Below, in pieces: positions 1-64,000 of a stretch of DNA of 64,000 bases. Below the pieces are notes generated by a model that had not been told where the DNA came from, searched no databases, and worked only from the letters and a program-made list of their open reading frames with translations. This DNA is from Bradyrhizobium sp. CCBAU 53338 (GTDB lineage: Bacteria > Pseudomonadota > Alphaproteobacteria > Rhizobiales > Xanthobacteraceae), in the NCBI RefSeq assembly GCF_015291665.1, contig NZ_CP030048.1:4092001-4156000 (forward strand), given 5' to 3'. The translations under genes and the position numbers were made by a program. Positions within the stretch are counted from its first letter, which is position 1; each line of letters opens with the position of its first letter.

Positions 1-1311
1 GTCGTCGACCATGCCGCCCCATTTGTACTTCTCGCCCGGCTGCACGGCGGCGGTCTGGATGATGCCGGTGAGTTTTGTCTCTAACTGGATCGTTCCGTCC
101 TGATAGAGATACCAGTAGAAGCCATAGTCGTAATTGCCGACGGTCGCGAAGAACGAGATGACGAGGCGCCTTGAACGCCGGACCTCAAACAGGCCGTTGC
201 GGAATTCGTAGTGTTTCCAGGCAATTCCATAGTCTTCTTCATGCAAGCAGATGGCGTTCTGCATGACGAAGGGCTCGCCCTTGTTGTCGGCGGCCGGCAC
301 GTCGAAATAGTGGATATTGCCGAGGCAGTCGCAGCCGAGTTCGAGTGCGTTGGCGAGCATGCCGAGCCCGTATTCGCCGGCATCAAACGCCGACTTCCAG
401 AAATGGTTCGCGGTCGGATCGGCGTAAGGCACCACCATCTCGGTGACGCTGGCGCGATGGATCAGCGAACGCTTCCGGTCGCCGTCCTGGTAGGCAAGCT
501 GGTGCAGCACCAGTCCCTCGCGCGGCGTGAAGCCGGCGCGAAAGCTCCATTTCTGCCAGTCGACCTTCCAGCCATCGACCCTGAAGCTCGCGCCCTCAGG
601 CTGCTCGATATGCAGCGGCTTGATGTCGGTGCGCGGATTGGTGACTTCGTGCGCACCGTAGTTTCGTTTCTTGCGCGGGATCGGCACGACCGGATCCTCG
701 TCGGTGAGGTCGATGACCTTGCCGCCGATCAGATCGACGACGGCAACGACGCCCTCGATCGGATGGGCGTAGCCGTTGTCCTGGAGATACTCCCGGAAGA
801 AGCTGACGGCACGAACGATGCGCGCACCGCGCTCGTACTCATAGTCGAAGAAGCCTGAAGAAAACGGGTCGACCTGGACCAGTTCGATGTCCTTGTCCGT
901 GAGGCCGCGCCGAACCATTGCCGCACGCCAGCCGGGATCGGCCTTGACCACGGCCTCGCACTTGAAGAACTCCTCCAGCATGACCGATGGCTGTCCAAAG
1001 GGCGCCTCGCGGTTCGGAATGACTTTGCGGCCGACGATCTCCTTGCTTGCGAGATCGACGATGTGCTCGGTCGCTTCGCCCGTCATCACGTCGAGCGTCA
1101 GCGCAAAGGCGCGGCGCGGCACGCTGCCTGCGGCCAACTCCTGCTTGGTAGGCTCCTCCAGCCGCACAGTCGGGAAGCGGCAGCTTTCCGGCGAGACGGC
1201 TGCTGCACGCACCACCGTGCAGGCCGCGGTAATCTCCTCCGCCGTCAGCGGATCGAGCGGATGCAGCGTCGCGCTCTGCGCCTGCGATTTGGCTTTGGCG
1301 GTATCGAGCAT
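1..1311 (-). CDS. Copper-containing primary amine oxidase, C-terminus cut by window edge
   Basis: The family oxidises primary amines to aldehydes with release of ammonia and H2O2, using copper and a topaquinone made from an active-site Tyr. The 437 residues visible begin at ATG 1311 (MLDTAKAKSQ) and cover the N2/N3 domains and about half of the catalytic domain; family members are roughly 640 residues. The cofactor motif TVGNYDYG is present with the Tyr at about residue 394, and the catalytic-base motif SAFDAGEYG has its Asp at about 310, matching the spacing in bacterial enzymes. The copper-binding His residues lie beyond the edge. It starts 15 bp after the serine hydrolase stop, so the two probably form one operon that uses amines as nitrogen or carbon source. 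Confidence 0.93.
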   Translation of the reverse strand, partial: MLDTAKAKSQAQSATLHPLDPLTAEEITAACTVVRAAAVSPESCRFPTVRLEEPTKQELAAGSVPRRAFALTLDVMTGEATEHIVDLASKEIVGRKVIPNREAPFGQPSVMLEEFFKCEAVVKADPGWRAAMVRRGLTDKDIELVQVDPFSSGFFDYEYERGARIVRAVSFFREYLQDNGYAHPIEGVVAVVDLIGGKVIDLTDEDPVVPIPRKKRNYGAHEVTNPRTDIKPLHIEQPEGASFRVDGWKVDWQKWSFRAGFTPREGLVLHQLAYQDGDRKRSLIHRASVTEMVVPYADPTANHFWKSAFDAGEYGLGMLANALELGCDCLGNIHYFDVPAADNKGEPFVMQNAICLHEEDYGIAWKHYEFRNGLFEVRRSRRLVISFFATVGNYDYGFYWYLYQDGTIQLETKLTGIIQTAAVQPGEKYKWGGMVDD

Positions 1312-1326
1312 CGTGATGTCCAGAAA

Positions 1327-2523
1327 TCAGCGTGGAGCGAGATGTGTCGTGATGGCGCGGAAGGCCGCGAACCAGCGTTGGTCGATCGGGACGTCCATCG
1401 CCTTGGGCTGCGTCGCGAGCTTGACGATGACGGTATCCGAATCGAGATCGACATAGAGGTGCTGGCCGTGAATGCCGATCCCGGTCAGCGCATTGCGCGA
1501 GGGGTCGATCGTGAACCATTTGCTGCGGTAGCGCGCACCCGGGAAGTACTCGGCGAGGTCGCCGTCGGCCCAGGCCTTGGGATCGCCGTTCTCTCTGATA
1601 TCGTCGATCCACCAGCCCGGCACCACCTGCCGCCCCTCCACCACGCCGCGATTGCGCATCATCTCGCCGAAGCGCAGCAGATCGCGCGCGGTCACGGAGA
1701 TACCGCCCGCGAGGCGGCCCATGCCGTGGCTATCGAGGGTGAGCGAGCCGTCCTCCTCGGCACCCAAGGGCTGCCAGAGATAGTCGGAGAGGATACGATG
1801 GTAAGGCATGCCGCAGGCACGCTCATAGACCCAGCCTAGCACCTCGGTGTTGGTCGAGACGTAGTGAAACACCTTGCCGTGTGGCTTGCCGGTGCCGCGC
1901 AGCGTGGCGAGATAGGCCCGTTGATGGCCTGGCTCGACGCCAGGCGGCGGCACGTCCCACCCTGAAGAGAACCGGTAGCGCGCGACGTCGCCGGCGGGGT
2001 CCTCGTAGTCCTCCTCGAACTGGATGGCGACGGCCATGTCGAGCAGGTTGCGCACCGTGCAGCCGCCATAGACCGAAGTCTCGAGCTCCGGGATGTAGCG
2101 CACCACCCTCGCTTCCGGATCGACCAGGCCGCGCGCGGCAAGTACGCCGCCGAGCGTGCCGGCGATCGCCTTGCTGATCGAGCAGATCAGGTGCGGCGTG
2201 ATCACGCTCATGCCGTCGCCGTACCATTCGTGGATCAGCGTGCCTCGATGCATCACCAGCAGCGCATCGGCAAAGGTTTCCCGCAGCGTCGCCTCGATCA
2301 TGGTCGCCTTGCCGTCGGGCGCGGTGAAGCCAAGCTTCGCCAACTCGCGCGGCGCGCTCGGCATGGGCGTCGGTCGGGCGGAGCGGCGGATGTCGGCGGT
2401 CGGCAGCACTTCGCGAACGTGAGTGAAGCCCCAGCGTATCGCGGGAAAACTGCGCCAGTTGGCGCGGGTCACCTGGACCTCGGGCGCGGGCGGGCTGCCG
2501 CGCATGATCTCGGTCGGTCGCAT
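1327..2523 (-). CDS. Serine hydrolase of the beta-lactamase/EstB/NylB class
   Basis: This is a 398-residue beta-lactamase-fold hydrolase. The nucleophile motif S-I-S-K is at about residues 115-118, and a Tyr in HYVSTNTE at about 221 fits the third catalytic residue. These positions are nearly those of 6-aminohexanoate-dimer hydrolase NylB (Ser112, Lys115, Tyr215, from memory), so an esterase or amidase acting on small amides is more likely than a penicillinase. No signal peptide is seen, so it is probably cytoplasmic. ATG 2523 is chosen because GGAGGG lies 6 bp upstream; the reading frame is open further upstream without a better start. It is the first gene of the probable operon with the amine oxidase. 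The substrate is unknown. Confidence 0.88.
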   Translation of the reverse strand: MRPTEIMRGSPPAPEVQVTRANWRSFPAIRWGFTHVREVLPTADIRRSARPTPMPSAPRELAKLGFTAPDGKATMIEATLRETFADALLVMHRGTLIHEWYGDGMSVITPHLICSISKAIAGTLGGVLAARGLVDPEARVVRYIPELETSVYGGCTVRNLLDMAVAIQFEEDYEDPAGDVARYRFSSGWDVPPPGVEPGHQRAYLATLRGTGKPHGKVFHYVSTNTEVLGWVYERACGMPYHRILSDYLWQPLGAEEDGSLTLDSHGMGRLAGGISVTARDLLRFGEMMRNRGVVEGRQVVPGWWIDDIRENGDPKAWADGDLAEYFPGARYRSKWFTIDPSRNALTGIGIHGQHLYVDLDSDTVIVKLATQPKAMDVPIDQRWFAAFRAITTHLAPR

Positions 2524-2651
2524 CTCGATCCCTCCGCAAGGCCCGGCCTCGCTGCCGGGAATGGCAATGAGCCAGCCTGCACAGCGGCCGCGCTGAGCGT
2601 TATCGAGATCCCGCAATATTTTGCTGGACAGCGCCCGGGGCCGTGCCAAGC

Positions 2652-2667
2652 TGGCGCGGCCCTTGCT
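2652..2667 (+). promoter_or_regulatory. Candidate sigma-54 promoter before the AraC-family gene
   Basis: TGGCGCG-GCCC-TTGCT matches the -24/-12 consensus TGGCACG-N4-TTGCW with one mismatch. GG (2653-2654) and GC (2665-2666) have the required 10-bp spacing. Transcription would begin near 2677, giving a leader of about 24 nt to ATG 2701. No activator site was recognised upstream. Confidence 0.45.
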
Positions 2668-2700
2668 CGCTGTCCGGCTTGTAAATTCAGACGTATTATT

Positions 2701-3684
2701 ATGGACTTAAGCGCAATTCTTCCGATTCAAGACTCGGCTGCAAACCTGTTCGAGGCGAGCAGCACCGATGTGGACGAGCATTGCGCAGCGCTCGGCCGCT
2801 GGCGGCTGAATTACGACCAGATCAGCGCCGGCGCATTCTCCGGCAGCTTTACCCAGCTCTCGCTCCCCCGCGTCGATGTGTTCCGCGAGATCACCAGCCA
2901 GCAGGTCCGCCAATACGGCCAACTTGGTGCCGACAGCTTTGGCATCGGCCTGCCCTGGCGCGGCGATGGCGAGGTCAATTGCAATGGCACCAGCGTTGCA
3001 GGCAAACAAGTGATCGCCTGCATCGACGCCGAGGTCGACATGTGCACGCCGAAGGCGTTTGAACTCCGCGGTGTCGTGACCGGCGTGGCTCTGATCGAGG
3101 AGCTTGCCGCCAACCTCGGCATCGAGCTGCCGCGTTCGGTCTGGCACCAACTGCTGGCGATGGAGATGGCGGAGGCGCCGGTCGCACGGCTGCGTACCCA
3201 TCTTGCCGCGATCCAGGAAACCATCGCGACCGCGCCCGAACGTTTTGACGATCCGGCCGCCCGGCAGGCGCTGGAGGATGCGCTCCTCGTCGAGATCATG
3301 GATATGCTGCCCACGGCGCGCCCTGCCGATCCCGGCCGCAGCGCCCTGGCGCGCAAGCACACCGTGGACCGCGCCCGCGCGCTGATGCATGGCAGCGGCG
3401 ACCGCTCGCTCTCGCTGCTGGAGGTCTGCAAGGCGGTCGGCGCCAGTCCGCGCAAGCTCGGCTATTGCTTCCAGGAGGTGTTGGGCACGAGCCCGATGCA
3501 TTATTGGCGCGCGATGCGGCTCAACCGCGTCCGGCGCGACCTCAAGCGCGGCACGGATGCGTCAGTCTACGACGTCGCCGTGCAGTACGGCTTCTGGCAC
3601 TTCAGCCAGTTCTCGCTCGACTATAAGCGCCATTTCTCAGAGCTGCCTTCGGAAACGCTGCGGCGGTCGAAGCTCGCCGCCTGA
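2701..3684 (+). CDS. AraC-family transcriptional regulator
   Basis: This is a 327-residue protein starting at ATG 2701 (MDLSAILPI). The N-terminal 220 residues form a ligand-sensing region of the kind seen in AraC regulators such as EutR. The last 100 residues carry the double helix-turn-helix: LSLLEVCKAVGASPRKL, then the signature segment ending FSQFSLDYKRHF and ELPSETL. It is transcribed divergently from the serine hydrolase/amine oxidase pair, with a 177-bp shared intergenic region, so it probably controls that pair in response to an amine. That role is inferred from position only. Confidence 0.9.
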   Translation: MDLSAILPIQDSAANLFEASSTDVDEHCAALGRWRLNYDQISAGAFSGSFTQLSLPRVDVFREITSQQVRQYGQLGADSFGIGLPWRGDGEVNCNGTSVAGKQVIACIDAEVDMCTPKAFELRGVVTGVALIEELAANLGIELPRSVWHQLLAMEMAEAPVARLRTHLAAIQETIATAPERFDDPAARQALEDALLVEIMDMLPTARPADPGRSALARKHTVDRARALMHGSGDRSLSLLEVCKAVGASPRKLGYCFQEVLGTSPMHYWRAMRLNRVRRDLKRGTDASVYDVAVQYGFWHFSQFSLDYKRHFSELPSETLRRSKLAA

Positions 3685-3870
3685 CGCGGATCAGCGGTGC
3701 CGCGGCCGGCGATTAACCCGGCGCGCCAGATAACCGCCAGCGCTCTGCACGAGCAGCGAAGGCCTTTCGCCTCAGGTGCCTTCGAACTGGCGGTCATGCG
3801 CCCTCCCCCTGAATCGTCGTCGCACCGCGCGGCCCATCGACCGGATCGTCCCCGCAAGCGTATGGCCTAG

Positions 3871-4677
3871 CTAGCGCCCCTTGAAGTGCGGCTTGCGGCG
3901 CCCCAAAAACGCTTCGACGCCTTCCTTGTGGTCGTCGCTGAGGCTCGCCAGCGCGAACTGGTCGAGGTCCATGTGGCTGGCGAGATCGTCCAGCGCATGC
4001 GCAAGCCGGTTGACGGTGAGCTTGGTCATGGCAACCGAGAGCGGCGGCTGCGCGGCGACCTTGCGGGCCAGCTCCATCGCGGCATCGAAGGCCCTGCCGG
4101 GGTCCACGACCTGCTCGACCAGGCCCCATTCATAGGCTTCGTCGGCGGTGATGCGTTCATCGGCCAGGATCACCGCCTGCTTGGTGCGGGCAGGTCCGAT
4201 CAGATGCAGCATGCGCGGGATGCTCTGCCAGCTCATGTTCATGCCGAGCCCGATCTCGGGCACACGCAGATGCGCGTCGCTCCCCATGACGCGAAAGTCG
4301 AGCGCGACAGCAAGCGCCACGCCGCCGCCAATGCAGAAGCCTTCGATCGCGGCGATCGTGATCTGCTCCATCTCGTGCCAGGCATGCGTCAGGCGCGGTC
4401 CGAGCTTGAGATGCCGCCGCAGCGTGCCAAGGTCCATCTCCTTGCGCGCACGCCCTTCGGCGTCCTTCAGGTCGAAACCGGCGCTGAAGGCACCCACATT
4501 CCCCGTCAAGACCACGACGGAAGTCGCCGCGTCGTCCTCGAAACTGCGCGCGGCCGCCGTGAGCTGGCGCATCGCGTCCGGCGACAGGGCGTTGATGCCG
4601 TCATCGCGGTCGAACCGCACCACCGCGATCCGTCCCTCGGGCCCAAGACCTTTCTCGATCTTGACGAAGTCTTTCAT
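3871..4677 (-). CDS. Enoyl-CoA hydratase/isomerase (crotonase) family protein
   Basis: This is a 268-residue crotonase-fold protein starting at ATG 4677, preceded by GGAGG at good spacing; the longer open frame to 4719 lacks such a site. The oxyanion-hole segments are visible: [13 protein letters not shown] near residues 60-72 and [13 protein letters not shown] near 105-117. The first acidic residue of classical hydratases is kept (VPEIGLG). In the helix where the second catalytic Glu normally sits I read [11 protein letters not shown], with no Glu at that place. It may therefore be an isomerase, hydrolase or other crotonase activity. It is divergent from the nitrile hydratase operon (121-bp gap). 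The acyl-CoA substrate is unknown. Confidence 0.9.
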
Positions 4678-4746
4678 GGGCGCCTCCAAGGTCGATTTTT
4701 CTTTGATCGTAGCGCGCAAACGGCGTCAGGAATATGAGACCGATCG

Positions 4747-4762
4747 TGGCGCAACGAATGCT
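4747..4762 (+). promoter_or_regulatory. Possible sigma-54 promoter of the nitrile hydratase operon
   Basis: TGGCGCAACGAATGCT has GG (4748-4749) and GC (4760-4761) 10 bp apart, as in the -24/-12 consensus. It carries mismatches in both elements (GC for AC, ATGC for TTGC). Predicted transcription start is near 4772, 27 bp before ATG 4799. This is a weak match, but the location fits a nitrogen-scavenging operon. Confidence 0.33.
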
Positions 4763-4798
4763 CGACAGGCAAGGGCCATGCGCTTAGTCTTTCGGGCC

Positions 4799-5431
4799 AT
4801 GAGCGACGATCACGACCACCATCATCACGACGACGATCATTCGGAATTGTCGGAGACCGAGCTGCGCGTGCGCGCGCTCGAGACGATTCTGACAGAAAAA
4901 GGCTATGTCGAACCGGCCGCGCTCGACGCCATCATCCAGGCCTACGAGACCAAGATCGGCCCGCATAATGGCGCGCGCGTCGTCGCCAGGGCCTGGACCG
5001 ATCCGGCGTTCAAGAAGGCGCTGCTGGAGGACGGCAGCAAGGCGATCGGCACGCTCGGCCATGTCAGCCGCGTCGGCGACCATCTCGTCGTGGTCGAGAA
5101 CACGCCGCAGCGTCACAACATGGTCGTGTGTACGCTATGCTCCTGCTACCCCTGGGAAATGCTGGGTCTGCCGCCGGTCTGGTACAAGGCCTCGCCCTAC
5201 CGTTCGCGTGCGGTGAAGGACCCGCGCGGTGTGCTCGCCGACTTCGACGTCATACTGCCGAAGGACATTGAGATCCGGGTCTGGGATTCCACCGCCGAGA
5301 CGCGCTTCCTGGTGCTGCCGATGCGCCCTGCGGGCACCGAAGGCTGGAGCGAGGAACAGCTCGCCGAGCTCGTCACGCGCGACTCCATGATCGGCACTGG
5401 GTTTCCCAAAACGCCGGGAGCGCCGTCGTGA
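4799..5431 (+). CDS. nthA: Nitrile hydratase alpha subunit, cobalt type
   Basis: Nitrile hydratase converts nitriles to amides as an alpha/beta dimer, with the metal held by the alpha subunit. The metal site is visible as CTLCSCYPW, with ligands Cys111, Cys114, Ser115 and Cys116; Thr after the first Cys is the mark of the cobalt type, where iron enzymes have Ser. The protein is 210 residues from ATG 4799. An in-frame ATG at 4779 would add MRLVFRA, but the 4799 start gives the usual beginning. The N-terminus is unusually rich in His and Asp ([14 protein letters not shown]), which could bind metal. The stop overlaps the GTG start of the beta subunit by 4 bp. Confidence 0.96.
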
Positions 5432-6087
5432 ACGGCGTCCATGACATGGGCGGCATGGATGGGTTCGGCAAGGTCGAAGCCGAGCCGAACGAGCCGATGT
5501 TTCATGAGGAATGGGAGTCGCGCGTGCTCGCCATGGTGCGCGCGATGGGCGCGGCCGGTGCGTTCAACATCGACACCTCGCGCTTCTATCGCGAGACGCT
5601 TCCGCCACACGTGTACCTGTCGAGCTCCTACTACAAGAAGTGGTTCCTCGGCCTCGAGGAGATGCTGATCGAGAAGGGCTACCTTACCCGCGAGGAGGTT
5701 GCCGCCGGCCATGCGATGCAGCCCGGCAAGGCGCTCAAGCACGGCAAGTTCGATCTCGCCAATGTCGAGCGCATCATGGTGCGCGGCAAGTTTGCCCGCC
5801 CAGCGCCTGCGCCCGCCAAATTCAACATCGGCGATCGCGTTCGCGCCAAGAACATTCATCCCACCACGCACACGCGGCTGCCGCGCTACGTGCGCGGCCA
5901 TGTCGGCGTGGTCGAGCTGAACCATGGCTGCCACGTGTTTCCTGACACGGCCGCGATGGAGCTCGGCGAGAATCCGCAATGGCTCTATACGGTCGTGTTT
6001 GCAGGCCGTGATCTCTGGGGCGCGGATGGTGATCCGACCCTGAAGGTCTCGATCGATGCGTTCGAGCCCTACCTGGACCCGGCGTGA
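5428..6087 (+). CDS. nthB: Nitrile hydratase beta subunit
   Basis: This is a 219-residue protein with the typical beta-subunit opening [14 protein letters not shown]. It starts at GTG 5428, which overlaps the alpha-subunit stop (GTGA), suggesting translational coupling. The N-terminal half is helical and the C-terminal half (from about [12 protein letters not shown], residue 132) is the SH3-like barrel containing RGHVGVVE and [12 protein letters not shown]. Both halves are of normal length for the family. With the alpha subunit it forms the cytoplasmic enzyme. The order alpha-beta-accessory is seen here; no amidase gene follows within the window, so the amide would have to be hydrolysed by an enzyme encoded elsewhere. 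Confidence 0.96.
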
Positions 6088-6464
6088 TGAGCAGTGAGGC
6101 TGCTGCCGCCGCGACGGCGGCCATTCCGAGCATTCCGCGCGACGATGACGGCCCGGTTTTCCGCGCGCCCTGGGAAGCCCACGCCTTTGCGATGGCCTTG
6201 AGCCTGCACGACCGTGGCGTGTTCACCTGGCCCGAATGGGCTGCAGCACTCGCCGACGAAATCAAGCGCGCGCAGGCCGCCGGCGATCCTGACACCGGCG
6301 AGACCTACTATCTGCACTGGCTCGCCACACTGGAGGGCCTCGTCGCGCGCAAGGGCGTCGCGTCGATGGATACACTGCATCGCTATCGCAATGCCTGGGA
6401 TCATGCGGCTGATCGCACGCCGCACGGCAAGCCGATCGAGCTAAAGCCGGAGGATTTTGGCTAG
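6087..6464 (+). CDS. Nitrile hydratase accessory/activator protein (p14K type)
   Basis: This is a 125-residue protein homologous to the N-terminal part of the beta subunit (FRAPWEAHAFAMALSLHDRGVFTWPEWA, then YYLHWLATLEGLVARKG). In cobalt-type systems such proteins escort the alpha subunit and aid cobalt insertion (family knowledge). ATG 6087 overlaps the beta-subunit TGA by one base; a GTG at 6084 is an alternative. It closes the three-gene operon. From its stop to 6584 I see no gene. Confidence 0.9.
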   Translation: MSSEAAAAATAAIPSIPRDDDGPVFRAPWEAHAFAMALSLHDRGVFTWPEWAAALADEIKRAQAAGDPDTGETYYLHWLATLEGLVARKGVASMDTLHRYRNAWDHAADRTPHGKPIELKPEDFG

Positions 6465-6584
6465 CTGGTGCCGTTTGTCGTCGCCCGGCTTGACCAATGA
6501 CCAACCAGTCAGTGATGTGTCCGAACAGGTGTCAGCCATGTCTCCAGACTAAACATTTCGCGGGCAATGACACCATTTCGTTGG

Positions 6585-7298
6585 CTACCTCTGCGCCACA
6601 AACTCCCGCCATCCCTTCGCGCGCAGGCTGCACGCCGGGCATTCGCCACAGCCATAGCCCCAATCGTGCTGCGCGCCGCGTTCGCCGAGATAACAGGTGT
6701 GGGACTGCTCGCGGATGAGATCGACCAGCGCGTCGCCGCCGAGGTCATGCGCGAGCTTCCATGTTGCGGCCTTGTCGATCCACATCAGCGGCGTATGCAG
6801 TTCGAACTTCCTTGCCATACCGAGCGAGAGCGCCGACTGCATCGCGCGGATGGTATCGTCGCGGCAATCGGGATAGCCGGAATAGTCGGTCTCGCACATG
6901 CCGCCGACGATGTGGGTAATTCCCCGACGATAGGCCAGCGCCGCGGCGAACGTCAAAAACACCAGATTGCGGCCGGGCACAAACGTGTTCGGCAACCCGT
7001 CGGCGCCCATTGCGATCGCGACATCGCGCGTCAGCGCCGTCTCCGACACGGCCGCCAAGGTCGGGATGGACAACGTGTGGCTCTCACCGAGTTTTGCAGC
7101 CCAATCCGCGCGAAGACCCTTGATGCCGTCGACCAGCCGGTCGCGGCAGTCGAGCTCGACGGCGTGGCGCTGGCCGTATTCGAACCCCAGCGTCTCCACG
7201 CGGGCGAAGCGGCTCAGCGCCCAGGCGAGACAGGTGGTGGAGTCCTGGCCCCCGGAAAACAGCACCAGCGCGGTTTGTGATGAAAATGCGTCACTCAT
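6585..7298 (-). CDS. queC: 7-cyano-7-deazaguanine synthase QueC
   Basis: QueC makes preQ0 from 7-carboxy-7-deazaguanine with ATP and ammonia on the way to queuosine in tRNA. The PP-loop SGGQDS is at residues 15-20 and the zinc site is complete: Cys202, Cys217, Cys220 and Cys223 (CGECPAC). The 237-residue length is normal. ATG 7298 ([10 protein letters not shown]) is used; an in-frame start 18 bp upstream is possible. It is divergent from mazG across a 127-bp gap. No other queuosine gene is in the window. Confidence 0.95.
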
Positions 7299-7425
7299 GG
7301 CCTTGCGCTTTAGCATTGCAGGACGTGTCAGCCAATCGGTGGAAATCGGCCCTTTCCGGCGCGCCCCGCTGGGAACGGCGGCCCGCTTTTGGCATAAGGT
7401 TTCGGACCCAGGAGACTGCCCCGCA

Positions 7426-8244
7426 ATGACCCCTTCCCGCGACATTTCCCGCCTGATCGAGATCATGGCGGCGCTGCGCAAGCCGGTGACCGGCTGCCCC
7501 TGGGACCTCGAGCAGAATTTCGCGACGATCGCGCCGTACACGATCGAGGAAGCGTATGAGGTGGTCGACGCCATCGACCGCGGCGACCTCGACGATCTCC
7601 GCGAGGAGCTCGGAGACCTGCTCTTGCAGGTCGTGTTCCACGCCCAGATGGCGTCGGAGCAGAACGTTTTTTCGTTCGGCGATGTCGTCGAGGCCATCAC
7701 TCGAAAAATGATCCGGCGCCATCCACATGTGTTCGCCGACAAGGACGGCAACCTCGCCTCCTCGCACGTCAAGGAGGTCTGGGACCGCATCAAGGCCGAG
7801 GAGAAAGCCGAGCGCGCCGCGCGCCGGCGGCCGGAAGCTGCACCGAAGCACCAATCGCTACTCTCGGGCGTCAAGGCCGGCCAGCCTGCTCTGACGCGCG
7901 CAATGGAGCTGCAGCGCAAGGCCTCCACGGTCGGCTTCGACTGGAACGATCCGCGCGCTGTCTTGCAAAAGATCCGCGAGGAAGCTGACGAGATCGAGGC
8001 CGCGCTCGACCGCAACGACAAGCAGGAGATTGCGGAAGAAACCGGCGACCTCATGTTCGCCCTCGTCAACCTCGCCCGACACGTCGATGCCGATCCCGAA
8101 GCCGCATTGCGCGCGACCAACGCGAAGTTCGAAAAGCGCTTTGCCTATATCGAGCGGGCGCTGGAAGCGCAGGGCCGCACGCTGGAGCAGGCGTCGCTGG
8201 CGGAGATGGACGCGTTGTGGAATGCGGCGAAGACGGCAACCTGA
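7426..8244 (+). CDS. mazG: Nucleoside triphosphate pyrophosphohydrolase MazG
   Basis: MazG hydrolyses (d)NTPs to NMP and pyrophosphate, acting in nucleotide-pool cleaning. The 272-residue protein has the two MazG domains of the E. coli-type enzyme. The first has the metal-binding pattern [24 protein letters not shown] at about residues 41-64. The second has [24 protein letters not shown] at about 185-208. ATG 7426 follows AGGAGA by a good distance. It is transcribed with the following acetyltransferase gene 14 bp downstream. Confidence 0.95.
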
Positions 8245-8258
8245 CACGGGGACACGCA

Positions 8259-8717
8259 GTGGAGATCAAACAGGACGACCCGAAAGCGCCCCATGTTGCC
8301 GCCTTGTTGGCGCATCATCTCGAAGAGCTGCGCAGCGTCATGGGGGAGCACGCGCAGGCACTCGACGCGAGCGGCCTGTCGGCTCCGTCCGTAACGTTCT
8401 GGACGGCCTGGCAGGACGATATGCTCGCTGGTTTTGGTGCGCTGAAGCAACTGGACGCAACGCATGGCGAAGTGAAGTCGATGCGCGCCGCACCCGCTGT
8501 GCGGCGGACCGGCGCCGGACGCTCGATTCTGAACCACATCATCGCTGAAAGCCGAAAGCGCGGATATTCGCGTCTGAGCCTGGAGACTGGGACGGCTCCC
8601 CTGCACGTTCCGGCCGTCGCGCTCTATCGCAGCGTTGGCTTCGTCTCCTGCGCGCCGTTCGCCGACTACCAGGCGAGTGCGCACAACCAGTTTCTAAGCC
8701 TCGACCTTTCGCGGTAA
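8259..8717 (+). CDS. GNAT-family N-acetyltransferase
   Basis: This is a 152-residue protein with the GNAT core. MRAAPAVRRTGAGRSILNHII at about residues 73-93 is the acetyl-CoA-binding loop (R-x-x-G-x-G/A form), followed by GYSRLSLETGT and the C-terminal PAVALYRSVGFVSC. GTG 8259 is preferred, because an upstream in-frame ATG would lie inside mazG. The C-terminus resembles putative acetyltransferases acting on small amines, but the substrate cannot be told. It converges on hflX with a 14-bp gap. Confidence 0.8.
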   Translation: MEIKQDDPKAPHVAALLAHHLEELRSVMGEHAQALDASGLSAPSVTFWTAWQDDMLAGFGALKQLDATHGEVKSMRAAPAVRRTGAGRSILNHIIAESRKRGYSRLSLETGTAPLHVPAVALYRSVGFVSCAPFADYQASAHNQFLSLDLSR

Positions 8718-8731
8718 CTTAACTAAGCGGC

Positions 8732-10129
8732 TCACGCCGACAAACGCGGCACCGCGTCGAACCTGTTCACCACGATATCCCGCTTGGTCTCGTCCACCCG
8801 CACGGTCATGTCGAAGCGGCCGTCGTGCAGCTCCTTGGCCAGCACCTCGGAATTGCGGTGCAGCCAGGAGATTCCCGCGCCGTCGGCAGCGTCGATCGAG
8901 AGGTCGAGCGTGGTGCGTTTGGCGGCAAGCCGTTCCTCGATCGCGGCGAGCAGCGCGTCGATGCCTTCGCCTGAGACGGCCGAGACCAGCATCGCAGGAT
9001 GATCCTCCGGCCGGCGCGCGGCGATGTTCAAGAGCTCTTCGCGCTGCTCCGGATCGTAACGATCGATCTTGTTCCAGACCTCGATGATGCGGCCGGAATC
9101 GTCGGGGTTGATACCGAGCTGGCGCAGCACGGCGTCGACGTCGCTCTGCTGGGCCTCGGCATCCTCATGCGAGATGTCGCGGACATGCAGGATGACGTCG
9201 GCTTCCAGCACCTCCTCCAGCGTGGCGCGGAAGGCGGCGACGAGCTGGGTCGGCAGATTGGAGATGAATCCGACGGTATCAGACAGCATCGCCTTGCCGC
9301 CATGCGGCAGTGTCAGCGCCCGCAAGGTGGGATCGAGCGTCGCGAACAGCATGTCGGCGGCTTGCACGTCGGCGCGGGTCAGGCGGTTGAACAGTGTCGA
9401 CTTGCCGGCATTTGTGTAGCCGACCAGCGCGACGACGCGGTACGGCACACGCTGGCGCCCGGCGCGATGCAGACGGCGCGTTGCCTGCACCTTCTTCAGC
9501 TCGCCCTCGAGCTTGGTGATGCGCTCCTGGATGAGGCGGCGGTCGGCTTCGATCTGCGTCTCGCCGGGGCCGCCCATGAATCCGAAGCCGCCGCGCTGGC
9601 GCTCCAGATGGGTCCACGATCGCACCAAGCGCGAACGCTGGTAGTTGAGATGCGCGAGCTCGACCTGGAGCGAGCCTTCCTTGGTCTTGGCGCGGCGGCC
9701 GAAGATCTCGAGAATGAGCCCGGTGCGGTCGAGCACCTTGGCATGCAATTCCTTCTCGAGATTGCGCTGCTGGATCGGCGCCAGCGCGCAGTCCATCACC
9801 ACGAGCTCGACGTCGAGACTCTTGGCGAGCGCGGCAATCTCCTCGACCTTGCCCTTGCCGATATAAGTCGCGGGCCGGATCTGGCTGATCGGCGCAATGA
9901 TGGCATCGGCAATGACGAGATCAATCGCACGCGCAAGGCCGGCGGCTTCGTCGAGCCGGGCCTCGGCGTCACGCTGGACATGACTGGCAGAGGCATGGCT
10001 CTCCGATTGCGCGTCGGCATTACCCGCACGCGCCCGCAAATAGGGGCCGATGACAAGCACCCGCCCCGTCTGCTTAACCCCTGCCGACCGCGGACGGTCG
10101 GCATCCCCGTCGAAATTCCGGGGTTCCAA
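8732..10129 (-). CDS. hflX: GTPase HflX
   Basis: HflX is a ribosome-associated GTPase that splits stalled ribosomes under stress. The 465-residue protein has the N-terminal HflX domain (ATYIGKGKVEEIA near residue 80), a coiled linker with the glycine-rich signature RGGFGFMGGPGETQIE, and the G domain: GYTNAGKST (G1), DTVGF (G3), NKIDR (G4). It lies 12 bp after hfq, a conserved pairing, so the two are probably cotranscribed. The N-terminus to ATG 10129 is slightly longer than in E. coli. Confidence 0.95.
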   Translation of the reverse strand: MEPRNFDGDADRPRSAGVKQTGRVLVIGPYLRARAGNADAQSESHASASHVQRDAEARLDEAAGLARAIDLVIADAIIAPISQIRPATYIGKGKVEEIAALAKSLDVELVVMDCALAPIQQRNLEKELHAKVLDRTGLILEIFGRRAKTKEGSLQVELAHLNYQRSRLVRSWTHLERQRGGFGFMGGPGETQIEADRRLIQERITKLEGELKKVQATRRLHRAGRQRVPYRVVALVGYTNAGKSTLFNRLTRADVQAADMLFATLDPTLRALTLPHGGKAMLSDTVGFISNLPTQLVAAFRATLEEVLEADVILHVRDISHEDAEAQQSDVDAVLRQLGINPDDSGRIIEVWNKIDRYDPEQREELLNIAARRPEDHPAMLVSAVSGEGIDALLAAIEERLAAKRTTLDLSIDAADGAGISWLHRNSEVLAKELHDGRFDMTVRVDETKRDIVVNRFDAVPRLSA

Positions 10130-10140
10130 TCAGATCACTC

Positions 10141-10389
10141 TCAAGCCGGCTGATCCTCGCCGCCTTCGAACAGCTGGATCGGAGCGCCCGGCATGATGGT
10201 CGAGATCGCATGCTTGTAGACCAGCTGCGAATGACCGTCGCGCCGAAGCAGCAGACAGAAGTTGTCGAACCAGGTCACGATGCCCTGGAGCTTCACTCCG
10301 TTGACCAGAAAGATCGTCAGTGGCGTCTTGGTTTTGCGAACGTGATTAAGGAAGGTGTCCTGTAGGTTTTGTGCGCGGTCTGCCGCCAT
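10141..10389 (-). CDS. hfq: RNA chaperone Hfq
   Basis: This is an 82-residue Sm-like protein that forms a hexamer pairing small RNAs with mRNAs. Both Sm motifs are seen: [22 protein letters not shown] and [13 protein letters not shown]. The acidic C-terminal tail is short, as in other alphaproteobacteria. The 248 bp upstream (10390-10637) separate it from ntrX and contain no gene that I can see; they are A/T-richer close to the start and probably hold the hfq promoter. hflX follows immediately. Confidence 0.97.
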
Positions 10390-10637
10390 TGTTTTTTTCT
10401 CGCTTTGAGTTTCTTTTTATAGCGCCGGTCGCGGCCCTGTTTTGAAAGTTTGGGCCTTCGTCCGGTTGCCGTCCCTCATGAGATCCCCCTCTAGGGAACA
10501 GCAGGATGATTAGAAGGCAGGCGAACACTTTAGGCAAGCCGCTTCACGCGGCAGGGCGCGCCGATTTTCTCCGAAAAATTACGGAAACAGATGATTTTCC
10601 TCAGATATCCCTAAAGGTAGCGCCGCGCCGTCGCGCG

Positions 10638-12008
10638 TCAACCGACCCCGAGCGCCTTCAACTTCCGGTGTAGCGCCGAACGTTCCATGCCAACAAACTC
10701 GGCCGTACGAGAAATATTTCCTGAGAAACGGCTGATCTGGGCAATCAAATAGTCGCGCTCGAACACTTCACGTGCCTCGCGCAGGGGCAGGCCCATGATG
10801 TGCTCGCCATTGTTGCTGGTCGGCATCGCCGGGACCATCGAACCGACGTCCTGCGGCAGCATGTCGGCGGTGATGATCACCTCCGGCCCGCCGGCAGCCA
10901 GAATCATGACTCGTTCAACGTTGTTGCGGAGCTGGCGCACATTACCCGGCCAGACATGCGATTGCAGCACCGCCATCGCGTCCTGTCCGATCTGCCGCTT
11001 GGGCAGGCCGCTGCCGGCCGAGATCTGCTCCATGAAATAGTCGATCAGCTCAGGAATGTCCTCACGCCGCTCCGACAGCGCGGGCACGCGGATCGGCACT
11101 ACCGACAGCCGATGATACAGATCTTCGCGGAAATGGCCGGCCGCGATCTCTTCTTCGAGATTGCGCGCGGTCGAGGAGATGATGCGGACGTCGACCTGCA
11201 CCTTGGCGGTGCCGCCGACGCGCTGGAACGACTGCTCGACGAGCACGCGCAAAATCTTGTTCTGGGTCTCGCGCGGCATGTCCGCGATCTCGTCGATGAA
11301 CAGCGTGCCGCCGTGCGCCTCTTCGAGCGCGCCGGGCTTGCGCGGCTGCTCGCCGTTGGATTGCTCGACGCCGAACAGCTCGTGCTCCATCCGCTCCGGC
11401 GTGATCGCCGCGGCGTTGATGACGACGAAGGGACCGTCGGCGCGACCCGAGGCCGTGTGCAGCGTGCGCGCGGTCAATTCCTTGCCGGCGCCGGCGGGGC
11501 CGACGATCAGGATCCGGCTGTTGGCTTTGGCCGCGCGCTCGATGGTCTGGCGCAGCTGGTTCATGCTGGGCGAGCGGCCGACGAGCTGGCTGGCGCTCGG
11601 CGCGAGCTGCTTCAGCTCCTTCACCTCGCGCTTGAGGCGCGAGTTTTCCAGCGCGCGGTTGGCGACCAGGATCAACCGGTCCGCCTTGAATGGCTTCTCG
11701 ATGAAGTCATAGGCGCCGCGCTTGATCGCGGCGACTGCGGTCTCGATGTTGCCGTGGCCGGAGATCATCACGACAGGCAGGTCGGCATTGTCCTTCTTGA
11801 CCTGCTCCAGGAGCTGCAAGCCGTCGAGCTTGGAGCCTTGCAGCCAGATGTCGAGGAAGACGAGGTGCGGCCTGCGGTTGGCGATTTCGGCCAAAGCCGA
11901 GTCGCTGTCGCGTGCCGTGCGGGTGACAAAACCCTCGTCTTCGAGGATGCCCGCAACGAGATCCCGAATATCGGCCTCATCATCGACAATCAGAATTTCA
12001 CTTGCCAT
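10638..12008 (-). CDS. ntrX: Nitrogen-assimilation response regulator NtrX
   Basis: This is a 456-residue response regulator with a receiver domain (VDDEADIRDL, phospho-acceptor in FLDIWLQ at about Asp53), a AAA+ domain (Walker A GPAGAGKE, Walker B TLFIDEIAD) and a C-terminal Fis-type HTH (NISRTAEFVGMERSALHRKL). In place of the sigma-54-contacting GAFTGA loop I read FGVEQSNGEQPRKPG, so it should not activate sigma-54 directly, as known for alphaproteobacterial NtrX. It pairs with NtrY encoded 17 bp upstream and is known in relatives to link nitrogen, redox and envelope functions. Confidence 0.95.
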   Translation of the reverse strand: MASEILIVDDEADIRDLVAGILEDEGFVTRTARDSDSALAEIANRRPHLVFLDIWLQGSKLDGLQLLEQVKKDNADLPVVMISGHGNIETAVAAIKRGAYDFIEKPFKADRLILVANRALENSRLKREVKELKQLAPSASQLVGRSPSMNQLRQTIERAAKANSRILIVGPAGAGKELTARTLHTASGRADGPFVVINAAAITPERMEHELFGVEQSNGEQPRKPGALEEAHGGTLFIDEIADMPRETQNKILRVLVEQSFQRVGGTAKVQVDVRIISSTARNLEEEIAAGHFREDLYHRLSVVPIRVPALSERREDIPELIDYFMEQISAGSGLPKRQIGQDAMAVLQSHVWPGNVRQLRNNVERVMILAAGGPEVIITADMLPQDVGSMVPAMPTSNNGEHIMGLPLREAREVFERDYLIAQISRFSGNISRTAEFVGMERSALHRKLKALGVG

Positions 12009-12025
12009 GGGTCGCGCCTGTCTTG

Positions 12026-14374
12026 TCAGCTGCCTGTTGAGGCTTCGATTTTCGTTGAATCATTGGTCTTTTCAGCGGGCTCTTTGGTTTCGGCCGCCGG
12101 CTCTTTTGTTTCCTGCGTCACGACGGCGCCATCGGCCTTCTTGGCCTGGCCGGAGATCGCAAAGCGCATCCGCATCCAGGCGCCACGCTGGCCCTGGCGG
12201 AAGTCGGAGGCGTCCTTCAATTCGATACGGCCGCCATGGTCTTCGAGCACGCGGCCGACGATGGCGAGGCCAAGGCCGGTGCCCTTGGCGCGCGTCGTCA
12301 CATAGGGCTCGAGCAGCCGCGAGCGTGCGACCTTGGGCAGGCCGATGCCGTTGTCGATGACGTCGATCAGCACGTCCTCGCCGTCGCGCGACACCACGAC
12401 GTCGATGCGACCCTTTCCCCCGTCCTTGCCAAGCTCCTCCGGCGGCACCTGCTCGATCGCCTCCGTGGCGTTCTTGACGATGTTGGTGACCGCCTGCGAG
12501 ATCAGCCGCCGGTCGAACTGGGCGCGCAGCGGATCCTCCTTGAATTCGGCCTCGATATCGAGCTCGGGATGGGCGACCTTCATCAGGAACACCGCCTGCC
12601 GCACGGTGTCGGCGACGTCCTCGCCCTCCATCACGGGCTTTGGCATCCGGGCGAAGCGCGAGAACTCGTCGACCATGCGCCTGATGTCATCGACCTGGCG
12701 CACGATGGTGTCGGTGCACTGGTCGAAGATCTGCTTGTCCTTGGTCTCGGTGATGTCCTTGCCGAACTTGCGGCGGATGCGCTCGGCCGAGAGCTGGATC
12801 GGCGTCAGCGGATTCTTGATCTCGTGGGCGATGCGGCGCGCGACATCGCCCCAGGCCGAGGTGCGCTGCGCCGAGACCAGCTCGGTGATGTCGTCGAGCG
12901 TGATGATGTAGCTGTCGTGCGGCTGGTTCTTCTCGGCGCTGACCCGCACCGACAGATTGCGCTCGGTGCCGTCGCGCGTGATCGTGATCTGGCCCTGCAC
13001 CAGGCGCTGGGTCCCTTCCCGCGCCGTCGTCATCATCTCCTCGAGTTCGGGCAGCACGTCGGAGAGCGGATGGCCGAGCGTCTCGGCCTCGGAATGCCCG
13101 ATCAGCTTCTCGGCGGAGCGATTCAGGATGCCGACGCTGCCGGAGGTGTCGACACCGATGATGCCGGCGCTCGCCGACGACAGCACGGCCTCGATGAAGC
13201 GGCGGCGGCTGTCGATGAGGTCGCTGGCGTTGACGAGCTCGTCGCGCTGGCTGCGCAGTTCCTGCGTCATCTTGTTGAAGGTCTCGCCGAGCTGGGCCAA
13301 ATCGCCTTCCGATTTGTGCACGGGCACCTGGACATGCAGATCGCCGGTCGAGACGGTGTTGGCGGCGTTCATCAGCCGCCGGATCGGCGCCACCAGAGAG
13401 TTTGCGAAGTTGAGCCCGATCAGCACCGAGGCCATCAGGATGGTCAGCGCGATCACCGCGAACATCAGCGCGAACGCGACCTGAATCCCGAGCTTGCGCG
13501 ACTCGATCTGGGCGTATTCGGCGACACTCAGCTCGGTCTGCCTGAGCTGGGCGACGACCCTCGGATCGAGGGGGCGCGCGACGTAGAGGAAGGTGTTGGT
13601 GAAGCCCCTGAGCCTGATCACGGCGGCCACCAGATTTTGATCGGGCAAGACCGCGATCTCGGGCTCGTTCTCGTTGACGTTCTGAAGAAACTCCGGCGCA
13701 GGCGGCGCAAAGGCGAGCGGAACGCCACCGGTTTCCGCCGACAGGATCGGATTGGCGTCCTTGCCCATGAGCATCGCGCCCGGCAGGTTGCGTGCCGCCG
13801 CGCTCGAGGTCAGGAGCTGCAGGAACGACTGGCGGTCCTGGTCGAACAGCATCGGAACGCGCGAGACGTCGTTGGCCATGCCGAGGATGTCGCCGCGGAT
13901 CACTTGCGCGTGCTCCTGCACATAGGCGCGCGCGATCGTCAGTGAGTTCTGAATCACTTCCTTGGTCGGACCCGAGAACAGCCGGTCGAGGCCGCGCTCG
14001 ATCGTGACGTTGGCGACGACGGCGACCAGCACCGCCGGCAGCACGGCGACGATCGAGAACAGACCGACGATCTGGACATGCAGCCGCGCCGCTGCCCGTC
14101 CCCGCCGGCGGGCCTGGATCATCTGCCAGACCTCGCGGCCGATGATCCCGATCAGGAGCAGGATGGTGCCGGCATTGATCGCCAAGAAGGAGCTGACGAC
14201 CTCCGGGGTCGGCTCGATGCTGGTCAACCCGGTCAAGACCAGGAAAGTCAGGAGCGCCGACAGCAACGCCAGCGCAACGGCAAACGGTCCCAGCCAGCGC
14301 CACACCGACCAGCGCCGGGGCTCTTCCGCTGGAGCCGTGTCAAAGGATGCGGCCGAGGTGTCTGCGCTGGTCAT
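12026..14374 (-). CDS. ntrY: Sensor histidine kinase NtrY
   Basis: This is a 782-residue membrane kinase and partner of NtrX. The N-terminus has three hydrophobic segments (about residues 28-50, 62-80, 97-122), a large extracytoplasmic domain, a fourth segment, then HAMP, PAS, HisKA with the phosphorylated His in [14 protein letters not shown], and the ATPase lid motifs DNGIGLP and GTGLGLAIV. The C-terminal tail is Lys/Glu/Thr-rich and low in complexity. ATG 14374 (MTSADTSAAS) is my choice; the frame stays open to 14512. The spacing to ntrX implies one operon. Confidence 0.94.
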   Translation of the reverse strand: MTSADTSAASFDTAPAEEPRRWSVWRWLGPFAVALALLSALLTFLVLTGLTSIEPTPEVVSSFLAINAGTILLLIGIIGREVWQMIQARRRGRAAARLHVQIVGLFSIVAVLPAVLVAVVANVTIERGLDRLFSGPTKEVIQNSLTIARAYVQEHAQVIRGDILGMANDVSRVPMLFDQDRQSFLQLLTSSAAARNLPGAMLMGKDANPILSAETGGVPLAFAPPAPEFLQNVNENEPEIAVLPDQNLVAAVIRLRGFTNTFLYVARPLDPRVVAQLRQTELSVAEYAQIESRKLGIQVAFALMFAVIALTILMASVLIGLNFANSLVAPIRRLMNAANTVSTGDLHVQVPVHKSEGDLAQLGETFNKMTQELRSQRDELVNASDLIDSRRRFIEAVLSSASAGIIGVDTSGSVGILNRSAEKLIGHSEAETLGHPLSDVLPELEEMMTTAREGTQRLVQGQITITRDGTERNLSVRVSAEKNQPHDSYIITLDDITELVSAQRTSAWGDVARRIAHEIKNPLTPIQLSAERIRRKFGKDITETKDKQIFDQCTDTIVRQVDDIRRMVDEFSRFARMPKPVMEGEDVADTVRQAVFLMKVAHPELDIEAEFKEDPLRAQFDRRLISQAVTNIVKNATEAIEQVPPEELGKDGGKGRIDVVVSRDGEDVLIDVIDNGIGLPKVARSRLLEPYVTTRAKGTGLGLAIVGRVLEDHGGRIELKDASDFRQGQRGAWMRMRFAISGQAKKADGAVVTQETKEPAAETKEPAEKTNDSTKIEASTGS

Positions 14375-14436
14375 TCCGGGCAATGGGGTGCTGAAAACAG
14401 GTCCGCGACGCGCGGATACTGATGTATTCGTACCAC

Positions 14437-14458
14437 ATTGTTGCCGAATTGCGACAAT
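14437..14458. promoter_or_regulatory. Imperfect palindrome upstream of ntrY
   Basis: The arms ATTGTTGC and GCGACAAT are separated by six bases, with one mismatch between arms. The centre lies about 73 bp upstream of the ntrY start and about 113 bp upstream of the small ORF on the other strand. It could be an operator. No regulator is recognised for it. Confidence 0.25.
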
Positions 14459-14560
14459 TCCGCGGCGTCTATCCCGCGGCGGGCGGGCGCATCCACAGAC
14501 GATGGTGGCCACCGGCGAGTTTCCCCGGAACGGAATCCGGCCATTCCGGCTTAAACCGGC

Positions 14561-14707
14561 ATGGAAAGAATATTTCTCGCAATCATGGTCTCGGCGGTGC
14601 TGCTGCTGATCGTGGCCTCTGACCTTCTGGTCAACGGCTCAAGCAGGCAGGAGCAGACGGCGGAGATGGCCAATATTCAGCCGATCATGGCGCGCCTCAT
14701 CAGATAG
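14561..14707 (+). CDS. Possible 48-residue single-pass membrane peptide
   Basis: ATG 14561 opens a frame of 49 codons ending TAG at 14705-14707. The product begins MERIFLAIMVSAVLLLIVAS, one clear hydrophobic segment, followed by a polar tail rich in Gln and Met. It lies on the + strand between ntrC and ntrY, which are both on the minus strand. No strong ribosome binding site is seen. It is either a genuine small membrane protein or chance. No homologue is recognised. Confidence 0.4.
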   Translation: MERIFLAIMVSAVLLLIVASDLLVNGSSRQEQTAEMANIQPIMARLIR

Positions 14708-14827
14708 ATGATGAGACGCCACGCCCTGCGGCCCGACGCTTCATTTTCCTGTGTTCCAGCGGAACATTCAGCCCGATCCGGACTTCTGCTCACCGCGCAG
14801 ACCACAACGGCCAGCGCGATCCGGACA

Positions 14828-14861
14828 GGCTCAGCTCCGCTTTGGTAGGGGGAGCTGAGCC
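14828..14861. terminator. 11-bp perfect hairpin downstream of ntrC
   Basis: The arms GGCTCAGCTCC (14828-14838) and GGAGCTGAGCC (14851-14861) are exact complements around a 12-base loop. No T run follows on either strand, so it may be an RNA-stabilising or Rho-assisted end rather than a classical terminator. Confidence 0.4.
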
Positions 14862-14866
14862 ACTCC

Positions 14867-14894
14867 CGCGCAAACGCGTTGAGCGTTTGTCGCG
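14867..14894 (-). terminator. Hairpin directly after the ntrC stop codon
   Basis: CAAACGC and GCGTTTG flank a five-base loop, extended by CGCG on both sides with a one-base bulge. It begins 5 bp after the ntrC stop (minus strand) and stands in tandem with the hairpin at 14828-14861. It probably ends the dusB-ntrB-ntrC transcript, although no U tract is visible. Confidence 0.45.
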
Positions 14895-14898
14895 ATGA

Positions 14899-16341
<1,443 letters not shown>

Positions 16342-16350
16342 CGTTAATCC

Positions 16351-17520
16351 TCATTTTGCCCCCTGTGATGCAGACGACGACTTCCCGGCAGAGCCGTCGC
16401 GACTGCTGTGATCGGTTGTCCTGGCCGATGTCGAGTACATCGGCATCAGCACGCGGAAGGTGGTCTTGCGCGGCTGAGACTCGCATTCGATGATGCCCCC
16501 GTGATCGCCGACGATCTTGGCAACCAGAGCAAGACCGAGGCCAGAGCCGGTCTGCTTGGTGGTCACGAAGGGATCGAACAGGTTGGGCAGAAGATCATCA
16601 GGTACGCCTGGTCCATTGTCCCTCACGCAGAATTCAAGCGGCAGGGATACCCGGGTTTTTTGACCGGGGACTGACAGGCGCACGCCTGGGCGGAATGCGG
16701 TGGTGAGCTGGATCTCGGCGTCGGGCACGTCGATTAGCGCTTCGGCGGCGTTCTTCACCAGATTGAGGAAAACCTGGATGAGCTGATCCTGGTTCGCCAG
16801 CACCGGCGGCAGCGAGGGATCGTAATCCTCGATGAAGCGGATGTTGCGGGCAAAGCCGGACTGCGCCAGCCGCTTCACGTGATCGAGCACCGAATGGATG
16901 TTGACGGGGCCGCGCACCACGGGCCGCTCGTCGCCGAACACCTCCATGCGGTCGACCAGCGTCACGATGCGGTCGGCCTCGTCGCAGATCAGCCGCGTCA
17001 GCATGCGGTCTTCGGTCGAGGCCTGCTGCTCGAGCAACTGCGCCGCGCCACGGATGCCGGAGAGCGGATTCTTGATCTCATGCGCCAGCATGGCTGCCAG
17101 AGCGATCACCGAGCGCGCGGCGCTGCGGTGGGTGAGCTGCCGGTCCATCTTGTCGGCGATGGAACGCTCCTGGAGCATCACAACGATATGGCCCGGCCGC
17201 TCGGTCAGCGGGGCGACGTGGAGATCGACCTGACGATCGCCGCCCATGCGCGGCGTGCCGAGATCGACCTTGTACTCGTTGACCGGCGAATTCGACGAGC
17301 GCACCTGGTCGATCAAGGCCAGCAAGGGACTTCCGAACGGCACCAGCTCTTTCAGCGACTGCCGCTTCAGGAACTGTGTCGAGATATCGAAGAACGCTTC
17401 GGTCGCGATATTGGCGGCGACGATCTTGCCGTCCGGCCCGATCATGAGAACGGGATTGGGCAAGGCATCGAGAATCGCGTCGCTGTCGGTCGGCTTGCGA
17501 TGGTCGGCGGCTGAGGTCAT
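16351..17520 (-). CDS. ntrB: Nitrogen regulation sensor kinase NtrB
   Basis: This is a 389-residue cytoplasmic kinase/phosphatase controlled by PII proteins. A PAS domain ([20 protein letters not shown], residues 17-36) precedes HisKA with the active His in [11 protein letters not shown] and the ATPase motifs DNGPGVPDD and [11 protein letters not shown]. It has no membrane segment. The start is set by overlap: ATG 17518-17520 shares ATGA with the dusB stop, so translation of the two is coupled. It is followed 9 bp later by its partner ntrC. Confidence 0.96.
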
Positions 17521-18593
17521 GCAGCGGCGCTCCATGCGAAGTCGTCGTACGCATCTTGCAGCGACTTGTGGACCAGATGCGGATCCTCAGACGTCAGAAT
17601 CTTCTGGCGCCAGGCCTTCAACGTCTCGACCGGGACGCTGCTCGCTTCGGCAGCAACATCGAGCGCCCAGCCGAGATGTTTGCGTGCATGCTTGAGGCCC
17701 ACGCGCATGCCGTAGAGCGCGCAGACGCCGTCATAAAGTGTGCGGACGTAATTCAGCTGCGTGGCGAGCGACGGCGTGGCTTCGGCCGCCCCGCCGTTCA
17801 GGCGGCGGCCGATCTCGCCGGGCAGCCAGGGCTGGCCCTGCGCGCCGCGGCCGATCATCACGGCGTCGGCGCCCGAGGCCTCGAGCGCCGCGAGCGCCTT
17901 CTCGAAAGTGGTGATGTCGCCATTGACGACGAGCGGAATGGTGATGGCCTCGCGGACCGCGCGGATCGCATCCCAATCGGCCTCGCCCTTGTAGAACTGG
18001 CAGCGAGTGCGGCCATGGACGGTGACGAGCTTGACGCCGGCGGTCTCCGCACGACGCGCCAGCTCGGGAGCGTTGCGGGTGCGATCGTCCCAGCCGAGTC
18101 GCATCTTCAGCGTCACCGGCACTTTCACGGCTGATATCGTGGCCTCGATCAGGCTCACGGCGTGATCGAGATCGCGCATCAGGGCCGAGCCGGACTGGCC
18201 GCCGGTGACGTGGCGTGCCGGACAGCCCATGTTGATGTCGATGATGTCGGCGCCCTCGGCTTCGGCGATCCTGGCGCCCTCCGCCATCCAATGCGCCTCG
18301 CAGCCGGCGAGCTGGACCACATGCGGGCCGACCCCGGTCGCTTCGCAGCGCAACCGCGACATGCGGTGGCCGTTGGCGAGTTCATCGCTGGCGGTCATTT
18401 CAGAGACGACCAAGCCGGCTCCAAGCTCGGCGGCAAGCCTGCGAACTGGTGAGTCCGTCACTCCCGACATCGGTGCCAGGAAGACCGGATTGGCGATATC
18501 AATATCGCCTATTTTCAACGGCTTAGAGCCTGATACTGCCGAGCCGGTCACAGGGGTCTCGTTGCGTGGGCAGGGCCTCATCGCGCCTGCCAT
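17517..18593 (-). CDS. dusB: tRNA-dihydrouridine synthase DusB (NifR3)
   Basis: This FMN-dependent enzyme reduces uridine to dihydrouridine in tRNA. Family motifs are visible: [15 protein letters not shown] near residues 38-52, [10 protein letters not shown] with the catalytic Cys, [20 protein letters not shown] and the flavin-phosphate segment [11 protein letters not shown]. In Rhodobacter and rhizobia this gene (nifR3) leads the ntrBC operon, as here. The drawn start at 18593 coincides with the likely transcription start of the promoter below, so ATG 18581 may be the real one. Confidence 0.95.
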
Positions 18594-18597
18594 GGCC

Positions 18598-18626
18598 TAT
18601 CTTGCGCACAATTCTTGTGCAGTCAA
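18598..18626 (-). promoter_or_regulatory. Candidate promoter of dusB-ntrBC with an NtrC-like site in its spacer
   Basis: On the minus strand TTGACT (18626-18621) and AAGATA (18603-18598) form a sigma-70-like promoter with a 17-bp spacer. The palindrome GCACAA-TTC-TTGTGC (18606-18620) lies wholly inside the spacer. It fits the NtrC half-site pattern GCAC-N7-GTGC (established for enteric NtrC). A protein bound there would block RNA polymerase, so negative autoregulation of ntrBC is a reasonable inference. Confidence 0.5.
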
Positions 18627-18799
18627 GCGCCATGCCTACAGTTTAGACAGTTCTGCAGATCTTTCAAGTGCAGTGCAGCAAAATGCTGAATCCCACAATC
18701 CGGGGAAACCCCCTTTTTTTGCGGGCCTGCCGTGCTAGAGGCATGCCGGCAATCACCCCTCTTCCGACTCTTCCCTTAACAGCTGAATATTTGAGTCCT

Positions 18800-19981
18800 A
18801 TGGCGAAATCACAGCGCACCGCAGTCGTTCTTGTCGCGGCCGGACGTGGCCTGCGCGCAGGCGTCGGCGGTCCCAAGCAATATCGCCAGATCGGCGGCGT
18901 GCCCGTGATCTATCGCGCAATGGAAGCGTTCAGCACCCACCCCGACGTGTTCGCCGTGCAGCCGGTGGTAAATCCCGACGACAGCGCCATCTTCACGGCC
19001 GCGGTCGCAGGCCTCAAGCACGAGGCGCCGACCAATGGTGGTGCGACGCGTCAGGCCTCGGTGCTGTCAGGCCTCGAAGCGCTGGCCAGGCACAAGCCCG
19101 ACATCGTTCTGATCCACGACGCCGCGCGCCCCTTCGTCTCTTCGGGCGTGATCTCGCGCGCGATCGAGGCGGCAGGCCGCACGGGCGCCGCGATCCCCGT
19201 TGTCCCTGTCACCGACACCATCAAGGTCACCAGCGCGAGCGGCGATGTCGAGGACACGCCGGACCGGGCAGCCTTGCGAATCGCGCAGACGCCGCAATCC
19301 TTTCGTTTCGATGTCATCCTCGAAGCGCATCGTCGCGCGGCAAAGGACGGACGATCTGATTTCACCGATGATGCTGCGATCGCCGAATGGGCGGGATTGA
19401 CGGTTGCGACCTTTGAAGGCGATGTTGCCAATATGAAGCTCACCACCCCGGAAGATTTCGTGCGCGAGGAAGCGCGCCTTGCCAGCCTGCTCGGCGACAT
19501 CAGGACCGGCACGGGCTATGACGTGCACGCCTTCGGCGATGGCGACCATCTCATGCTCTGCGGCGTGCGCGTGCCGCACACCAAAGGCTTCCTGGCGCAT
19601 TCCGACGGCGACGTCGGCCTGCATGCGCTGGTCGATGCCATCCTCGGCGCGCTCGCCGACGGCGATATCGGTTCGCACTTCCCGCCGAGCGATGCGAAGT
19701 GGAAGGGCGCCTCCTCCGACCGGTTCCTGAAATACGCCATCGAGCGCGTCACGGCGCGCGGCGGGCGCATCGCCAATCTCGAGGTCACCATGATCTGTGA
19801 GCGGCCGAAGATCGGCCCGCTGCGTGACGTCATGCGCGCGCGGATCGCCGAAATCTCCGGCGTCGACATCTCCCGGGTCGCCGTGAAGGCGACGACCAGC
19901 GAGCGGCTCGGCTTCACCGGCCGCGAGGAAGGCATCGCGGCCACCGCGAGCGCCACCATCCGCCTTCCCTGGAGCGTCTAG
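18800..19981 (+). CDS. ispDF: Bifunctional IspD/IspF enzyme of the MEP isoprenoid pathway
   Basis: The 393-residue fusion has IspD at residues 1 to about 230 ([12 protein letters not shown] nucleotide loop, [19 protein letters not shown]), adding CMP to methylerythritol phosphate. IspF begins about residue 236 with GTGYDVHAF and has metal-binding [24 protein letters not shown], forming the cyclodiphosphate. Such fusion is usual in alphaproteobacteria. ATG 18800 begins [10 protein letters not shown]; the frame is open upstream to 18668, but that part does not look like IspD. It is divergent from dusB. Confidence 0.96.
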
Positions 19982-19984
19982 ACC

Positions 19985-20596
19985 ATGGGCGGCAGCGACG
20001 CACGCGCCCTCTCCCGCTCGCTGCTCGATCTATGCCGGATGCGCAAGCTGACGATTGCGACCGCCGAGTCCTGCACCGGGGGTCTCGTCGCCGGCGCCCT
20101 GACCGACATCCCCGGCTCGTCGGACGTGATCGACCGCGGCTTCGTCACCTATTCCAACGATGCCAAGCGCGCGATGCTGGGCGTCGAGGCCGGCACGCTC
20201 ACCAATTTCGGAGCCGTCAGCAAAGAGACTGCGACCGCGATGGCCATCGGCGCACTGGAGCGCGCCGGCGTCGATCTTGCGGTCGCCATCACCGGCATTG
20301 CCGGCCCCGGCGGCGCCACGCCCGGCAAGCCGGTCGGCCTCGTGCATTTTGCCGCCGCCGCGCGCGACGGCCGCATCATCCATCGCGAGCAGCGTTTTGG
20401 CGCGATCGGCCGCACGGCGGTCCGTCAACGCTCGGTGGTCGAGGCGCTCCGCATGCTGATGGAACTCGCCCGCGGCCCGCAAGCCCCTGCCAAGCCGCGC
20501 CGCGCCGCGGCGGCAACGCGGCTCCGTCCCCGTGCCACCCGCTCGCCGCGAAGGCACGCCGTGAAACGAAGGCCGCCGCGTTCGCCGCGGCGTTGA
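19985..20596 (+). CDS. CinA C-terminal-domain protein (nicotinamide-nucleotide amidohydrolase type)
   Basis: This is a 203-residue protein with the stand-alone CinA C-terminal domain: TIATAESCTGGLVAGALTDIPGSS (residues 23-46, with the catalytic Ser/Thr region), GFVTYSNDAK and ITGIAGPGG. The family deamidates nicotinamide mononucleotide to recycle pyridine nucleotides. It starts 3 bp after the ispDF stop, so it is cotranscribed. The last 40 residues are an Arg/Pro/Ala-rich tail (RRAAAATRLRPRATRSPRR) that is not part of the enzyme fold and could bind nucleic acid or be neutral drift. Confidence 0.9.
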   Translation: MGGSDARALSRSLLDLCRMRKLTIATAESCTGGLVAGALTDIPGSSDVIDRGFVTYSNDAKRAMLGVEAGTLTNFGAVSKETATAMAIGALERAGVDLAVAITGIAGPGGATPGKPVGLVHFAAAARDGRIIHREQRFGAIGRTAVRQRSVVEALRMLMELARGPQAPAKPRRAAAATRLRPRATRSPRRHAVKRRPPRSPRR

Positions 20597-20605
20597 AGTC
20601 CCGTC

Positions 20606-20634
20606 GCCCGGATGGAGCGAAGGGCAATCCGGGC
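20606..20634. repeat. REP-like palindrome after the cinA-type gene
   Basis: GCCCGGAT (20606-20613) and ATCCGGGC (20627-20634) are exact inverted repeats around a 13-base loop, beginning 10 bp after the stop codon. The flanking gggctacaag is of the type seen in dispersed intergenic palindromes of Bradyrhizobium (from memory). It may also end transcription. Confidence 0.5.
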
Positions 20635-20643
20635 TACAAGAGG

Positions 20644-21219
20644 TTGCGTTGCCCGACGAGCAAAACACCCGATCAGCGGGTCAATCGTCGCTGGCGAAAA
20701 TATTCTCCTTTACCGAATTTCTGATTTGCAGTAGACATCCGCCACCTCATCCCGGTCAGGGGGCGTATCGCGATCGTCACGAACGTGGGATGAGCCGTGG
20801 TGGACGTTGGTCACACCGGCGCGAAGGGTTTTGCAGGGCGGGCAACCGTGAGCAAAGGCCTCGCGCACACGACCGGTGTGACGGCGTACGGCAAAACCGT
20901 GTCGTCCTGACGCCCGGAGTCTGTGCGTCAAGTCTTGCGGTGATGCGTGCAGCCCAACCGGGCCCGCGCATCAGCCATCTGCAAGGCGACGGGGGCAATA
21001 GTGCATCGCTCCCCGGGGAGACCACGGCATAAGCCGTCAACCCACTGCGCAGGGAAGGCCGGATGTTTTGGCTTCACCTGTATGCCGCTGTGCAGCCTCT
21101 TGTAGCGCAGATATCGCACAGTGGACCGCGGGTGCCAGCCGGCACCCGGTCTTCCCTGCACCCTCTGACATCGGAGGGATGATGCGGCGATGCAAGGCTC
21201 GGGCGCAACGCGCCGCGAG
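20644..21219 (+). repeat. 576-bp dispersed repeat, copy A
   Basis: This segment matches 34873-35448 in inverted orientation without any gap. By visual alignment I count about eight substitutions, roughly 98.6 % identity. After 21219 the copies diverge, with scattered similarity up to about 21320. ORFs of 70-130 codons exist in several frames on both strands, but none has a domain, a good start or a consistent ribosome binding site, so I treat them as chance. Inside are strong inverted repeats: GTCACACCGG/CCGGTGTGAC (20810-20819, 20873-20882); a 14-bp pairing of 21049-21062 with 21146-21159 containing one G-U; CTGTGC/GCACAG (21088-21093, 21116-21121); and CGGGTGCC/GGCACCCG (21129-21148). The element fills the gap between the cinA-type and ratA-type genes. 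Confidence 0.85.
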
Positions 21220-21284
21220 GATGAGAAGGTGTGTCTGCAAATTGAGACGAGAGCGAATGACCCTCTGTGCAGGCCTCGTACTCC

Positions 21285-21309
21285 GTCATCGCGAGTTCCT
21301 CGCGATGAC
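21285..21309. terminator. 11-bp perfect hairpin downstream of the ratA-type gene
   Basis: GTCATCGCGAG (21285-21295) and CTCGCGATGAC (21299-21309) pair exactly around TTC, 17 bp beyond the stop of the minus-strand gene at 21327. No U run follows. It could be an RNA 3' end or a member of a dispersed palindrome family. Confidence 0.5.
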
Positions 21310-21326
21310 GACGGCGAGAGAACGTG

Positions 21327-21809
21327 CTACGAGGACGCCAGTTTCGGCCGGCCGTAGATCGCGTCGGCGCGCTTTTCGAACGCGGTGGAGAACCGCGCGA
21401 ACGCTGCGTCGAACATCGAGCCCATCAGCATCGCCAGCACGCGGCTCTTGAATTCATAGGCGAGAAAGAAGCCGACGTCGCAAAAGTCGTTGCCTTCCTG
21501 CTGGCCTTTCGGCTCGAACGTCCAGCGGTTTTCGAGATTGCTGAACGGACCTTGCAGATATTCGACCAGGATCTTCAGATTGGCGCGGTCGAGCGTCACG
21601 CGGCTGGTGAAGGATTCCTTGACCAGCTTGAACGACACCGTCATGTCGGCGACCAGCACCTCGGTGCCGTCGGGCTTGGCCATGCGCTGGCGGATTTTCA
21701 GCGCGCTGCACAGCGGCACGAATTCCGGGTAGCGCTCGACATCGGCGACCAGATCAAACATCTCGGATGCGCTGTGAGTGACACGGCGCTTGCTCGAAAA
21801 TTTGGGCAT
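21327..21809 (-). CDS. RatA/Coq10-type polyketide-cyclase fold protein
   Basis: This is a 160-residue START/SRPBCC-fold protein. The opening MPKFSSKRRVTHSASEMFDLVADVERYPEFVPLC and the C-terminal segment ENRWTFEPKG then VGFFLAYEFKSRVLAMLMGSMFDAAFARFSTAFEKRA are typical of the RatA/Coq10 family. Members bind ubiquinone or a similar lipid and support respiration; E. coli RatA was also described as acting on ribosomes. It starts 6 bp after the lipA stop and is probably cotranscribed with it, a pairing common in this class. Confidence 0.92.
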   Translation of the reverse strand: MPKFSSKRRVTHSASEMFDLVADVERYPEFVPLCSALKIRQRMAKPDGTEVLVADMTVSFKLVKESFTSRVTLDRANLKILVEYLQGPFSNLENRWTFEPKGQQEGNDFCDVGFFLAYEFKSRVLAMLMGSMFDAAFARFSTAFEKRADAIYGRPKLASS

Positions 21810-21815
21810 GTCAGT

Positions 21816-22772
21816 CTAGCGGGCCGCTGCGGCCCGCGCGGCCTTCAATCTCGCAAAGTCCTCGCCGGCGTGATGCGACGAGCGGGTGAGCGGGCTTGCC
21901 GATACCATCAGGAAGCCCTTGGTGTAGGCGACCTTCTCGTAAGAGCTGAACTCGTCCGGCGGCACGTATCGCATCACGGCGTGATGCTTGCGGGTCGGCT
22001 GGAGATACTGCCCGATGGTCAGGAAGTCGACGTCGGCCGAGCGCAGATCGTCCATTACCTGCTGCACCTCGTGGCGCTCCTCGCCGAGGCCGACCATGAT
22101 GCCGGACTTGGTGAAGACGGTGGGATCGAGCTCCTTGACCCGCTGCAGCAGCCGGATGGAGTGGAAGTAACGCGCGCCCGGCCGCACCGTCAGGTAACGC
22201 GACGGTACGGTCTCGAGATTGTGGTTGAAGACGTCGGGCCGCGCGGCAACGACCACCTCCAGCGCGCCTTGCTTGCGCAGAAAGTCGGGCGTCAGGATCT
22301 CGATCGTGGTCGACGGGCACGCCGTGCGGATCGCGCGAATGGTCTGGGCAAAGTGCTCGGCGCCGCCGTCGGCGAGATCGTCGCGGTCGACCGAGGTGAT
22401 GACGACGTGGGTAAGGCCAAGCTTGGCGACGGCCTCGGCGACATTCTGCGGCTCGGCTGCATCGAGCGCATTGGGCAGGCCCGTCTTGACGTTGCAAAAC
22501 GCACAGGCCCGGGTGCAGGTGTCACCCATGATCATGAAGGTCGCGTGCTTCTTGTCCCAGCACTCGCCGATGTTTGGACACCCCGCTTCTTCGCACACCG
22601 TGTGCAGGCCGTTGGCGCGCACGATGTTGCGGGTGTCGGCATAGCCGCGGGTATTCGGCGCGCGGACGCGGATCCAGTCCGGCTTCGGCGGCGAAGCGGA
22701 GTCCGGCCGATTCACCTTTTCGGGGTGACGCGGGCGCAACGGGTTCGTGATGGTATCGACAATAACGACCAT
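21816..22772 (-). CDS. lipA: Lipoyl synthase LipA
   Basis: This radical-SAM enzyme inserts two sulfurs into octanoyl groups on lipoyl domains. All six cluster ligands are present: the auxiliary cluster C60-x4-C65-x5-C71 ([12 protein letters not shown]) and the SAM cluster C86-x3-C90-x2-C93 (CTRACAFC). The conserved C-terminal RSSHHAG supplies the final Ser ligand. The 318-residue length is normal. The ratA-type gene follows by 6 bp. The 130 bp between this gene and the divergent DNA glycosylase hold both promoters. Confidence 0.97.
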
Positions 22773-22902
22773 GATCTGTCCGGTCTGTTCAGGTCCTACC
22801 TAGTCGGTCTGGCTGCCTGCCGCAACCCGGCTCGCGCCGCCTCAGGGAACATGGCAGATATGGGCAATATCCTGCTCTGTTCTCAGGCGATTCTCACCTC
22901 GA

Positions 22903-23505
22903 ATGGCTCCAACCTCGAAGACTTCCACACCGCGGCTCGGCAAGGCCCTGAAGCGCGGTTTTTTCGACCGCGGCGTCCGCGAGGTCGCCCACGACCTGAT
23001 TGGCGCGACCATGCTGGTCGATGGCGTCGGCGGGATCATCGTCGAGGTCGAGGCCTATCATCATACCGAGCCGGCGGCGCACTCCTACAATGGCCCGACG
23101 CCGCGGAACCAGATCATGTTCGGTCCGCCCGGCTTCGCTTACGTCTATCGCTCCTACGGCATCCACTGGTGTGTGAACTTCGTCTGCGAGGAAATAGGCA
23201 CCGCCGCCGCAGTCTTGATCCGCGCGCTGGAACCGACGCATGGGATCGCGGCAATGCGGCGCCGCCGTCATCTCCAGGATGTGCATGCGTTGTGCTCGGG
23301 CCCGGGCAAGCTGACGGAGGCGCTCGGGATCACCATCGCGCACAACACCCTGCCCCTGGACCGGCCGCCGATCTCACTGCATGCGCGGACCGAGGACGTC
23401 GAGGTGGCAACCGGAATCCGGATCGGCATCACCAAGGCGGTCGAGCTGCCCTGGCGCTATGGCGTCAGGGGCTCGAAATTCCTCAGCAAGCCGTTTCCGA
23501 AATAG
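22903..23505 (+). CDS. 3-methyladenine DNA glycosylase (AAG/MPG family)
   Basis: This is a 200-residue base-excision repair enzyme that removes alkylated purines. Family features are [37 protein letters not shown] with the catalytic Glu in [32 protein letters not shown] and [13 protein letters not shown]. The usual DPASH is TEPAAH here. The last gene residues ([11 protein letters not shown]) end 2 bp before the convergent valS stop. It is monocistronic as far as can be seen. Confidence 0.94.
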
Positions 23506-23507
23506 AC

Positions 23508-26384
23508 TTACGACGCCTGCTTCAGCCGCTCCAGCGCCTCGAGCAGCTTGGCCTTGCGGGCCAGCGCTGCCTCGCGCTTCTCGCGCTCTTCCTCGACGAC
23601 CTCTTCGGCCGCGTTGGCGACGAACTTTTCGTTCGCGAGTTTCGACTCAGCCCGCTTGATGTCGGCGTCGGCCTTCGCGATCTCCTTGTCGAGGCGCGTG
23701 CGCTCGGCGGCGACGTCGATAACGCCTTTGAGCGGCAACGCGGCGACCTCGCCGCGCACGAGGAGCTGGACGGCTCCATCAGGAGCGCGATCGGCGAACG
23801 AAATGTCCGACAACCGCGCCATGCGCTTGATGACGTCAGTCCAGCGCGGAGCGCGCTCCTTGGTTTCGGCCGACGCGCCTGCGAGCACAAGCGCTGTCAG
23901 CGTCGACGGCGGGATGTTCATCTCGGCGCGCACCGAGCGGATCTGCGTCACGAGGTCGATCACCCAGCCGATCTCGGCTTCCGCCTTGGGATCGGTGAAG
24001 TCGGCATGATCGAAGATCGGCATCACGAACGCCGGCGACACCAGCGGATCGGTCGGCCCGGCCGCCGCCGCGAGCATCGCGAGCTGCTCCGCCGTCGGTT
24101 CGGACCGCTTCAGCGGCCACGGCGCCAAAGCGAGCAGACCGTCGCGCTTGGCCGTCACCTCCCACAGCTCCTCGGTGATGAAGGGCATGAAGGGATGCAG
24201 CAGCTTCAGGATCTCGTCACGCGCCCACGCGACCATGGCGCGGGTCTCGTCCTTGGCGGGGCCATCAGGACCGAGCAGCACGGGCTTCGCGAGTTCGACA
24301 TACCAGTCGCAATAGACGTTCCAGACGAAGCGGTAGATCGCGCCGGCGGCATCGTTGAAGCGATACGCTTCGATGGCCTCGGTCACCTCGCGCGTGGTGT
24401 GCGCGCTCTCATGGGCGATCCAGCGGTTGAGCGTTTCCTTCGCCTTGGCCGGCTCGAACCCTTCGGGCACGGCGCAGTGGTTCATCTCCGCAAAGCGGGA
24501 GGCATTCCACAGCTTGGTCGCGAAATTGCGATAGCCCTCGACGCGGCTGGTGGCGAGCTTGATGTCGCGTCCCTGCGCCGCCATCGCCGCCAGCGTGAAG
24601 CGCAGCGCGTCCGCGCCGTATTCGTCGATCAGGTTGAGCGGATCGATGACGTTGCCTTTCGACTTCGACATCTTGGCGCCCTTCTCGTCGCGGACGAGGG
24701 CGTGAATGTAGATCGTCGAGAACGGCACTTCCTTCATGAAGTGCAGGCCCATCATCATCATCCGGGCGACCCAGAAAAAGATGATGTCGAAGCCGGTGAC
24801 CAGCACGTTGGTCGGGTAGTAGCGCTTGACCTCAGGCGCGTCTTCGGGCCAGCCGAGCGTCGAGAACGGCCACAGCGCCGAAGAGAACCATGTATCGAGC
24901 ACGTCCTCGTCGCGGGTGATGAAGCCTTCACGCTTGTTGCGGTCGAGCGCCATCTCGCGGCCCTGCTCGGCCGTGATCACTTCCTGCTCGACGTAGTAGC
25001 CGAGCGCGTGGCTGATCGCCTCTTCCTCGGTCTCCGCGACGAACACCTTGCCGTCGGGGCCATACCATGCCGGGATCTGATGGCCCCACCAGAGCTGGCG
25101 CGAGATGCACCAGGGCTGGATGTTCTCCATCCATTCGAAATAGGTCTTTTCCCAGTTCTTCGGCACGAACGAGGTTTCGCCCGAGCGCACCGCCGCGATC
25201 GCAGGCCTCGCCAGCGTCTTGGCGTCGACGTACCACTGGTCGGTCAGGTACGGCTCGATCACGCTGTTGGAGCGATCGCCGTGCGGCACCATGTGGGTGT
25301 GCGGCTCGATCCGCTCGATGAAGCCGAAGGATTCCAGCCGCTCGACGATGCGCTTGCGCGCCGCGAAGCGGTCGACCTTGTTGAACTCCTCGGCGAATTG
25401 CGAGGCGCCTTCCGGCAGGTCGCGCAGGTAATCCTCGTTGTCGACGAGATCGAGGCAACCTTCCCTGTCGAGCACGCTGATGCGGCGCAGGCCGTGACGA
25501 TTGCCGACCTCGAAGTCGTTGAAGTCGTGCGCCGGCGTCACCTTGACCGCACCCGAACCCTTCTCGGGATCGGAATATTCGTCGGCAACGATCCTGATCT
25601 TGCGGCCGACCAGCGGCAGGATCACGTTCTTTCCGATCAGCTTCAAATAGCGCTCGTCCTCGGGATGCACGGCAACGCCGGTATCGCCGAGCATGGTCTC
25701 AGGACGCGTCGTAGCGACCACGATGAAGGTCGAGCGATCCTCCGGGTCGAACGTCTTGCCCTCGATCGGATAGCGCAGATACCAGAGGTGGCCCTTCACC
25801 TCGGTCTGCTGCACTTCGAGATCGGAGATCGCCGTCAAGAGCTTGGTGTCCCAGTTCACCAGGCGCTTGTCCTTGTAGATCAGGCCGTCGCGGTGCAGCT
25901 CGACGAACACCTTGACCACCGCTTTGGACAGGCCCTCGTCCATGGTGAAGCGCTCGCGCGACCAGTCGCAGGAGGCGCCGAGGCGCTTGAGCTGGTTGAT
26001 GATGGTGTCGCCGCTCTCGGCCTTCCACTGCCAGACCCGCTCCAGGAATTTCTCGCGGCCCATCTCGCGGCGGCCCGGCTGCTGGCGCTCCAGCAGCTGC
26101 CGCTCCACCACCATCTGGGTGGCAATGCCGGCATGGTCGGTCCCGGGCTGCCAAAGCACGTCGCGGCCACGCATGCGCTCGAACCGGCACAGGATGTCCT
26201 GAAGCGTGTTGTTGAGCGCGTGGCCCATGTGCAGCGAACCCGTCACGTTCGGCGGCGGGATCACGATGGTAAAGGGCACCGCGTCGCGGCGGTCGGGACG
26301 GCCGGCCTTGAAGGCAAGGCTGTCCTCCCACACGACGGACATGCGGGCTTCGATATCGGCGGGCTGGTAGTTTTTCTCGATCAT
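23508..26384 (-). CDS. valS: Valyl-tRNA synthetase
   Basis: This is a 958-residue class I synthetase. The HIGH motif appears as HMGHALNN near residue 52 and the KMSKS motif as KMSKSKGNVIDP near 545. Between them is the editing domain with TTRPETMLGDTGVAVHP. The anticodon-binding domain and a C-terminal coiled coil (about residues 880-955, VAAERTRLDKEIAKADADIKRAESKL) complete it. ATG 26384 (MIEKNYQPADIEARM) fits the family; the frame is open 21 bp further. Flanks: the DNA glycosylase converges at the 3' end and popZ lies upstream. Confidence 0.97.
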   Translation of the reverse strand: MIEKNYQPADIEARMSVVWEDSLAFKAGRPDRRDAVPFTIVIPPPNVTGSLHMGHALNNTLQDILCRFERMRGRDVLWQPGTDHAGIATQMVVERQLLERQQPGRREMGREKFLERVWQWKAESGDTIINQLKRLGASCDWSRERFTMDEGLSKAVVKVFVELHRDGLIYKDKRLVNWDTKLLTAISDLEVQQTEVKGHLWYLRYPIEGKTFDPEDRSTFIVVATTRPETMLGDTGVAVHPEDERYLKLIGKNVILPLVGRKIRIVADEYSDPEKGSGAVKVTPAHDFNDFEVGNRHGLRRISVLDREGCLDLVDNEDYLRDLPEGASQFAEEFNKVDRFAARKRIVERLESFGFIERIEPHTHMVPHGDRSNSVIEPYLTDQWYVDAKTLARPAIAAVRSGETSFVPKNWEKTYFEWMENIQPWCISRQLWWGHQIPAWYGPDGKVFVAETEEEAISHALGYYVEQEVITAEQGREMALDRNKREGFITRDEDVLDTWFSSALWPFSTLGWPEDAPEVKRYYPTNVLVTGFDIIFFWVARMMMMGLHFMKEVPFSTIYIHALVRDEKGAKMSKSKGNVIDPLNLIDEYGADALRFTLAAMAAQGRDIKLATSRVEGYRNFATKLWNASRFAEMNHCAVPEGFEPAKAKETLNRWIAHESAHTTREVTEAIEAYRFNDAAGAIYRFVWNVYCDWYVELAKPVLLGPDGPAKDETRAMVAWARDEILKLLHPFMPFITEELWEVTAKRDGLLALAPWPLKRSEPTAEQLAMLAAAAGPTDPLVSPAFVMPIFDHADFTDPKAEAEIGWVIDLVTQIRSVRAEMNIPPSTLTALVLAGASAETKERAPRWTDVIKRMARLSDISFADRAPDGAVQLLVRGEVAALPLKGVIDVAAERTRLDKEIAKADADIKRAESKLANEKFVANAAEEVVEEEREKREAALARKAKLLEALERLKQAS

Positions 26385-26513
26385 GGGGCTGCTAGAAAGC
26401 CGCACGCGGGGTTCAAGTCAACGGAAAGCTCGGCGGCAGAAGGGCTTTCCGGCCCGACCGGCAGGTCAAGTATGACACGGGAGCAGGGCTTTATCGGGGC
26501 CGAGGGGCCTGCT

Positions 26514-27290
26514 TCAGCGACCGCCGCGCGAGACCCGCTCGATTTCGGCCTTCACGATGCGTTCGACCAAGCCGGGCAGATTGTCGTCGAGCCAGGATTT
26601 CAGCATCGGACGCAGCATTTCCTTGACGAGATCCTCCAGCGTCCGGGCGTTGCTGCTAAGCACCGTGTGAGCCAGAGAGTTGAAGGCGGACTCGACTGCC
26701 GAGACGGTCGACTGGGCCAGGATCGGCTGCTGTGGCGGCAGCGGCGGCCCGTCGAAATCCACCGGCGCATAGGATGGCGCGGGCGCCGGACGAGGCGGCG
26801 GCGCTTCGGCGAATTCGAGGTCATCGCGCGGCTCGACCCTGCGGAAGCTCGGCGGCGGCGGTGCCGGTGCGGGATCCATCGCCATCTCGTCGGTCAGCTC
26901 GAGCACGTCGGGCTCAGGCTCAGGCTCCGGTTCCGGGGCCCGCACCTCAGGAGCAGGCGTCGCCTCGTCGAGGCCCGCCAGCAGCGCGTCGATATCGTCC
27001 TGGTTGTTGGGGCCGGCATCCGCCGCAGGCGCGGGCTGAGGCGGCGGCGCAGCGGGCTTGGCAGCCGGTGGCGGCGCGGGCTTTTCAGCCGCCGGTTTTG
27101 CAGGCGCGGCGACTTTGGACGGCGGTATGTCGGCCATCGCCTGCGGCTTTGGTGCGGGCGCGGCCGGCGCCGGTGCGGGCTTGGCAGCTTCTGCCGGCGG
27201 CGGCTTGGCCTCATCATCGGCAATGATGCGCCGGATCGAGGCCAGAATCTCCTCCATGGAGGGCTCTGTGACCTTTGCAGGCTGCGTCAT
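26514..27290 (-). CDS. popZ: Cell-pole organising protein PopZ (DUF2497)
   Basis: This is a 258-residue protein with the family layout: a short N-terminal helix EPSMEEILASIRRIIADDEA (residues 9-28), a long Pro/Ala/Glu-rich disordered middle (about 30-190), and a conserved C-terminal helical part with LEDLVKEMLRPMLKSWLDDNLPGLVERIVKAEIERVSR. In Caulobacter PopZ assembles at the pole and anchors the chromosome origin. ATG 27290 is chosen, with GGAG upstream; a GTG at 27302 is an alternative. The upstream gap to 27593 (303 bp) holds its promoter and the tolC terminator but no gene. Confidence 0.92.
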   Translation of the reverse strand: MTQPAKVTEPSMEEILASIRRIIADDEAKPPPAEAAKPAPAPAAPAPKPQAMADIPPSKVAAPAKPAAEKPAPPPAAKPAAPPPQPAPAADAGPNNQDDIDALLAGLDEATPAPEVRAPEPEPEPEPDVLELTDEMAMDPAPAPPPPSFRRVEPRDDLEFAEAPPPRPAPAPSYAPVDFDGPPLPPQQPILAQSTVSAVESAFNSLAHTVLSSNARTLEDLVKEMLRPMLKSWLDDNLPGLVERIVKAEIERVSRGGR

Positions 27291-27546
27291 CTCCGACTCC
27301 ACATCATCAACGCCCTCGCATGCGTTGTTTTACACCAAGCACGACAGGATTGGCCGGTTCCGGATGTGTGCCCCGACATTTTCGTCGCGACAGCCAGACT
27401 TGTCCCCAGATCACGGCTCAGCGTCAGGCGGCGCGCCCCTGCCCCGTCACTCACGCAGTACCCACGCAACATCGGATGCGGAGCGAATCGACCCGCAGCT
27501 TCTTGGCAAGGCTATGTCAGGGATTTTGATGATTGCAAGCAAAGCA

Positions 27547-27580
27547 CCGGTCGGCGTCGACTGTTTGCGAGGCCGACCGG
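27547..27580 (-). terminator. Hairpin downstream of tolC
   Basis: CCGGTCGGC (27547-27555) and GCCGACCGG (27572-27580) are exact inverted repeats around a 16-base loop, 14 bp after the tolC stop. On the minus strand the stem is followed by a T-rich stretch (TGCTTTGCTTGC), which fits a Rho-independent terminator. Confidence 0.55.
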
Positions 27581-27593
27581 AGAACTACGGCAA

Positions 27594-29003
27594 TCAGCGC
27601 CCGTCAGGCGTGCGCACGCCGGCCCAGCTGTCGCGAACCTGGTGGTAGTGCACGCTGGGATCGTAGACAGTGGTGTTGAGGCCGAGCACCTGCGGCGCGA
27701 GACGGCCAACCGCATTGAGCACGGAGTAGGACGCGACCACGCGGTCATGCTGGGCGGTGACGAGCGCAACGCGCGCGTTGACCAGCGCCTGCTGCGCGTT
27801 GAGCACGTCGAGCGTGGTGCGCTGGCCGGCCTTGGCTTCTTCGCGCACGCCGTTCAGCGCGATCTCGGAGGCCGTCACCTGCGCCTGCGCGGACTGCACC
27901 TGCGCCTTGCCGGCTTCCAGCTGACCCCAGGCCTGCACGACGTTGGCCCGGGTCTGATCGCGGGTGGTTTCGAGGTTCAGTCGCTGCTGCGCCAGGTTTT
28001 CCTTCGACTGCCGGATCAGCGCGTATTCAGCACCGCCCTGAAAGATCGGCACGGACGCTGTCGCGATGGCGGAGGCGGACGTCGTTCGGAAAACGGTCAG
28101 GGTCTGCTGATACGACTGGCTGATGCCGGCCTGAACCGTGACCGTCGGCAGCAACGCACCTTCGTTGATCTTGACCTGGAGATAGTTGACGTCGATGCCA
28201 TACATCGAGGCCGTGACGTTGGGGTTCTCCACCAGGCTGAGATTGACTGCAGAGGCGATCGAAGTGGGCAGGAAGCGATCGACCGGCGAACCCGGGGCCA
28301 GGTTCGAAGGCTCGTTCCCGATGATCCGGCGGAAGTTAGAACGCGTCGTCGTGAGATTCGATTCGGCGGTCAGTGCCTGGGTCTTGCCGGCAGCCAGCTG
28401 CGCTTCGGATTGCGCGACGTCTGTGCGCGTGACCTCGCCGACATTGAAACGATCGCGCGTCTGCTTGAGCGTCTGCTCGAGCACGCGCACGTTGCTGCGC
28501 TGAACCTCGAGCGTCGCCGAATCACGCAAGTAGTCCATGTAGGTCGTTGCAGCTTGCAGAAGCACCGTCTGCTCGAGCACGCGCAAAGCCTCGCGCGCTC
28601 CCGAGACCTGGCTTTCCGCCGCGCGCGTCTTGTTGGCAGTCTGGTTGCCGTTATAGACCGTCTGGTTGACGGTCAGGCTGGCGGCGTTGGGCTGCAGCGG
28701 CGGATCGCTATGGATCCCCAGGCCCTTCTGCACCGCCTGAATGTCCTGATATTGATAGCCGGTGCTGAGACTCAGATTGACCTTGGGGCGATAGCCCGAC
28801 AGGGCCTGCGGCACGTTCTCGTCGGTCGAGCGCACCTGGGCGCGCTGCGCGTTGAGCTGCGGATTGTTTTGATAGGCGCGCACCAGCGCAGCCTCGATCG
28901 TATCCGCTAATGCAGGCGTCGGCCCGGCAAGTGCCGCCAGGAGGACCGAAACCGCTGCTCCGGTGAAAAGCTTCACCCCATGCATCCCTGAAATTCCGTT
29001 CAT
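27594..29003 (-). CDS. tolC: TolC-family outer-membrane efflux channel
   Basis: This is a 469-residue outer-membrane trimer subunit. The signal peptide has the hydrophobic core LFTGAAVSVLLAALAG with probable cleavage after PALA, followed by the mature start DTIEAALVRAYQNNPQLNAQRAQVRSTDE typical of TolC. The two repeats of the family are visible, with RGAxxxxxLV-like helices (REALRVLEQTVLLQAATTYMDYLRD; EEAKAGQRTTLDVLNAQQALVNARVALVTAQHD). Start could be 29009, 29003 or 28985. The pcm-type gene lies 187 bp upstream, a pairing conserved in rhizobia. It serves tripartite pumps and type I secretion. Confidence 0.94.
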   Translation of the reverse strand: MNGISGMHGVKLFTGAAVSVLLAALAGPTPALADTIEAALVRAYQNNPQLNAQRAQVRSTDENVPQALSGYRPKVNLSLSTGYQYQDIQAVQKGLGIHSDPPLQPNAASLTVNQTVYNGNQTANKTRAAESQVSGAREALRVLEQTVLLQAATTYMDYLRDSATLEVQRSNVRVLEQTLKQTRDRFNVGEVTRTDVAQSEAQLAAGKTQALTAESNLTTTRSNFRRIIGNEPSNLAPGSPVDRFLPTSIASAVNLSLVENPNVTASMYGIDVNYLQVKINEGALLPTVTVQAGISQSYQQTLTVFRTTSASAIATASVPIFQGGAEYALIRQSKENLAQQRLNLETTRDQTRANVVQAWGQLEAGKAQVQSAQAQVTASEIALNGVREEAKAGQRTTLDVLNAQQALVNARVALVTAQHDRVVASYSVLNAVGRLAPQVLGLNTTVYDPSVHYHQVRDSWAGVRTPDGR

Positions 29004-29190
29004 TCTCACGCCAAGCTCGTGCCCGCGAACCTGGATACCGTATCCGAGTGGAGTCGTTGCCCCGTAGCAACATAGGACGCGGTCAAGCGCGACGGAACTA
29101 CCTCAGGGTGGTTCTCAGCGGAAACTCTTCACGTGCAGCATCCCGGCCACACTTCTGATTCAGAACGGTATTTTAACAGGATTTCGGCCG

Positions 29191-29853
29191 TCAAAAGACG
29201 AAGGCGGCGGCCCGTTCCAGGCCGGGCAGCACCGGAGCCGCCGCGTCGAACAACGGCCGATAGCCGAATTCGCCGTGGGAACGGGTTACGATCATGGCGC
29301 GCGACGGCCGTGATTCGGCCGAGACCCCGACCAGGCGTCCACCTTCCCGAAGTTGCCCAAACAGGCCGTCCGGCGTCACCTCGGTGGCGCCGTTGAGGAC
29401 GATCACGTCATAGGGTGCGGCGGACGCCTCGCCGTCGACACAGGCCGCGGCTTTGCAGGTCACATTGGTGAGCCCCAGGTTGGCGACGGCTTCCCTGGCT
29501 TTCGCGACCAGAGCCGAATCGCTTTCCGTTGCGGTGACCTGACGCGCAAGCTTGGCGGCGAGCGCAGCGAGGTAACCAGTGGCGCAGCCAACGACCAGCA
29601 CGTTGTCGTCCTCGCCGATCTCGGCGGCCTGAAGCAGCTTGCCGGTAAGTTGCGGCTTGATCAGGAAGCGCTTGGCGCCGCTCTCGCTGACGTCGAGATC
29701 GAGGTCGAGATAGGCCAGAGCCTGCCGGCTCGCAGGCACGAACAGCTCACGGGGAACCGTGAGCATGGCATCGAGAATGCGGCGATCGGTGACGTCATTG
29801 GTGCGCACCTGGCCATCGACCATTTTTTGGCGCGCGGTCGAGAAACCGGACAT
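29191..29853 (-). CDS. Protein-L-isoaspartate O-methyltransferase-family protein
   Basis: This is a 220-residue SAM-dependent methyltransferase of the PCMT family. MSGFSTARQKMVDGQVRTNDVTDRRILDAML opens the protein, and VLVVGCATGYLAALAAKLA is the SAM loop at about residues 82-100. Classical enzymes have GTGSGY there, while the rhizobial TolC-linked group has a changed loop, so isoaspartyl repair is not certain. ATG 29853 is used; the open frame to 30090 lacks support. It is upstream of tolC and on the same strand. Confidence 0.88.
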   Translation of the reverse strand: MSGFSTARQKMVDGQVRTNDVTDRRILDAMLTVPRELFVPASRQALAYLDLDLDVSESGAKRFLIKPQLTGKLLQAAEIGEDDNVLVVGCATGYLAALAAKLARQVTATESDSALVAKAREAVANLGLTNVTCKAAACVDGEASAAPYDVIVLNGATEVTPDGLFGQLREGGRLVGVSAESRPSRAMIVTRSHGEFGYRPLFDAAAPVLPGLERAAAFVF

Positions 29854-29990
29854 TTGCGGACCCTGCAAGGCGGACGATGCCGCGGAGATGGATTGGCGGC
29901 ATCTTTGGAGCAGGCTCCGCGAAAACGCAACACGTCCGTTGGCCGGTCCGCCAACGGTTGCACAGCGCGTGGCGGCGGAGGAGAGAGGTC

Positions 29991-30170
29991 CTATTCGATC
30001 GCGACGGCAAGGCGGCCGATCAGGGCTGCCACTTCGTCCAGCCGCGCTGAATCGGGGCTCTCGACTGCGCGAGCAAGACACGCGAGGCACTCATCGTCGC
30101 TCAATTCAGGAACATCCGCCGGCAAAATCGAAGGGGCCAGTTGGACACGTTCGATCTCGATGTCGGGCAT
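29991..30170 (-). CDS. Small conserved-looking protein, function unknown
   Basis: This is a 59-residue acidic protein starting MPDIEIERVQLAPSILPAD and ending in a helical segment (ARLDEVAALIGRLAVAIE). ATG 30170 has GGAG about 9 bp upstream. The frame stays open to 30245, but that part crosses the spacer toward the tRNA. Composition and start make it plausible. No domain is recognised. Confidence 0.5.
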   Translation of the reverse strand: MPDIEIERVQLAPSILPADVPELSDDECLACLARAVESPDSARLDEVAALIGRLAVAIE

Positions 30171-30363
30171 GGGAATCAGCTCCGTAAGAGTCCGGCCCCA
30201 CAAAGCTCGAATTGAATTAAGTCGATTTGGTGCCGTGCAGGACACGTCCGCTTGAACGCGATTCTGCGCTTGGTTCGGACGCCTCGAGGCTGCGAACTTA
30301 GTCGAGCGACGTCGCCTGTCACATCAACAGCGACCCACAAATCATTGGTGAGAAAGCGGAATT

Positions 30364-30438
30364 TGGCTCCCCGGGCTGGATTCGAACCAGCGACCATCCG
30401 ATTAACAGTCGGATGCTCTACCGCTGAGCTACCGAGGA
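30364..30438 (-). tRNA. tRNA-Asn (anticodon GTT)
   Basis: The minus strand folds into a cloverleaf. The acceptor TCCTCGG pairs with CCGGGGA (one G-U), the D arm is GCTCAGCGGTAGAGC, the anticodon stem CCGAC/GTCGG-type carries loop CTGTTAA with anticodon GTT, and the T arm contains GGTTCGAATCC. The 3' CCA is encoded (30364-30366). Confidence 0.97.
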
Positions 30439-30534
30439 AAAGAGCGAACCAGTCGCTCGCGCGGGGCTGCGTATAACAAAGCCGGTTGCGCTTGCAAAGG
30501 ACGAATTCGCCATCGTGCGCAAAGCATCGAGAAA

Positions 30535-30549
30535 GGGCTGATCCAGCCC
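30535..30549 (-). terminator. Short hairpin with T-rich tail
   Basis: GGGCTG and CAGCCC pair around ATC. On the minus strand the stem is followed by TTTCTC. It lies 25 bp after the stop of the degenerate ORF at 30574, so it would end transcription from that side. Confidence 0.4.
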
Positions 30550-30573
30550 CTCCTCGGCTTGGGTCAGGTCAAA

Positions 30574-30825
30574 TTACTCGGCGACGAACGAGGTGGACTT
30601 GGTGCCGGAATCGTAGCGCAGGCGAAGCGCGGTGAACTTGCAGAGGTTGACGTTCTTCCAGAGCACGGACTCGTTGTAGTTCTCCCAAACAACGCGGATA
30701 TTCCAGACGCAGCCTTCGTCATTATCATCGTCGAACTCGACATAGGTGCTGGCCTGGTTCTGCAAGACCTTGTCCAGTTCGTTGTCCCATTCGTCCAAGC
30801 CATCGTCCGGTGTGTTGAAGCCGAG
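30574..30825 (-). pseudogene. C-terminal remnant of a small secreted-type protein
   Basis: The last 83 codons read as good protein: LGFNTPDDGLDEWDNELDK, then TYVEFDDDNDEGCVWNIRV and WKNVNLCKFTALRLRY, with two Cys placed as in a family of small periplasmic proteins that I recall having D-x-W...L...FDD...C...NVC patterns. No ATG, GTG or TTG start with a signal peptide is found in this frame. Upstream the frame runs into Arg-rich low-quality sequence and then the hairpin cluster at 30855-30962. I read it as a gene that lost its N-terminus. It could alternatively be a frameshifted intact gene. Confidence 0.4.
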
Positions 30826-30854
30826 GAATTGACGTCGATCGGCGCAAGCGCCGC

Positions 30855-30962
30855 GGCAACCAAGGCGTTGCCTTGAACAGTTCGTCCGGAGCGTGGTCGA
30901 GAGTTTCGACGGCCTCTCGACCCGCGCTCCGGCTCGTTGCGCGACGCGAGACGCGCAACGAG
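30855..30962. repeat. Three consecutive strong hairpins after the flotillin gene
   Basis: Hairpin 1 is GGCAAC/GTTGCC (30855-30872). Hairpin 2 spans 30886-30932 with arms CCGGAGCG/CGCTCCGG and GGTCGAGAG/CTCTCGACC, 17 base pairs with a 1-by-2 internal loop. Hairpin 3 is CTCGTTGCGCG/CGCGCAACGAG (30933-30962), 11 pairs. They lie between the flotillin stop (31007) and the remnant ORF. They may be inserted REP-type palindromes, an RNA 3' end, or a small RNA. Confidence 0.6.
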
Positions 30963-31006
30963 CGAAGTCATATCGTTTCGAATTCTCCGTAGCAATGAAC
31001 CAACAT

Positions 31007-32716
31007 TCATAGATCGGCGGAGTTTGTTTTCTCCGGCGCAGGCACCGCCGCCGGCACTGTCGCGGCACCGTTGGCCTTGCCTGTAACGGCGCCAACCAGC
31101 GACTTCACGGGATCATCGCCCGGTGCAAAGCCGCTCTGGCGCAGGATCTCGTCGATCATCGGACGCAGCGCGTGGACCTTGAGCAGTTCGCCGGCGAGCC
31201 CCTCGCCGAAGCCGACGCCGCCGCCTGCAGCTCCGCTGCCGTTGCCGCCGAACGCACCGCCGGTGTGCAGGATGCGAACGTCCTTGAGGTTGGCGATCGG
31301 CTTGACCATCTCGGCCAGCGCCGACGGCATCGTCTCGATCCGCTTCTTGGCAATCTCGAAATCGATGACGTTGCTGCCGAGCTTGTTCTGCGCCTCGTTC
31401 TTCATGGTGATGACGGCGGCCTCGGCCTCACCGATGTTGCGCACGCCAACCGCCTTGATCTTGTTGGACTCGGCTTCGGCCGTCGCCAGCGTCTTGACGG
31501 CTTCGGCGCGGTCGAGCGAAGCCTTCTTGTCGGCTTCGGCCGCGACGATCAACTCGGTGGATTTGCGTTCGGCCTCGGTGCGCGCGGCCAGCACCTGGGT
31601 CAGTCGGGCGCGATCCGCGACTTCGACGGCGCGCGCGGTCACGACCTTTTCCTCCGCCGATACGGCGAGTGCTTCGGCCGCCTTGGCTTCGGCTACGGCC
31701 TCTGAAGTCTGCTTGCTCTTGGACGCGATCTGGATCTCGTTTTCCTGGGTTGCGATCTGGATTTCGCGCTGCGCATCGGTCTTGCGCTTGTTGATCGCGA
31801 GATCCGACTCGATGACGGCGGTCTCCTTGACCTGCTTGGCGCCCGCCTCCTTCTCCGCGACCGCCCGGTCGGTGTCGATGCGGGCGTTCTCCTCGGTCAG
31901 GCGCGCGGTCTGCGTCGCGGTGGCGACCTCGGCGCGCGTGCTCGCGGTCTTGTTGGCAATGTCGCGCTCCTGCGACAGCTCGGCTTCCTTCTTGGTCCGC
32001 TCGATCCCCAGCGTCTGCTGGCGCGCCTCCAGATCCTTCTGCGCGATCGCGACCTCGTTGTCGCGCACGATCGCGTTGCGGTCGCGTCGGCGGGTTTCCG
32101 TGATGGTCTTGAGCTGGGTCAGGCCTTCGGCGTCGAAGAAGTTCTCGGGGTTGAAGAATTTGACATCGGTCTGGTCGAGCTTCGTGAGCGATACCGACTC
32201 CAGCTCGAGGCCGTTGGATTTCACGTCGGACTCCACGGTCGCCTGCACGTGCTTGACGAAGTCCGAACGTTTTTCCTGGAGCTCCAGGATGGTCATGGTC
32301 GCCGCCACCGAACGCAGGCCGTCGACGAATTTGGCCTCGACCTGGTTGCGCAGGGCTTCGGCGTCGTTGGTCAATGCGCCCAGGGTCTGGCTCGCCAGCG
32401 CAATGCTCTCGTCATCCGGGCGAACACGGACATAGAACTCGGCCACGATATCCACGCGCAGCCGATCCTTGGTGATGAGGGATTCCCTCTCTTTCCGCTC
32501 GACCGTAAGCCTGAGCGTTTTCAGGTTCACGCTCGCATAGGAATGGAAGATCGGCAGGATCATGGCGCCGCCGTCGAGCACGACTTTCTTGCCACCGAGG
32601 CCGGTGCGCACGAAGGCCTCATCGCGCGTGGCGCGCTTGTAGAGAATGGTGAAGATAATGCCCAAAACGACGATCAGCGCGACGCCGATCACGGCCGGGA
32701 CTGCGATGTCGAACAT
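31007..32716 (-). CDS. Flotillin (YqiK/FloT-like)
   Basis: This is a 569-residue scaffold protein of membrane microdomains. An N-terminal membrane segment (AVPAVIGVALIVVLGIIFTIL, residues 5-25) is followed by the SPFH/band-7 domain to about residue 200. A long Ala/Glu-rich coiled coil with repeated AEA-type heptads runs to about 470. The C-terminal region holds a Gly-rich stretch (GGAFGGNGSGAAGGG) and a Pro/Ala tail. It lies 19 bp after the YqiJ-like gene, as in the E. coli yqiJ-yqiK pair. The third gene of this operon is PspA-like, so a role in membrane stress is likely. Confidence 0.93.
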   Translation of the reverse strand: MFDIAVPAVIGVALIVVLGIIFTILYKRATRDEAFVRTGLGGKKVVLDGGAMILPIFHSYASVNLKTLRLTVERKERESLITKDRLRVDIVAEFYVRVRPDDESIALASQTLGALTNDAEALRNQVEAKFVDGLRSVAATMTILELQEKRSDFVKHVQATVESDVKSNGLELESVSLTKLDQTDVKFFNPENFFDAEGLTQLKTITETRRRDRNAIVRDNEVAIAQKDLEARQQTLGIERTKKEAELSQERDIANKTASTRAEVATATQTARLTEENARIDTDRAVAEKEAGAKQVKETAVIESDLAINKRKTDAQREIQIATQENEIQIASKSKQTSEAVAEAKAAEALAVSAEEKVVTARAVEVADRARLTQVLAARTEAERKSTELIVAAEADKKASLDRAEAVKTLATAEAESNKIKAVGVRNIGEAEAAVITMKNEAQNKLGSNVIDFEIAKKRIETMPSALAEMVKPIANLKDVRILHTGGAFGGNGSGAAGGGVGFGEGLAGELLKVHALRPMIDEILRQSGFAPGDDPVKSLVGAVTGKANGAATVPAAVPAPEKTNSADL

Positions 32717-32735
32717 GATTTTCTCCGATAATGAC

Positions 32736-33398
32736 TTAGCTGCTGCTTGGAGTAGGTTTTGTCGGTTTCAGTTCATCGTCAGCCCTGACAGCCACGAAAC
32801 GCGTGTCGACGCGATCGACCAGGAGCACCAATGTGCCTTGGGGCAGCGGCGATGACGTGGGCGCGGCGACCGCCGAGACGAAATGCCTGTTGCCGTGGAT
32901 GTCCGCGACGCTGACACGGCCGGGCGGCCCTTGGTCGAGCGGACCGACCACGACCTCCCCGACGCGGCCGACGAGATCGCCGAGGCCGACGGCGTAGCTC
33001 TCGTCCTTGGGAATGATCCGTGCGATGCCGCCGCTGGCGGCACGGACCAGCGGCACCGAGACGACGACCGCGGCAAGGGAGGCGATCGAGGCGGGCAACG
33101 GGCCGGCCACCATCCGTGCGACGTCCTGGATCAGGAAGCCCGTGATCGAGAAGGCGCCGAGCGCCAGCAACAGGAAGATCAGCAGCGGCACGCCGCCGAC
33201 GTTGATCCAGGAGATGGCGTTGATGACGCCGTTGTCGCTGGGATGGCTGAAATCGATGCTGGTGCCGAGCATCTCGCTGAGCGAGGCCCCGACCAGCATC
33301 GTGACCACTTCGAGCGTGCCGACGATGAGGATCATGGCCGCCGCGATCGCGAACGGCCGGACCTCCGGCGACATGACGTGTTCGAGCAATGCGCTCAT
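32736..33398 (-). CDS. YqiJ-like inner-membrane protein with OB-fold domain
   Basis: This is a 220-residue protein. Hydrophobic segments are seen at about residues 16-38 (FAIAAAMILIVGTLEVVTMLVG), 66-90 (GGVPLLIFLLLALGAFSITGFLI) and 97-120. From about residue 130 a soluble beta domain follows (GLGDLVGRVGEVVVGPLDQGPPGRVSVAD), the NfeD/OB-like part that partners flotillins. It lies 19 bp before the flotillin gene and 12 bp after the PspA-like gene, so all three form one operon. Confidence 0.88.
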   Translation of the reverse strand: MSALLEHVMSPEVRPFAIAAAMILIVGTLEVVTMLVGASLSEMLGTSIDFSHPSDNGVINAISWINVGGVPLLIFLLLALGAFSITGFLIQDVARMVAGPLPASIASLAAVVVSVPLVRAASGGIARIIPKDESYAVGLGDLVGRVGEVVVGPLDQGPPGRVSVADIHGNRHFVSAVAAPTSSPLPQGTLVLLVDRVDTRFVAVRADDELKPTKPTPSSS

Positions 33399-33410
33399 GA
33401 CACGATGCTC

Positions 33411-34565
33411 TCAGGAACGCGACTTCAACCGCGCGAGCCTCGCCGCAATTTCCTTGTCGCGATGGAGCGCGCTGAGTTCGTCGATGTCACTCGAATACGG
33501 AATGCCCGGCGGCACGCCGGTGACGCGCGCCACCGCCCTGCCCGCACGCAGCGCCTTCGCCGTCGCCGAGCTGCCGCCACGCTTCCGCGGCGAATTCGAC
33601 GCCTGGTGGCTCGCCGCGGCCTCGCTCTTTTCAAGATCGACGCGGCGCCGTTCGGCATCCTGAAGCGCCGAGAGCACTGCGCGCAGCGAGGTGACGCATT
33701 GCTCGATCTTCTCGTTGTTCTCGTCGATGGCGCGGGAGAGCACCTCGAACTGCGCCTCCAGATCCATCTGCCGCGCGATACCGGCGCGAGCGAGATCGTC
33801 GCGGCTGTCGGCGATCGCGCCCTCGATCTTGGCAGCGAGATCGGTCATCTCGCGTTCGATCTCGGTACGACGCGCATTGAGGCGGTATTCCTCGGCGCGC
33901 GCGGCAGCAAGCGCATCGCGCGCCTCGCTCTCGGCGCGCTCGATCTCGCGAATGGCCTGGCCGACCACTTTCAGCTTGTTGTTGCCTTCCGCCTGCTCGA
34001 TCGCGTCATAAGCGATGCCGGCAATGAGACGTCCGACCCGGGACAGGAAATTCTCGGGAGCGGCTGCGATGGTATCCATAGCGTTCTCCTCCTCTGGCAG
34101 ACTGTTCGGCGTGACGCCGTAGTGAACTTCGAAACCGTCGTCGGTGCGGATCAGGTGCGCGGGCACGCTCTGGCCCCAGCCGTCCGCGTAACCGACGTAG
34201 TCGAAGGGCACGCTGAAGCGCCCTTGCACGGTGGAAATCGAAATGGTGGCCGGCCCCTTGATCTTGGCCAGCTTGTCGTCGAGCGGCAGGCGGCGGCCTT
34301 GCGCGGCGCGATAGTCCGCGCGGTCGCGCAGGCCCAGCGTCACCAGCCGCGACGGCAGCGCGGTTTCTTTCCGGATCGGCTCGTAGGCATGGGCATGCAG
34401 CAGCACGACATTGGAGCCCACGTTATGGGTTCGTGCGACCTCATCCAGGATCTCCATCATGCGGTCATAAGCCTGGAACGTCGCCTCCATGGCGGCCTTG
34501 GCGGCCGGATCAGGGGCAAGCCGGTATCGAAGCGCCGATGGCGCATTTCGGGGCGACGGGCTCAT
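33411..34565 (-). CDS. PspA/IM30-like coiled-coil protein with a TnpB-like N-terminal region
   Basis: This is a 384-residue protein. Residues 163-384 are PspA/IM30-like: an amphipathic start (MDTIAAAPENFLSRVGRLIAGI) and long helices (NNKLKVVGQAIREIERAESEARDALAAARAEEYRL), ending in a basic tail. Residues 1-162 resemble the N-terminal (non-nuclease) part of IS605-type TnpB proteins: LRYRLAPDPAAKAAMEATF, LHAHAYEPIRKETALPSRL and the block LPLDDKLAKIKGPATISIST-VQGRFSVPF. The RuvC and zinc-finger parts of TnpB are absent. ATG 34565 is the first good start; GTG 34574 is possible. A second strong site, GAGGAGGAG, lies 6 bp before in-frame ATG 34079, so a PspA-only product may also be made. The TnpB resemblance is from memory of family patterns. 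Confidence 0.8.
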   Translation of the reverse strand: MSPSPRNAPSALRYRLAPDPAAKAAMEATFQAYDRMMEILDEVARTHNVGSNVVLLHAHAYEPIRKETALPSRLVTLGLRDRADYRAAQGRRLPLDDKLAKIKGPATISISTVQGRFSVPFDYVGYADGWGQSVPAHLIRTDDGFEVHYGVTPNSLPEEENAMDTIAAAPENFLSRVGRLIAGIAYDAIEQAEGNNKLKVVGQAIREIERAESEARDALAAARAEEYRLNARRTEIEREMTDLAAKIEGAIADSRDDLARAGIARQMDLEAQFEVLSRAIDENNEKIEQCVTSLRAVLSALQDAERRRVDLEKSEAAASHQASNSPRKRGGSSATAKALRAGRAVARVTGVPPGIPYSSDIDELSALHRDKEIAARLARLKSRS

Positions 34566-34574
34566 GGAAAGCAC

Positions 34575-34597
34575 TAAAGCACCATTTTGGTGCTTTA
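34575..34597. promoter_or_regulatory. Perfect palindrome with NtrC-type core before the PspA-like operon
   Basis: Arms TAAAGCACCA and TGGTGCTTTA flank TTT, a perfect 23-bp palindrome. Its core GCACC-ATTTT-GGTGC is the NtrC-binding consensus known from enteric glnA-type promoters. It ends 9 bp upstream of ATG 34565, too close for an activator of a promoter downstream. It would act as a repressor site, as a remote site, or as an RNA hairpin over the leader. A terminal hairpin of a decayed IS605-type element is another reading. Confidence 0.55.
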
Positions 34598-34872
34598 CAA
34601 AGGGGGAGTTCGATCACGTTCCGCTGATCCTGATGCACTCTGAAGGTTAGTCGCTGTCGCCCGGGGCCGCGTTCAAGGCGGGCCATCACTCCTAGTTCAC
34701 CGCCGATCAAGACTTCCTGCACGCTCGGGTTGCAATTTTACGTAAAGTCGACAGCGACTGAGACATGAGACCAGGGTTGTGATGGGCAACTCTCTCGCCG
34801 TCATCGCCGCGTGCGGGGCACGGACTGTGCGCTATCCCTTCGCATCCCAACACGCAGACACAGCCTCGCGAT

Positions 34873-35448
34873 CTCGCGGCGCGTTGCGCCCGAGCTTTGC
34901 ATCGCCGCATCACCCCTCCTATGTCAGAGGGTGCAGGGAAGACCGGGTGCCGGCTGGCACCCGCGGTCCACTGTGCGATATCTGCGCTACAAGAGGCTGC
35001 ACAGCGGCATACAGGTGAAGCCAAAACATCCGGCCTTCCCTGCGCAGTGGGTTGACGGCTTATGCCGTGGTCTCCCCGGGGAGCGATGCACTATTGCCCC
35101 CGTCGCCTTGCAGATGGCTGATGCGCGGGCCCGGTTGGGCTCCACGCATCACCGCAAGACTTGACGCACAGACTCCGGGCGTCAGGACGACACGGTTTTG
35201 CCGTACGCCGTCACACCGGTCGTGTGCGCGAGGCCCTTGCTCACGGTTGCCCGCCCTGCAAAACCCTTCGCGCCGGTGTGACCCACGTCCACCACGGCTC
35301 ATCCCACGTTCGTGACGATCGCGATACGCCCCCTGACCGGGATGAGGTGGCGGATATCTACTGCAAATCAGAAATTCGGTAAAGGAGAATATTTTCGCCA
35401 GCGACGATTGACCCGCTGATTGGGTGTTTTGCTCGTCGGGCAACGCAA
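34873..35448 (-). repeat. 576-bp dispersed repeat, copy B (inverted)
   Basis: This is the reverse complement of copy A at 20644-21219, with equal length and about eight differences by eye. The boundary toward 35448 is sharp: both copies begin TTGCGTTGCCCGACG and the outer flanks are unrelated. At the other end similarity fades gradually, with shared patches down to about 34786. No target duplication or terminal inverted repeat was found. The stretch 34598-34872 between the palindrome and this repeat holds no gene I can recognise. The channel gene starts 95 bp beyond the sharp end. Confidence 0.85.
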
Positions 35449-35542
35449 GGGATGGTGTTTTATGACGGACTGAGCCATCAATTCGTGACGGGACTGTCCT
35501 CAAGGATCCGCCAATGACGCGGCTCGAGACCGGGAAACATCG

Positions 35543-36685
35543 ATGACACGTCCGCAACCGGCCACCAGCTCTCGCGCTCGAACCGGTCGGCTGCCCTGGC
35601 CGGTCGCGGCCAAGGTCACGCGCGGGCTGGTGTTGGCACTGCTCATCTGCGTGACCTGGTCTACGGCCCAGGCAGAGACCGCCAGGCTCCGGGTGGCGAC
35701 CCGCGTCGTCCCACCCATGGTCGTCGAGAAGAACGGCACGCTAGGCGGCTTCAGTATCGAGCTCTGGAACAGCATCGGAAAACGACTGAACCGCGAGACC
35801 GAATATGTCGTGTTGCCGGATGTGCGCGAATTGCTCGACGCTGTGGCAAGTGGACGGGCCGATCTCGCCATCGCGGCCATCTCGATCACGTCGGAGCGAG
35901 AGGACAGATTCGACTTCTCCCAGCCGATCATGAACTCGGGCCTGCAGGTTCTGGTGCGTGGCAATGCCGTCAATGTCGCAGCCAATCCGTTGCGCGAGCT
36001 GATGCAACTGTTCTTCTCGCGCACGCTGCTGATCTGGCTCGGTGTTGCGCTTCTCCTGATCCTGGTTCCCGCGCATCTGATGTTTCTGGTCGAGCGAACG
36101 CATCACAGCGGAATCATTCCCACCCGGAAATATTTCCCCGGAATCTTCCATGCGATGTTTTGGGCGGCGGGCACGCTCGCCACCCAGGCCGACCAGATGC
36201 CGCGGCACTGGATGGCTCGCATCGTGGCCGTGCTATGGATGTTCACGGGGGTGGTGTTCGTCGCCTTCTATACGGCGCAGCTGACGGCGTCTTTGACCGT
36301 GCAGCAGATCAAGGGACCGATCAACGGCCCGCAGGATCTCGTCGGCAAGACCGTCGGCACGACACGGGGCAGCACGGCGACGGCTTATCTGAATGAGCTC
36401 AAGACCGAGGTTCGCGAATACGAGAAGGTCGATGACCTCTACCACGCGCTACTGGACCAGCAGGTCGACGCGGTCGTGTTCGATTCACCCGCCCTGCTTT
36501 ACTTCACGACCCACGACGGCAGAGGATTGGCCCGGACCGTTGGCGAGGTGTTCCACAAGGAAGACTACGGCATCGTTTTTCCGATGGGCAGTCCCCTGCG
36601 CAAGCAAGTGAACGAAGCTCTTCTGGGGCTCCGCGAGGGCGACACATATCAGAGGATTTACGAGGAATGGTTCGGCAAACGTTAG
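35543..36685 (+). CDS. Glutamate-receptor-like ligand-gated ion channel
   Basis: This is a 380-residue protein laid out like a prokaryotic ionotropic glutamate receptor. It has a signal peptide to about residue 44, then the first half of an amino-acid-binding domain (S1, about 46-150). A membrane helix follows (TLLIWLGVALLLILVPAHLMFLVE, 161-184), then a pore loop (IFHAMFWAAGTLATQ, 201-215), a second helix (222-245) and the hallmark YTAQLTASLTV (243-253, compare SYTANLAAFLTV of animal receptors). The second half of the binding domain (S2, 256-380) completes it. The pore has no TVGYG, so ion selectivity is open. It stands alone, without ABC transporter genes. Start MTRPQPATSS at 35543; a longer N-terminus is possible. 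Confidence 0.85.
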   Translation: MTRPQPATSSRARTGRLPWPVAAKVTRGLVLALLICVTWSTAQAETARLRVATRVVPPMVVEKNGTLGGFSIELWNSIGKRLNRETEYVVLPDVRELLDAVASGRADLAIAAISITSEREDRFDFSQPIMNSGLQVLVRGNAVNVAANPLRELMQLFFSRTLLIWLGVALLLILVPAHLMFLVERTHHSGIIPTRKYFPGIFHAMFWAAGTLATQADQMPRHWMARIVAVLWMFTGVVFVAFYTAQLTASLTVQQIKGPINGPQDLVGKTVGTTRGSTATAYLNELKTEVREYEKVDDLYHALLDQQVDAVVFDSPALLYFTTHDGRGLARTVGEVFHKEDYGIVFPMGSPLRKQVNEALLGLREGDTYQRIYEEWFGKR

Positions 36686-36924
36686 ATAGGTCAGCCGGAA
36701 CGAGGTCCCGTCGTTCGGGCTGAGGCGTCCCGACAAATCAGACGATCTTGCTGCAAGGCGAATCTGCGTCACGAATCCGTCAGGTGTGATTCCGAGATTT
36801 CCCGGACCGGCCTCGGACCCCGGTCGTTCAACAGCTTGTCCGCAGCATATCCACAGCTCGACGCGGACGATTTGTGCAGAATTCACCAGCCACTTGCTGC
36901 GCACAAATCCACAGCCAACCCGGC

Positions 36925-37188
36925 TCAGCCGCCCGCCTGGTCGAACACGCTGCGGCAAGCCTCGCTCAGGCTTGAGCGGTTACGACGCAGACAGGCCGTG
37001 ATGGCGCGGACGTTGGGGATCTCGCCGGCGCAGAGCCGGTAGACGTCGGGTGTGCAGGCCCGGCGCTGTTCCGGCGTGCCCTGTTGCGCCTGGGCTGTGG
37101 TGGCAAACAGCGTCAGGAACAGCCCGACCGTGGAGGCGCGGCGCGCCCGGCTTCTCACACGCGCAAACCGCAAGAACCTCGCCTTCAT
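36925..37188 (-). CDS. Small secreted Cys-rich protein (GLG1-type repeat)
   Basis: This is an 87-residue protein from ATG 37188, preceded by AGGAG 7 bp upstream. It has a basic N-terminus and a hydrophobic core VGLFLTLFATTAQA with likely cleavage before QQGTPEQ. The mature part has four Cys in the pattern of a Cys-rich GLG1 repeat: RACTPDVYRLCAGEIPNV, then ITACLRRNRSSLSEACRSVF. It is a periplasmic protein of unknown role. The frame continues upstream to 37242 without support. The gap 36686-36924 on its 3' side shows no gene. Confidence 0.75.
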   Translation of the reverse strand: MKARFLRFARVRSRARRASTVGLFLTLFATTAQAQQGTPEQRRACTPDVYRLCAGEIPNVRAITACLRRNRSSLSEACRSVFDQAGG

Positions 37189-37302
37189 GACCAGTCTCCT
37201 GTCTGCCTTGCCCGCCCGGCCGCCGTTGGCCGGTGTGGGCAAAGAGGTAGGAGGATTAAATCCCGGGGAATGTGATCTCTTTCACACTGGCACCGCCGCG
37301 CA

Positions 37303-37327
37303 GGAACCTAGACTTTCCTTCGGGGTT
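37303..37327 (+). promoter_or_regulatory. Possible EcfG-type (general stress) promoter
   Basis: GGAAC (37303-37307), 16 bp, then GGTT (37324-37327) approximates the alphaproteobacterial EcfG consensus GGAAC-N16/17-CGTT with one mismatch in the -10 element. It lies about 155 bp upstream of the small gene at 37484. Confidence 0.3.
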
Positions 37328-37483
37328 TTTTCCGAGTGGGCCTCGGGGATTTTCTTTGGGGATTTTCACGAAACGCTAACCAAACGGGCCCTGATCGCCT
37401 GATCGTTAAAATGCGAGCGATCGGGTCAATCGGGTAACAAACCGGCTTTGCGACAGTGCGCCATCCGTGGTCCGGAGGGTGTG

Positions 37484-37678
37484 ATGAGCGAAGCCGAATT
37501 CAACTTGATGCTGGATGCCGTCCGCGACGCCATGATTCATGACAATTTCGCGCCCGCACCGGAGGAGGACTTCCTGTCCCGCTCGTGGAGCTTCGACGCG
37601 ACGCCGAAAGCGGCCAACGACAATGAGGGCGCCTGGCCCCTGCTGCCCTTTCCGGACGGTTGGTACGCCGCCTGCTGA
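37484..37678 (+). CDS. Small protein, function unknown
   Basis: This is a 64-residue protein, MSEAEFNLMLDAVRDAMIHDNF, ending PLLPFPDGWYAAC. ATG 37484 is preceded by GGAGG; a GTG sits 3 bp upstream in frame. The N-terminus is helical, and the middle contains the polar stretch FDATPKAANDNEG, a form common in short rhizobial proteins. No domain is recognised. A possible EcfG-type promoter is at 37303. Confidence 0.6.
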   Translation: MSEAEFNLMLDAVRDAMIHDNFAPAPEEDFLSRSWSFDATPKAANDNEGAWPLLPFPDGWYAAC

Positions 37679-37749
37679 GACATCCCGGCCCAGCCTGATA
37701 CAACAGGTCGACGTCGCGACACGCGAGGCGCGATCACGCCGTCCGACGA

Positions 37750-37929
37750 TCAATTCTTGACGCTGTCCTCGTCATCCTGCGGCGCCCGGTCGGGCACGGC
37801 AGGCGGGAAGATGCTGTCATAGATCGCGCGTGCCTCTTGAATGAGGCGCGCCCGCTCCAGCTCGGACTTCGGGATAAATCGTACGATCTCGCCCACGTGC
37901 TCTCCAGGGCTCGGTTGGTGGGACTGCAT
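37750..37929 (-). CDS. Small protein, function unknown
   Basis: This is a 59-residue charged protein: MQSHQPSPGEHVGEIVRFIPKSELERARLIQEARAIYDSIFPPA, with an acidic tail DDEDSV. The frame upstream runs through the tRNA-Cys gene, so the start must lie downstream of it. ATG 37929 is the best candidate, though no strong ribosome binding site is seen. The helical KSELERARLIQEARAIYDSIFP part looks like true protein. Confidence 0.55.
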   Translation of the reverse strand: MQSHQPSPGEHVGEIVRFIPKSELERARLIQEARAIYDSIFPPAVPDRAPQDDEDSVKN

Positions 37930-38085
37930 CACCCAGCTGATGCGAACTCTATGCCAGACCACCTGAATCGCGGGTTTCCGGCCACCCCCGGGCGAACACG
38001 GTGCCGGGCAGGCGCAAGATGCCGTCCCGGTCGCGTGCGGAACCGGCGCGAAGATTTTTTTTGCTGGGATATCAGGGAGTTGTGA

Positions 38086-38159
38086 TGGAGGCCACGACCA
38101 GAATTGAACTGGTGTACACGGTTTTGCAGACCGTTGCGTAACCACTCCGCCACGTGGCC
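38086..38159 (-). tRNA. tRNA-Cys (anticodon GCA)
   Basis: The minus strand gives acceptor GGCCACG/CGTGGCC, a D arm GCGGAGTGGTTACGC, an anticodon stem with loop CTGCAAA (anticodon GCA) and a T arm with GTTCAATTC. The 3' CCA is encoded at 38086-38088. Confidence 0.97.
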
Positions 38160-38259
38160 TCAACGAGGGCGGAGCAATATAGGGGATCAGACGTTTAGGC
38201 AACCCCGCGGGGCGGGCTCAGGCCTCCTTGTCCCGGGCTCCGCCGCGATGACCGCAAAA

Positions 38260-39000
38260 TCAGGACCGCTTGCCTCGGCGGAAATCGCGTCGGCGGCCTT
38301 TTGGCGCCGGCTTCGGCGCGAGATCCGGCATCTCGGCCTGAACCTCGCGATAGCGTGCCAACAGCCGTTCGAAACTGGCGTTCAGCGTCTCGGCAATGTC
38401 GGGGCGCCGCTCCAGCCCCGACAGCAATGTCGCGGCCGCTTCGATTGTCGACAGTCCGTCCTTGCGTGGCTCGCGGCGCAGGCGCCCGTAGCGCGACGGG
38501 TGCTTCGGATTGAGGATCACCCGCTGGCATTTCAGCATCCAGGGATTGCGCCACCACAGCGCCTTGGCCTGGCTCCAGGTGCCGTCGAGAAGCACCACGC
38601 CTTCGAGCTTGCCGAGGATCGCGCGCTGGTTCTCCGCGACCTCGCCCTTGCGGTTGAGCGCGACGATCTCGCCGTCCACGTCGAGATCGGCCGCGCGCGC
38701 CGAGCCGAGATAGAGCACCGCCCAGTGCGAGGCATTCTCGATCGGACGGCCGAGCGCCTTGGACAGGCTCGGCCAGGACAGGCCGACCTTCACCGTCGCA
38801 TCGGCGAAATGCTTGGCAAGCAGCCGCGCCGTGCCTAGCGCCCTGTCCTGCTCCTGTGGATGCTGCAGGATCAGGAGCGAGAGCTTGTTCTCGATCGGCG
38901 TGACACTGTCGCAGATGCACAGCGGCATCGGCTTCTGGCAGTGCGGGCATTCGGGAATGGGCTCGGGCGCTGCGGCCGCGGTCTCGGCTGGGTTCGACAT
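38260..39000 (-). CDS. DTW-domain protein (tRNA-uridine aminocarboxypropyltransferase type)
   Basis: This is a 246-residue protein with the signature LLDGTWSQAK (D-x-T-W), an N-terminal zinc-type CPHCQKPMPLCIC and the partner segment VILNPKHPSRYGRLRREPRKDGLSTIEA. Members such as E. coli TapT transfer the aminocarboxypropyl group of SAM to uridine 47 of tRNA (acp3U). ATG 39000 (MSNPAETAAA) is used. The C-terminus is Lys/Arg-rich. It lies 41 bp after the last RND gene on the same strand, so it may be a distal member of that operon without functional link. Confidence 0.88.
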   Translation of the reverse strand: MSNPAETAAAAPEPIPECPHCQKPMPLCICDSVTPIENKLSLLILQHPQEQDRALGTARLLAKHFADATVKVGLSWPSLSKALGRPIENASHWAVLYLGSARAADLDVDGEIVALNRKGEVAENQRAILGKLEGVVLLDGTWSQAKALWWRNPWMLKCQRVILNPKHPSRYGRLRREPRKDGLSTIEAAATLLSGLERRPDIAETLNASFERLLARYREVQAEMPDLAPKPAPKGRRRDFRRGKRS

Positions 39001-39041
39001 GGTCGCCGCTATACGCTCCGCACGGCGGTTCAACAACCCGC

Positions 39042-42000
39042 CTATTCCGCCGGAGCTGCCAGCGCACGCGGCTCGGACCGCCGGCGCAGGCGGTCGATCA
39101 AGAGGTAGATCACGGGCGTGGTGTAGAGCGTCAGGACCTGCGAGACGAACAGGCCGCCGATGATGGTGATGCCGAGCGGGCGCCGCAGCTCGGTGCCCGG
39201 CCCGGTCGCGATGACCAGCGGAATGCCGGCGAACAGCGCCGCCATGGTCGTCATCAGGATCGGGCGGAAGCGCGCCTGGCAGGCCTCGAAGATCGCCTCG
39301 GCCGACGACAGGCCGCGTTGGCGCTCGGCATCGAGCGCGAAGTCGACCATCATGATGCCGTTCTTCTTGACGATGCCGATCAAGAGGATGATGCCGACAA
39401 AGGCGATCACCGTCAGCGGCGTATTGGTGATCTGGAGCGCCAGCAGCGCGCCGAGGCCTGCCGAGGGCAGCGTCGAGATGATCGTGAGCGGATGGGCGAG
39501 GCTCTCGTAGAGCACGCCGAGCACGATATACATCGCCACCAGCGCGCCGAGGATCAAAAGGGGTTGACGCCCGCTGGTCTTGGCGAAATCGCCGGCATTG
39601 CCGTCAAAACTGCCGCGAATACCTTCGGGCATATGCAACTCGTCCACCGCGCGCTGGATGTTCTGCGTGGCGGCCTGCAACTCCACGTCGGGCAAGGTGT
39701 TGAACGACACCGTGGTCGAGGGCACCGACTGCGAGTGATAGACCGCGAGCGCGGCGAGCCCGCGCGTCGCGTGGACCACGGCAGACAGCGGCACCTGCAC
39801 GTCGCCGGCGCCGGCGACGTAGATGCGCTCCAGGTTGGACGGATCGACCTGGAATTTCGGATCGATCTCCAGCACGGTCATGTACTGGTTGCGCTGGGTG
39901 TATATGATCGAGATCTGGCGCTGCGAGAAGGCGTTGTTCAGGGCATTGTCGATGTCCTGGACCTTGACGCCGAGCGCTGCTGCCTTCTGGCGGTCGATGT
40001 TCAGCGTGAGCTGGAGTCCGCCGGGGTCGCGGTCGCTGGAAATATCGGTGATGCCTTCCACCGTCTCCATCCGCTTGGCCACGATCGGCGCCCACTTCTG
40101 CAGCAGGTCGAGGTCGGTGCTCGAGAGCGTATACTGGTAGTTGGAGTCGCTCTGGCGGCCGCCGGCGCGGACGTCCTGCGCGGCGAACATGAAGAGACGG
40201 ATGCCGGGCACTGGGAACAGCGCCTTCCTGAGACGATCGATCACGACCTGGGTCGAGATGTGATCGCGCTCCTCGGGCGGCTTCAGGCTGATGTACATGA
40301 CGCCGCGGTTCGAGGTCGCGCCTCCCGGCCCGGCTCCGCCGCCGACGGTCGAACCGATGCCGGCCACGGCCGGGTCCTGCATCACGATGTCGGCGAGCCT
40401 CTGCTGGAGCGTCAGCATCGACTGGAACGAGATGTCCGCCGAGGCCCGCGTCGCGCCGATGACGAAGCCGGAATCGTCAGTGGGGAAATAGCCCTTGGGC
40501 ACCTTGATGTAGAGCATCACCGTCAGGCCGATGGTGGCGAAGAACACGAGCAGCGTCAGCAACGGGAAATCGAGCACGGCCCGCAGGGTGCGGGTGTAGA
40601 ACGCGACGATGCGCGACAGCGAGCCTTCGATCAGGCGGTCGAACAGCGTGGCGGACCCCGAGGTGGCTTGCCTGACGTAGTGCGCGCAAATCATCGGCGT
40701 GACCGTCAGCGACACCAGGGTCGAGACGACGATCGCGAAGGTCAGCGTCAGCGAAAATTCGCGCAAGAGGCGGCCGACGATGCCGTCCATGAAGATCAGC
40801 GGCGTGAACGCCGCGATCAGCGACAGGCTGATCGAGACCACCGTGAAGCCGATCTGCCTGGCGCCCTCCAGCGCCGCCCGCATCGGCCGCATGCCATGCT
40901 CGAGATTGCGGAACATGTTCTCGATCATGACGATGGCGTCGTCGACGACGAAGCCGACCGAGATCGCGAGCGCCATCAGCGACAGATTGTCGATCGAGAA
41001 GCCGGCGACCCACATGCCGGCGCAGGTGCCGGCCAGCGCCAGCGGCACCGAGATGCCGGCAGCAATCGTCGGTGTCACGCGGCGCAGGAACACGAACACC
41101 ACGACCATGACCAGAACGGCGGTCGCGAGCAGCGTCCACTGCATGTCCATCACGCTGGCGCGGATCGTCGAGGTGCGGTCGACCAGGGTGGAGACATCGA
41201 CGCCGGCCGGGATCCACTGCTTCAGCGCAGGGATCAGCGCCTTGACCCGGTCGACGGTGTCGATGACGTTCGCGTCGCCCTGCTTGGTGATCTGGATCAG
41301 CACCGCCGGCTGCTTGTTGAACCAGGCGATCGAGCGCGCGTTGCGGACTGAATCCTCGATTTCGGCGACGTCGGCGAGCCGGACGAAATTGCCGTTCGAG
41401 CTCTTGATGATGATGTCGCGGAATTCCTGCGCCGTGCGCATCTGCTTGTTGAGCGACAGCGTTTCGCTCTGGCGCTCGCCGTTGAAGATGCCGACGGGCC
41501 CGAGCGGGTTGGCGTTGACGATGGCGGTCCGCACGTCGTCGGTCGCGATGCCCGCGTTCGACAGTGCCACGGGGTTGAGCTGGATCCGCACCGCCGGCTG
41601 GTCGGCGCCCGACACGGTCACGTCGCCGACGCCCGGGACCTGCGAGATGCGTTGCGCCAGCACGGTATCGGCGACGTCGTAGATCGCGCTGGCGGACAGC
41701 GTCTTGGAGGTCAGCGCCAGCACGAAGACCGGCGCGCCGGCCGTATTCGCTTTCCGGAAGCGCGGCAGCGCCGGCAGATCGCTCGGCAAATCGACCAGCG
41801 CGGCGTTGATGGCGGCCTGCACGTCGCGCGCGGCCTTGTCGATGTTGCGGCCGATGTCGAACTGGAGCTGGATGTTCGCCGTGCCGAGCGACGACGTCGA
41901 GGTGATCTGGTTGATGCCTGCGATCTCGCCGAGCCGCCGTTCCAGCGGCGCGGCGACGGTCGCCGCCATCACGGAAGGATCGGCGCCGGGACGGCTCGCC

Positions 42001-42146
42001 GAGACGAAGATGGCGGGGAAATCGACGTTCGGGACCGAGGCGACCGGCAGGAACTCGTAAGCGACGCCCCCCAGCAGGAACAGCCCGATCGACAGCAGCG
42101 TGGTCGCGACGGGGCGCCGGATGAAGGGCTCCGAGATCGATGCCAT
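39042..42146 (-). CDS. mdtC: RND multidrug efflux permease, second of the pair (MdtC-like)
   Basis: This is a 1034-residue inner-membrane proton/drug antiporter. It has the RND topology: TM1 (VATTLLSIGLFLLGGVAYEFL), a large periplasmic loop, TM2-6 with the proton-relay pair in GFVVDDAIVMIEN and the segment STLVSLTVTPMICA, then the second half with GIILLIGIVKKNGIMMVDFALDAERQRG. ATG 42146 overlaps the stop of the preceding permease by one base (TGATG); GTG 42149 is an alternative. In MdtBC-type pumps the two permeases form a mixed trimer, and this pair fits that pattern. Confidence 0.94.
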   Translation of the reverse strand: MASISEPFIRRPVATTLLSIGLFLLGGVAYEFLPVASVPNVDFPAIFVSASRPGADPSVMAATVAAPLERRLGEIAGINQITSTSSLGTANIQLQFDIGRNIDKAARDVQAAINAALVDLPSDLPALPRFRKANTAGAPVFVLALTSKTLSASAIYDVADTVLAQRISQVPGVGDVTVSGADQPAVRIQLNPVALSNAGIATDDVRTAIVNANPLGPVGIFNGERQSETLSLNKQMRTAQEFRDIIIKSSNGNFVRLADVAEIEDSVRNARSIAWFNKQPAVLIQITKQGDANVIDTVDRVKALIPALKQWIPAGVDVSTLVDRTSTIRASVMDMQWTLLATAVLVMVVVFVFLRRVTPTIAAGISVPLALAGTCAGMWVAGFSIDNLSLMALAISVGFVVDDAIVMIENMFRNLEHGMRPMRAALEGARQIGFTVVSISLSLIAAFTPLIFMDGIVGRLLREFSLTLTFAIVVSTLVSLTVTPMICAHYVRQATSGSATLFDRLIEGSLSRIVAFYTRTLRAVLDFPLLTLLVFFATIGLTVMLYIKVPKGYFPTDDSGFVIGATRASADISFQSMLTLQQRLADIVMQDPAVAGIGSTVGGGAGPGGATSNRGVMYISLKPPEERDHISTQVVIDRLRKALFPVPGIRLFMFAAQDVRAGGRQSDSNYQYTLSSTDLDLLQKWAPIVAKRMETVEGITDISSDRDPGGLQLTLNIDRQKAAALGVKVQDIDNALNNAFSQRQISIIYTQRNQYMTVLEIDPKFQVDPSNLERIYVAGAGDVQVPLSAVVHATRGLAALAVYHSQSVPSTTVSFNTLPDVELQAATQNIQRAVDELHMPEGIRGSFDGNAGDFAKTSGRQPLLILGALVAMYIVLGVLYESLAHPLTIISTLPSAGLGALLALQITNTPLTVIAFVGIILLIGIVKKNGIMMVDFALDAERQRGLSSAEAIFEACQARFRPILMTTMAALFAGIPLVIATGPGTELRRPLGITIIGGLFVSQVLTLYTTPVIYLLIDRLRRRSEPRALAAPAE

Positions 42147-45100
42147 CACTGCATCCCCTCGGTCGCGCCGGCCGTTGGCGCTTCGGGCTCCGGCGGCGGC
42201 AGTGCCTGCTCGAGGCGGCGGTTGATGCGGTCGAGCGCGAGGTAGATCACGGGCGTCGTGTAGAGCGTCAGCAGCTGGCTCAGCAGCAGGCCGCCGATGA
42301 TGGAGATGCCGAGCGGAAAGCGCAGCTCGGCGCCGGTGCCGCTCTCGATCGCCAGCGGCAGTGCGCCGAACAGCGCGGCCAGCGTCGTCATCATGATCGG
42401 GCGGAAGCGCAACAGACAGGCCTGCACGATCGCCTCATGCGCCGGCATGCCCTGCCCGCGCTCGGCCTCCAGCGCGAAGTCGATCATCATGATCGCGTTC
42501 TTCTTGACGATGCCCATCAAGAGGATGATGCCGATCAGGCCGATGACCGAGAGGTCCTGCCCGCACAGGATCAGCGCCACGATGGCGCCGACGCCGGCCG
42601 AGGGCAGCGTCGATAGGATCGTGATCGGGTGGATGTAACTCTCGTAGAGCACGCCCAGCACGATGTAGATCGTGATCACGGCGGCAAGCAAAAGCCAGGG
42701 CTGGCCGGCGAGCGCCCTGGCGAATTCGGCGGCATCGCCCGCGTACACGCCGACGATGCTGCTGGGCATTTCGATCCGGGTCTCGATCGCCTTCACCGCC
42801 TGGACGGCGTCGCCGAGCGCGGCGCCCGGCGCGAGGTTGAAGGAGAGCGAGATCGCCGGGAACTGCGCCTGGTGCGAGATCGCGAGCGGCGCCGTGGTGC
42901 GCTTCAGCGTCGCCACCGCATCGAGCGGCACCTGGGCGTTGGGCGCGCCGGCCGCGGAGTTGCTCGCGCCGCCCGGCAGATAGAGCTTCGACAGGATCGA
43001 GGGATCGCGCTGGTACATCGGCAGCGCCTCCAGCACCACCCGGTACTGGTTGGCCTGGCCGTAGATGGTCGAGATCTGCCGCTGTGCAAAGGCGTCGTTC
43101 AGCGTGTCGGTGATGGCTTGCAGGCTGACGCCGAGCTGTCCGGCGCGGGTGCGGTCGACGTCGAGCTGCGCGCGCAGGCCACCTTCCTGCGCCTCCGAGG
43201 AGACATCGCGGAACAGGGGATCGCGCCGCATCTCGTCGACGAGCTTGCGCGCCCATTCCGATACCAGCGCCGCATCGGTGCCGGTCAGCGTGTACTGGTA
43301 TTGCGAGCGGCTCGACTGGGTCGAGATCTGCACGTCCTGCACCGGCTGGAAATAGACGGTCATGCCGGGAATGCCGGCAACCTTCTCCTTCAGACGGCTG
43401 ATGACCACGCCGACATCGTCGCGTCGCTCACCTCGCGGCTTCAGGGTCATGACCAGGCGCCCGACATTGGTGGTCGGATTGACCGAGCCCGCGCCGATCA
43501 CGGACACCACGCCCGTCACGTCAGGATCGGCCTTGATGGCGCCGGCGGCCTCGGCCTGCCGCTTTTGCATCTCGGCGAATGACACGTCAGGCCCCGCCTC
43601 CGTCACCGCCGTGATCGAGGCAGTATCCTGAAGCGGCAGAAACCCCTTGGGCGCGACGACATAGAGGAGCAGGGTCGCGACCAGCGTCGCGAACGTCACG
43701 ACCAGCGTGGCGCGCTGGCGCTGCAGCACCCAGAGCAGCGTGCGGTGGTAGAATTCGACGGTACGGTCGATGAAGCGGCTCACGGCGGCAAGCCCCGGCA
43801 CCGCCAGTTCCTCATGGGCGTGCTTGAGCAGCCGCGAGCACATCATCGGCGTCAGCGTCAGCGATACCACGGCCGAGGTCACGACGGCGATGGTCAGCGT
43901 CAGCGCGAACTCGCGGAACATGCGCCCGACAAGGCCCGACATGAACAACAGCGGGATGAACACCGCGATCAGCGACACCGTCAGCGAGATTACGGTGAAG
44001 CCGATCTCGCTGGCGCCCTTGAGCGAGGCCGTCATCGCGTTGTCGCCGTCCTCCATGTGGCGGACGATGTTCTCGATCATGACGATGGCATCGTCCACGA
44101 CGAAACCGGTGCCGATCGTCAACGCCATCAGCGACAGATTGTCGAGGCTGAATCCGGCGAAATACATGATGCCGAAGCTGGTGATCAGCGACAGCGGCAG
44201 CGCTACTCCCGCGATCACGGTCGCGCGCAGCGAGCGCAGAAACAGCAGCACGACCAACGTCACCAGCACGACGGCAAGGACCAGCGTGAACTGCACGTCA
44301 TGGACGGAAGCGCGAATGGTGACGGTGCGGTCGGAGACGATGGTGAGATTCACGCCGGCCGGAATGGCGCGCTGGACCTTGGGGATCTCGGCCCGGATCT
44401 GCTTGACGACGTCGATGACGTTGGCGCCGGGCTGGCGCTGGATGTCGATGATGACGGCCGGCGTCCCCTGGTACCAGCCGCCGGTGCGGTCGTTCTCAAG
44501 CCCGTCGACGATCTGCGCGACGTCGCCGATCGTCACGGGCGAGCCGTTGCGGTAGGCGATGATGATGGGACGGTAGGCGTCGGCGGCGGCGATCTGGTCG
44601 TTGGCCGCGATGATGTAGGCTTGCTGGGCGCCGTCGAGCGAGCCCTTTGGCCCGGAGACGTTGGCGTTTGCGATCGCGGCGCGCAGATCCTCCATCGCGA
44701 TGCCGTAGGCCGCGAGCCGCGCCAGATCGGCCTGGATGCGCACGGCCGGCTTCAGGCCGCCGAGCACGGACACGCGGCCGACGCCGGATATTTGGCTGAG
44801 ACGCTGCGCCAGCAGCGTGTCGGCGATGTCGCTCATCGCACGCAGCGAGATCGTGTCCGAGCGCAGCGCCAGCGTCATCACGGGCGCATCGGCCGGGTTC
44901 ACCTTGGCGTAGGTTGGCGGATAAGGCAGCGTCTTGGGCAGCACGCCGGCGGCGGCGTTGATCGCAGCCTGCACGTCCTGGGTCGCGCCGTCGATGTCGC
45001 GGTTCAGGTCGAACTGGAGCGAGATCTGGCTGACACCGAACGAGCTCGTCGAGTTCATCGCCGTCAGCGACGGGATCTGCCCGAGTTGCCGTTCCAGCGG

Positions 45101-45295
45101 CGCCGTGATCAGCGAGGCGATGACGTCGGGGCTCGCGCCCGGCAGCTGCGTCGACACCTGCACGGTCGGGAAGTCGACCTGCGGCAGCGCGGAGACCGGC
45201 AGCGCGAAATAGCCGAGCGCACCGCCGATCAACAGCGCAATGCCGAGCAGCGAGGTCGCGATCGGACGGCGAATGAAGGGTTCGGAAACACCCAT
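42146..45295 (-). CDS. mdtB: RND multidrug efflux permease, first of the pair (MdtB-like)
   Basis: This is a 1049-residue RND permease closely related to its downstream neighbour (MGVSEPFIRRPIATSLLGIALLIGGALGYFALPVSALPQVDFPT). It has the DD proton-relay pair in GTGFVVDDAIVMIEN, the TM segment SLTVSLIAVFIPLLFMSG, and GIILLMGIVKKNAIMMIDFALEAERGQG in the second half. The presence of two linked RND permeases plus one adaptor is the mdtABC arrangement. It starts 36 bp after the adaptor gene. Confidence 0.94.
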   Translation of the reverse strand: MGVSEPFIRRPIATSLLGIALLIGGALGYFALPVSALPQVDFPTVQVSTQLPGASPDVIASLITAPLERQLGQIPSLTAMNSTSSFGVSQISLQFDLNRDIDGATQDVQAAINAAAGVLPKTLPYPPTYAKVNPADAPVMTLALRSDTISLRAMSDIADTLLAQRLSQISGVGRVSVLGGLKPAVRIQADLARLAAYGIAMEDLRAAIANANVSGPKGSLDGAQQAYIIAANDQIAAADAYRPIIIAYRNGSPVTIGDVAQIVDGLENDRTGGWYQGTPAVIIDIQRQPGANVIDVVKQIRAEIPKVQRAIPAGVNLTIVSDRTVTIRASVHDVQFTLVLAVVLVTLVVLLFLRSLRATVIAGVALPLSLITSFGIMYFAGFSLDNLSLMALTIGTGFVVDDAIVMIENIVRHMEDGDNAMTASLKGASEIGFTVISLTVSLIAVFIPLLFMSGLVGRMFREFALTLTIAVVTSAVVSLTLTPMMCSRLLKHAHEELAVPGLAAVSRFIDRTVEFYHRTLLWVLQRQRATLVVTFATLVATLLLYVVAPKGFLPLQDTASITAVTEAGPDVSFAEMQKRQAEAAGAIKADPDVTGVVSVIGAGSVNPTTNVGRLVMTLKPRGERRDDVGVVISRLKEKVAGIPGMTVYFQPVQDVQISTQSSRSQYQYTLTGTDAALVSEWARKLVDEMRRDPLFRDVSSEAQEGGLRAQLDVDRTRAGQLGVSLQAITDTLNDAFAQRQISTIYGQANQYRVVLEALPMYQRDPSILSKLYLPGGASNSAAGAPNAQVPLDAVATLKRTTAPLAISHQAQFPAISLSFNLAPGAALGDAVQAVKAIETRIEMPSSIVGVYAGDAAEFARALAGQPWLLLAAVITIYIVLGVLYESYIHPITILSTLPSAGVGAIVALILCGQDLSVIGLIGIILLMGIVKKNAIMMIDFALEAERGQGMPAHEAIVQACLLRFRPIMMTTLAALFGALPLAIESGTGAELRFPLGISIIGGLLLSQLLTLYTTPVIYLALDRINRRLEQALPPPEPEAPTAGATEGMQ

Positions 45296-45331
45296 GAGAT
45301 GCGCCTCGTCGTCAGTCCGGCTTTGTCGGGG

Positions 45332-46693
45332 TCATGGCTGCTTTGCTCCCGACCCCGACGCACCCGGACTTGCACCCGGTCCTGTCTGTCCCTTCTTCTG
45401 GCCGTCCTTCTGACCGTCCTTGGCCTGACCACCCTTCCCGTCGCCCTGCGGCGCGCGCGTGCGCTTGCGCGGGGCGAGGTCGGCCGACGGCGTCTGCTCG
45501 TTGCGGCCGATGATGACCTTGGAGCCATCGGACAGATTGGCGAAGCCCGTGGTGACAACCTTGTCGTTCGCTGTCAGGCCGCTCGCGATCACGGCGTCAT
45601 GCTCGTTCTGCTGCGTCACCGTCACCGGCTTGGCCGCAACGACGTTGTCCTCGCCGATGACATAGCTGAACGTGCCGATCGGCCCGCGCTGAACCGCCGA
45701 CGTCGGCACCACCAGCGCCTGGTTCAGGGTCTCGACCTTGAGGCGGACATTGACGAACTGGCCCGGCCAGAGCTGGTATTGGGCGTTGGGAAATTCCGCC
45801 TTCAGCTTGAGCGTGCCGGTGGTCTGGTCGACCTGGTTGTCGATGCCGGTGAGCTTGCCGGTGTCGATCACGGTGACGCCGTCATTGCCGAACACATCGA
45901 CCGACAGCGCGCCTTTCGCGGCAGCCGCATTGACGCGCATGATCTGCTGTTGCGGCAGGCTGAACCACGCCGCGATCGGCTGCAATTGCGTGATGACGAC
46001 GAGGCCGGTGGTGTCGGAGGCGTGAATGATGTTGCCCTGGTCGACCTGGCGCAGGCCGACGCGGCCCGATATAGGCGCAACGATCTTGGTGTAGCTCAGC
46101 GTCGCCGCCGCATTGTCGATCGAGGCCTGGTCGGCCTTGACCAGCGCCTCGGTCTGCGCGACTGCGGCGCGCTGGGTGTCGGCCTGCTGCTTCGAGCCGG
46201 CATTGGACGCAGCGAGCTGCTCGTAGCGCGTGAGATCAATGCGCTGGTTGGCGAGCTGGGCCTCGTCCTGGGCCTTCTTGGCGACGGCCTGGTCGTAGGT
46301 TGCCTGGTAGAGCGCCGGGTCGATCTCGCCGAGCACGTCGTCCTTCTTGACGTCCTGGCCTTCGGTGAACTTCACCGCGATCAGCTTGCCGTCGACCTGC
46401 GAGCGCACGGTGACGGTATTGAGCGCGCGGATCGCGCCGACACCGTCGAGATAGACGGGCACGTCCTGGACCCGTGGCGTGGCCGCCAGCACCGGCACCG
46501 GCAGATCGGGCCGCTGCTGGCCGCGACCGAAGGGAGCCTGCTGCTGCGGCTGCTGATGCCACAAGGTCCAGCCGAGATAGCCGAAGCCCCCGAGGATCGC
46601 GAGTGTGATCAGGGTCATGACGAAGCCGCGGCCGCGCGATTTCTTCGCCGTCCCCTCCTTCGCGCCGTCCTTCGTATCCGGCTTAAAGAGCAT
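45332..46693 (-). CDS. mdtA: Periplasmic adaptor (membrane fusion) subunit, MdtA-like
   Basis: This is a 453-residue HlyD/AcrA-type adaptor. The N-terminal anchor GFVMTLITLAILGGFGYLGWTLW (about residues 24-46) precedes a lipoyl domain (YLDGVGAIRALNTVTVRSQVDGKL), a helical hairpin, and beta-barrel and membrane-proximal domains. The C-terminal tail is Lys/Gly/Gln-rich and low in complexity. ATG 46693 lies inside the 3' end of the NodT-type gene (11-bp overlap), which implies coupled translation. It links the MdtB/MdtC permeases to the outer-membrane channel. Confidence 0.93.
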   Translation of the reverse strand: MLFKPDTKDGAKEGTAKKSRGRGFVMTLITLAILGGFGYLGWTLWHQQPQQQAPFGRGQQRPDLPVPVLAATPRVQDVPVYLDGVGAIRALNTVTVRSQVDGKLIAVKFTEGQDVKKDDVLGEIDPALYQATYDQAVAKKAQDEAQLANQRIDLTRYEQLAASNAGSKQQADTQRAAVAQTEALVKADQASIDNAAATLSYTKIVAPISGRVGLRQVDQGNIIHASDTTGLVVITQLQPIAAWFSLPQQQIMRVNAAAAKGALSVDVFGNDGVTVIDTGKLTGIDNQVDQTTGTLKLKAEFPNAQYQLWPGQFVNVRLKVETLNQALVVPTSAVQRGPIGTFSYVIGEDNVVAAKPVTVTQQNEHDAVIASGLTANDKVVTTGFANLSDGSKVIIGRNEQTPSADLAPRKRTRAPQGDGKGGQAKDGQKDGQKKGQTGPGASPGASGSGAKQP

Positions 46694-48158
46694 TGACCGG
46701 TTTCTCCATACGCGGCTCCCAGCCGCCGCCGAGCGCCTGATACAGGCTGACGATGGCAAGAAGGCGTGCAAGCTGCGCTTGCGACAGAGTGTCTTCGGCC
46801 TGGAATAGCGTCAGCTGGGTGTTGAGCACGGTCACGATATCGGCCGTGCCGGCACGCAACTGCTGCTCGGCAAGGTCGAAGGCGCGCCGCGAGGCGTTGA
46901 CCACGTCGCGCTGCAATTGCAACTTGATGGTGGTCTGCTTGATTGAAAATAGTGCGTTGTCGACGTCGGTGAAGGCCTGAACGATGGTCTTGCGGTAGGT
47001 CTGCAGCAACTCATCCTGCCGCGCCTTGGCGTATTCGAAATTGCCGAGGATCTTGCCGCCGTCGAAGATCGGCTGGGCCGCGCTGCCGACGAGCTGGAAG
47101 AACGCCGCATGCGGCTGGAATAGCGAGACCAGCGCCGAGCTCTGATAGCCGCCGTTGCCGGTGAGCTGGATGGTCGGAAAGAACTGCGCGCGGGCATTGC
47201 CGATGTTGGCGGTGGCGGAGGCAAGCTGCGCCTCCTGCCGGCGGATGTCTGGCCGTTGCGTCAAGAGCTCCGACGGCAGGCCGGGCGTGACGCGCGGGAT
47301 CGCGATCCTTTCAAGCGAGCCGCCTGCAAGGCGGACGCTCTCCGGCGGACGCGAGACCAGCACCGCGAGCGCATTGGTGTTCTGGTCGAGCGTCTGGCGC
47401 AGCGGCGGCACCAGCGCCTTTTGGTTGGCGAGCACGCTCTCCTGCTGCGCGACGTCGAGGTCGGTCCCCGTCCCGGCCTTGCGGCGCTCGCGGATGGCGT
47501 CGAGGATACGCTGGGCGCTGGAGATATTGCGCTGCGCGGTGCGCAGGCGGTCCTGCGAGGATAGGACCTGGAAATAGGCATTGGCGACCGCCGCCAGCGT
47601 CGTCAGCGCGACGGTGTCGCGGTCGAAGCGGCTGGCATGGGCGGTCTCCTCCGCCGTCTGCAGCGCGTCGCGATTCTGGCCCCAGAAATCGAGCTGGTAG
47701 CTGGCGCTCAGCGACGCCTGGTAGTTGACGACCTCACGGCCGCCGTTGGTGAGCCCCGACGCCGAGGAGCCGGACGTGCGCGAATAAGCCTCCTGTCCCG
47801 TTCCCGACAGGCTCGGCAACAGCGCCGCGCCGGCCTGGCGCGCCTGGGCGTCGGCCTCGACGATGCGCGAGACCGCGGCGGCGATGTCGAGGTTGACGGT
47901 CTGCGCCTCTTCCATCAGCTGCGTCAGCTCCGCCGAACGGAAGCCACGCCACCAATCCAGCGTCGGCGGTGCATCGGCCTTCCCGGCGTATTTGTATTGC
48001 GTGGGGACATCGAGCGCGGGATCTGGAAGATCCTGCGTGAGCACGCAGGCGCCCGAACTGGAAGCAAGGCACAGTACGGCCACAGCACGCAGCGTGCGGG
48101 ACGCAGACTTCAGGAATGGCCGCCTGACGACGGCCGGAACCCGCTGTGTCACATCCAC
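46683..48158 (-). CDS. NodT-type outer-membrane efflux lipoprotein
   Basis: This is a 491-residue TolC-superfamily channel with a lipoprotein signal: RAVAVLCLASSSGAC, with the lipid-bearing Cys at about residue 38. Family landmarks are DWWRGFRSAELTQLMEEA, NYQASLSASYQLDFWGQN, SRPPESVRLAGG, LTQRPDIRRQEAQLASATANIGNARAQFFPTIQLTG and FDGGKILGNFEYAKARQDELL. It is the outer-membrane part of the pump, placed first in the operon. Start is GTG at 48158 or, with better spacing to AGGGG, GTG 48152. Confidence 0.93.
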   Translation of the reverse strand: MDVTQRVPAVVRRPFLKSASRTLRAVAVLCLASSSGACVLTQDLPDPALDVPTQYKYAGKADAPPTLDWWRGFRSAELTQLMEEAQTVNLDIAAAVSRIVEADAQARQAGAALLPSLSGTGQEAYSRTSGSSASGLTNGGREVVNYQASLSASYQLDFWGQNRDALQTAEETAHASRFDRDTVALTTLAAVANAYFQVLSSQDRLRTAQRNISSAQRILDAIRERRKAGTGTDLDVAQQESVLANQKALVPPLRQTLDQNTNALAVLVSRPPESVRLAGGSLERIAIPRVTPGLPSELLTQRPDIRRQEAQLASATANIGNARAQFFPTIQLTGNGGYQSSALVSLFQPHAAFFQLVGSAAQPIFDGGKILGNFEYAKARQDELLQTYRKTIVQAFTDVDNALFSIKQTTIKLQLQRDVVNASRRAFDLAEQQLRAGTADIVTVLNTQLTLFQAEDTLSQAQLARLLAIVSLYQALGGGWEPRMEKPVNAL

Positions 48159-48553
48159 CCCCTGCCGGGCAGATCATGCCGCCGCCGCGCGGTCGGATGA
48201 GCCGATTCGCGGGCGGACGTCGGGAGGCCTTGATCTAACTCGTTCACAGCATGGTGCTTTCTGCGGAACATGACGACGATACTAGCCGGGCGTGGAACTG
48301 CGGGACAGTCCCGCACCTGCGAAGCGCACAGCAGAACGCAGCGCAGTCGAGACCATCGAAACACAAGATGTGCCTGTCTTGCAGTGGTTTCTTCCACCCC
48401 AGAAAAGTTCAGAAACCGAACCAAGCTTACCAAGATTTCATGTGATATTGCAGCCACAGTTGCACCGAAGCCGCAGAACCAAGGCCACACTCCACTGAAA
48501 CCCGCGCCGCAACGCACCGTAGCTTGTCCACCACAAGGCAGGGGCACTTACGC
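48159..48553. promoter_or_regulatory. 395-bp divergent intergenic region with a palindrome
   Basis: The region separates the efflux operon (minus) from the fatty-acid cluster (plus) and must hold both promoters. It contains a perfect palindrome TGCGGGAC-A-GTCCCGCA at 48299-48315, a plausible operator. I see no gene in it: the ORFs are short and lack starts. It is A/T-richer than its flanks between 48360 and 48480. Confidence 0.4.
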
Positions 48554-49867
48554 ATGCGCATCGCGGTCATCGGAACAGGCATCGCCGGCAACGCGGCGGC
48601 CTGGACGCTCTCCCAGCGCTATCCGGTGACGGTCTATGACCGCGAGCTGCGCCCCGGTGGCCACAGCCATACCGTCACGATCGATTACCAGGGCTCACCG
48701 GTTACGGTCGACATAGGCTTCATCGTCTACAACGAGCTCAACTATCCTGATCTGACGGCGATGTTCGCCCATCTCGAAGTCGAGACGGTCGCAAGCTGCA
48801 TGAGCTTCGCGGTGTCCGCCGATGGCGGTCGCTTCGAATGGCGCGGCGGCGGCAACGATTGGTGGGCGACCGGGGCCGGCCTGTTTGCTCAACCCAGCAA
48901 TCTGCTCTCCCCATCCTATCTGCGGATGCTCTCGGAGATCCCGACGTTCGGCCGGCAAAGCATCGACGACCTCCGCGACGGCCGCCTGACCGGATTGACG
49001 CTCGGCGACTATTTCGGTGAGCGGCGATTTTCCCAACGGCTGCTGACCGACTATCTTGCGCCGATGGGCGCTGCGATCTGGTCGGCGCCCGCACGCGAGA
49101 TGCTCGCCTTTCCGGCCGAGAATTTCGTTGCCTTCTTCGACAATCATCGCCTGCTGCGTTACGACCGGCCGGTCTGGCGCACGGTCAAGGGCGGCAGCCG
49201 GCACTATGTCGACCGGCTCCAGGCTGCGTTCAAGGATCGTATCCGGCTCGGCTGTGCAGTCACGTCGGTCGAACGCTCCGCACAGGGCGTCGTCGTCCAT
49301 GACAGCCACGGCCGGCACGAGTGCTTCGACCACGTTGTGATCGCAGCCCATAGCGATCAGGCGCTCGCGATGCTGTCCGACGCAGACAAGCGCGAGCGCG
49401 AGATCCTCGGCGCGATCGGCTATTCCCCGAACAAGGTCTATCTTCATCGTGACACAAGGCTGATGCCGAAGCGGCGGCGCGCCTGGGCGTCGTGGAATTT
49501 CCTGCGCTGGCAGCGTGAGGGAGATGCGATGAACGACGTCGCGGTGACCTACTGGATGAACAACCTGCAGGGCATCGATGCCGGCAAGCCTTTGTTCGTC
49601 AGCCTCAATCCGCCGTTCGAACCCGCGCCGGAGCTCACCTTCGGCCAATATATCTGTGAGCATCCGCAGTACAATGCCGCCGCCTTTGCCGCGCAGAAGC
49701 GGCTCGCCGAGATCCAGGGGCAGCGGCACATTTGGTTCTGCGGCGCCTGGACCGGCTATGGCTTTCACGAGGATGGCCTGCGCTCCGGCCTTCGCGTGGC
49801 CGAGGCGCTCGGGGCGACCGCGCCCTGGCGCGCGGCGCCAGTGGAACTGGCAGAAGCTGCAGAGTAG
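48554..49867 (+). CDS. FAD-dependent oxidoreductase linked to cyclopropane fatty acid synthesis
   Basis: This is a 437-residue flavoprotein. The Rossmann dinucleotide motif VIGTGIAGNAAAWTLS is at residues 5-20, the second FAD segment ELRPGGHSHTV follows, and FCGAWTGYGFHEDGLRSGLRVAEALG closes the FAD site. The family (amine-oxidase fold, COG2907-like) is regularly encoded beside DUF1365 and cyclopropane synthase genes, as here; the reaction is not established and is probably on an acyl chain. ATG 48554 begins MRIAVIGTG. The next gene starts 4 bp after the stop. Confidence 0.9.
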   Translation: MRIAVIGTGIAGNAAAWTLSQRYPVTVYDRELRPGGHSHTVTIDYQGSPVTVDIGFIVYNELNYPDLTAMFAHLEVETVASCMSFAVSADGGRFEWRGGGNDWWATGAGLFAQPSNLLSPSYLRMLSEIPTFGRQSIDDLRDGRLTGLTLGDYFGERRFSQRLLTDYLAPMGAAIWSAPAREMLAFPAENFVAFFDNHRLLRYDRPVWRTVKGGSRHYVDRLQAAFKDRIRLGCAVTSVERSAQGVVVHDSHGRHECFDHVVIAAHSDQALAMLSDADKREREILGAIGYSPNKVYLHRDTRLMPKRRRAWASWNFLRWQREGDAMNDVAVTYWMNNLQGIDAGKPLFVSLNPPFEPAPELTFGQYICEHPQYNAAAFAAQKRLAEIQGQRHIWFCGAWTGYGFHEDGLRSGLRVAEALGATAPWRAAPVELAEAAE

Positions 49868-49871
49868 CGCG

Positions 49872-50708
49872 ATGGTGACGACAGCCCTTTCCTCAACCGA
49901 TGCCGCCGCACTTTATTTCGGCGATGTCATGCATGCGCGCCTGAGGCCGATGGGTCATCGATTCAGCTACCGCGTCATGAGCCTGCTGATCGATCTCGAC
50001 AGGCTGGATGAGGCTGACGGTCAATCGGCGCTGTTCGGGGTCAACCGCGGCGCGCTCTACAGTTTCCACGAGGCGGACCACGGTCCGCGCGACGGCTCCT
50101 CGCTGCGCGCCTATGCAGAACGCTGTGCCGCCGCTGAAGGCATCGACCTCTGCGGCGGCAGGGTCGAATTGCTCTGCTATCCCCGTCTGCTCGGCTACGG
50201 CTTCAATCCGCTCTCGGTCTATTTTTGCTATGGTGCCACCGGCGCGCTGGCGCTGATGATCTACGAGGTCCGCAACACGTTTGGCGAGATTCATCCGTAT
50301 ATCTTGCCGGTCAAGGCAGGCGAGCTGAGCGATGCCGGCCTGCGGCAGCAGCAGGACAAGCTGTTCTACGTATCGCCCTTCCTGCCGATGGCAATGCGCT
50401 ACCGTTTCCGCGTGCTGCCGCCGTCGGGTACGGTCAAGCTGCGCATCCTGGAGACCGACCGCGACGGCCCGCTGCTCGCGGCGACCTTCAACGGCCGCCG
50501 CCGCGCCCTGACCTCGCGGGCGCTGCTACGATCGTTCTTCGCCCTGCCGCTCCTGACCCTCAAGGTGATGGCGGCGATCCACTGGGAAGCGCTGCGGCTC
50601 TGGCTGAAGGGCGCCCGGCTGGTGCCACGACATGATGCCGCAGAGCAGCGTAACGGCAAAACCGCCTTGGCGCGCGGCCAAACGCACCCCTATATTAGAA
50701 ATCGCTGA
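49872..50708 (+). CDS. DUF1365 family protein
   Basis: This is a 278-residue protein of unknown biochemical role. Family features: YFGDVMHARLRPMGHRFSYRVMSLLIDLD near residues 16-44, LLCYPRLLGYGFNPLSVYFCY near 99-119, and YEVRNTFGEIHPY. A hydrophobic stretch near 233-250 (LLRSFFALPLLTLKVMAAIHW) suggests membrane contact. It lies between the FAD oxidoreductase and the cyclopropane synthase, an arrangement repeated widely in proteobacteria, so a part in the same lipid modification is likely. Confidence 0.9.
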   Translation: MVTTALSSTDAAALYFGDVMHARLRPMGHRFSYRVMSLLIDLDRLDEADGQSALFGVNRGALYSFHEADHGPRDGSSLRAYAERCAAAEGIDLCGGRVELLCYPRLLGYGFNPLSVYFCYGATGALALMIYEVRNTFGEIHPYILPVKAGELSDAGLRQQQDKLFYVSPFLPMAMRYRFRVLPPSGTVKLRILETDRDGPLLAATFNGRRRALTSRALLRSFFALPLLTLKVMAAIHWEALRLWLKGARLVPRHDAAEQRNGKTALARGQTHPYIRNR

Positions 50709-50790
50709 CCGTTTGCGGGGCGCGCTCGGGTTCAGCATAGACGCGGGAGGGGCGCGCGCGGCTGGCGGTCGGACAGCATCCGTTGAGCTC

Positions 50791-52032
50791 ATGGATCTGC
50801 CGATGTCGAATGCCATTTCCGTCGCGCCTGACGACGTCGAAACAGTGCTTGCCGACCTGCCGCGGATCGTTCGCCTTGCACTGACCTTTGGGGCACGGCT
50901 GCGTCGCGGAACGCTCGATGTCACTCTGCCCGATGGCCGCGTGATCCGGCTTGGCGGACACGAGCCGGGTCCGAATGCCGCCATGCGCCTGCACAACTAC
51001 AGTTTCGCATCGCGCCTCATCAACGGCGGTGACATCGGCATTGCCGAAGCCTATCTCGCCGGCGATTGGGATACGCCTGACCTGACGCAGTTTCTCTACC
51101 TGTTCTGCGTCAACCACGATCTGATCCAGGCCATGCTGCACGACAAGCCGCTGATGCGGTTCGTGCAGATGGTGCAGCACTGGTTCAACCGCAACACGCG
51201 GCGTCAGGCGAGACGCAACATCCACGCCCATTACGACATCGGCAATGCGTTCTACTCGGCCTGGCTCGATCCGAGCATGACGTATTCCTCGGCCCTGTTC
51301 GAGGAATCGACCACCGACCTTACGGCCGCACAGACCAACAAATATCGCCGCCTCGCCGAGGCGCTCGATTTGAAGCCGGGACAAAAGCTGCTCGAGATCG
51401 GCTGCGGCTGGGGTGGCTTCGCCGAATTCGCCGCCAAGACCTTCGGCGCGCACGTCGTCGGCCTCACGATCTCGACCGAGCAGCGCGACTTCGCGCAGCG
51501 GCGCATCTTTGAGGCGGGTCTCGCCGAACAGGTCGAGATCCGGCTTCAGGACTATCGTGACGAGCGCGACCGCTACGACCGGATCGCCTCGATCGAAATG
51601 ATCGAAGCGGTCGGCGAGGCGTTCTGGCCGCGCTATTTCGCCCAACTGCGTGACCGGCTGTTGCCGGACGGACTGGCCGGGATCCAGGCCATCACGATCC
51701 AGGACAAGCTTTTCCAGGGCTACCGCCGCGAGGTCGACTTCATCCAGCGCTACGTCTTCCCCGGCGGCATGCTGCCCTCGCCCGCGGTGCTGAAATCGCT
51801 CGGGGACAGGTTCGGCGTTCCTGTCATCCGCGAGCGCATCTTCGGGCAAGATTATGCCAAGACGCTTGCCACCTGGCGAAATAACTTCCGCGCGGCCTGG
51901 CCGGGCCTGGTGCCGCTCGGCTTCGACGACCGGTTCCGGCGGCTCTGGGAGTACTATCTCGCCTATTGCGAGGCCGGATTCCTCTCCGGCAATATCGACG
52001 TCCGGCAGGTCATCTTCGCAAAGCAGCAATAA
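50791..52032 (+). CDS. cfa: Cyclopropane-fatty-acyl-phospholipid synthase
   Basis: This SAM-dependent enzyme adds a methylene bridge to cis double bonds of phospholipid acyl chains, a stress-related membrane change. The 413-residue protein has RQARRNIHAHYDIGNAFYSAWLDPSMTYSSALF, the SAM loop LLEIGCGWGGFAEFAA (about residues 201-216), IEMIEAVGEAFW and FIQRYVFPGGMLPS. ATG 50791 (MDLPMSNAIS) is used; ATG 50803 is also possible. The open frame further upstream overlaps DUF1365 and is ignored. It is the third gene of the cluster. Confidence 0.95.
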   Translation: MDLPMSNAISVAPDDVETVLADLPRIVRLALTFGARLRRGTLDVTLPDGRVIRLGGHEPGPNAAMRLHNYSFASRLINGGDIGIAEAYLAGDWDTPDLTQFLYLFCVNHDLIQAMLHDKPLMRFVQMVQHWFNRNTRRQARRNIHAHYDIGNAFYSAWLDPSMTYSSALFEESTTDLTAAQTNKYRRLAEALDLKPGQKLLEIGCGWGGFAEFAAKTFGAHVVGLTISTEQRDFAQRRIFEAGLAEQVEIRLQDYRDERDRYDRIASIEMIEAVGEAFWPRYFAQLRDRLLPDGLAGIQAITIQDKLFQGYRREVDFIQRYVFPGGMLPSPAVLKSLGDRFGVPVIRERIFGQDYAKTLATWRNNFRAAWPGLVPLGFDDRFRRLWEYYLAYCEAGFLSGNIDVRQVIFAKQQ

Positions 52033-52060
52033 GAGTTTACGCCCTCGCCTTGTGTGGCCG

Positions 52061-52081
52061 GCGACCCTACTTTAGGGTCGC
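52061..52081. terminator. 9-bp perfect hairpin between cfa and cysK
   Basis: GCGACCCTA and TAGGGTCGC pair exactly around CTT, 29 bp after the cfa stop and 35 bp before the cysK start. No U run follows. It may end the fatty-acid operon or sit in the cysK leader as an operator. Confidence 0.45.
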
Positions 52082-52115
52082 GCCCACATCGTGAACCAGC
52101 CGGTAATTGCCTGAC

Positions 52116-53150
52116 ATGACCATAAAAAACGACGTTGTCGAAGCCATCGGCAACACCCCGCTCATCAAGCTCAAGCGCGCCTCCGAGCTCACCGGCTGCA
52201 CCATTCTCGGCAAGGCCGAGTTCATGAATCCCGGCCAGTCGGTCAAGGACCGCGCCGGCAAATGGATGATCCTGGAGGCCGAGAAGCGCGGCGAGTTGAA
52301 GCCGGGCGGCCTCGTGGTGGAAGCGACCGCCGGCAACACCGGCATCGGCCTTGCGGTGGTGGCGAGCGCGCGCGGCTATCGCACGCTGATCGTGATCCCG
52401 GAGACGCAGAGCCAGGAGAAGAAGGACTTCTTGAAGCTGTGCGGCGCCGAGCTGCTGGAATCGCCGGCACTGCCCTATTCCAATCCGAACAACTACCAGC
52501 ATGTCGGCCGCCGCCTCGCCGACGAATTGCGCAAGACCGAGCCGAACGGCGTGCTGTTCGCCGACCAGTGGAATAACCTGGACAACGCCAAGGCGCATTA
52601 CGACTCGACCGGTCCCGAGATCTGGGCGCAGACCGGCGGCAAGATCGACGGCTTCGTCTGTTCGGTCGGCAGCGGCGGTACGCTCGCCGGCACCAGCCGT
52701 TTTCTGAAAGAGAAGAGCAAGGACGTCCGGATCGCCTGCGCCGATCCGCACGGCGCCGGCATGTTCGAGTACTTCAGGACCGGCACCGCCAAGGCGACCC
52801 CAGGCGATTCCATCACGGAGGGCATCGGCCTCGGCCGTGCGACCGCGATCGTCGAGAGCGCGAAGGTCGATGATGCCTATCTCATTCCCGATGCCGAAGC
52901 CGTCACGACGATCTACGAGCTGCTCCAGCACGAAGGCCTGTGCCTCGGCGGTTCCACAGGCATCAACATTGTCGGCGCGATGCGGCTCGCCAAGCAACTT
53001 GGGCCGGGCAAGACCATCGTCACCATTCTCTGCGATTCCGGCAGCCGCTATCAGTCGAAGCTGTTCAACGCCGACTTCATGCGCGCCAAGAACCTGCCGG
53101 TGCCGGAATGGCTGGAGAAGCGCAGCAACATCAAACTGCCGTTCGTCTAG
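52116..53150 (+). CDS. cysK: Cysteine synthase (O-acetylserine sulfhydrylase type)
   Basis: This is a 344-residue PLP enzyme that makes cysteine from O-acetylserine and sulfide. The PLP lysine is Lys44 in NPGQSVKDRAGKW, the substrate loop is EATAGNTGIGLA, and the phosphate loop is VGSGGTLAGTS. The C-terminal part has CLGGSTGINIVGA and LCDSGSRYQSKL. ATG 52116 (MTIKNDVVEA) is used. It is slightly longer than E. coli CysK, and a cystathionine-beta-synthase-like activity cannot be excluded. It converges on the DUF805 gene with an 8-bp gap. Confidence 0.93.
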   Translation: MTIKNDVVEAIGNTPLIKLKRASELTGCTILGKAEFMNPGQSVKDRAGKWMILEAEKRGELKPGGLVVEATAGNTGIGLAVVASARGYRTLIVIPETQSQEKKDFLKLCGAELLESPALPYSNPNNYQHVGRRLADELRKTEPNGVLFADQWNNLDNAKAHYDSTGPEIWAQTGGKIDGFVCSVGSGGTLAGTSRFLKEKSKDVRIACADPHGAGMFEYFRTGTAKATPGDSITEGIGLGRATAIVESAKVDDAYLIPDAEAVTTIYELLQHEGLCLGGSTGINIVGAMRLAKQLGPGKTIVTILCDSGSRYQSKLFNADFMRAKNLPVPEWLEKRSNIKLPFV

Positions 53151-53158
53151 CCAAGGCC

Positions 53159-53704
53159 CTAGCCCCAGGTCGGTCGCGTCGTGCCTTGAGACACGCGCGC
53201 AAGGCGCTCGTCCGACGTCGACGTCTTGCTGGCCGCGCGCGCGGGCGGCTCGAACGGGTTGGTGAAGTCGCCCTCGGCCCCCGGCCAGAACGTGAGGGCG
53301 AGCAGCAGCGCGACATTGACCAGCCCGCCGACCATCGTGCCCTGATGCTCCTGCCCCATCGCCCAGGCCGGAAACCGGCCGGCCACGACATGATCGACGA
53401 ACATGAGCGCGATCCAGGCCGGGATGACGCAGACCGGATCCCAGCCGATATCGCGGATTCGCATCGATTGCAGCATGACGGTCGCTAGGCCAAAGAAGAT
53501 CATCGCGGCGATGATGGCCCTGTTATGTGTAAGGTCCTCGGGGCGCACCATACTCGGCGACGTCGTGCGCAGCACCGCCATCGCGATCGCAAAGCAGATC
53601 GCGGTCATCACGAACGCCAGCGCGATCGTAGCGAAGAAAAAATGTAGTCGCCCGAGCCGGGCGTTGAGGCCGAATACGAAACCGAGCATCTGACGCACCC
53701 CCAT
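53159..53704 (-). CDS. DUF805-like integral membrane protein
   Basis: This is a 181-residue protein with four hydrophobic segments at about residues 20-45, 64-82, 88-105 and 122-140. The opening FGLNARLGRLHFFF and the segment MLQSMRIRDIGWDPVCVIPAW match the DUF805 pattern (R-x-x-F near the start and R-R/I-L-H-D-like in the middle). The function is unknown. The C-terminal 35 residues are polar and cytoplasmic. The start may be 53704 or 53689. Confidence 0.78.
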   Translation of the reverse strand: MGVRQMLGFVFGLNARLGRLHFFFATIALAFVMTAICFAIAMAVLRTTSPSMVRPEDLTHNRAIIAAMIFFGLATVMLQSMRIRDIGWDPVCVIPAWIALMFVDHVVAGRFPAWAMGQEHQGTMVGGLVNVALLLALTFWPGAEGDFTNPFEPPARAASKTSTSDERLARVSQGTTRPTWG

Positions 53705-53819
53705 TCGGGGCCCACATGCGCGGACAGAGCTTTCGGACGCATGAAGCGAGGGGCTGTCGTGCGCCGCATGGTTTGGGGTCGGCGACGGAATTGCGTAAAC
53801 TTTTACGGGTCTGCCCCGT

Positions 53820-56042
53820 CTACGGGGTCATCGACGCACAATAATCGCGCCAGAACTGGCGATAGCCCGCCTCGACCCTGCCGGCGTAGATCTCGACATT
53901 GCCGGCGGGCGAAGACGCAATCCGGGCAGGCAAGCTCGCGCGCAGCTTCGCGAGTTCATCCGGCTGCGCCGCGAATTTGCAGGCGATCGCGGTATAGCCA
54001 TCGTCGTCTTCGGCCACCCAGTCGTTGAGGCCGACGGCCGCCACGATCGAGGCGCCGGCGCGCGAGGACGACGCGTTGCCGAGCTTGGCGACGACGGGAA
54101 CGCCGGCATAGAGCGATTCCCACGTGCTGATGCCGCCATTCTGCGGGAATGGATCGAGCGAAATGTCGACCTCGGCAAAGGCCCGGAGATGCTCGTGGCG
54201 CGGGGTCATGCCCAGGCAGGTGATGTCAGCCTCGGCAATCCCGTGCGCCACAAATCGCGCGAGCAGGCGCTGGCGCACCAGGGGATCATCGAGCAGCGTG
54301 TGCTTCAGGATGATTTTCGATCCCGTGACCTCGCGCATCAATTTCGACCACACCCGAATGGCGTCGTCCGATATCTTGTTGATGCGGTTGAACACGCCGA
54401 AGGTCACATAACCATTGCGGAGCATCGGAAGCTCCGACGTCGGCACATCCAGGATGGGATCCAGCGTGTTCAGGCACGGCAGGTCGTAGACCTTTTCTGC
54501 CAACAGATGGCGCGCCGCCTGCGGAATGAAGACCGTATCCGCAAGCACGTAATCCATGGTCTGAAGGCCCGTGCCCGACGCATGTCCGAAGGCCGTGACC
54601 TGGATGGGGGCCGGCTTGCGTGCAAAGACAGGAAGCCTGTTGCCGGTCGTATGGCCCGATACGTCGACCAGGATATCGACGTTGTCGGCCTGAATGCGAT
54701 CGGCCAGTTCGTCATCCGACAGCTGCCAGGCATCGACCCAGACGTCGGCCATTTGCCTGAAGCTGGCGGTCACCTCGTCCTGGGTCGACGAGCACGCGTA
54801 GCAGACGATCTGGAATTTGGCGCGATCGTGATGGCGCAAGACCGGCAACAGCGCGAACGCCGCCGAGTGGTACCAGAACTCGGCCGAGACATAGCCGATG
54901 ACGATCCGCCTGTCCGGATCAAGCGACCTCGGTGAAAGCGTCCTTTGCGTAAATCTGGTGCCGACCGCATTCCACCACTGCTTTCGCGCGGCCTGCTGGA
55001 CCGCGAAATCGGCATCGGCGAGAAAGTCCAGAAAGAAGATCTTTCGTCCGATCAAGTCCGCATTCGGCGCAATGGCCACCGCAGCGTCGAGCAGTTCGAT
55101 TGCGGACGCGATCTCGCCCTGGTTTGCGAAACAAGCGCTCAGCAGCGCCATCGCGACCGCAGAGCGCGGATTTTCCTCGAGCAGCGTCGTGCAGGCCAGC
55201 ATGGCCTGCGCCGTATTTCCCAGGTTGAGCGAGACCTGCGCCTTGCCCTGCAAGGCCACCTCGAGCCTGGGGGACATCGCCAGCGCTGCGTCGAAATCCG
55301 CCGCCGCCTGTTCGAACCTCGACAGTTCGAGATTGACCCGTCCGCGGTTCGCCAGGATCTTCGCCGACCCGGGCCTGAGCGCGAGTGCCGCCTCTAGCGC
55401 GCTCTTCGCCTCGTCGTAGTTCTTGAGCTCGATATCGACCAATCCCTTGCCGACGAGCGCTTCCACATGCCGCGGCTGAAACAGCAAGGCGCGCTCGAAG
55501 CTTTGCCTGGCGCGATCGAAGTGCTGTAGTGCCAGCTGCGCCAGGCCACGATTGCACAGCGCATCGACATGGTCGGGCTTCAGCTCGATGGCACGGTCGT
55601 AGAGTTCAATGGCCGGCTCGACCTGGTTCAGGTGCAGCAAAGCATTGCCGAGATTGGCCAGAGCCATCGGGAAGCTCGGCTTCAGCGCGATGGCTTTCTC
55701 CAGAAACGTGCGGGCTTCCTCATACTGCCCAAGTGCGAAATGCGTCGCGCCGAGATCGGACAAGGCCTGCGCCGAGCGCGGGTCGACGGTCACGGCCTGC
55801 TCGAGAGCTTGTTTGGCTGCCTCGAAGTGCTGCCCTGCGAACGCGCACAAGCCGAGCAGGTGCAAGGCGCCGAAATGCTCCGGGAGCTCATTCAGGATCT
55901 GGCGGCAGAGCGCCTCGGCCTCAGCATGCCGGCCCTGGCCAAAGGCCGTGTTTGCGGCGGAGATGAGGGCTTCCGCCTGCTTCTTGAATTTCTTCTGCAA
56001 TCGCGCGTTCTGGAACGCACGCGCGCCGGCGCTGCTCTGCAA
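53820..56042 (-). CDS. TPR protein with O-GlcNAc-transferase-type C-terminal domain
   Basis: This is a 740-residue protein. Residues about 20-330 hold roughly nine tetratricopeptide repeats (for example ALSDLGATHFALGQYEEARTFLEKAIALKP). Residues about 350-735 are the SPINDLY/OGT glycosyltransferase-41 domain: RIVIGYVSAEFWYHSAAF, DILVDVSGHTTGNRLPVFARKPAPIQVTAFGHASGTG, VTFGVFNRINKISDDAI and DPFPQNGGISTWESLYAGVPVV. It probably transfers a sugar to protein; in alphaproteobacteria some relatives modify flagellin. No ATG occurs near the start, but TTG 56042 follows GGGGAGAG at 5-bp spacing, so I accept TTG. Confidence 0.9.
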   Translation of the reverse strand: MQSSAGARAFQNARLQKKFKKQAEALISAANTAFGQGRHAEAEALCRQILNELPEHFGALHLLGLCAFAGQHFEAAKQALEQAVTVDPRSAQALSDLGATHFALGQYEEARTFLEKAIALKPSFPMALANLGNALLHLNQVEPAIELYDRAIELKPDHVDALCNRGLAQLALQHFDRARQSFERALLFQPRHVEALVGKGLVDIELKNYDEAKSALEAALALRPGSAKILANRGRVNLELSRFEQAAADFDAALAMSPRLEVALQGKAQVSLNLGNTAQAMLACTTLLEENPRSAVAMALLSACFANQGEIASAIELLDAAVAIAPNADLIGRKIFFLDFLADADFAVQQAARKQWWNAVGTRFTQRTLSPRSLDPDRRIVIGYVSAEFWYHSAAFALLPVLRHHDRAKFQIVCYACSSTQDEVTASFRQMADVWVDAWQLSDDELADRIQADNVDILVDVSGHTTGNRLPVFARKPAPIQVTAFGHASGTGLQTMDYVLADTVFIPQAARHLLAEKVYDLPCLNTLDPILDVPTSELPMLRNGYVTFGVFNRINKISDDAIRVWSKLMREVTGSKIILKHTLLDDPLVRQRLLARFVAHGIAEADITCLGMTPRHEHLRAFAEVDISLDPFPQNGGISTWESLYAGVPVVAKLGNASSSRAGASIVAAVGLNDWVAEDDDGYTAIACKFAAQPDELAKLRASLPARIASSPAGNVEIYAGRVEAGYRQFWRDYCASMTP

Positions 56043-56133
56043 GGTCGCTCTCCCCGGGGATGGCCGGTGGAGAGTCTAGCTGATTCGCGTCTCTCGACGG
56101 CTGGGCGGCCGCGCCCCCGGGATGTCCCCGATA

Positions 56134-56871
56134 TCAGCGCAGGATCTGGCTCAGGAACAGCTTTGTGCGGGCGTGCTGGGGCGTGGCGAAGAACTCGTTC
56201 GGCGTGTTGGCCTCGATGATCTGGCCGGCGTCCATGAACACCACGCGGTTGGCGACTTCCTTGGCAAAGCCCATCTCGTGGGTGACGACCAGCATGGTCA
56301 TGCCCTCCTCGGCGAGGTCGACCATGGTGTCGAGCACCTCCTTGACCATTTCTGGATCGAGCGCCGAGGTCGGCTCGTCGAACAGCATCACCTTCGGGTT
56401 CATGGTCAGGGCCCGTGCGATGGCGACACGCTGCTGCTGGCCGCCGGACATCTGTCCGGGAAACTTGTTGGCCTGGTGCGGGATCTTGACCCGCTCCAGA
56501 AACTTCATCGCGGTCGCCTCGGCGTCCTTCTTGGGAATGTTGCGCACCCAGATCGGTGCCAACGTGCAATTGTCGAGAACCGTGAGATGCGGGAACAGAT
56601 TGAAGCTCTGGAACACCATGCCGACCTCGCGGCGCACCGCGTCGACATGCTTGAGGTTGGGTCCGAGCGAGATGCCGTCGACGACGATCTCGCCTTCCTG
56701 GAACTCCTCGAGCGCGTTGATGCAGCGGATCAAGGTCGACTTGCCCGAGCCCGAGGGCCCGCAGATCACGATGCGCTCGCCCTTGCTGACCTCGAGGTCG
56801 ATGTCGCGCAGCACGTGAAATTCGCCGTACCATTTGTTCAGGCCGGAAATATTGACGATGGGTTCGGACAT
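56134..56871 (-). CDS. aapP: General amino-acid ABC transporter ATPase AapP
   Basis: This is a 245-residue ATPase: Walker [10 protein letters not shown] at residues 39-47, signature [15 protein letters not shown], Walker [15 protein letters not shown] and switch His in VVTHEMGF. It belongs to the polar-amino-acid uptake class (GlnQ/AapP). It is the last gene of aapJ-aapQ-aapM-aapP, 11 bp after aapM. The transporter brings in glutamate, aspartate and other amino acids, and in rhizobia it is under Ntr control. Confidence 0.95.
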
Positions 56872-56882
56872 GGTGAGCTCGA

Positions 56883-58388
56883 TCAGTTGCGACGATGGGC
56901 GTTGAGGCGACGCTCGACGAAGAGCGAGTAGCGCGACATTCCAAAGCAGAACAGGAAGTAGATGATGCCGGCGAAGGCAAAGCCGGTGAACAAGGTCGAC
57001 GGCGCCGACCATTTCGGATCCGCAAACGAGGCGCGCAGCGAGCCCAGCAGATCGAACAGCGCGACGATCGACACCAGCGAGGTGTCCTTGAACAGCGATA
57101 TGAAGCTGTTGACGAGGTTCGGGATGACGTGGCGGAGCGCCTGCGGCAGCACGATCAGCGACGTCGTCTTCCACCAGGACAATCCCAGCGCCGCCGCCGC
57201 TTCGCTCTGCCCGCGCGGGATCGCCGCAAGGCCGCCGCGGACGTTCTCGGCCTGATAGGCGCCCGTGAACAGCGCGATGCCGATCAGCGCGCGGACGAGG
57301 CCGTCGACGGAGAAATTGCCGGGCAGGAACAGCGGCAGCATGTAGGTGGCGAAGAACAGCACGGTGATCAGCGGCACGCCGCGCCAGAATTCGATGAAGG
57401 CAATCGCGAAGATCCGGATCAGCGGAATGCTGGACCGGCGGCCGAGCGCGAGCGCGATGCCGATCGGCAACGAGGTGACGATGCCGGCGACCGACACCAC
57501 CAGCGTCACCAGAAGACCGCCCCACAGCCTGGTCTGGACGACGGGAAGCCCGCCGTGATCGAGCCCCATCAGCTTGATCACAGCGGCGATCGCAATGAAG
57601 GTCGCGATGCTTGCCGCCAGGGGGCGCCATCCAGTCCGCACGCCTCCGCCCATCACGAACGCAATCAAGGACACGACGACGGTCGTGATGAAGAAATCGG
57701 TCCAGAGCGACTGCCCCGACGCCTCCAGCTGATCGCGCAGCCAGGTCAGCGGGAAGATCAGCCAATGAATGGCGTTGCCGATCAAAACGATCAGACTGCC
57801 GACGACCCACAAGATCGGCGCGATCGCCGATGTCTTGCTCAGGCTGAGCAGCACCTGCCCGGCGCTGACGATGCTGTCGTCGAACAATTCCAGCAGGCCG
57901 GCCATCCAGCTGAGACCAAAGCCGCTGATGCCGCCGCCATGCAGCAGGAAGAACGCGACGACCGGAAAGGCAAAGAAGAAAAGGCTGGCGTTGAGCCCCT
58001 TCGCCGGCAGCCGTGGAATCAACAGCGGGAGCAGCAGCACTGCTGCCAGCATCAGCGCAAAATTGACCCGCCAGCGCTCGGCTTCGGGATAGAAGCCGTA
58101 GATCAGCTGCGGCAGCTTGGCCTGGATGTAGGGCCAGCAGGCGCCGTTCTCGGCCAGGCAGGCGGCGCGATCCTGGCCGGTCCATACCGCATCGACGATC
58201 AGGAATTTGACCGACGGGATGATGGTGAACCAGAGCAGCAACGCACCGACGATCGTGAGCAGGATGTTGGTCGGCGAGTTGAACAGGCGGGTGCGCAGCG
58301 TCCCGATGAAGCCCGATGTCTTGATCGGCGCCGGACGCTCGGCGACCAGGTCCTGGCGGACGAAGGATGACGCGGCGATGTCGGTCAT
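56883..58388 (-). CDS. aapM: General amino-acid ABC transporter permease AapM (long form)
   Basis: This is a 501-residue inner-membrane permease. The C-terminal 220 residues are the usual permease core with the EAA loop ([66 protein letters not shown]). The N-terminal half has extra hydrophobic segments at about residues 110-135, 138-155, 180-210 and 225-270, making it roughly 110 residues longer than the 384-residue rhizobial AapM that I recall. The start ATG 58388 overlaps the aapQ stop (ATGA). Confidence 0.92.
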
Positions 58389-59590
58389 GCCCCAAGGCTC
58401 CGGTTCAGGCGCCAGCCATAGACGCTCATCACGAAGCTGGTGAAGAGCGAAATCAGGAGATAGACGCCCATCGTCATGGCGATGATCTCGATCGCCTGGC
58501 CGGTCTGGCTCAGCGACGTGCCGGCCCAGACCGACACGAGGTCAGGATAGCCGATTGCGACCGCCAGCGACGAATTCTTGGTGAGATTGAGGTACTGGTT
58601 GGTCAGCGGCGGCACGATCACCCGCATCGCCTGCGGCACCACGATCAGCCGCAGCGTGGTGCCACGGCTCAGGCCCAGCGAGGACCCCGCCTCCATCTGT
58701 CCCTTGTGGACCGACAGGATGCCGGCGCGCACGATCTCGGCGATGAAGGCCGCGGTATAGGTCGACAGCGCCAGGGTCAGCGCGACGAATTCCGGAATGA
58801 TGCGCGCGCCGCCGGCGAAGTTGAAACCCTTGAGCTGCGGCAGTTCGACCGTGAGGGGCAAACCGAACACCCCCATGGTGACAAGGGGCAGCCCGATCAC
58901 GAGGCCCAGCACGTAAGGCCAGATGCGGATCATCTGCCCGCGCTGGAACAGCGCCCGCCGCGCATAAATGCGCAGGGCCAGCGCCGTGACGATGCCGAAT
59001 CCCAGCACCGTCAGGAACGGCGCAAGGCCCGCCTGCCCGATCGGCTGCGGAATGACGAGGCCCCGATTGCTGATGAAGGCGACGCCGAACAGCGAGATGC
59101 TCTGCCTGGGATTGGGCAGCGCCGCGAGCACCGCCAGGTACCAGAACAGAATCTGGAACAGCAGCGGCAGATTGCGGATGATCTCGACGTAGATCTCGCC
59201 GATTCGCGAAACCAGCCAGTTCGGCGACAGCCGGCACAATGCGACGATGAAGCCGATCACCGTGGCGAACACGATGCCCACCACGGAGACCACGAGCGTG
59301 TTGAGCAGTCCGACCACGAACACCCGCAGGAACGTGTCCGAGCCGGTGTAGGAGATCAGGGTCTGGTTGACGTCGAAGCCGGCGTTGTTGCTGAGGAAGC
59401 CGAACCCGGCGGCGATGTGCTGGTTTTCGAGATTGGCGCGGGCATTGGAGATGATCTCGTAGGCAATCCAGCCCAGCACCGCAGCGAAGGCAAACTGGAC
59501 GGCCACGCCGTTCCAGCCTGCCTTGCCGCCCAGAATGCGCCTGATCTTCAGCGCGATCTGGAGCGGCGGTTTACGGGCTGAGGTGCTCAT
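58385..59590 (-). CDS. aapQ: General amino-acid ABC transporter permease AapQ
   Basis: This is a 401-residue permease with about eight membrane segments. The conserved cytoplasmic loop is [66 protein letters not shown]. It pairs with AapM to form the channel. It starts 27 bp after the aapJ stop and overlaps aapM by 4 bp, so the membrane parts are translationally coupled. Length is normal for AapQ. Confidence 0.95.
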
Positions 59591-59617
59591 TGCCGTGCGC
59601 CGGCCGATCGAGCGGGA

Positions 59618-60634
59618 TCAGCGGATCGGCGGCGCGTACTGGAGACCACCCTTGTTCCAGAGATTGTTCAGACCGCGATTGATGGCGAGCGGCGAGCCCG
59701 CGCCGACGTTGCGATCGAACGACTCGCCGTAATTGCCGACGGCCTTCACGATGCGGACGACCCAGTCCTTGGTCAGGCCGAGCTGTTCGCCGAAATTGCC
59801 GTCGGTGCCGAGGACGCGTTTCAGCTCCGGATTCTCGATCTTGGCTTTTTCGTCGACATTCTTGGACGTGATGCCGAGTTCCTCGGCGGTGACCATCGCG
59901 AACAGCGTCCACTTCACGAGATCGAACCACTGGTCGTCGCCGTGGCGCACCATCGGGCCGAGCGGCTCCTTCGAGATGATCTCCGGCAGAACCATGTGGT
60001 CGTTGGGATTGGCGAGCTTCAGGCGATTGGCATAGAGGCCGGACTGGTCGGTGGTGAAGACGTCGCAGCGGCCGGCCTCGTAGGCCTTGATGGTTTCGTC
60101 GTTGGTGCCGAACGCGATCACCTCATACTTCATGTTGTTGGCCTTGAAGTAGTCGGCCAGATTCTGCTCCGTGGTGGTGCCGGTCTGCACGCAGACCGAA
60201 GCGCTGTTCAGTTCCAGCGCGGAATTCACCTTGAGCGACTTCTTCACCATGAAGCCCTGCCCGTCATAATAGGTCACGCCGGTGAAGTTGGCGCCGAGCG
60301 AGGTGTCGCGCGAGATGGTCCAGGTGGTGTTGCGCGACAGCACGTCGATCTCGCCGGATTGCAGCGCGGTAAAGCGGTCCTTGGCCGAGGTCGGCACGTA
60401 TTTGACCTTGGTCGGATCGTTGAAGATGGCGGCTGCGATCGCGCGGCAGACATCGACGTCGAGGCCGGTCCAGTTGCCCTTGTCGTCGGGCGAGGAGAAG
60501 CCAGGCAGACCCTGGCTGACGCCGCAGGACAATACGCCCCGCTCCTTGACGGTCTTGAGCGTTTGCGCGTCGGCGGCTTGGGCAGTCAGGCCGGCGGCGA
60601 GTGCGAAAGTGAGAGCCAGGGTTACGCGTTTCAT
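59618..60634 (-). CDS. aapJ: General amino-acid ABC transporter binding protein AapJ
   Basis: This is a 338-residue periplasmic protein. The signal peptide MKRVTLALTFALAAGLTAQA is cleaved before ADAQTLK. The mature part begins with TLKTVKERGVLSCGVSQGLPGFS and contains the family segment GLDVDVCRAIAAAIFND plus TTWTISRD, typical of the AapJ/BztA group. It is the first gene of aapJQMP. A ribosome binding sequence (AAAGG) precedes ATG 60634 by about 10 bp. Confidence 0.95.
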   Translation of the reverse strand: MKRVTLALTFALAAGLTAQAADAQTLKTVKERGVLSCGVSQGLPGFSSPDDKGNWTGLDVDVCRAIAAAIFNDPTKVKYVPTSAKDRFTALQSGEIDVLSRNTTWTISRDTSLGANFTGVTYYDGQGFMVKKSLKVNSALELNSASVCVQTGTTTEQNLADYFKANNMKYEVIAFGTNDETIKAYEAGRCDVFTTDQSGLYANRLKLANPNDHMVLPEIISKEPLGPMVRHGDDQWFDLVKWTLFAMVTAEELGITSKNVDEKAKIENPELKRVLGTDGNFGEQLGLTKDWVVRIVKAVGNYGESFDRNVGAGSPLAINRGLNNLWNKGGLQYAPPIR

Positions 60635-61035
60635 GGGCTAAAGGCCTTTCAAGGTCGTCTCAAGGACAGGAACGTTGTCTCAGGATCGTCTCTGCCAGGG
60701 CAATCCTACTTAGGATCCGCCCTGCAAGAGTCATGCTGGAAAACCTTGCCGAACACCCGCCCATCCCGAGAGGCCGCACGCCACACCCTAATCCCCGCCG
60801 CTGGCGCCCGCCTTGATGGCTGTGACGCAAGGTCCGGTCAAACGATGGATCGAAGGTCGCGGCTGCCCCTCAACATGCGGCGACTGAATAGCACCTGCGC
60901 ATCACAGAACGACTGGCGAGCCGGGTCAAGGGGTTGACGGGACTCTTCTGTGTTCTGTTATTAACGTTTGCGGCCACCCGGCCGTCCCGGCCGTGCGATC
61001 CGCGCCCGGCGCAAACGCTTTTTGGAAGCAGACGC
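60635..61035. promoter_or_regulatory. 401-bp divergent region between aapJ and metC
   Basis: No gene is seen. Features: a 14-bp palindrome ATCCTA-CT-TAGGAT at 60703-60716 upstream of aapJ; a sigma-70-like pair TTGACG (60934-60939) and TTATTA (60958-60963) facing metC; and the terminator-like structure at 60965-61023 listed separately. No GCAC-N7-GTGC site was found here. Confidence 0.4.
60965..61023 (+). terminator. Attenuator-like hairpin with T run before metC
   Basis: CGTTTGCG (60965-60972) pairs with CGCAAACG (61010-61017), followed by C and five T. Inside is a second perfect hairpin CGGCCG-TCC-CGGCCG (60979-60993). The T run ends 12 bp before the metC start. If transcription begins upstream this would be a leader terminator. 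If the TTGACG/TTATTA promoter is used, the start near 60970 would cut the first arm. Confidence 0.45.
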
Positions 61036-62220
61036 ATGGATTCTTCGCACCCCGCACAGCAGCACGCCGAGACCCGGCTGGTCACCTCCGGCCGCGACAC
61101 CAAGGCGCAGAAGGGGTTCGTGAATCCGCCGGTGTTCCACGGCTCGACCGTGCTCTATCCGACCGCCGAGGATCTGCATGCCCATCGCGGCGAATTCACC
61201 TATGGCCGCCACGGTACCCCGACCACCAGGGCGTTCCAGGACACGCTGATGGCGCTGGAGGGACCGCAATGCGCCGGCGTCGGCATCGTGCCGTCGGGGC
61301 TTTCGGCAATTTCGACCACCCTGCTCTCGGTGCTGAAGGCCGGCGACCACATCCTGGTCGTTGACAACATCTATCGGCCCTCGCGCAATTTCTGCAACGG
61401 CATGCTGGCCCGTTATGGCGTCGAGACCACCTATTTTGATCCGCTGATCGGCGCCGGCATCGAGAAGTTGTTCAAGCCGAACACCCGCGCGGTTCTGGTC
61501 GAAGCACCCGGCTCGCAATCTTTCGAGATGCCCGACATCCGCGCCATCGCTCACATTGCGCATGCGCGCGACGCGCTCGTCATCGACGACAACACCTGGG
61601 CAACGCCGCTCTACCATCGCTCGCTCGAGCAGGGCGTCGATATCAGCATGCAGGCTGCCACCAAATACATCGGCGGCCATTCCGACATCATGTTCGGCAC
61701 GATCTCGGCCAATGCCAAGACCTGGCCGCAGATCGCCGAAGGCATCCGCCTGCTCGGCGTCTGCGCCGGTCCAGATGACGTATTCCTAGCGCTGCGCGGC
61801 CTGCGCACGCTGTCGGTGCGCCTCGCCCAGCATCATCGTTCCGGTCTGGAGATGGCGCGTTGGCTTGCCGCAAGACCCGAGGTCGCACGCGTTCTGCACC
61901 CGGGGCTCGAGACCGATCCGGGTCATGCGATCTGGAAGCGCGACTTCACCGGCGCCTCGGGCCTGTTCAGCATCGTGCTCAAGCCAGCGCCGCAGAGCGC
62001 CGTCGACGCCATGCTCAACTCGCTCAAGCTGTTCGGCATGGGCTTTTCCTGGGGCGGCTTCGAGAGCCTTGCGATTCCCTTCGACTGTGACGCCTATCGC
62101 ACCGCGACCAAGTGGGCGCCGGGCGGCCCGACGCTGCGGCTCCATATCGGGCTCGAGAGCGTCGACGACCTCAAGGCCGACCTCGATCGCGGTTTCGCTG
62201 CCCTCAAAGCGGCACTGTGA
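61036..62220 (+). CDS. metC: Cystathionine beta-lyase
   Basis: This PLP enzyme cleaves cystathionine to homocysteine, ammonia and pyruvate in methionine synthesis. The 394-residue protein has the Cys/Met-metabolism fold with the PLP lysine Lys210 in MQAATKYIGGHSD, the Asp in VIDDNTWATP, and YGRHGTPTTRAFQ near the start. The C-terminus SWGGFESLAIP is typical of MetC rather than of gamma-synthases. ATG 61036 has GGAAG 7 bp upstream. It is divergent from aapJ. Confidence 0.93.
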   Translation: MDSSHPAQQHAETRLVTSGRDTKAQKGFVNPPVFHGSTVLYPTAEDLHAHRGEFTYGRHGTPTTRAFQDTLMALEGPQCAGVGIVPSGLSAISTTLLSVLKAGDHILVVDNIYRPSRNFCNGMLARYGVETTYFDPLIGAGIEKLFKPNTRAVLVEAPGSQSFEMPDIRAIAHIAHARDALVIDDNTWATPLYHRSLEQGVDISMQAATKYIGGHSDIMFGTISANAKTWPQIAEGIRLLGVCAGPDDVFLALRGLRTLSVRLAQHHRSGLEMARWLAARPEVARVLHPGLETDPGHAIWKRDFTGASGLFSIVLKPAPQSAVDAMLNSLKLFGMGFSWGGFESLAIPFDCDAYRTATKWAPGGPTLRLHIGLESVDDLKADLDRGFAALKAAL

Positions 62221-62256
62221 GCCTGCTCACGGGGCAATGCGCCTGCGGACGCGCCA

Positions 62257-62296
62257 ATGCACCCCGCGGCGGACGTGCCGATGCACCCCGCGGCGG
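62257..62296. repeat. Short 24-bp-period tandem repeat
   Basis: ATGCACCCCGCGGCGG occurs at 62257-62272 and again at 62281-62296, a period of 24 bp, in the spacer after metC. Nothing else is seen in 62221-62403. Confidence 0.6.
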
Positions 62297-62403
62297 GAAC
62301 GAGCACGGCGCGCGGACGTTAACGCCGATGCGCCAAGAAATGGTTTGAACCTCAAGCATTTGGCGCTAGCCTCACCAATCGACTCTCGATCCGGACACGG
62401 AGC

Positions 62404-64000
62404 ATGGGAACGTTGGTTCTGCTCGACCTGATGGGCGGCGTAGCGCTGCTGCTGTGGGGCCTGCACATGGTCCAGAGCGGCATCCTGCGCGCCTTTGGCC
62501 CCGATTTGCGACGCCTGCTCGGCAAGGCGCTCGGCAACCGCTTCAGCGCGTTCGCCGCGGGCCTCGGCCTTACCGCACTGCTTCAGAGCAGCACGGCGAC
62601 CGCGCTCCTCACCAGCTCCTTTGCCGCCGAGGGCCTGCTCAGCCTCGTCGCCGCGCTCGCCATCATGCTGGGGGCCAATGTCGGCACGACGCTGATCGTG
62701 CAGGCGCTGTCGTTCAACATCGCAGCCGTCGCGCCCGTGCTGTTCGTGCTCGGCCTCGTCGCCTTCCGCTCCGGCCCGCGCTCGCGGATCAAGGATATCG
62801 GCCGGCTCTTCATCGGCCTCGGACTGATGCTGCTGTCGCTGCACATCCTGCTCGACACGCTGGCGCCGGCGGAGAACGCGCCGGGCGTGCGCGTGGTGAT
62901 GTCGGCCATCACCGGCGACCCCATCCTGTGCATCATCGTCGCCGCTCTCCTGACCTGGATCGTGCATTCCAGCGTCGCCAGCGTGCTGCTGATCATGTCG
63001 CTGGCCTATTCGCAGTTCATCACCTCAGATGCGGCGCTGGCGCTCGTGCTCGGGGCCAATCTCGGCAGTGCCGTCAACCCCGTGTTCGAAGGGGCAAGGC
63101 GCGACGATCCCGCGAGCTATCGCCTGCCGGTCGGCAATCTCGTCAATCGTGTCATCGGCATCGCGCTGGTCCTGCCGTTCCTGGGCACGATCGCTGTTCA
63201 CATGCATGCCTGGCAGCCCGATCTCGCCAAGATGATCGCGGCGTTCCACATCGCTTTCAACGTCGGAACGGCCCTCCTCTTCATCGGCCTGCTCGACACC
63301 ATGTCGCGCCTGCTGACCCGCTTCCTGCCCGATCGCGTTCAGGAAACCGATCCCGCCCGGCCGCGCTATCTCGACGAGACCGCGCTGGAGACGCCCTCGC
63401 TTGCGCTTGCCGATGCAGCACGCGAGACGCTGCGCATGGGCGATCTGGTCGAAACCATGCTGCGCAAGGTGATGGCCGCGATGATGACCGGCGACCGCTC
63501 CCTGGTCGACCAGGTCTCGAAGACCGACAATGTCGTTGACAGCCTGGACGAAGCCATCAAGCTCTACGTCACAAAACTGACCCGCGGCAGTCTCGACGAG
63601 AGCGAGGGCCGGCGCGCGATGGAGATCATCTCCTTCGCGATCAACCTCGAGCATATCGGCGACATCATCGATAAGAATTTGAGCGAGCTCGCCACCAAGA
63701 AGATCAAGCGGCGCTTCCAGTTCTCGGCCGAGGGCGCCGAGGAGCTCGCAGCCTTCCACAAGCGCACGATGGATTCGCTGCGGATCGCCTTCGGCGTCTT
63801 CATGTCGGGCGACGCCAACGAGGCCCGCAAGCTGCTGGTGGAAAAAACCGCGCTGAAGAACACCGAGCTTGCCGCCGTGGAGCGCCATCTCGACCGGCTG
63901 CGCGAGGGCCGCCCCGAGACCATCGAGACGACGTCGCTGCATCTGGACGTGCTGCGCGATCTGCGGCGCATCCATTCGCATATCTGCTCGGTCGCCTATC
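62404..64000 (+). CDS. Na/Pi cotransporter family protein with PhoU-like domain, cut by window edge
   Basis: This starts at ATG 62404 (MGTLVLLDLMGGVALLLWGLHMV); 532 residues are visible. The two Na/Pi repeats carry the family signature LLQSSTATALLTSSF with GANVGTTLIVQ (residues about 59-100) and the second copy WIVHSSVASVLLIMS with GANLGSAVNPV (about 185-225). After about residue 330 come the PhoU-type helices (DLVETMLRKVMAAMMTGDR, EIISFAINLEHIGDIIDKNL). It probably imports phosphate with sodium. The C-terminus lies beyond the window. Confidence 0.92.
   Translation, partial: MGTLVLLDLMGGVALLLWGLHMVQSGILRAFGPDLRRLLGKALGNRFSAFAAGLGLTALLQSSTATALLTSSFAAEGLLSLVAALAIMLGANVGTTLIVQALSFNIAAVAPVLFVLGLVAFRSGPRSRIKDIGRLFIGLGLMLLSLHILLDTLAPAENAPGVRVVMSAITGDPILCIIVAALLTWIVHSSVASVLLIMSLAYSQFITSDAALALVLGANLGSAVNPVFEGARRDDPASYRLPVGNLVNRVIGIALVLPFLGTIAVHMHAWQPDLAKMIAAFHIAFNVGTALLFIGLLDTMSRLLTRFLPDRVQETDPARPRYLDETALETPSLALADAARETLRMGDLVETMLRKVMAAMMTGDRSLVDQVSKTDNVVDSLDEAIKLYVTKLTRGSLDESEGRRAMEIISFAINLEHIGDIIDKNLSELATKKIKRRFQFSAEGAEELAAFHKRTMDSLRIAFGVFMSGDANEARKLLVEKTALKNTELAAVERHLDRLREGRPETIETTSLHLDVLRDLRRIHSHICSVAY

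Follow-up and report, generated by a model that had tools for sequence, protein, structure and literature searches.

A TnpB-derived domain fused to PspA in Bradyrhizobium as a candidate RNA-free regulator of its own membrane-stress operon

The window, a stretch of 64,000 nucleotides from Bradyrhizobium sp. CCBAU 53338 (contig NZ_CP030048.1, positions 4,092,001 to 4,156,000), carries on its minus strand a gene that runs from a GTG at 34574 or an ATG at 34565 to a stop at 33411 and encodes a protein of 384-387 residues. Residues 1-162 (34080..34565) form a domain of their own, here called the N-domain, and the rest (33411..34079; 222 residues plus the stop, beginning at a separate start, 34079) is a PspA/IM30 protein: PspA_IM30 (PF04012) matched residues 174-336 with 44.6 bits at a cut-off of 33.9 (E 4e-12 to 1.7e-11), while the classical PspA equivalog TIGR02977 was not reached (32.9 bits, or 35.8 with the PspA part alone, vs a cut-off of 242.95). 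After a gap of 12 nt follow a gene for a yqiJ-type membrane protein (32736..33398, minus strand; PF21001 and PF07290) and one for a flotillin/SPFH protein (31007..32716, minus strand; PF15975 and PF01145), and the window holds the three genes of a PspA-YqiJ-flotillin operon in that order on one strand. The same order, with yqiJ second and flotillin third, was kept in all seven distant fusion loci examined (L168-L174). The initial annotation, which gave no strand, had described an uninterrupted frame leading into a PspA/IM30 coiled coil at the head of a YqiJ/flotillin operon and had quoted three motif blocks from the N-terminal part; the minus-strand frame is indeed continuous, all three blocks are found in its translation, and the Pfam matches identify the coiled-coil part as well as both downstream genes. 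An antisense frame of 564 aa on the plus strand (32883-34577), opposite the fusion and a segment of yqiJ, is interrupted in several relatives and was rejected as spurious; the fusion frame itself is open in 21 of the 21 full-length relatives.

It is close to certain that the N-domain is homologous to TnpB, and the part that is shared is a TnpB-type WED-REC module. The AlphaFold model of the N-domain (pLDDT 87; pLDDT 77.9 and pTM 0.42 for the full-length fusion) had TnpB/Cas12 matches in a fold search, hhalign aligned the domain to TnpB with a match that stops shortly before the RuvC aspartate, and a scan with the N-domain profile picked up a TnpB. The nearest TnpB, that of Mariprofundus ferrinatatus (P0140, locus L155), has the WED-REC fold and sequence in common with the N-domain, and N52, H57, Y61, R65, T68, L70, D96, K103, T112, G115 and R116 are near-invariant in TnpB and N-domain alike. 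Where TnpB continues into RuvC and a zinc finger, the fusion has PspA and stands at the head of a PspA-yqiJ-flotillin operon: neither the RuvC part (PF01385) nor the zinc finger (PF07282, TNB; present in P0140) was among its Pfam matches at E <= 10. Both the TnpB likeness of residues 1-162 and the loss of RuvC and zinc finger had been put forward from the letters alone, and the alignment, the profile scan, the structural comparison and the Pfam matches bear this proposal out. Foldseek against the PDB with the N-domain gave no match at E 1e-3 or better, and when the domain profile was searched against PDB sequences, the three matches obtained were all unrelated. With residues 1-162 alone, neither Pfam nor NCBIfam gave a match at E <= 10, and scans of single N-domains against Pfam, NCBIfam and PHROGs returned no convincing family. 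Among 34 members, three showed a hint of TnpB through PF12323 (HTH_OrfB_IS605, best E 0.011) and 12 matched the NCBIfam family ABC_BMP_B6 (best E 4e-4); the latter on its face contradicts the TnpB reading, and was taken as chance because the structure and profile tests point elsewhere. A TnpB with PF01385 was not found in the complete genome from which the window comes (G000), so no resident element can have supplied the N-domain as a fresh copy.

The fusion is present in Bradyrhizobium and in scattered relatives. Among 60 genomes, the window's own included, 25 matched, namely 21 with a full-length fusion, one at a contig end (L022), two with PspA only (L023 and L024) and one with a weak match (L025). 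With the joined frame in 21 full-length fusions, it is not an accident of one genome. At the genus level a match was present in only 21 of 36 genomes (again with its own), and the operon is therefore patchy. The N-domain profile found members in 15 of 297 genomes of the order and in 4 of 289 of the class, and near the distant hits in 4 of 17, 4 of 5, 8 of 76, 8 of 20 and 1 of 12 genomes, some of which recur. A search of 5.8 billion proteins yielded 151 relatives, with PF04012 in 116 of 120 among the matches listed, and a second search with a distant member as query gave PF04012 in 16 of 17; both protein searches admitted fusion-like lengths only, lone domains being visible in the genome scans as short frames. 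These scans revealed one lone N-domain (genome G948, locus L180), and its frame of 185 aa is the single exception to the range of 368-481 aa observed for 115 distinct domains. The survey of relatives that the initial annotation had proposed thus found the fusion and its upstream frame kept. A record titled Frankia sp. RB7 (L050, JAUEPE010000003.1) carries a Bradyrhizobium-type fusion with 95% identity; it may bear a wrong label or be contaminated.

TnpB genes are mobile and often decay, which would fit a passive remnant, i.e. a broken TnpB gene that came to lie in frame ahead of pspA and has no role. Against this, the N-domain is under purifying selection (dN/dS 0.04-0.13 versus eight relatives) and has 22 invariant columns in 34 sequences, with identity down to 30%; moreover, the frame is open in the fusion loci and the inverted repeat described below is conserved. 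Because of this conservation, a remnant is excluded in practice.

Directly upstream of the fusion start we found a 21-bp inverted repeat, AAAGCAC-N7-GTGCTTT (34576..34596), which we propose as an operator. In the genome of 8.28 Mb an exact copy of the dyad is found at this site only, and with at most two mismatches there are 7 sites genome-wide, this one included, vs 15 for a backward control. Each of 103 upstream regions, many of which are close relatives of one another, has a dyad whose ends are A-rich and T-rich (106 distinct regions were collected, and L022 (contig end), L155 (the TnpB) and L160 (spurious) were set aside). The inner arms read GCAC/GTGC in 80 of these regions, and the variant arms GGAC/GTCC, ACAC/GTGT, GTAT/GTAC and GGAT/GTCC retain most of the pairing through paired changes in both arms. 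For 10 distinct arm pairs, L115 and L118 being one base off register, the pairing was 0.725 vs a permutation mean of 0.545, a value as high being reached in 15 of 20,000 permutations. The window's clade has a third half-site, GTGCTTT (34568..34574, minus strand), which overlaps the GTG start, and the segment 34568-34596 there comprises three half-sites (an inverted pair and a direct copy) ahead of the ATG. L189 also has additional half-sites, in a different layout. Upstream of the candidate operator lies a region of about 0.9 kb (34597-35542) without an obvious gene.

In the rows from outside the window's clade, promoter-like hexamers flank the dyad in 29 of 36 (8 or more of 12 matches in the best of six registers), with a spacer of 16-18 nt, mostly 17-18, and the dyad overlaps both hexamers; in 31 of 36 the start codon stands 6-7 nt past the second hexamer, as in a leaderless message. 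Within the window's clade the hexamers fit poorly (5 of 24 rows reach 8 of 12 matches), a strict scan of the window found no promoter, and in L189, where the dyad stands just ahead of the start, the hexamers are off the common layout. A dyad that overlaps both hexamers occupies the usual place of a repressor site. Activators of the MerR-family type also bind dyads between promoter hexamers, and together with the poor hexamers of the window this could be read as a domain that binds the same dyad and helps RNA polymerase; the ordinary spacer in the relatives and the overlap with both hexamers argue against it, and we regard activation as very improbable.

The sequence of the dyad covaries with one residue of the N-domain, R73 in the window (codon at 34347..34349, minus strand), which we propose to read a base of the operator. 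Residue 73 (R in 104 and Q in 11 of 115 distinct domains) follows operator pair 5/17 in every one of them. The rows with R have C/G in both arms (94) or in one arm (10), and those with Q have G/C (7) or T/A (4, with L186 as re-read) and never C/G; the arms of L186 (GTAT/GTAC) were read by eye and set by hand, and L047 and L054 were corrected for register to GCAC/GTGC. The association of R with GCAC/GTGC and of Q with other arms was first seen in the earlier loci, and the loci fetched afterwards agreed. It also holds for L180 and L189, which have R with GCAC/GTGC although they adjoin Q clades, and for L114, where Q goes with GGAC/GTCC in the midst of neighbours with R. A tree made from 68 of the 115 rows, with column 73 left out, shows three switches of both traits, each time jointly; there are only two to three such joint switches, and the two contrasts on starred branches, both concordant, are not significant in a sign test (p 0.5). 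Column 73 is the only one among 401 that has a single letter per class; two further columns, 17 (for which a part in TAM reading is not known) and 371 (within PspA), also divide the classes, but their letters are mixed. In a set of 30 TnpBs an invariant Gln stands at the position of residue 73, which also corresponds, via the alignment, to F77 of ISDra2 TnpB, for which van der Waals contacts to bases of the TAM, beside K76, are described (PMC10097598). At a further position, 57, His is found in 114 of the 115 domains; L120 has Thr, and its operator position 4 is A and not G (one case). The covariation of dyad and residue points to protein-DNA contact.

In ISDra2 TnpB the TAM duplex is read by the WED-REC cleft, and the scaffold of the guide RNA is held mainly by WED and RuvC (PMC10097598). 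Only 4 of 15 strongly basic TnpB columns are still basic in the N-domain and 11 are lost, as expected if the holding of RNA was given up, and the pI is 6.5 in the window (slightly acidic) and 5.1-8.4 in eight relatives, vs 9.6 for the TnpB half. With the TAM-reading cleft kept and most of the basic columns and RuvC lost, the N-domain looks like the DNA-reading half of TnpB with much of the RNA-holding half gone. Alternatively, the WED-REC piece might still bind a small RNA and use base pairing to direct PspA or the operon, in the manner of a shortened TldR, since TldRs are TnpB-derived, RNA-guided repressors with an inactivated RuvC (PMC13418256) and since WED touches the guide RNA in TnpB (PMC10097598). 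This is improbable, as RuvC, which in TnpB shares in holding the guide, is absent and the basic columns have mostly gone, only 12 nt separate the fusion from yqiJ, an Rfam scan of 30500-37500 gave no known family above threshold and one weak match (a result that leaves room for an RNA outside the known families), and the covariation described above indicates contact of protein with DNA. The weak match (CRISPR-DR29, 37012-37069, minus strand; 25.4 bits vs a cut-off of 39, E 0.05) is probably due to chance.

The domain, the dyad and PspA were found to be separable. In L180 the N-domain and the dyad are followed directly by yqiJ (E 1.4e-39) and flotillin (E 2e-87), and a PspA part was not found in this stretch; L175, conversely, has PspA, yqiJ and flotillin without the N-domain, and no such dyad was found in the 250 nt upstream. 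A third locus, L176, has a PspA-only gene and no yqiJ or flotillin match in its stretch. From L180 and L175 it follows that the domain is associated with the dyad and not with PspA. This bears on the possibility that the dyad belongs to another repressor and that the N-domain was added to PspA for a structural or protein-binding role (scaffolding, chaperoning or oligomerisation). Such a role would be in line with the frequent location of PspA genes next to protein-binding partners such as CesT/Tir and band-7 proteins in the surveyed neighbourhoods (PMC11237479), with an N-domain that is not basic and with the small number of independent switches at residue 73. It is at odds with residue 73 tracking the dyad and with the joint presence or absence of domain and dyad in L180 and L175; in addition, with the exact dyad at this promoter and no other place in the genome, a regulator with other targets of that sequence is unlikely. 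We consider an add-on possible, but unlikely.

The gene also has a conserved internal ribosome site, predicted to be strong in most of 99 distinct proteins. In the window the PspA methionine at 34079 is preceded by GAGGAGGAG (34086..34094, minus strand; duplex energy -11.3 kcal/mol), and over the 99 proteins, a set that omits L120 for lack of a motif match, pairing with the anti-Shine-Dalgarno sequence had a median duplex energy of -11.3 at the PspA start vs -5.1 before the first ATG, which outside the window's clade mostly lacks a Shine-Dalgarno sequence. The internal site persists despite changes in the residues it encodes (EEE, EEK, QKE, LKE). Exceptions are L113, where it is weak (-5.6) and tied with another Met, and L115, L118 and L119, where another internal Met is better. 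With this site, one gene would yield both a sensor-repressor and a plain effector.

The patterns in these sequences suggest that the N-domain now serves as a gene switch for its own operon. Our preferred reading, to which we assign a probability of roughly 0.65, is that the fusion is an RNA-free, TnpB-derived DNA-binding regulator of the operon made up of the fusion, yqiJ and flotillin, tied to a sensor of membrane stress. The WED-REC half of TnpB has lost the nuclease and the zinc finger and, we infer, the guide RNA. Copies of the fusion, joined via the PspA coiled coil, would occupy the inverted repeat, which overlaps the promoter, and cause repression; upon membrane damage PspA would be drawn to the membrane and the domain taken off the operator, which, once freed, would allow PspA, YqiJ and flotillin to be made. 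Through the internal ribosome site the same message may also give PspA alone, with its N-terminal membrane helix free.

PspA of E. coli is both an effector and a negative regulator of its own system (PMC2763126, PMC6003685), yet it acts on a separate activator, PspF, whereas here a DNA-binding domain would share the chain with PspA. The gene families found together here (PspA, YqiJ/YuaF and band-7/flotillin) are also found together in the neighbourhoods of a PSP survey, which names NlpC/P60, PspAA and tandem PspA fusions and does not use the word TnpB in its main text (PMC11237479). TldRs, as described in PMC13418256, resemble the fusion in being derived from TnpB, domesticated beside host genes and proposed to act in gene control; a TldR, however, combines a dead RuvC with a guide RNA, whereas in the fusion RuvC is gone and an operator dyad is indicated instead of a guide. 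The TnpB descendants described in these sources, Cas12, Fanzor and TldR, are RNA-guided, and neither a PspA-TnpB fusion nor a TnpB regulator without RuvC or RNA was found in the open-access literature as searched by title and start of abstract. New here are the dyad with its paired changes, the tracking by residue 73, the PspA-less L180 and the internal ribosome site.

It is fairly probable that we are dealing with a family of regulators in which the TAM-reading half of TnpB works without RNA, with a membrane-stress sensor in the same chain and PspA alone as a second product. If so, it would represent a new class of DNA-binding domain, with the TAM-reading half acting as an ordinary operator binder, and would imply that the protein-only step in TnpB/Cas12 targeting is able to work by itself. 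Such a family would, in addition, provide a small natural module in which the recognition of bases by residues can be read from evolution. For the PspA operons it would mean a built-in control mechanism, in which sensor, switch and effector are encoded by one gene.
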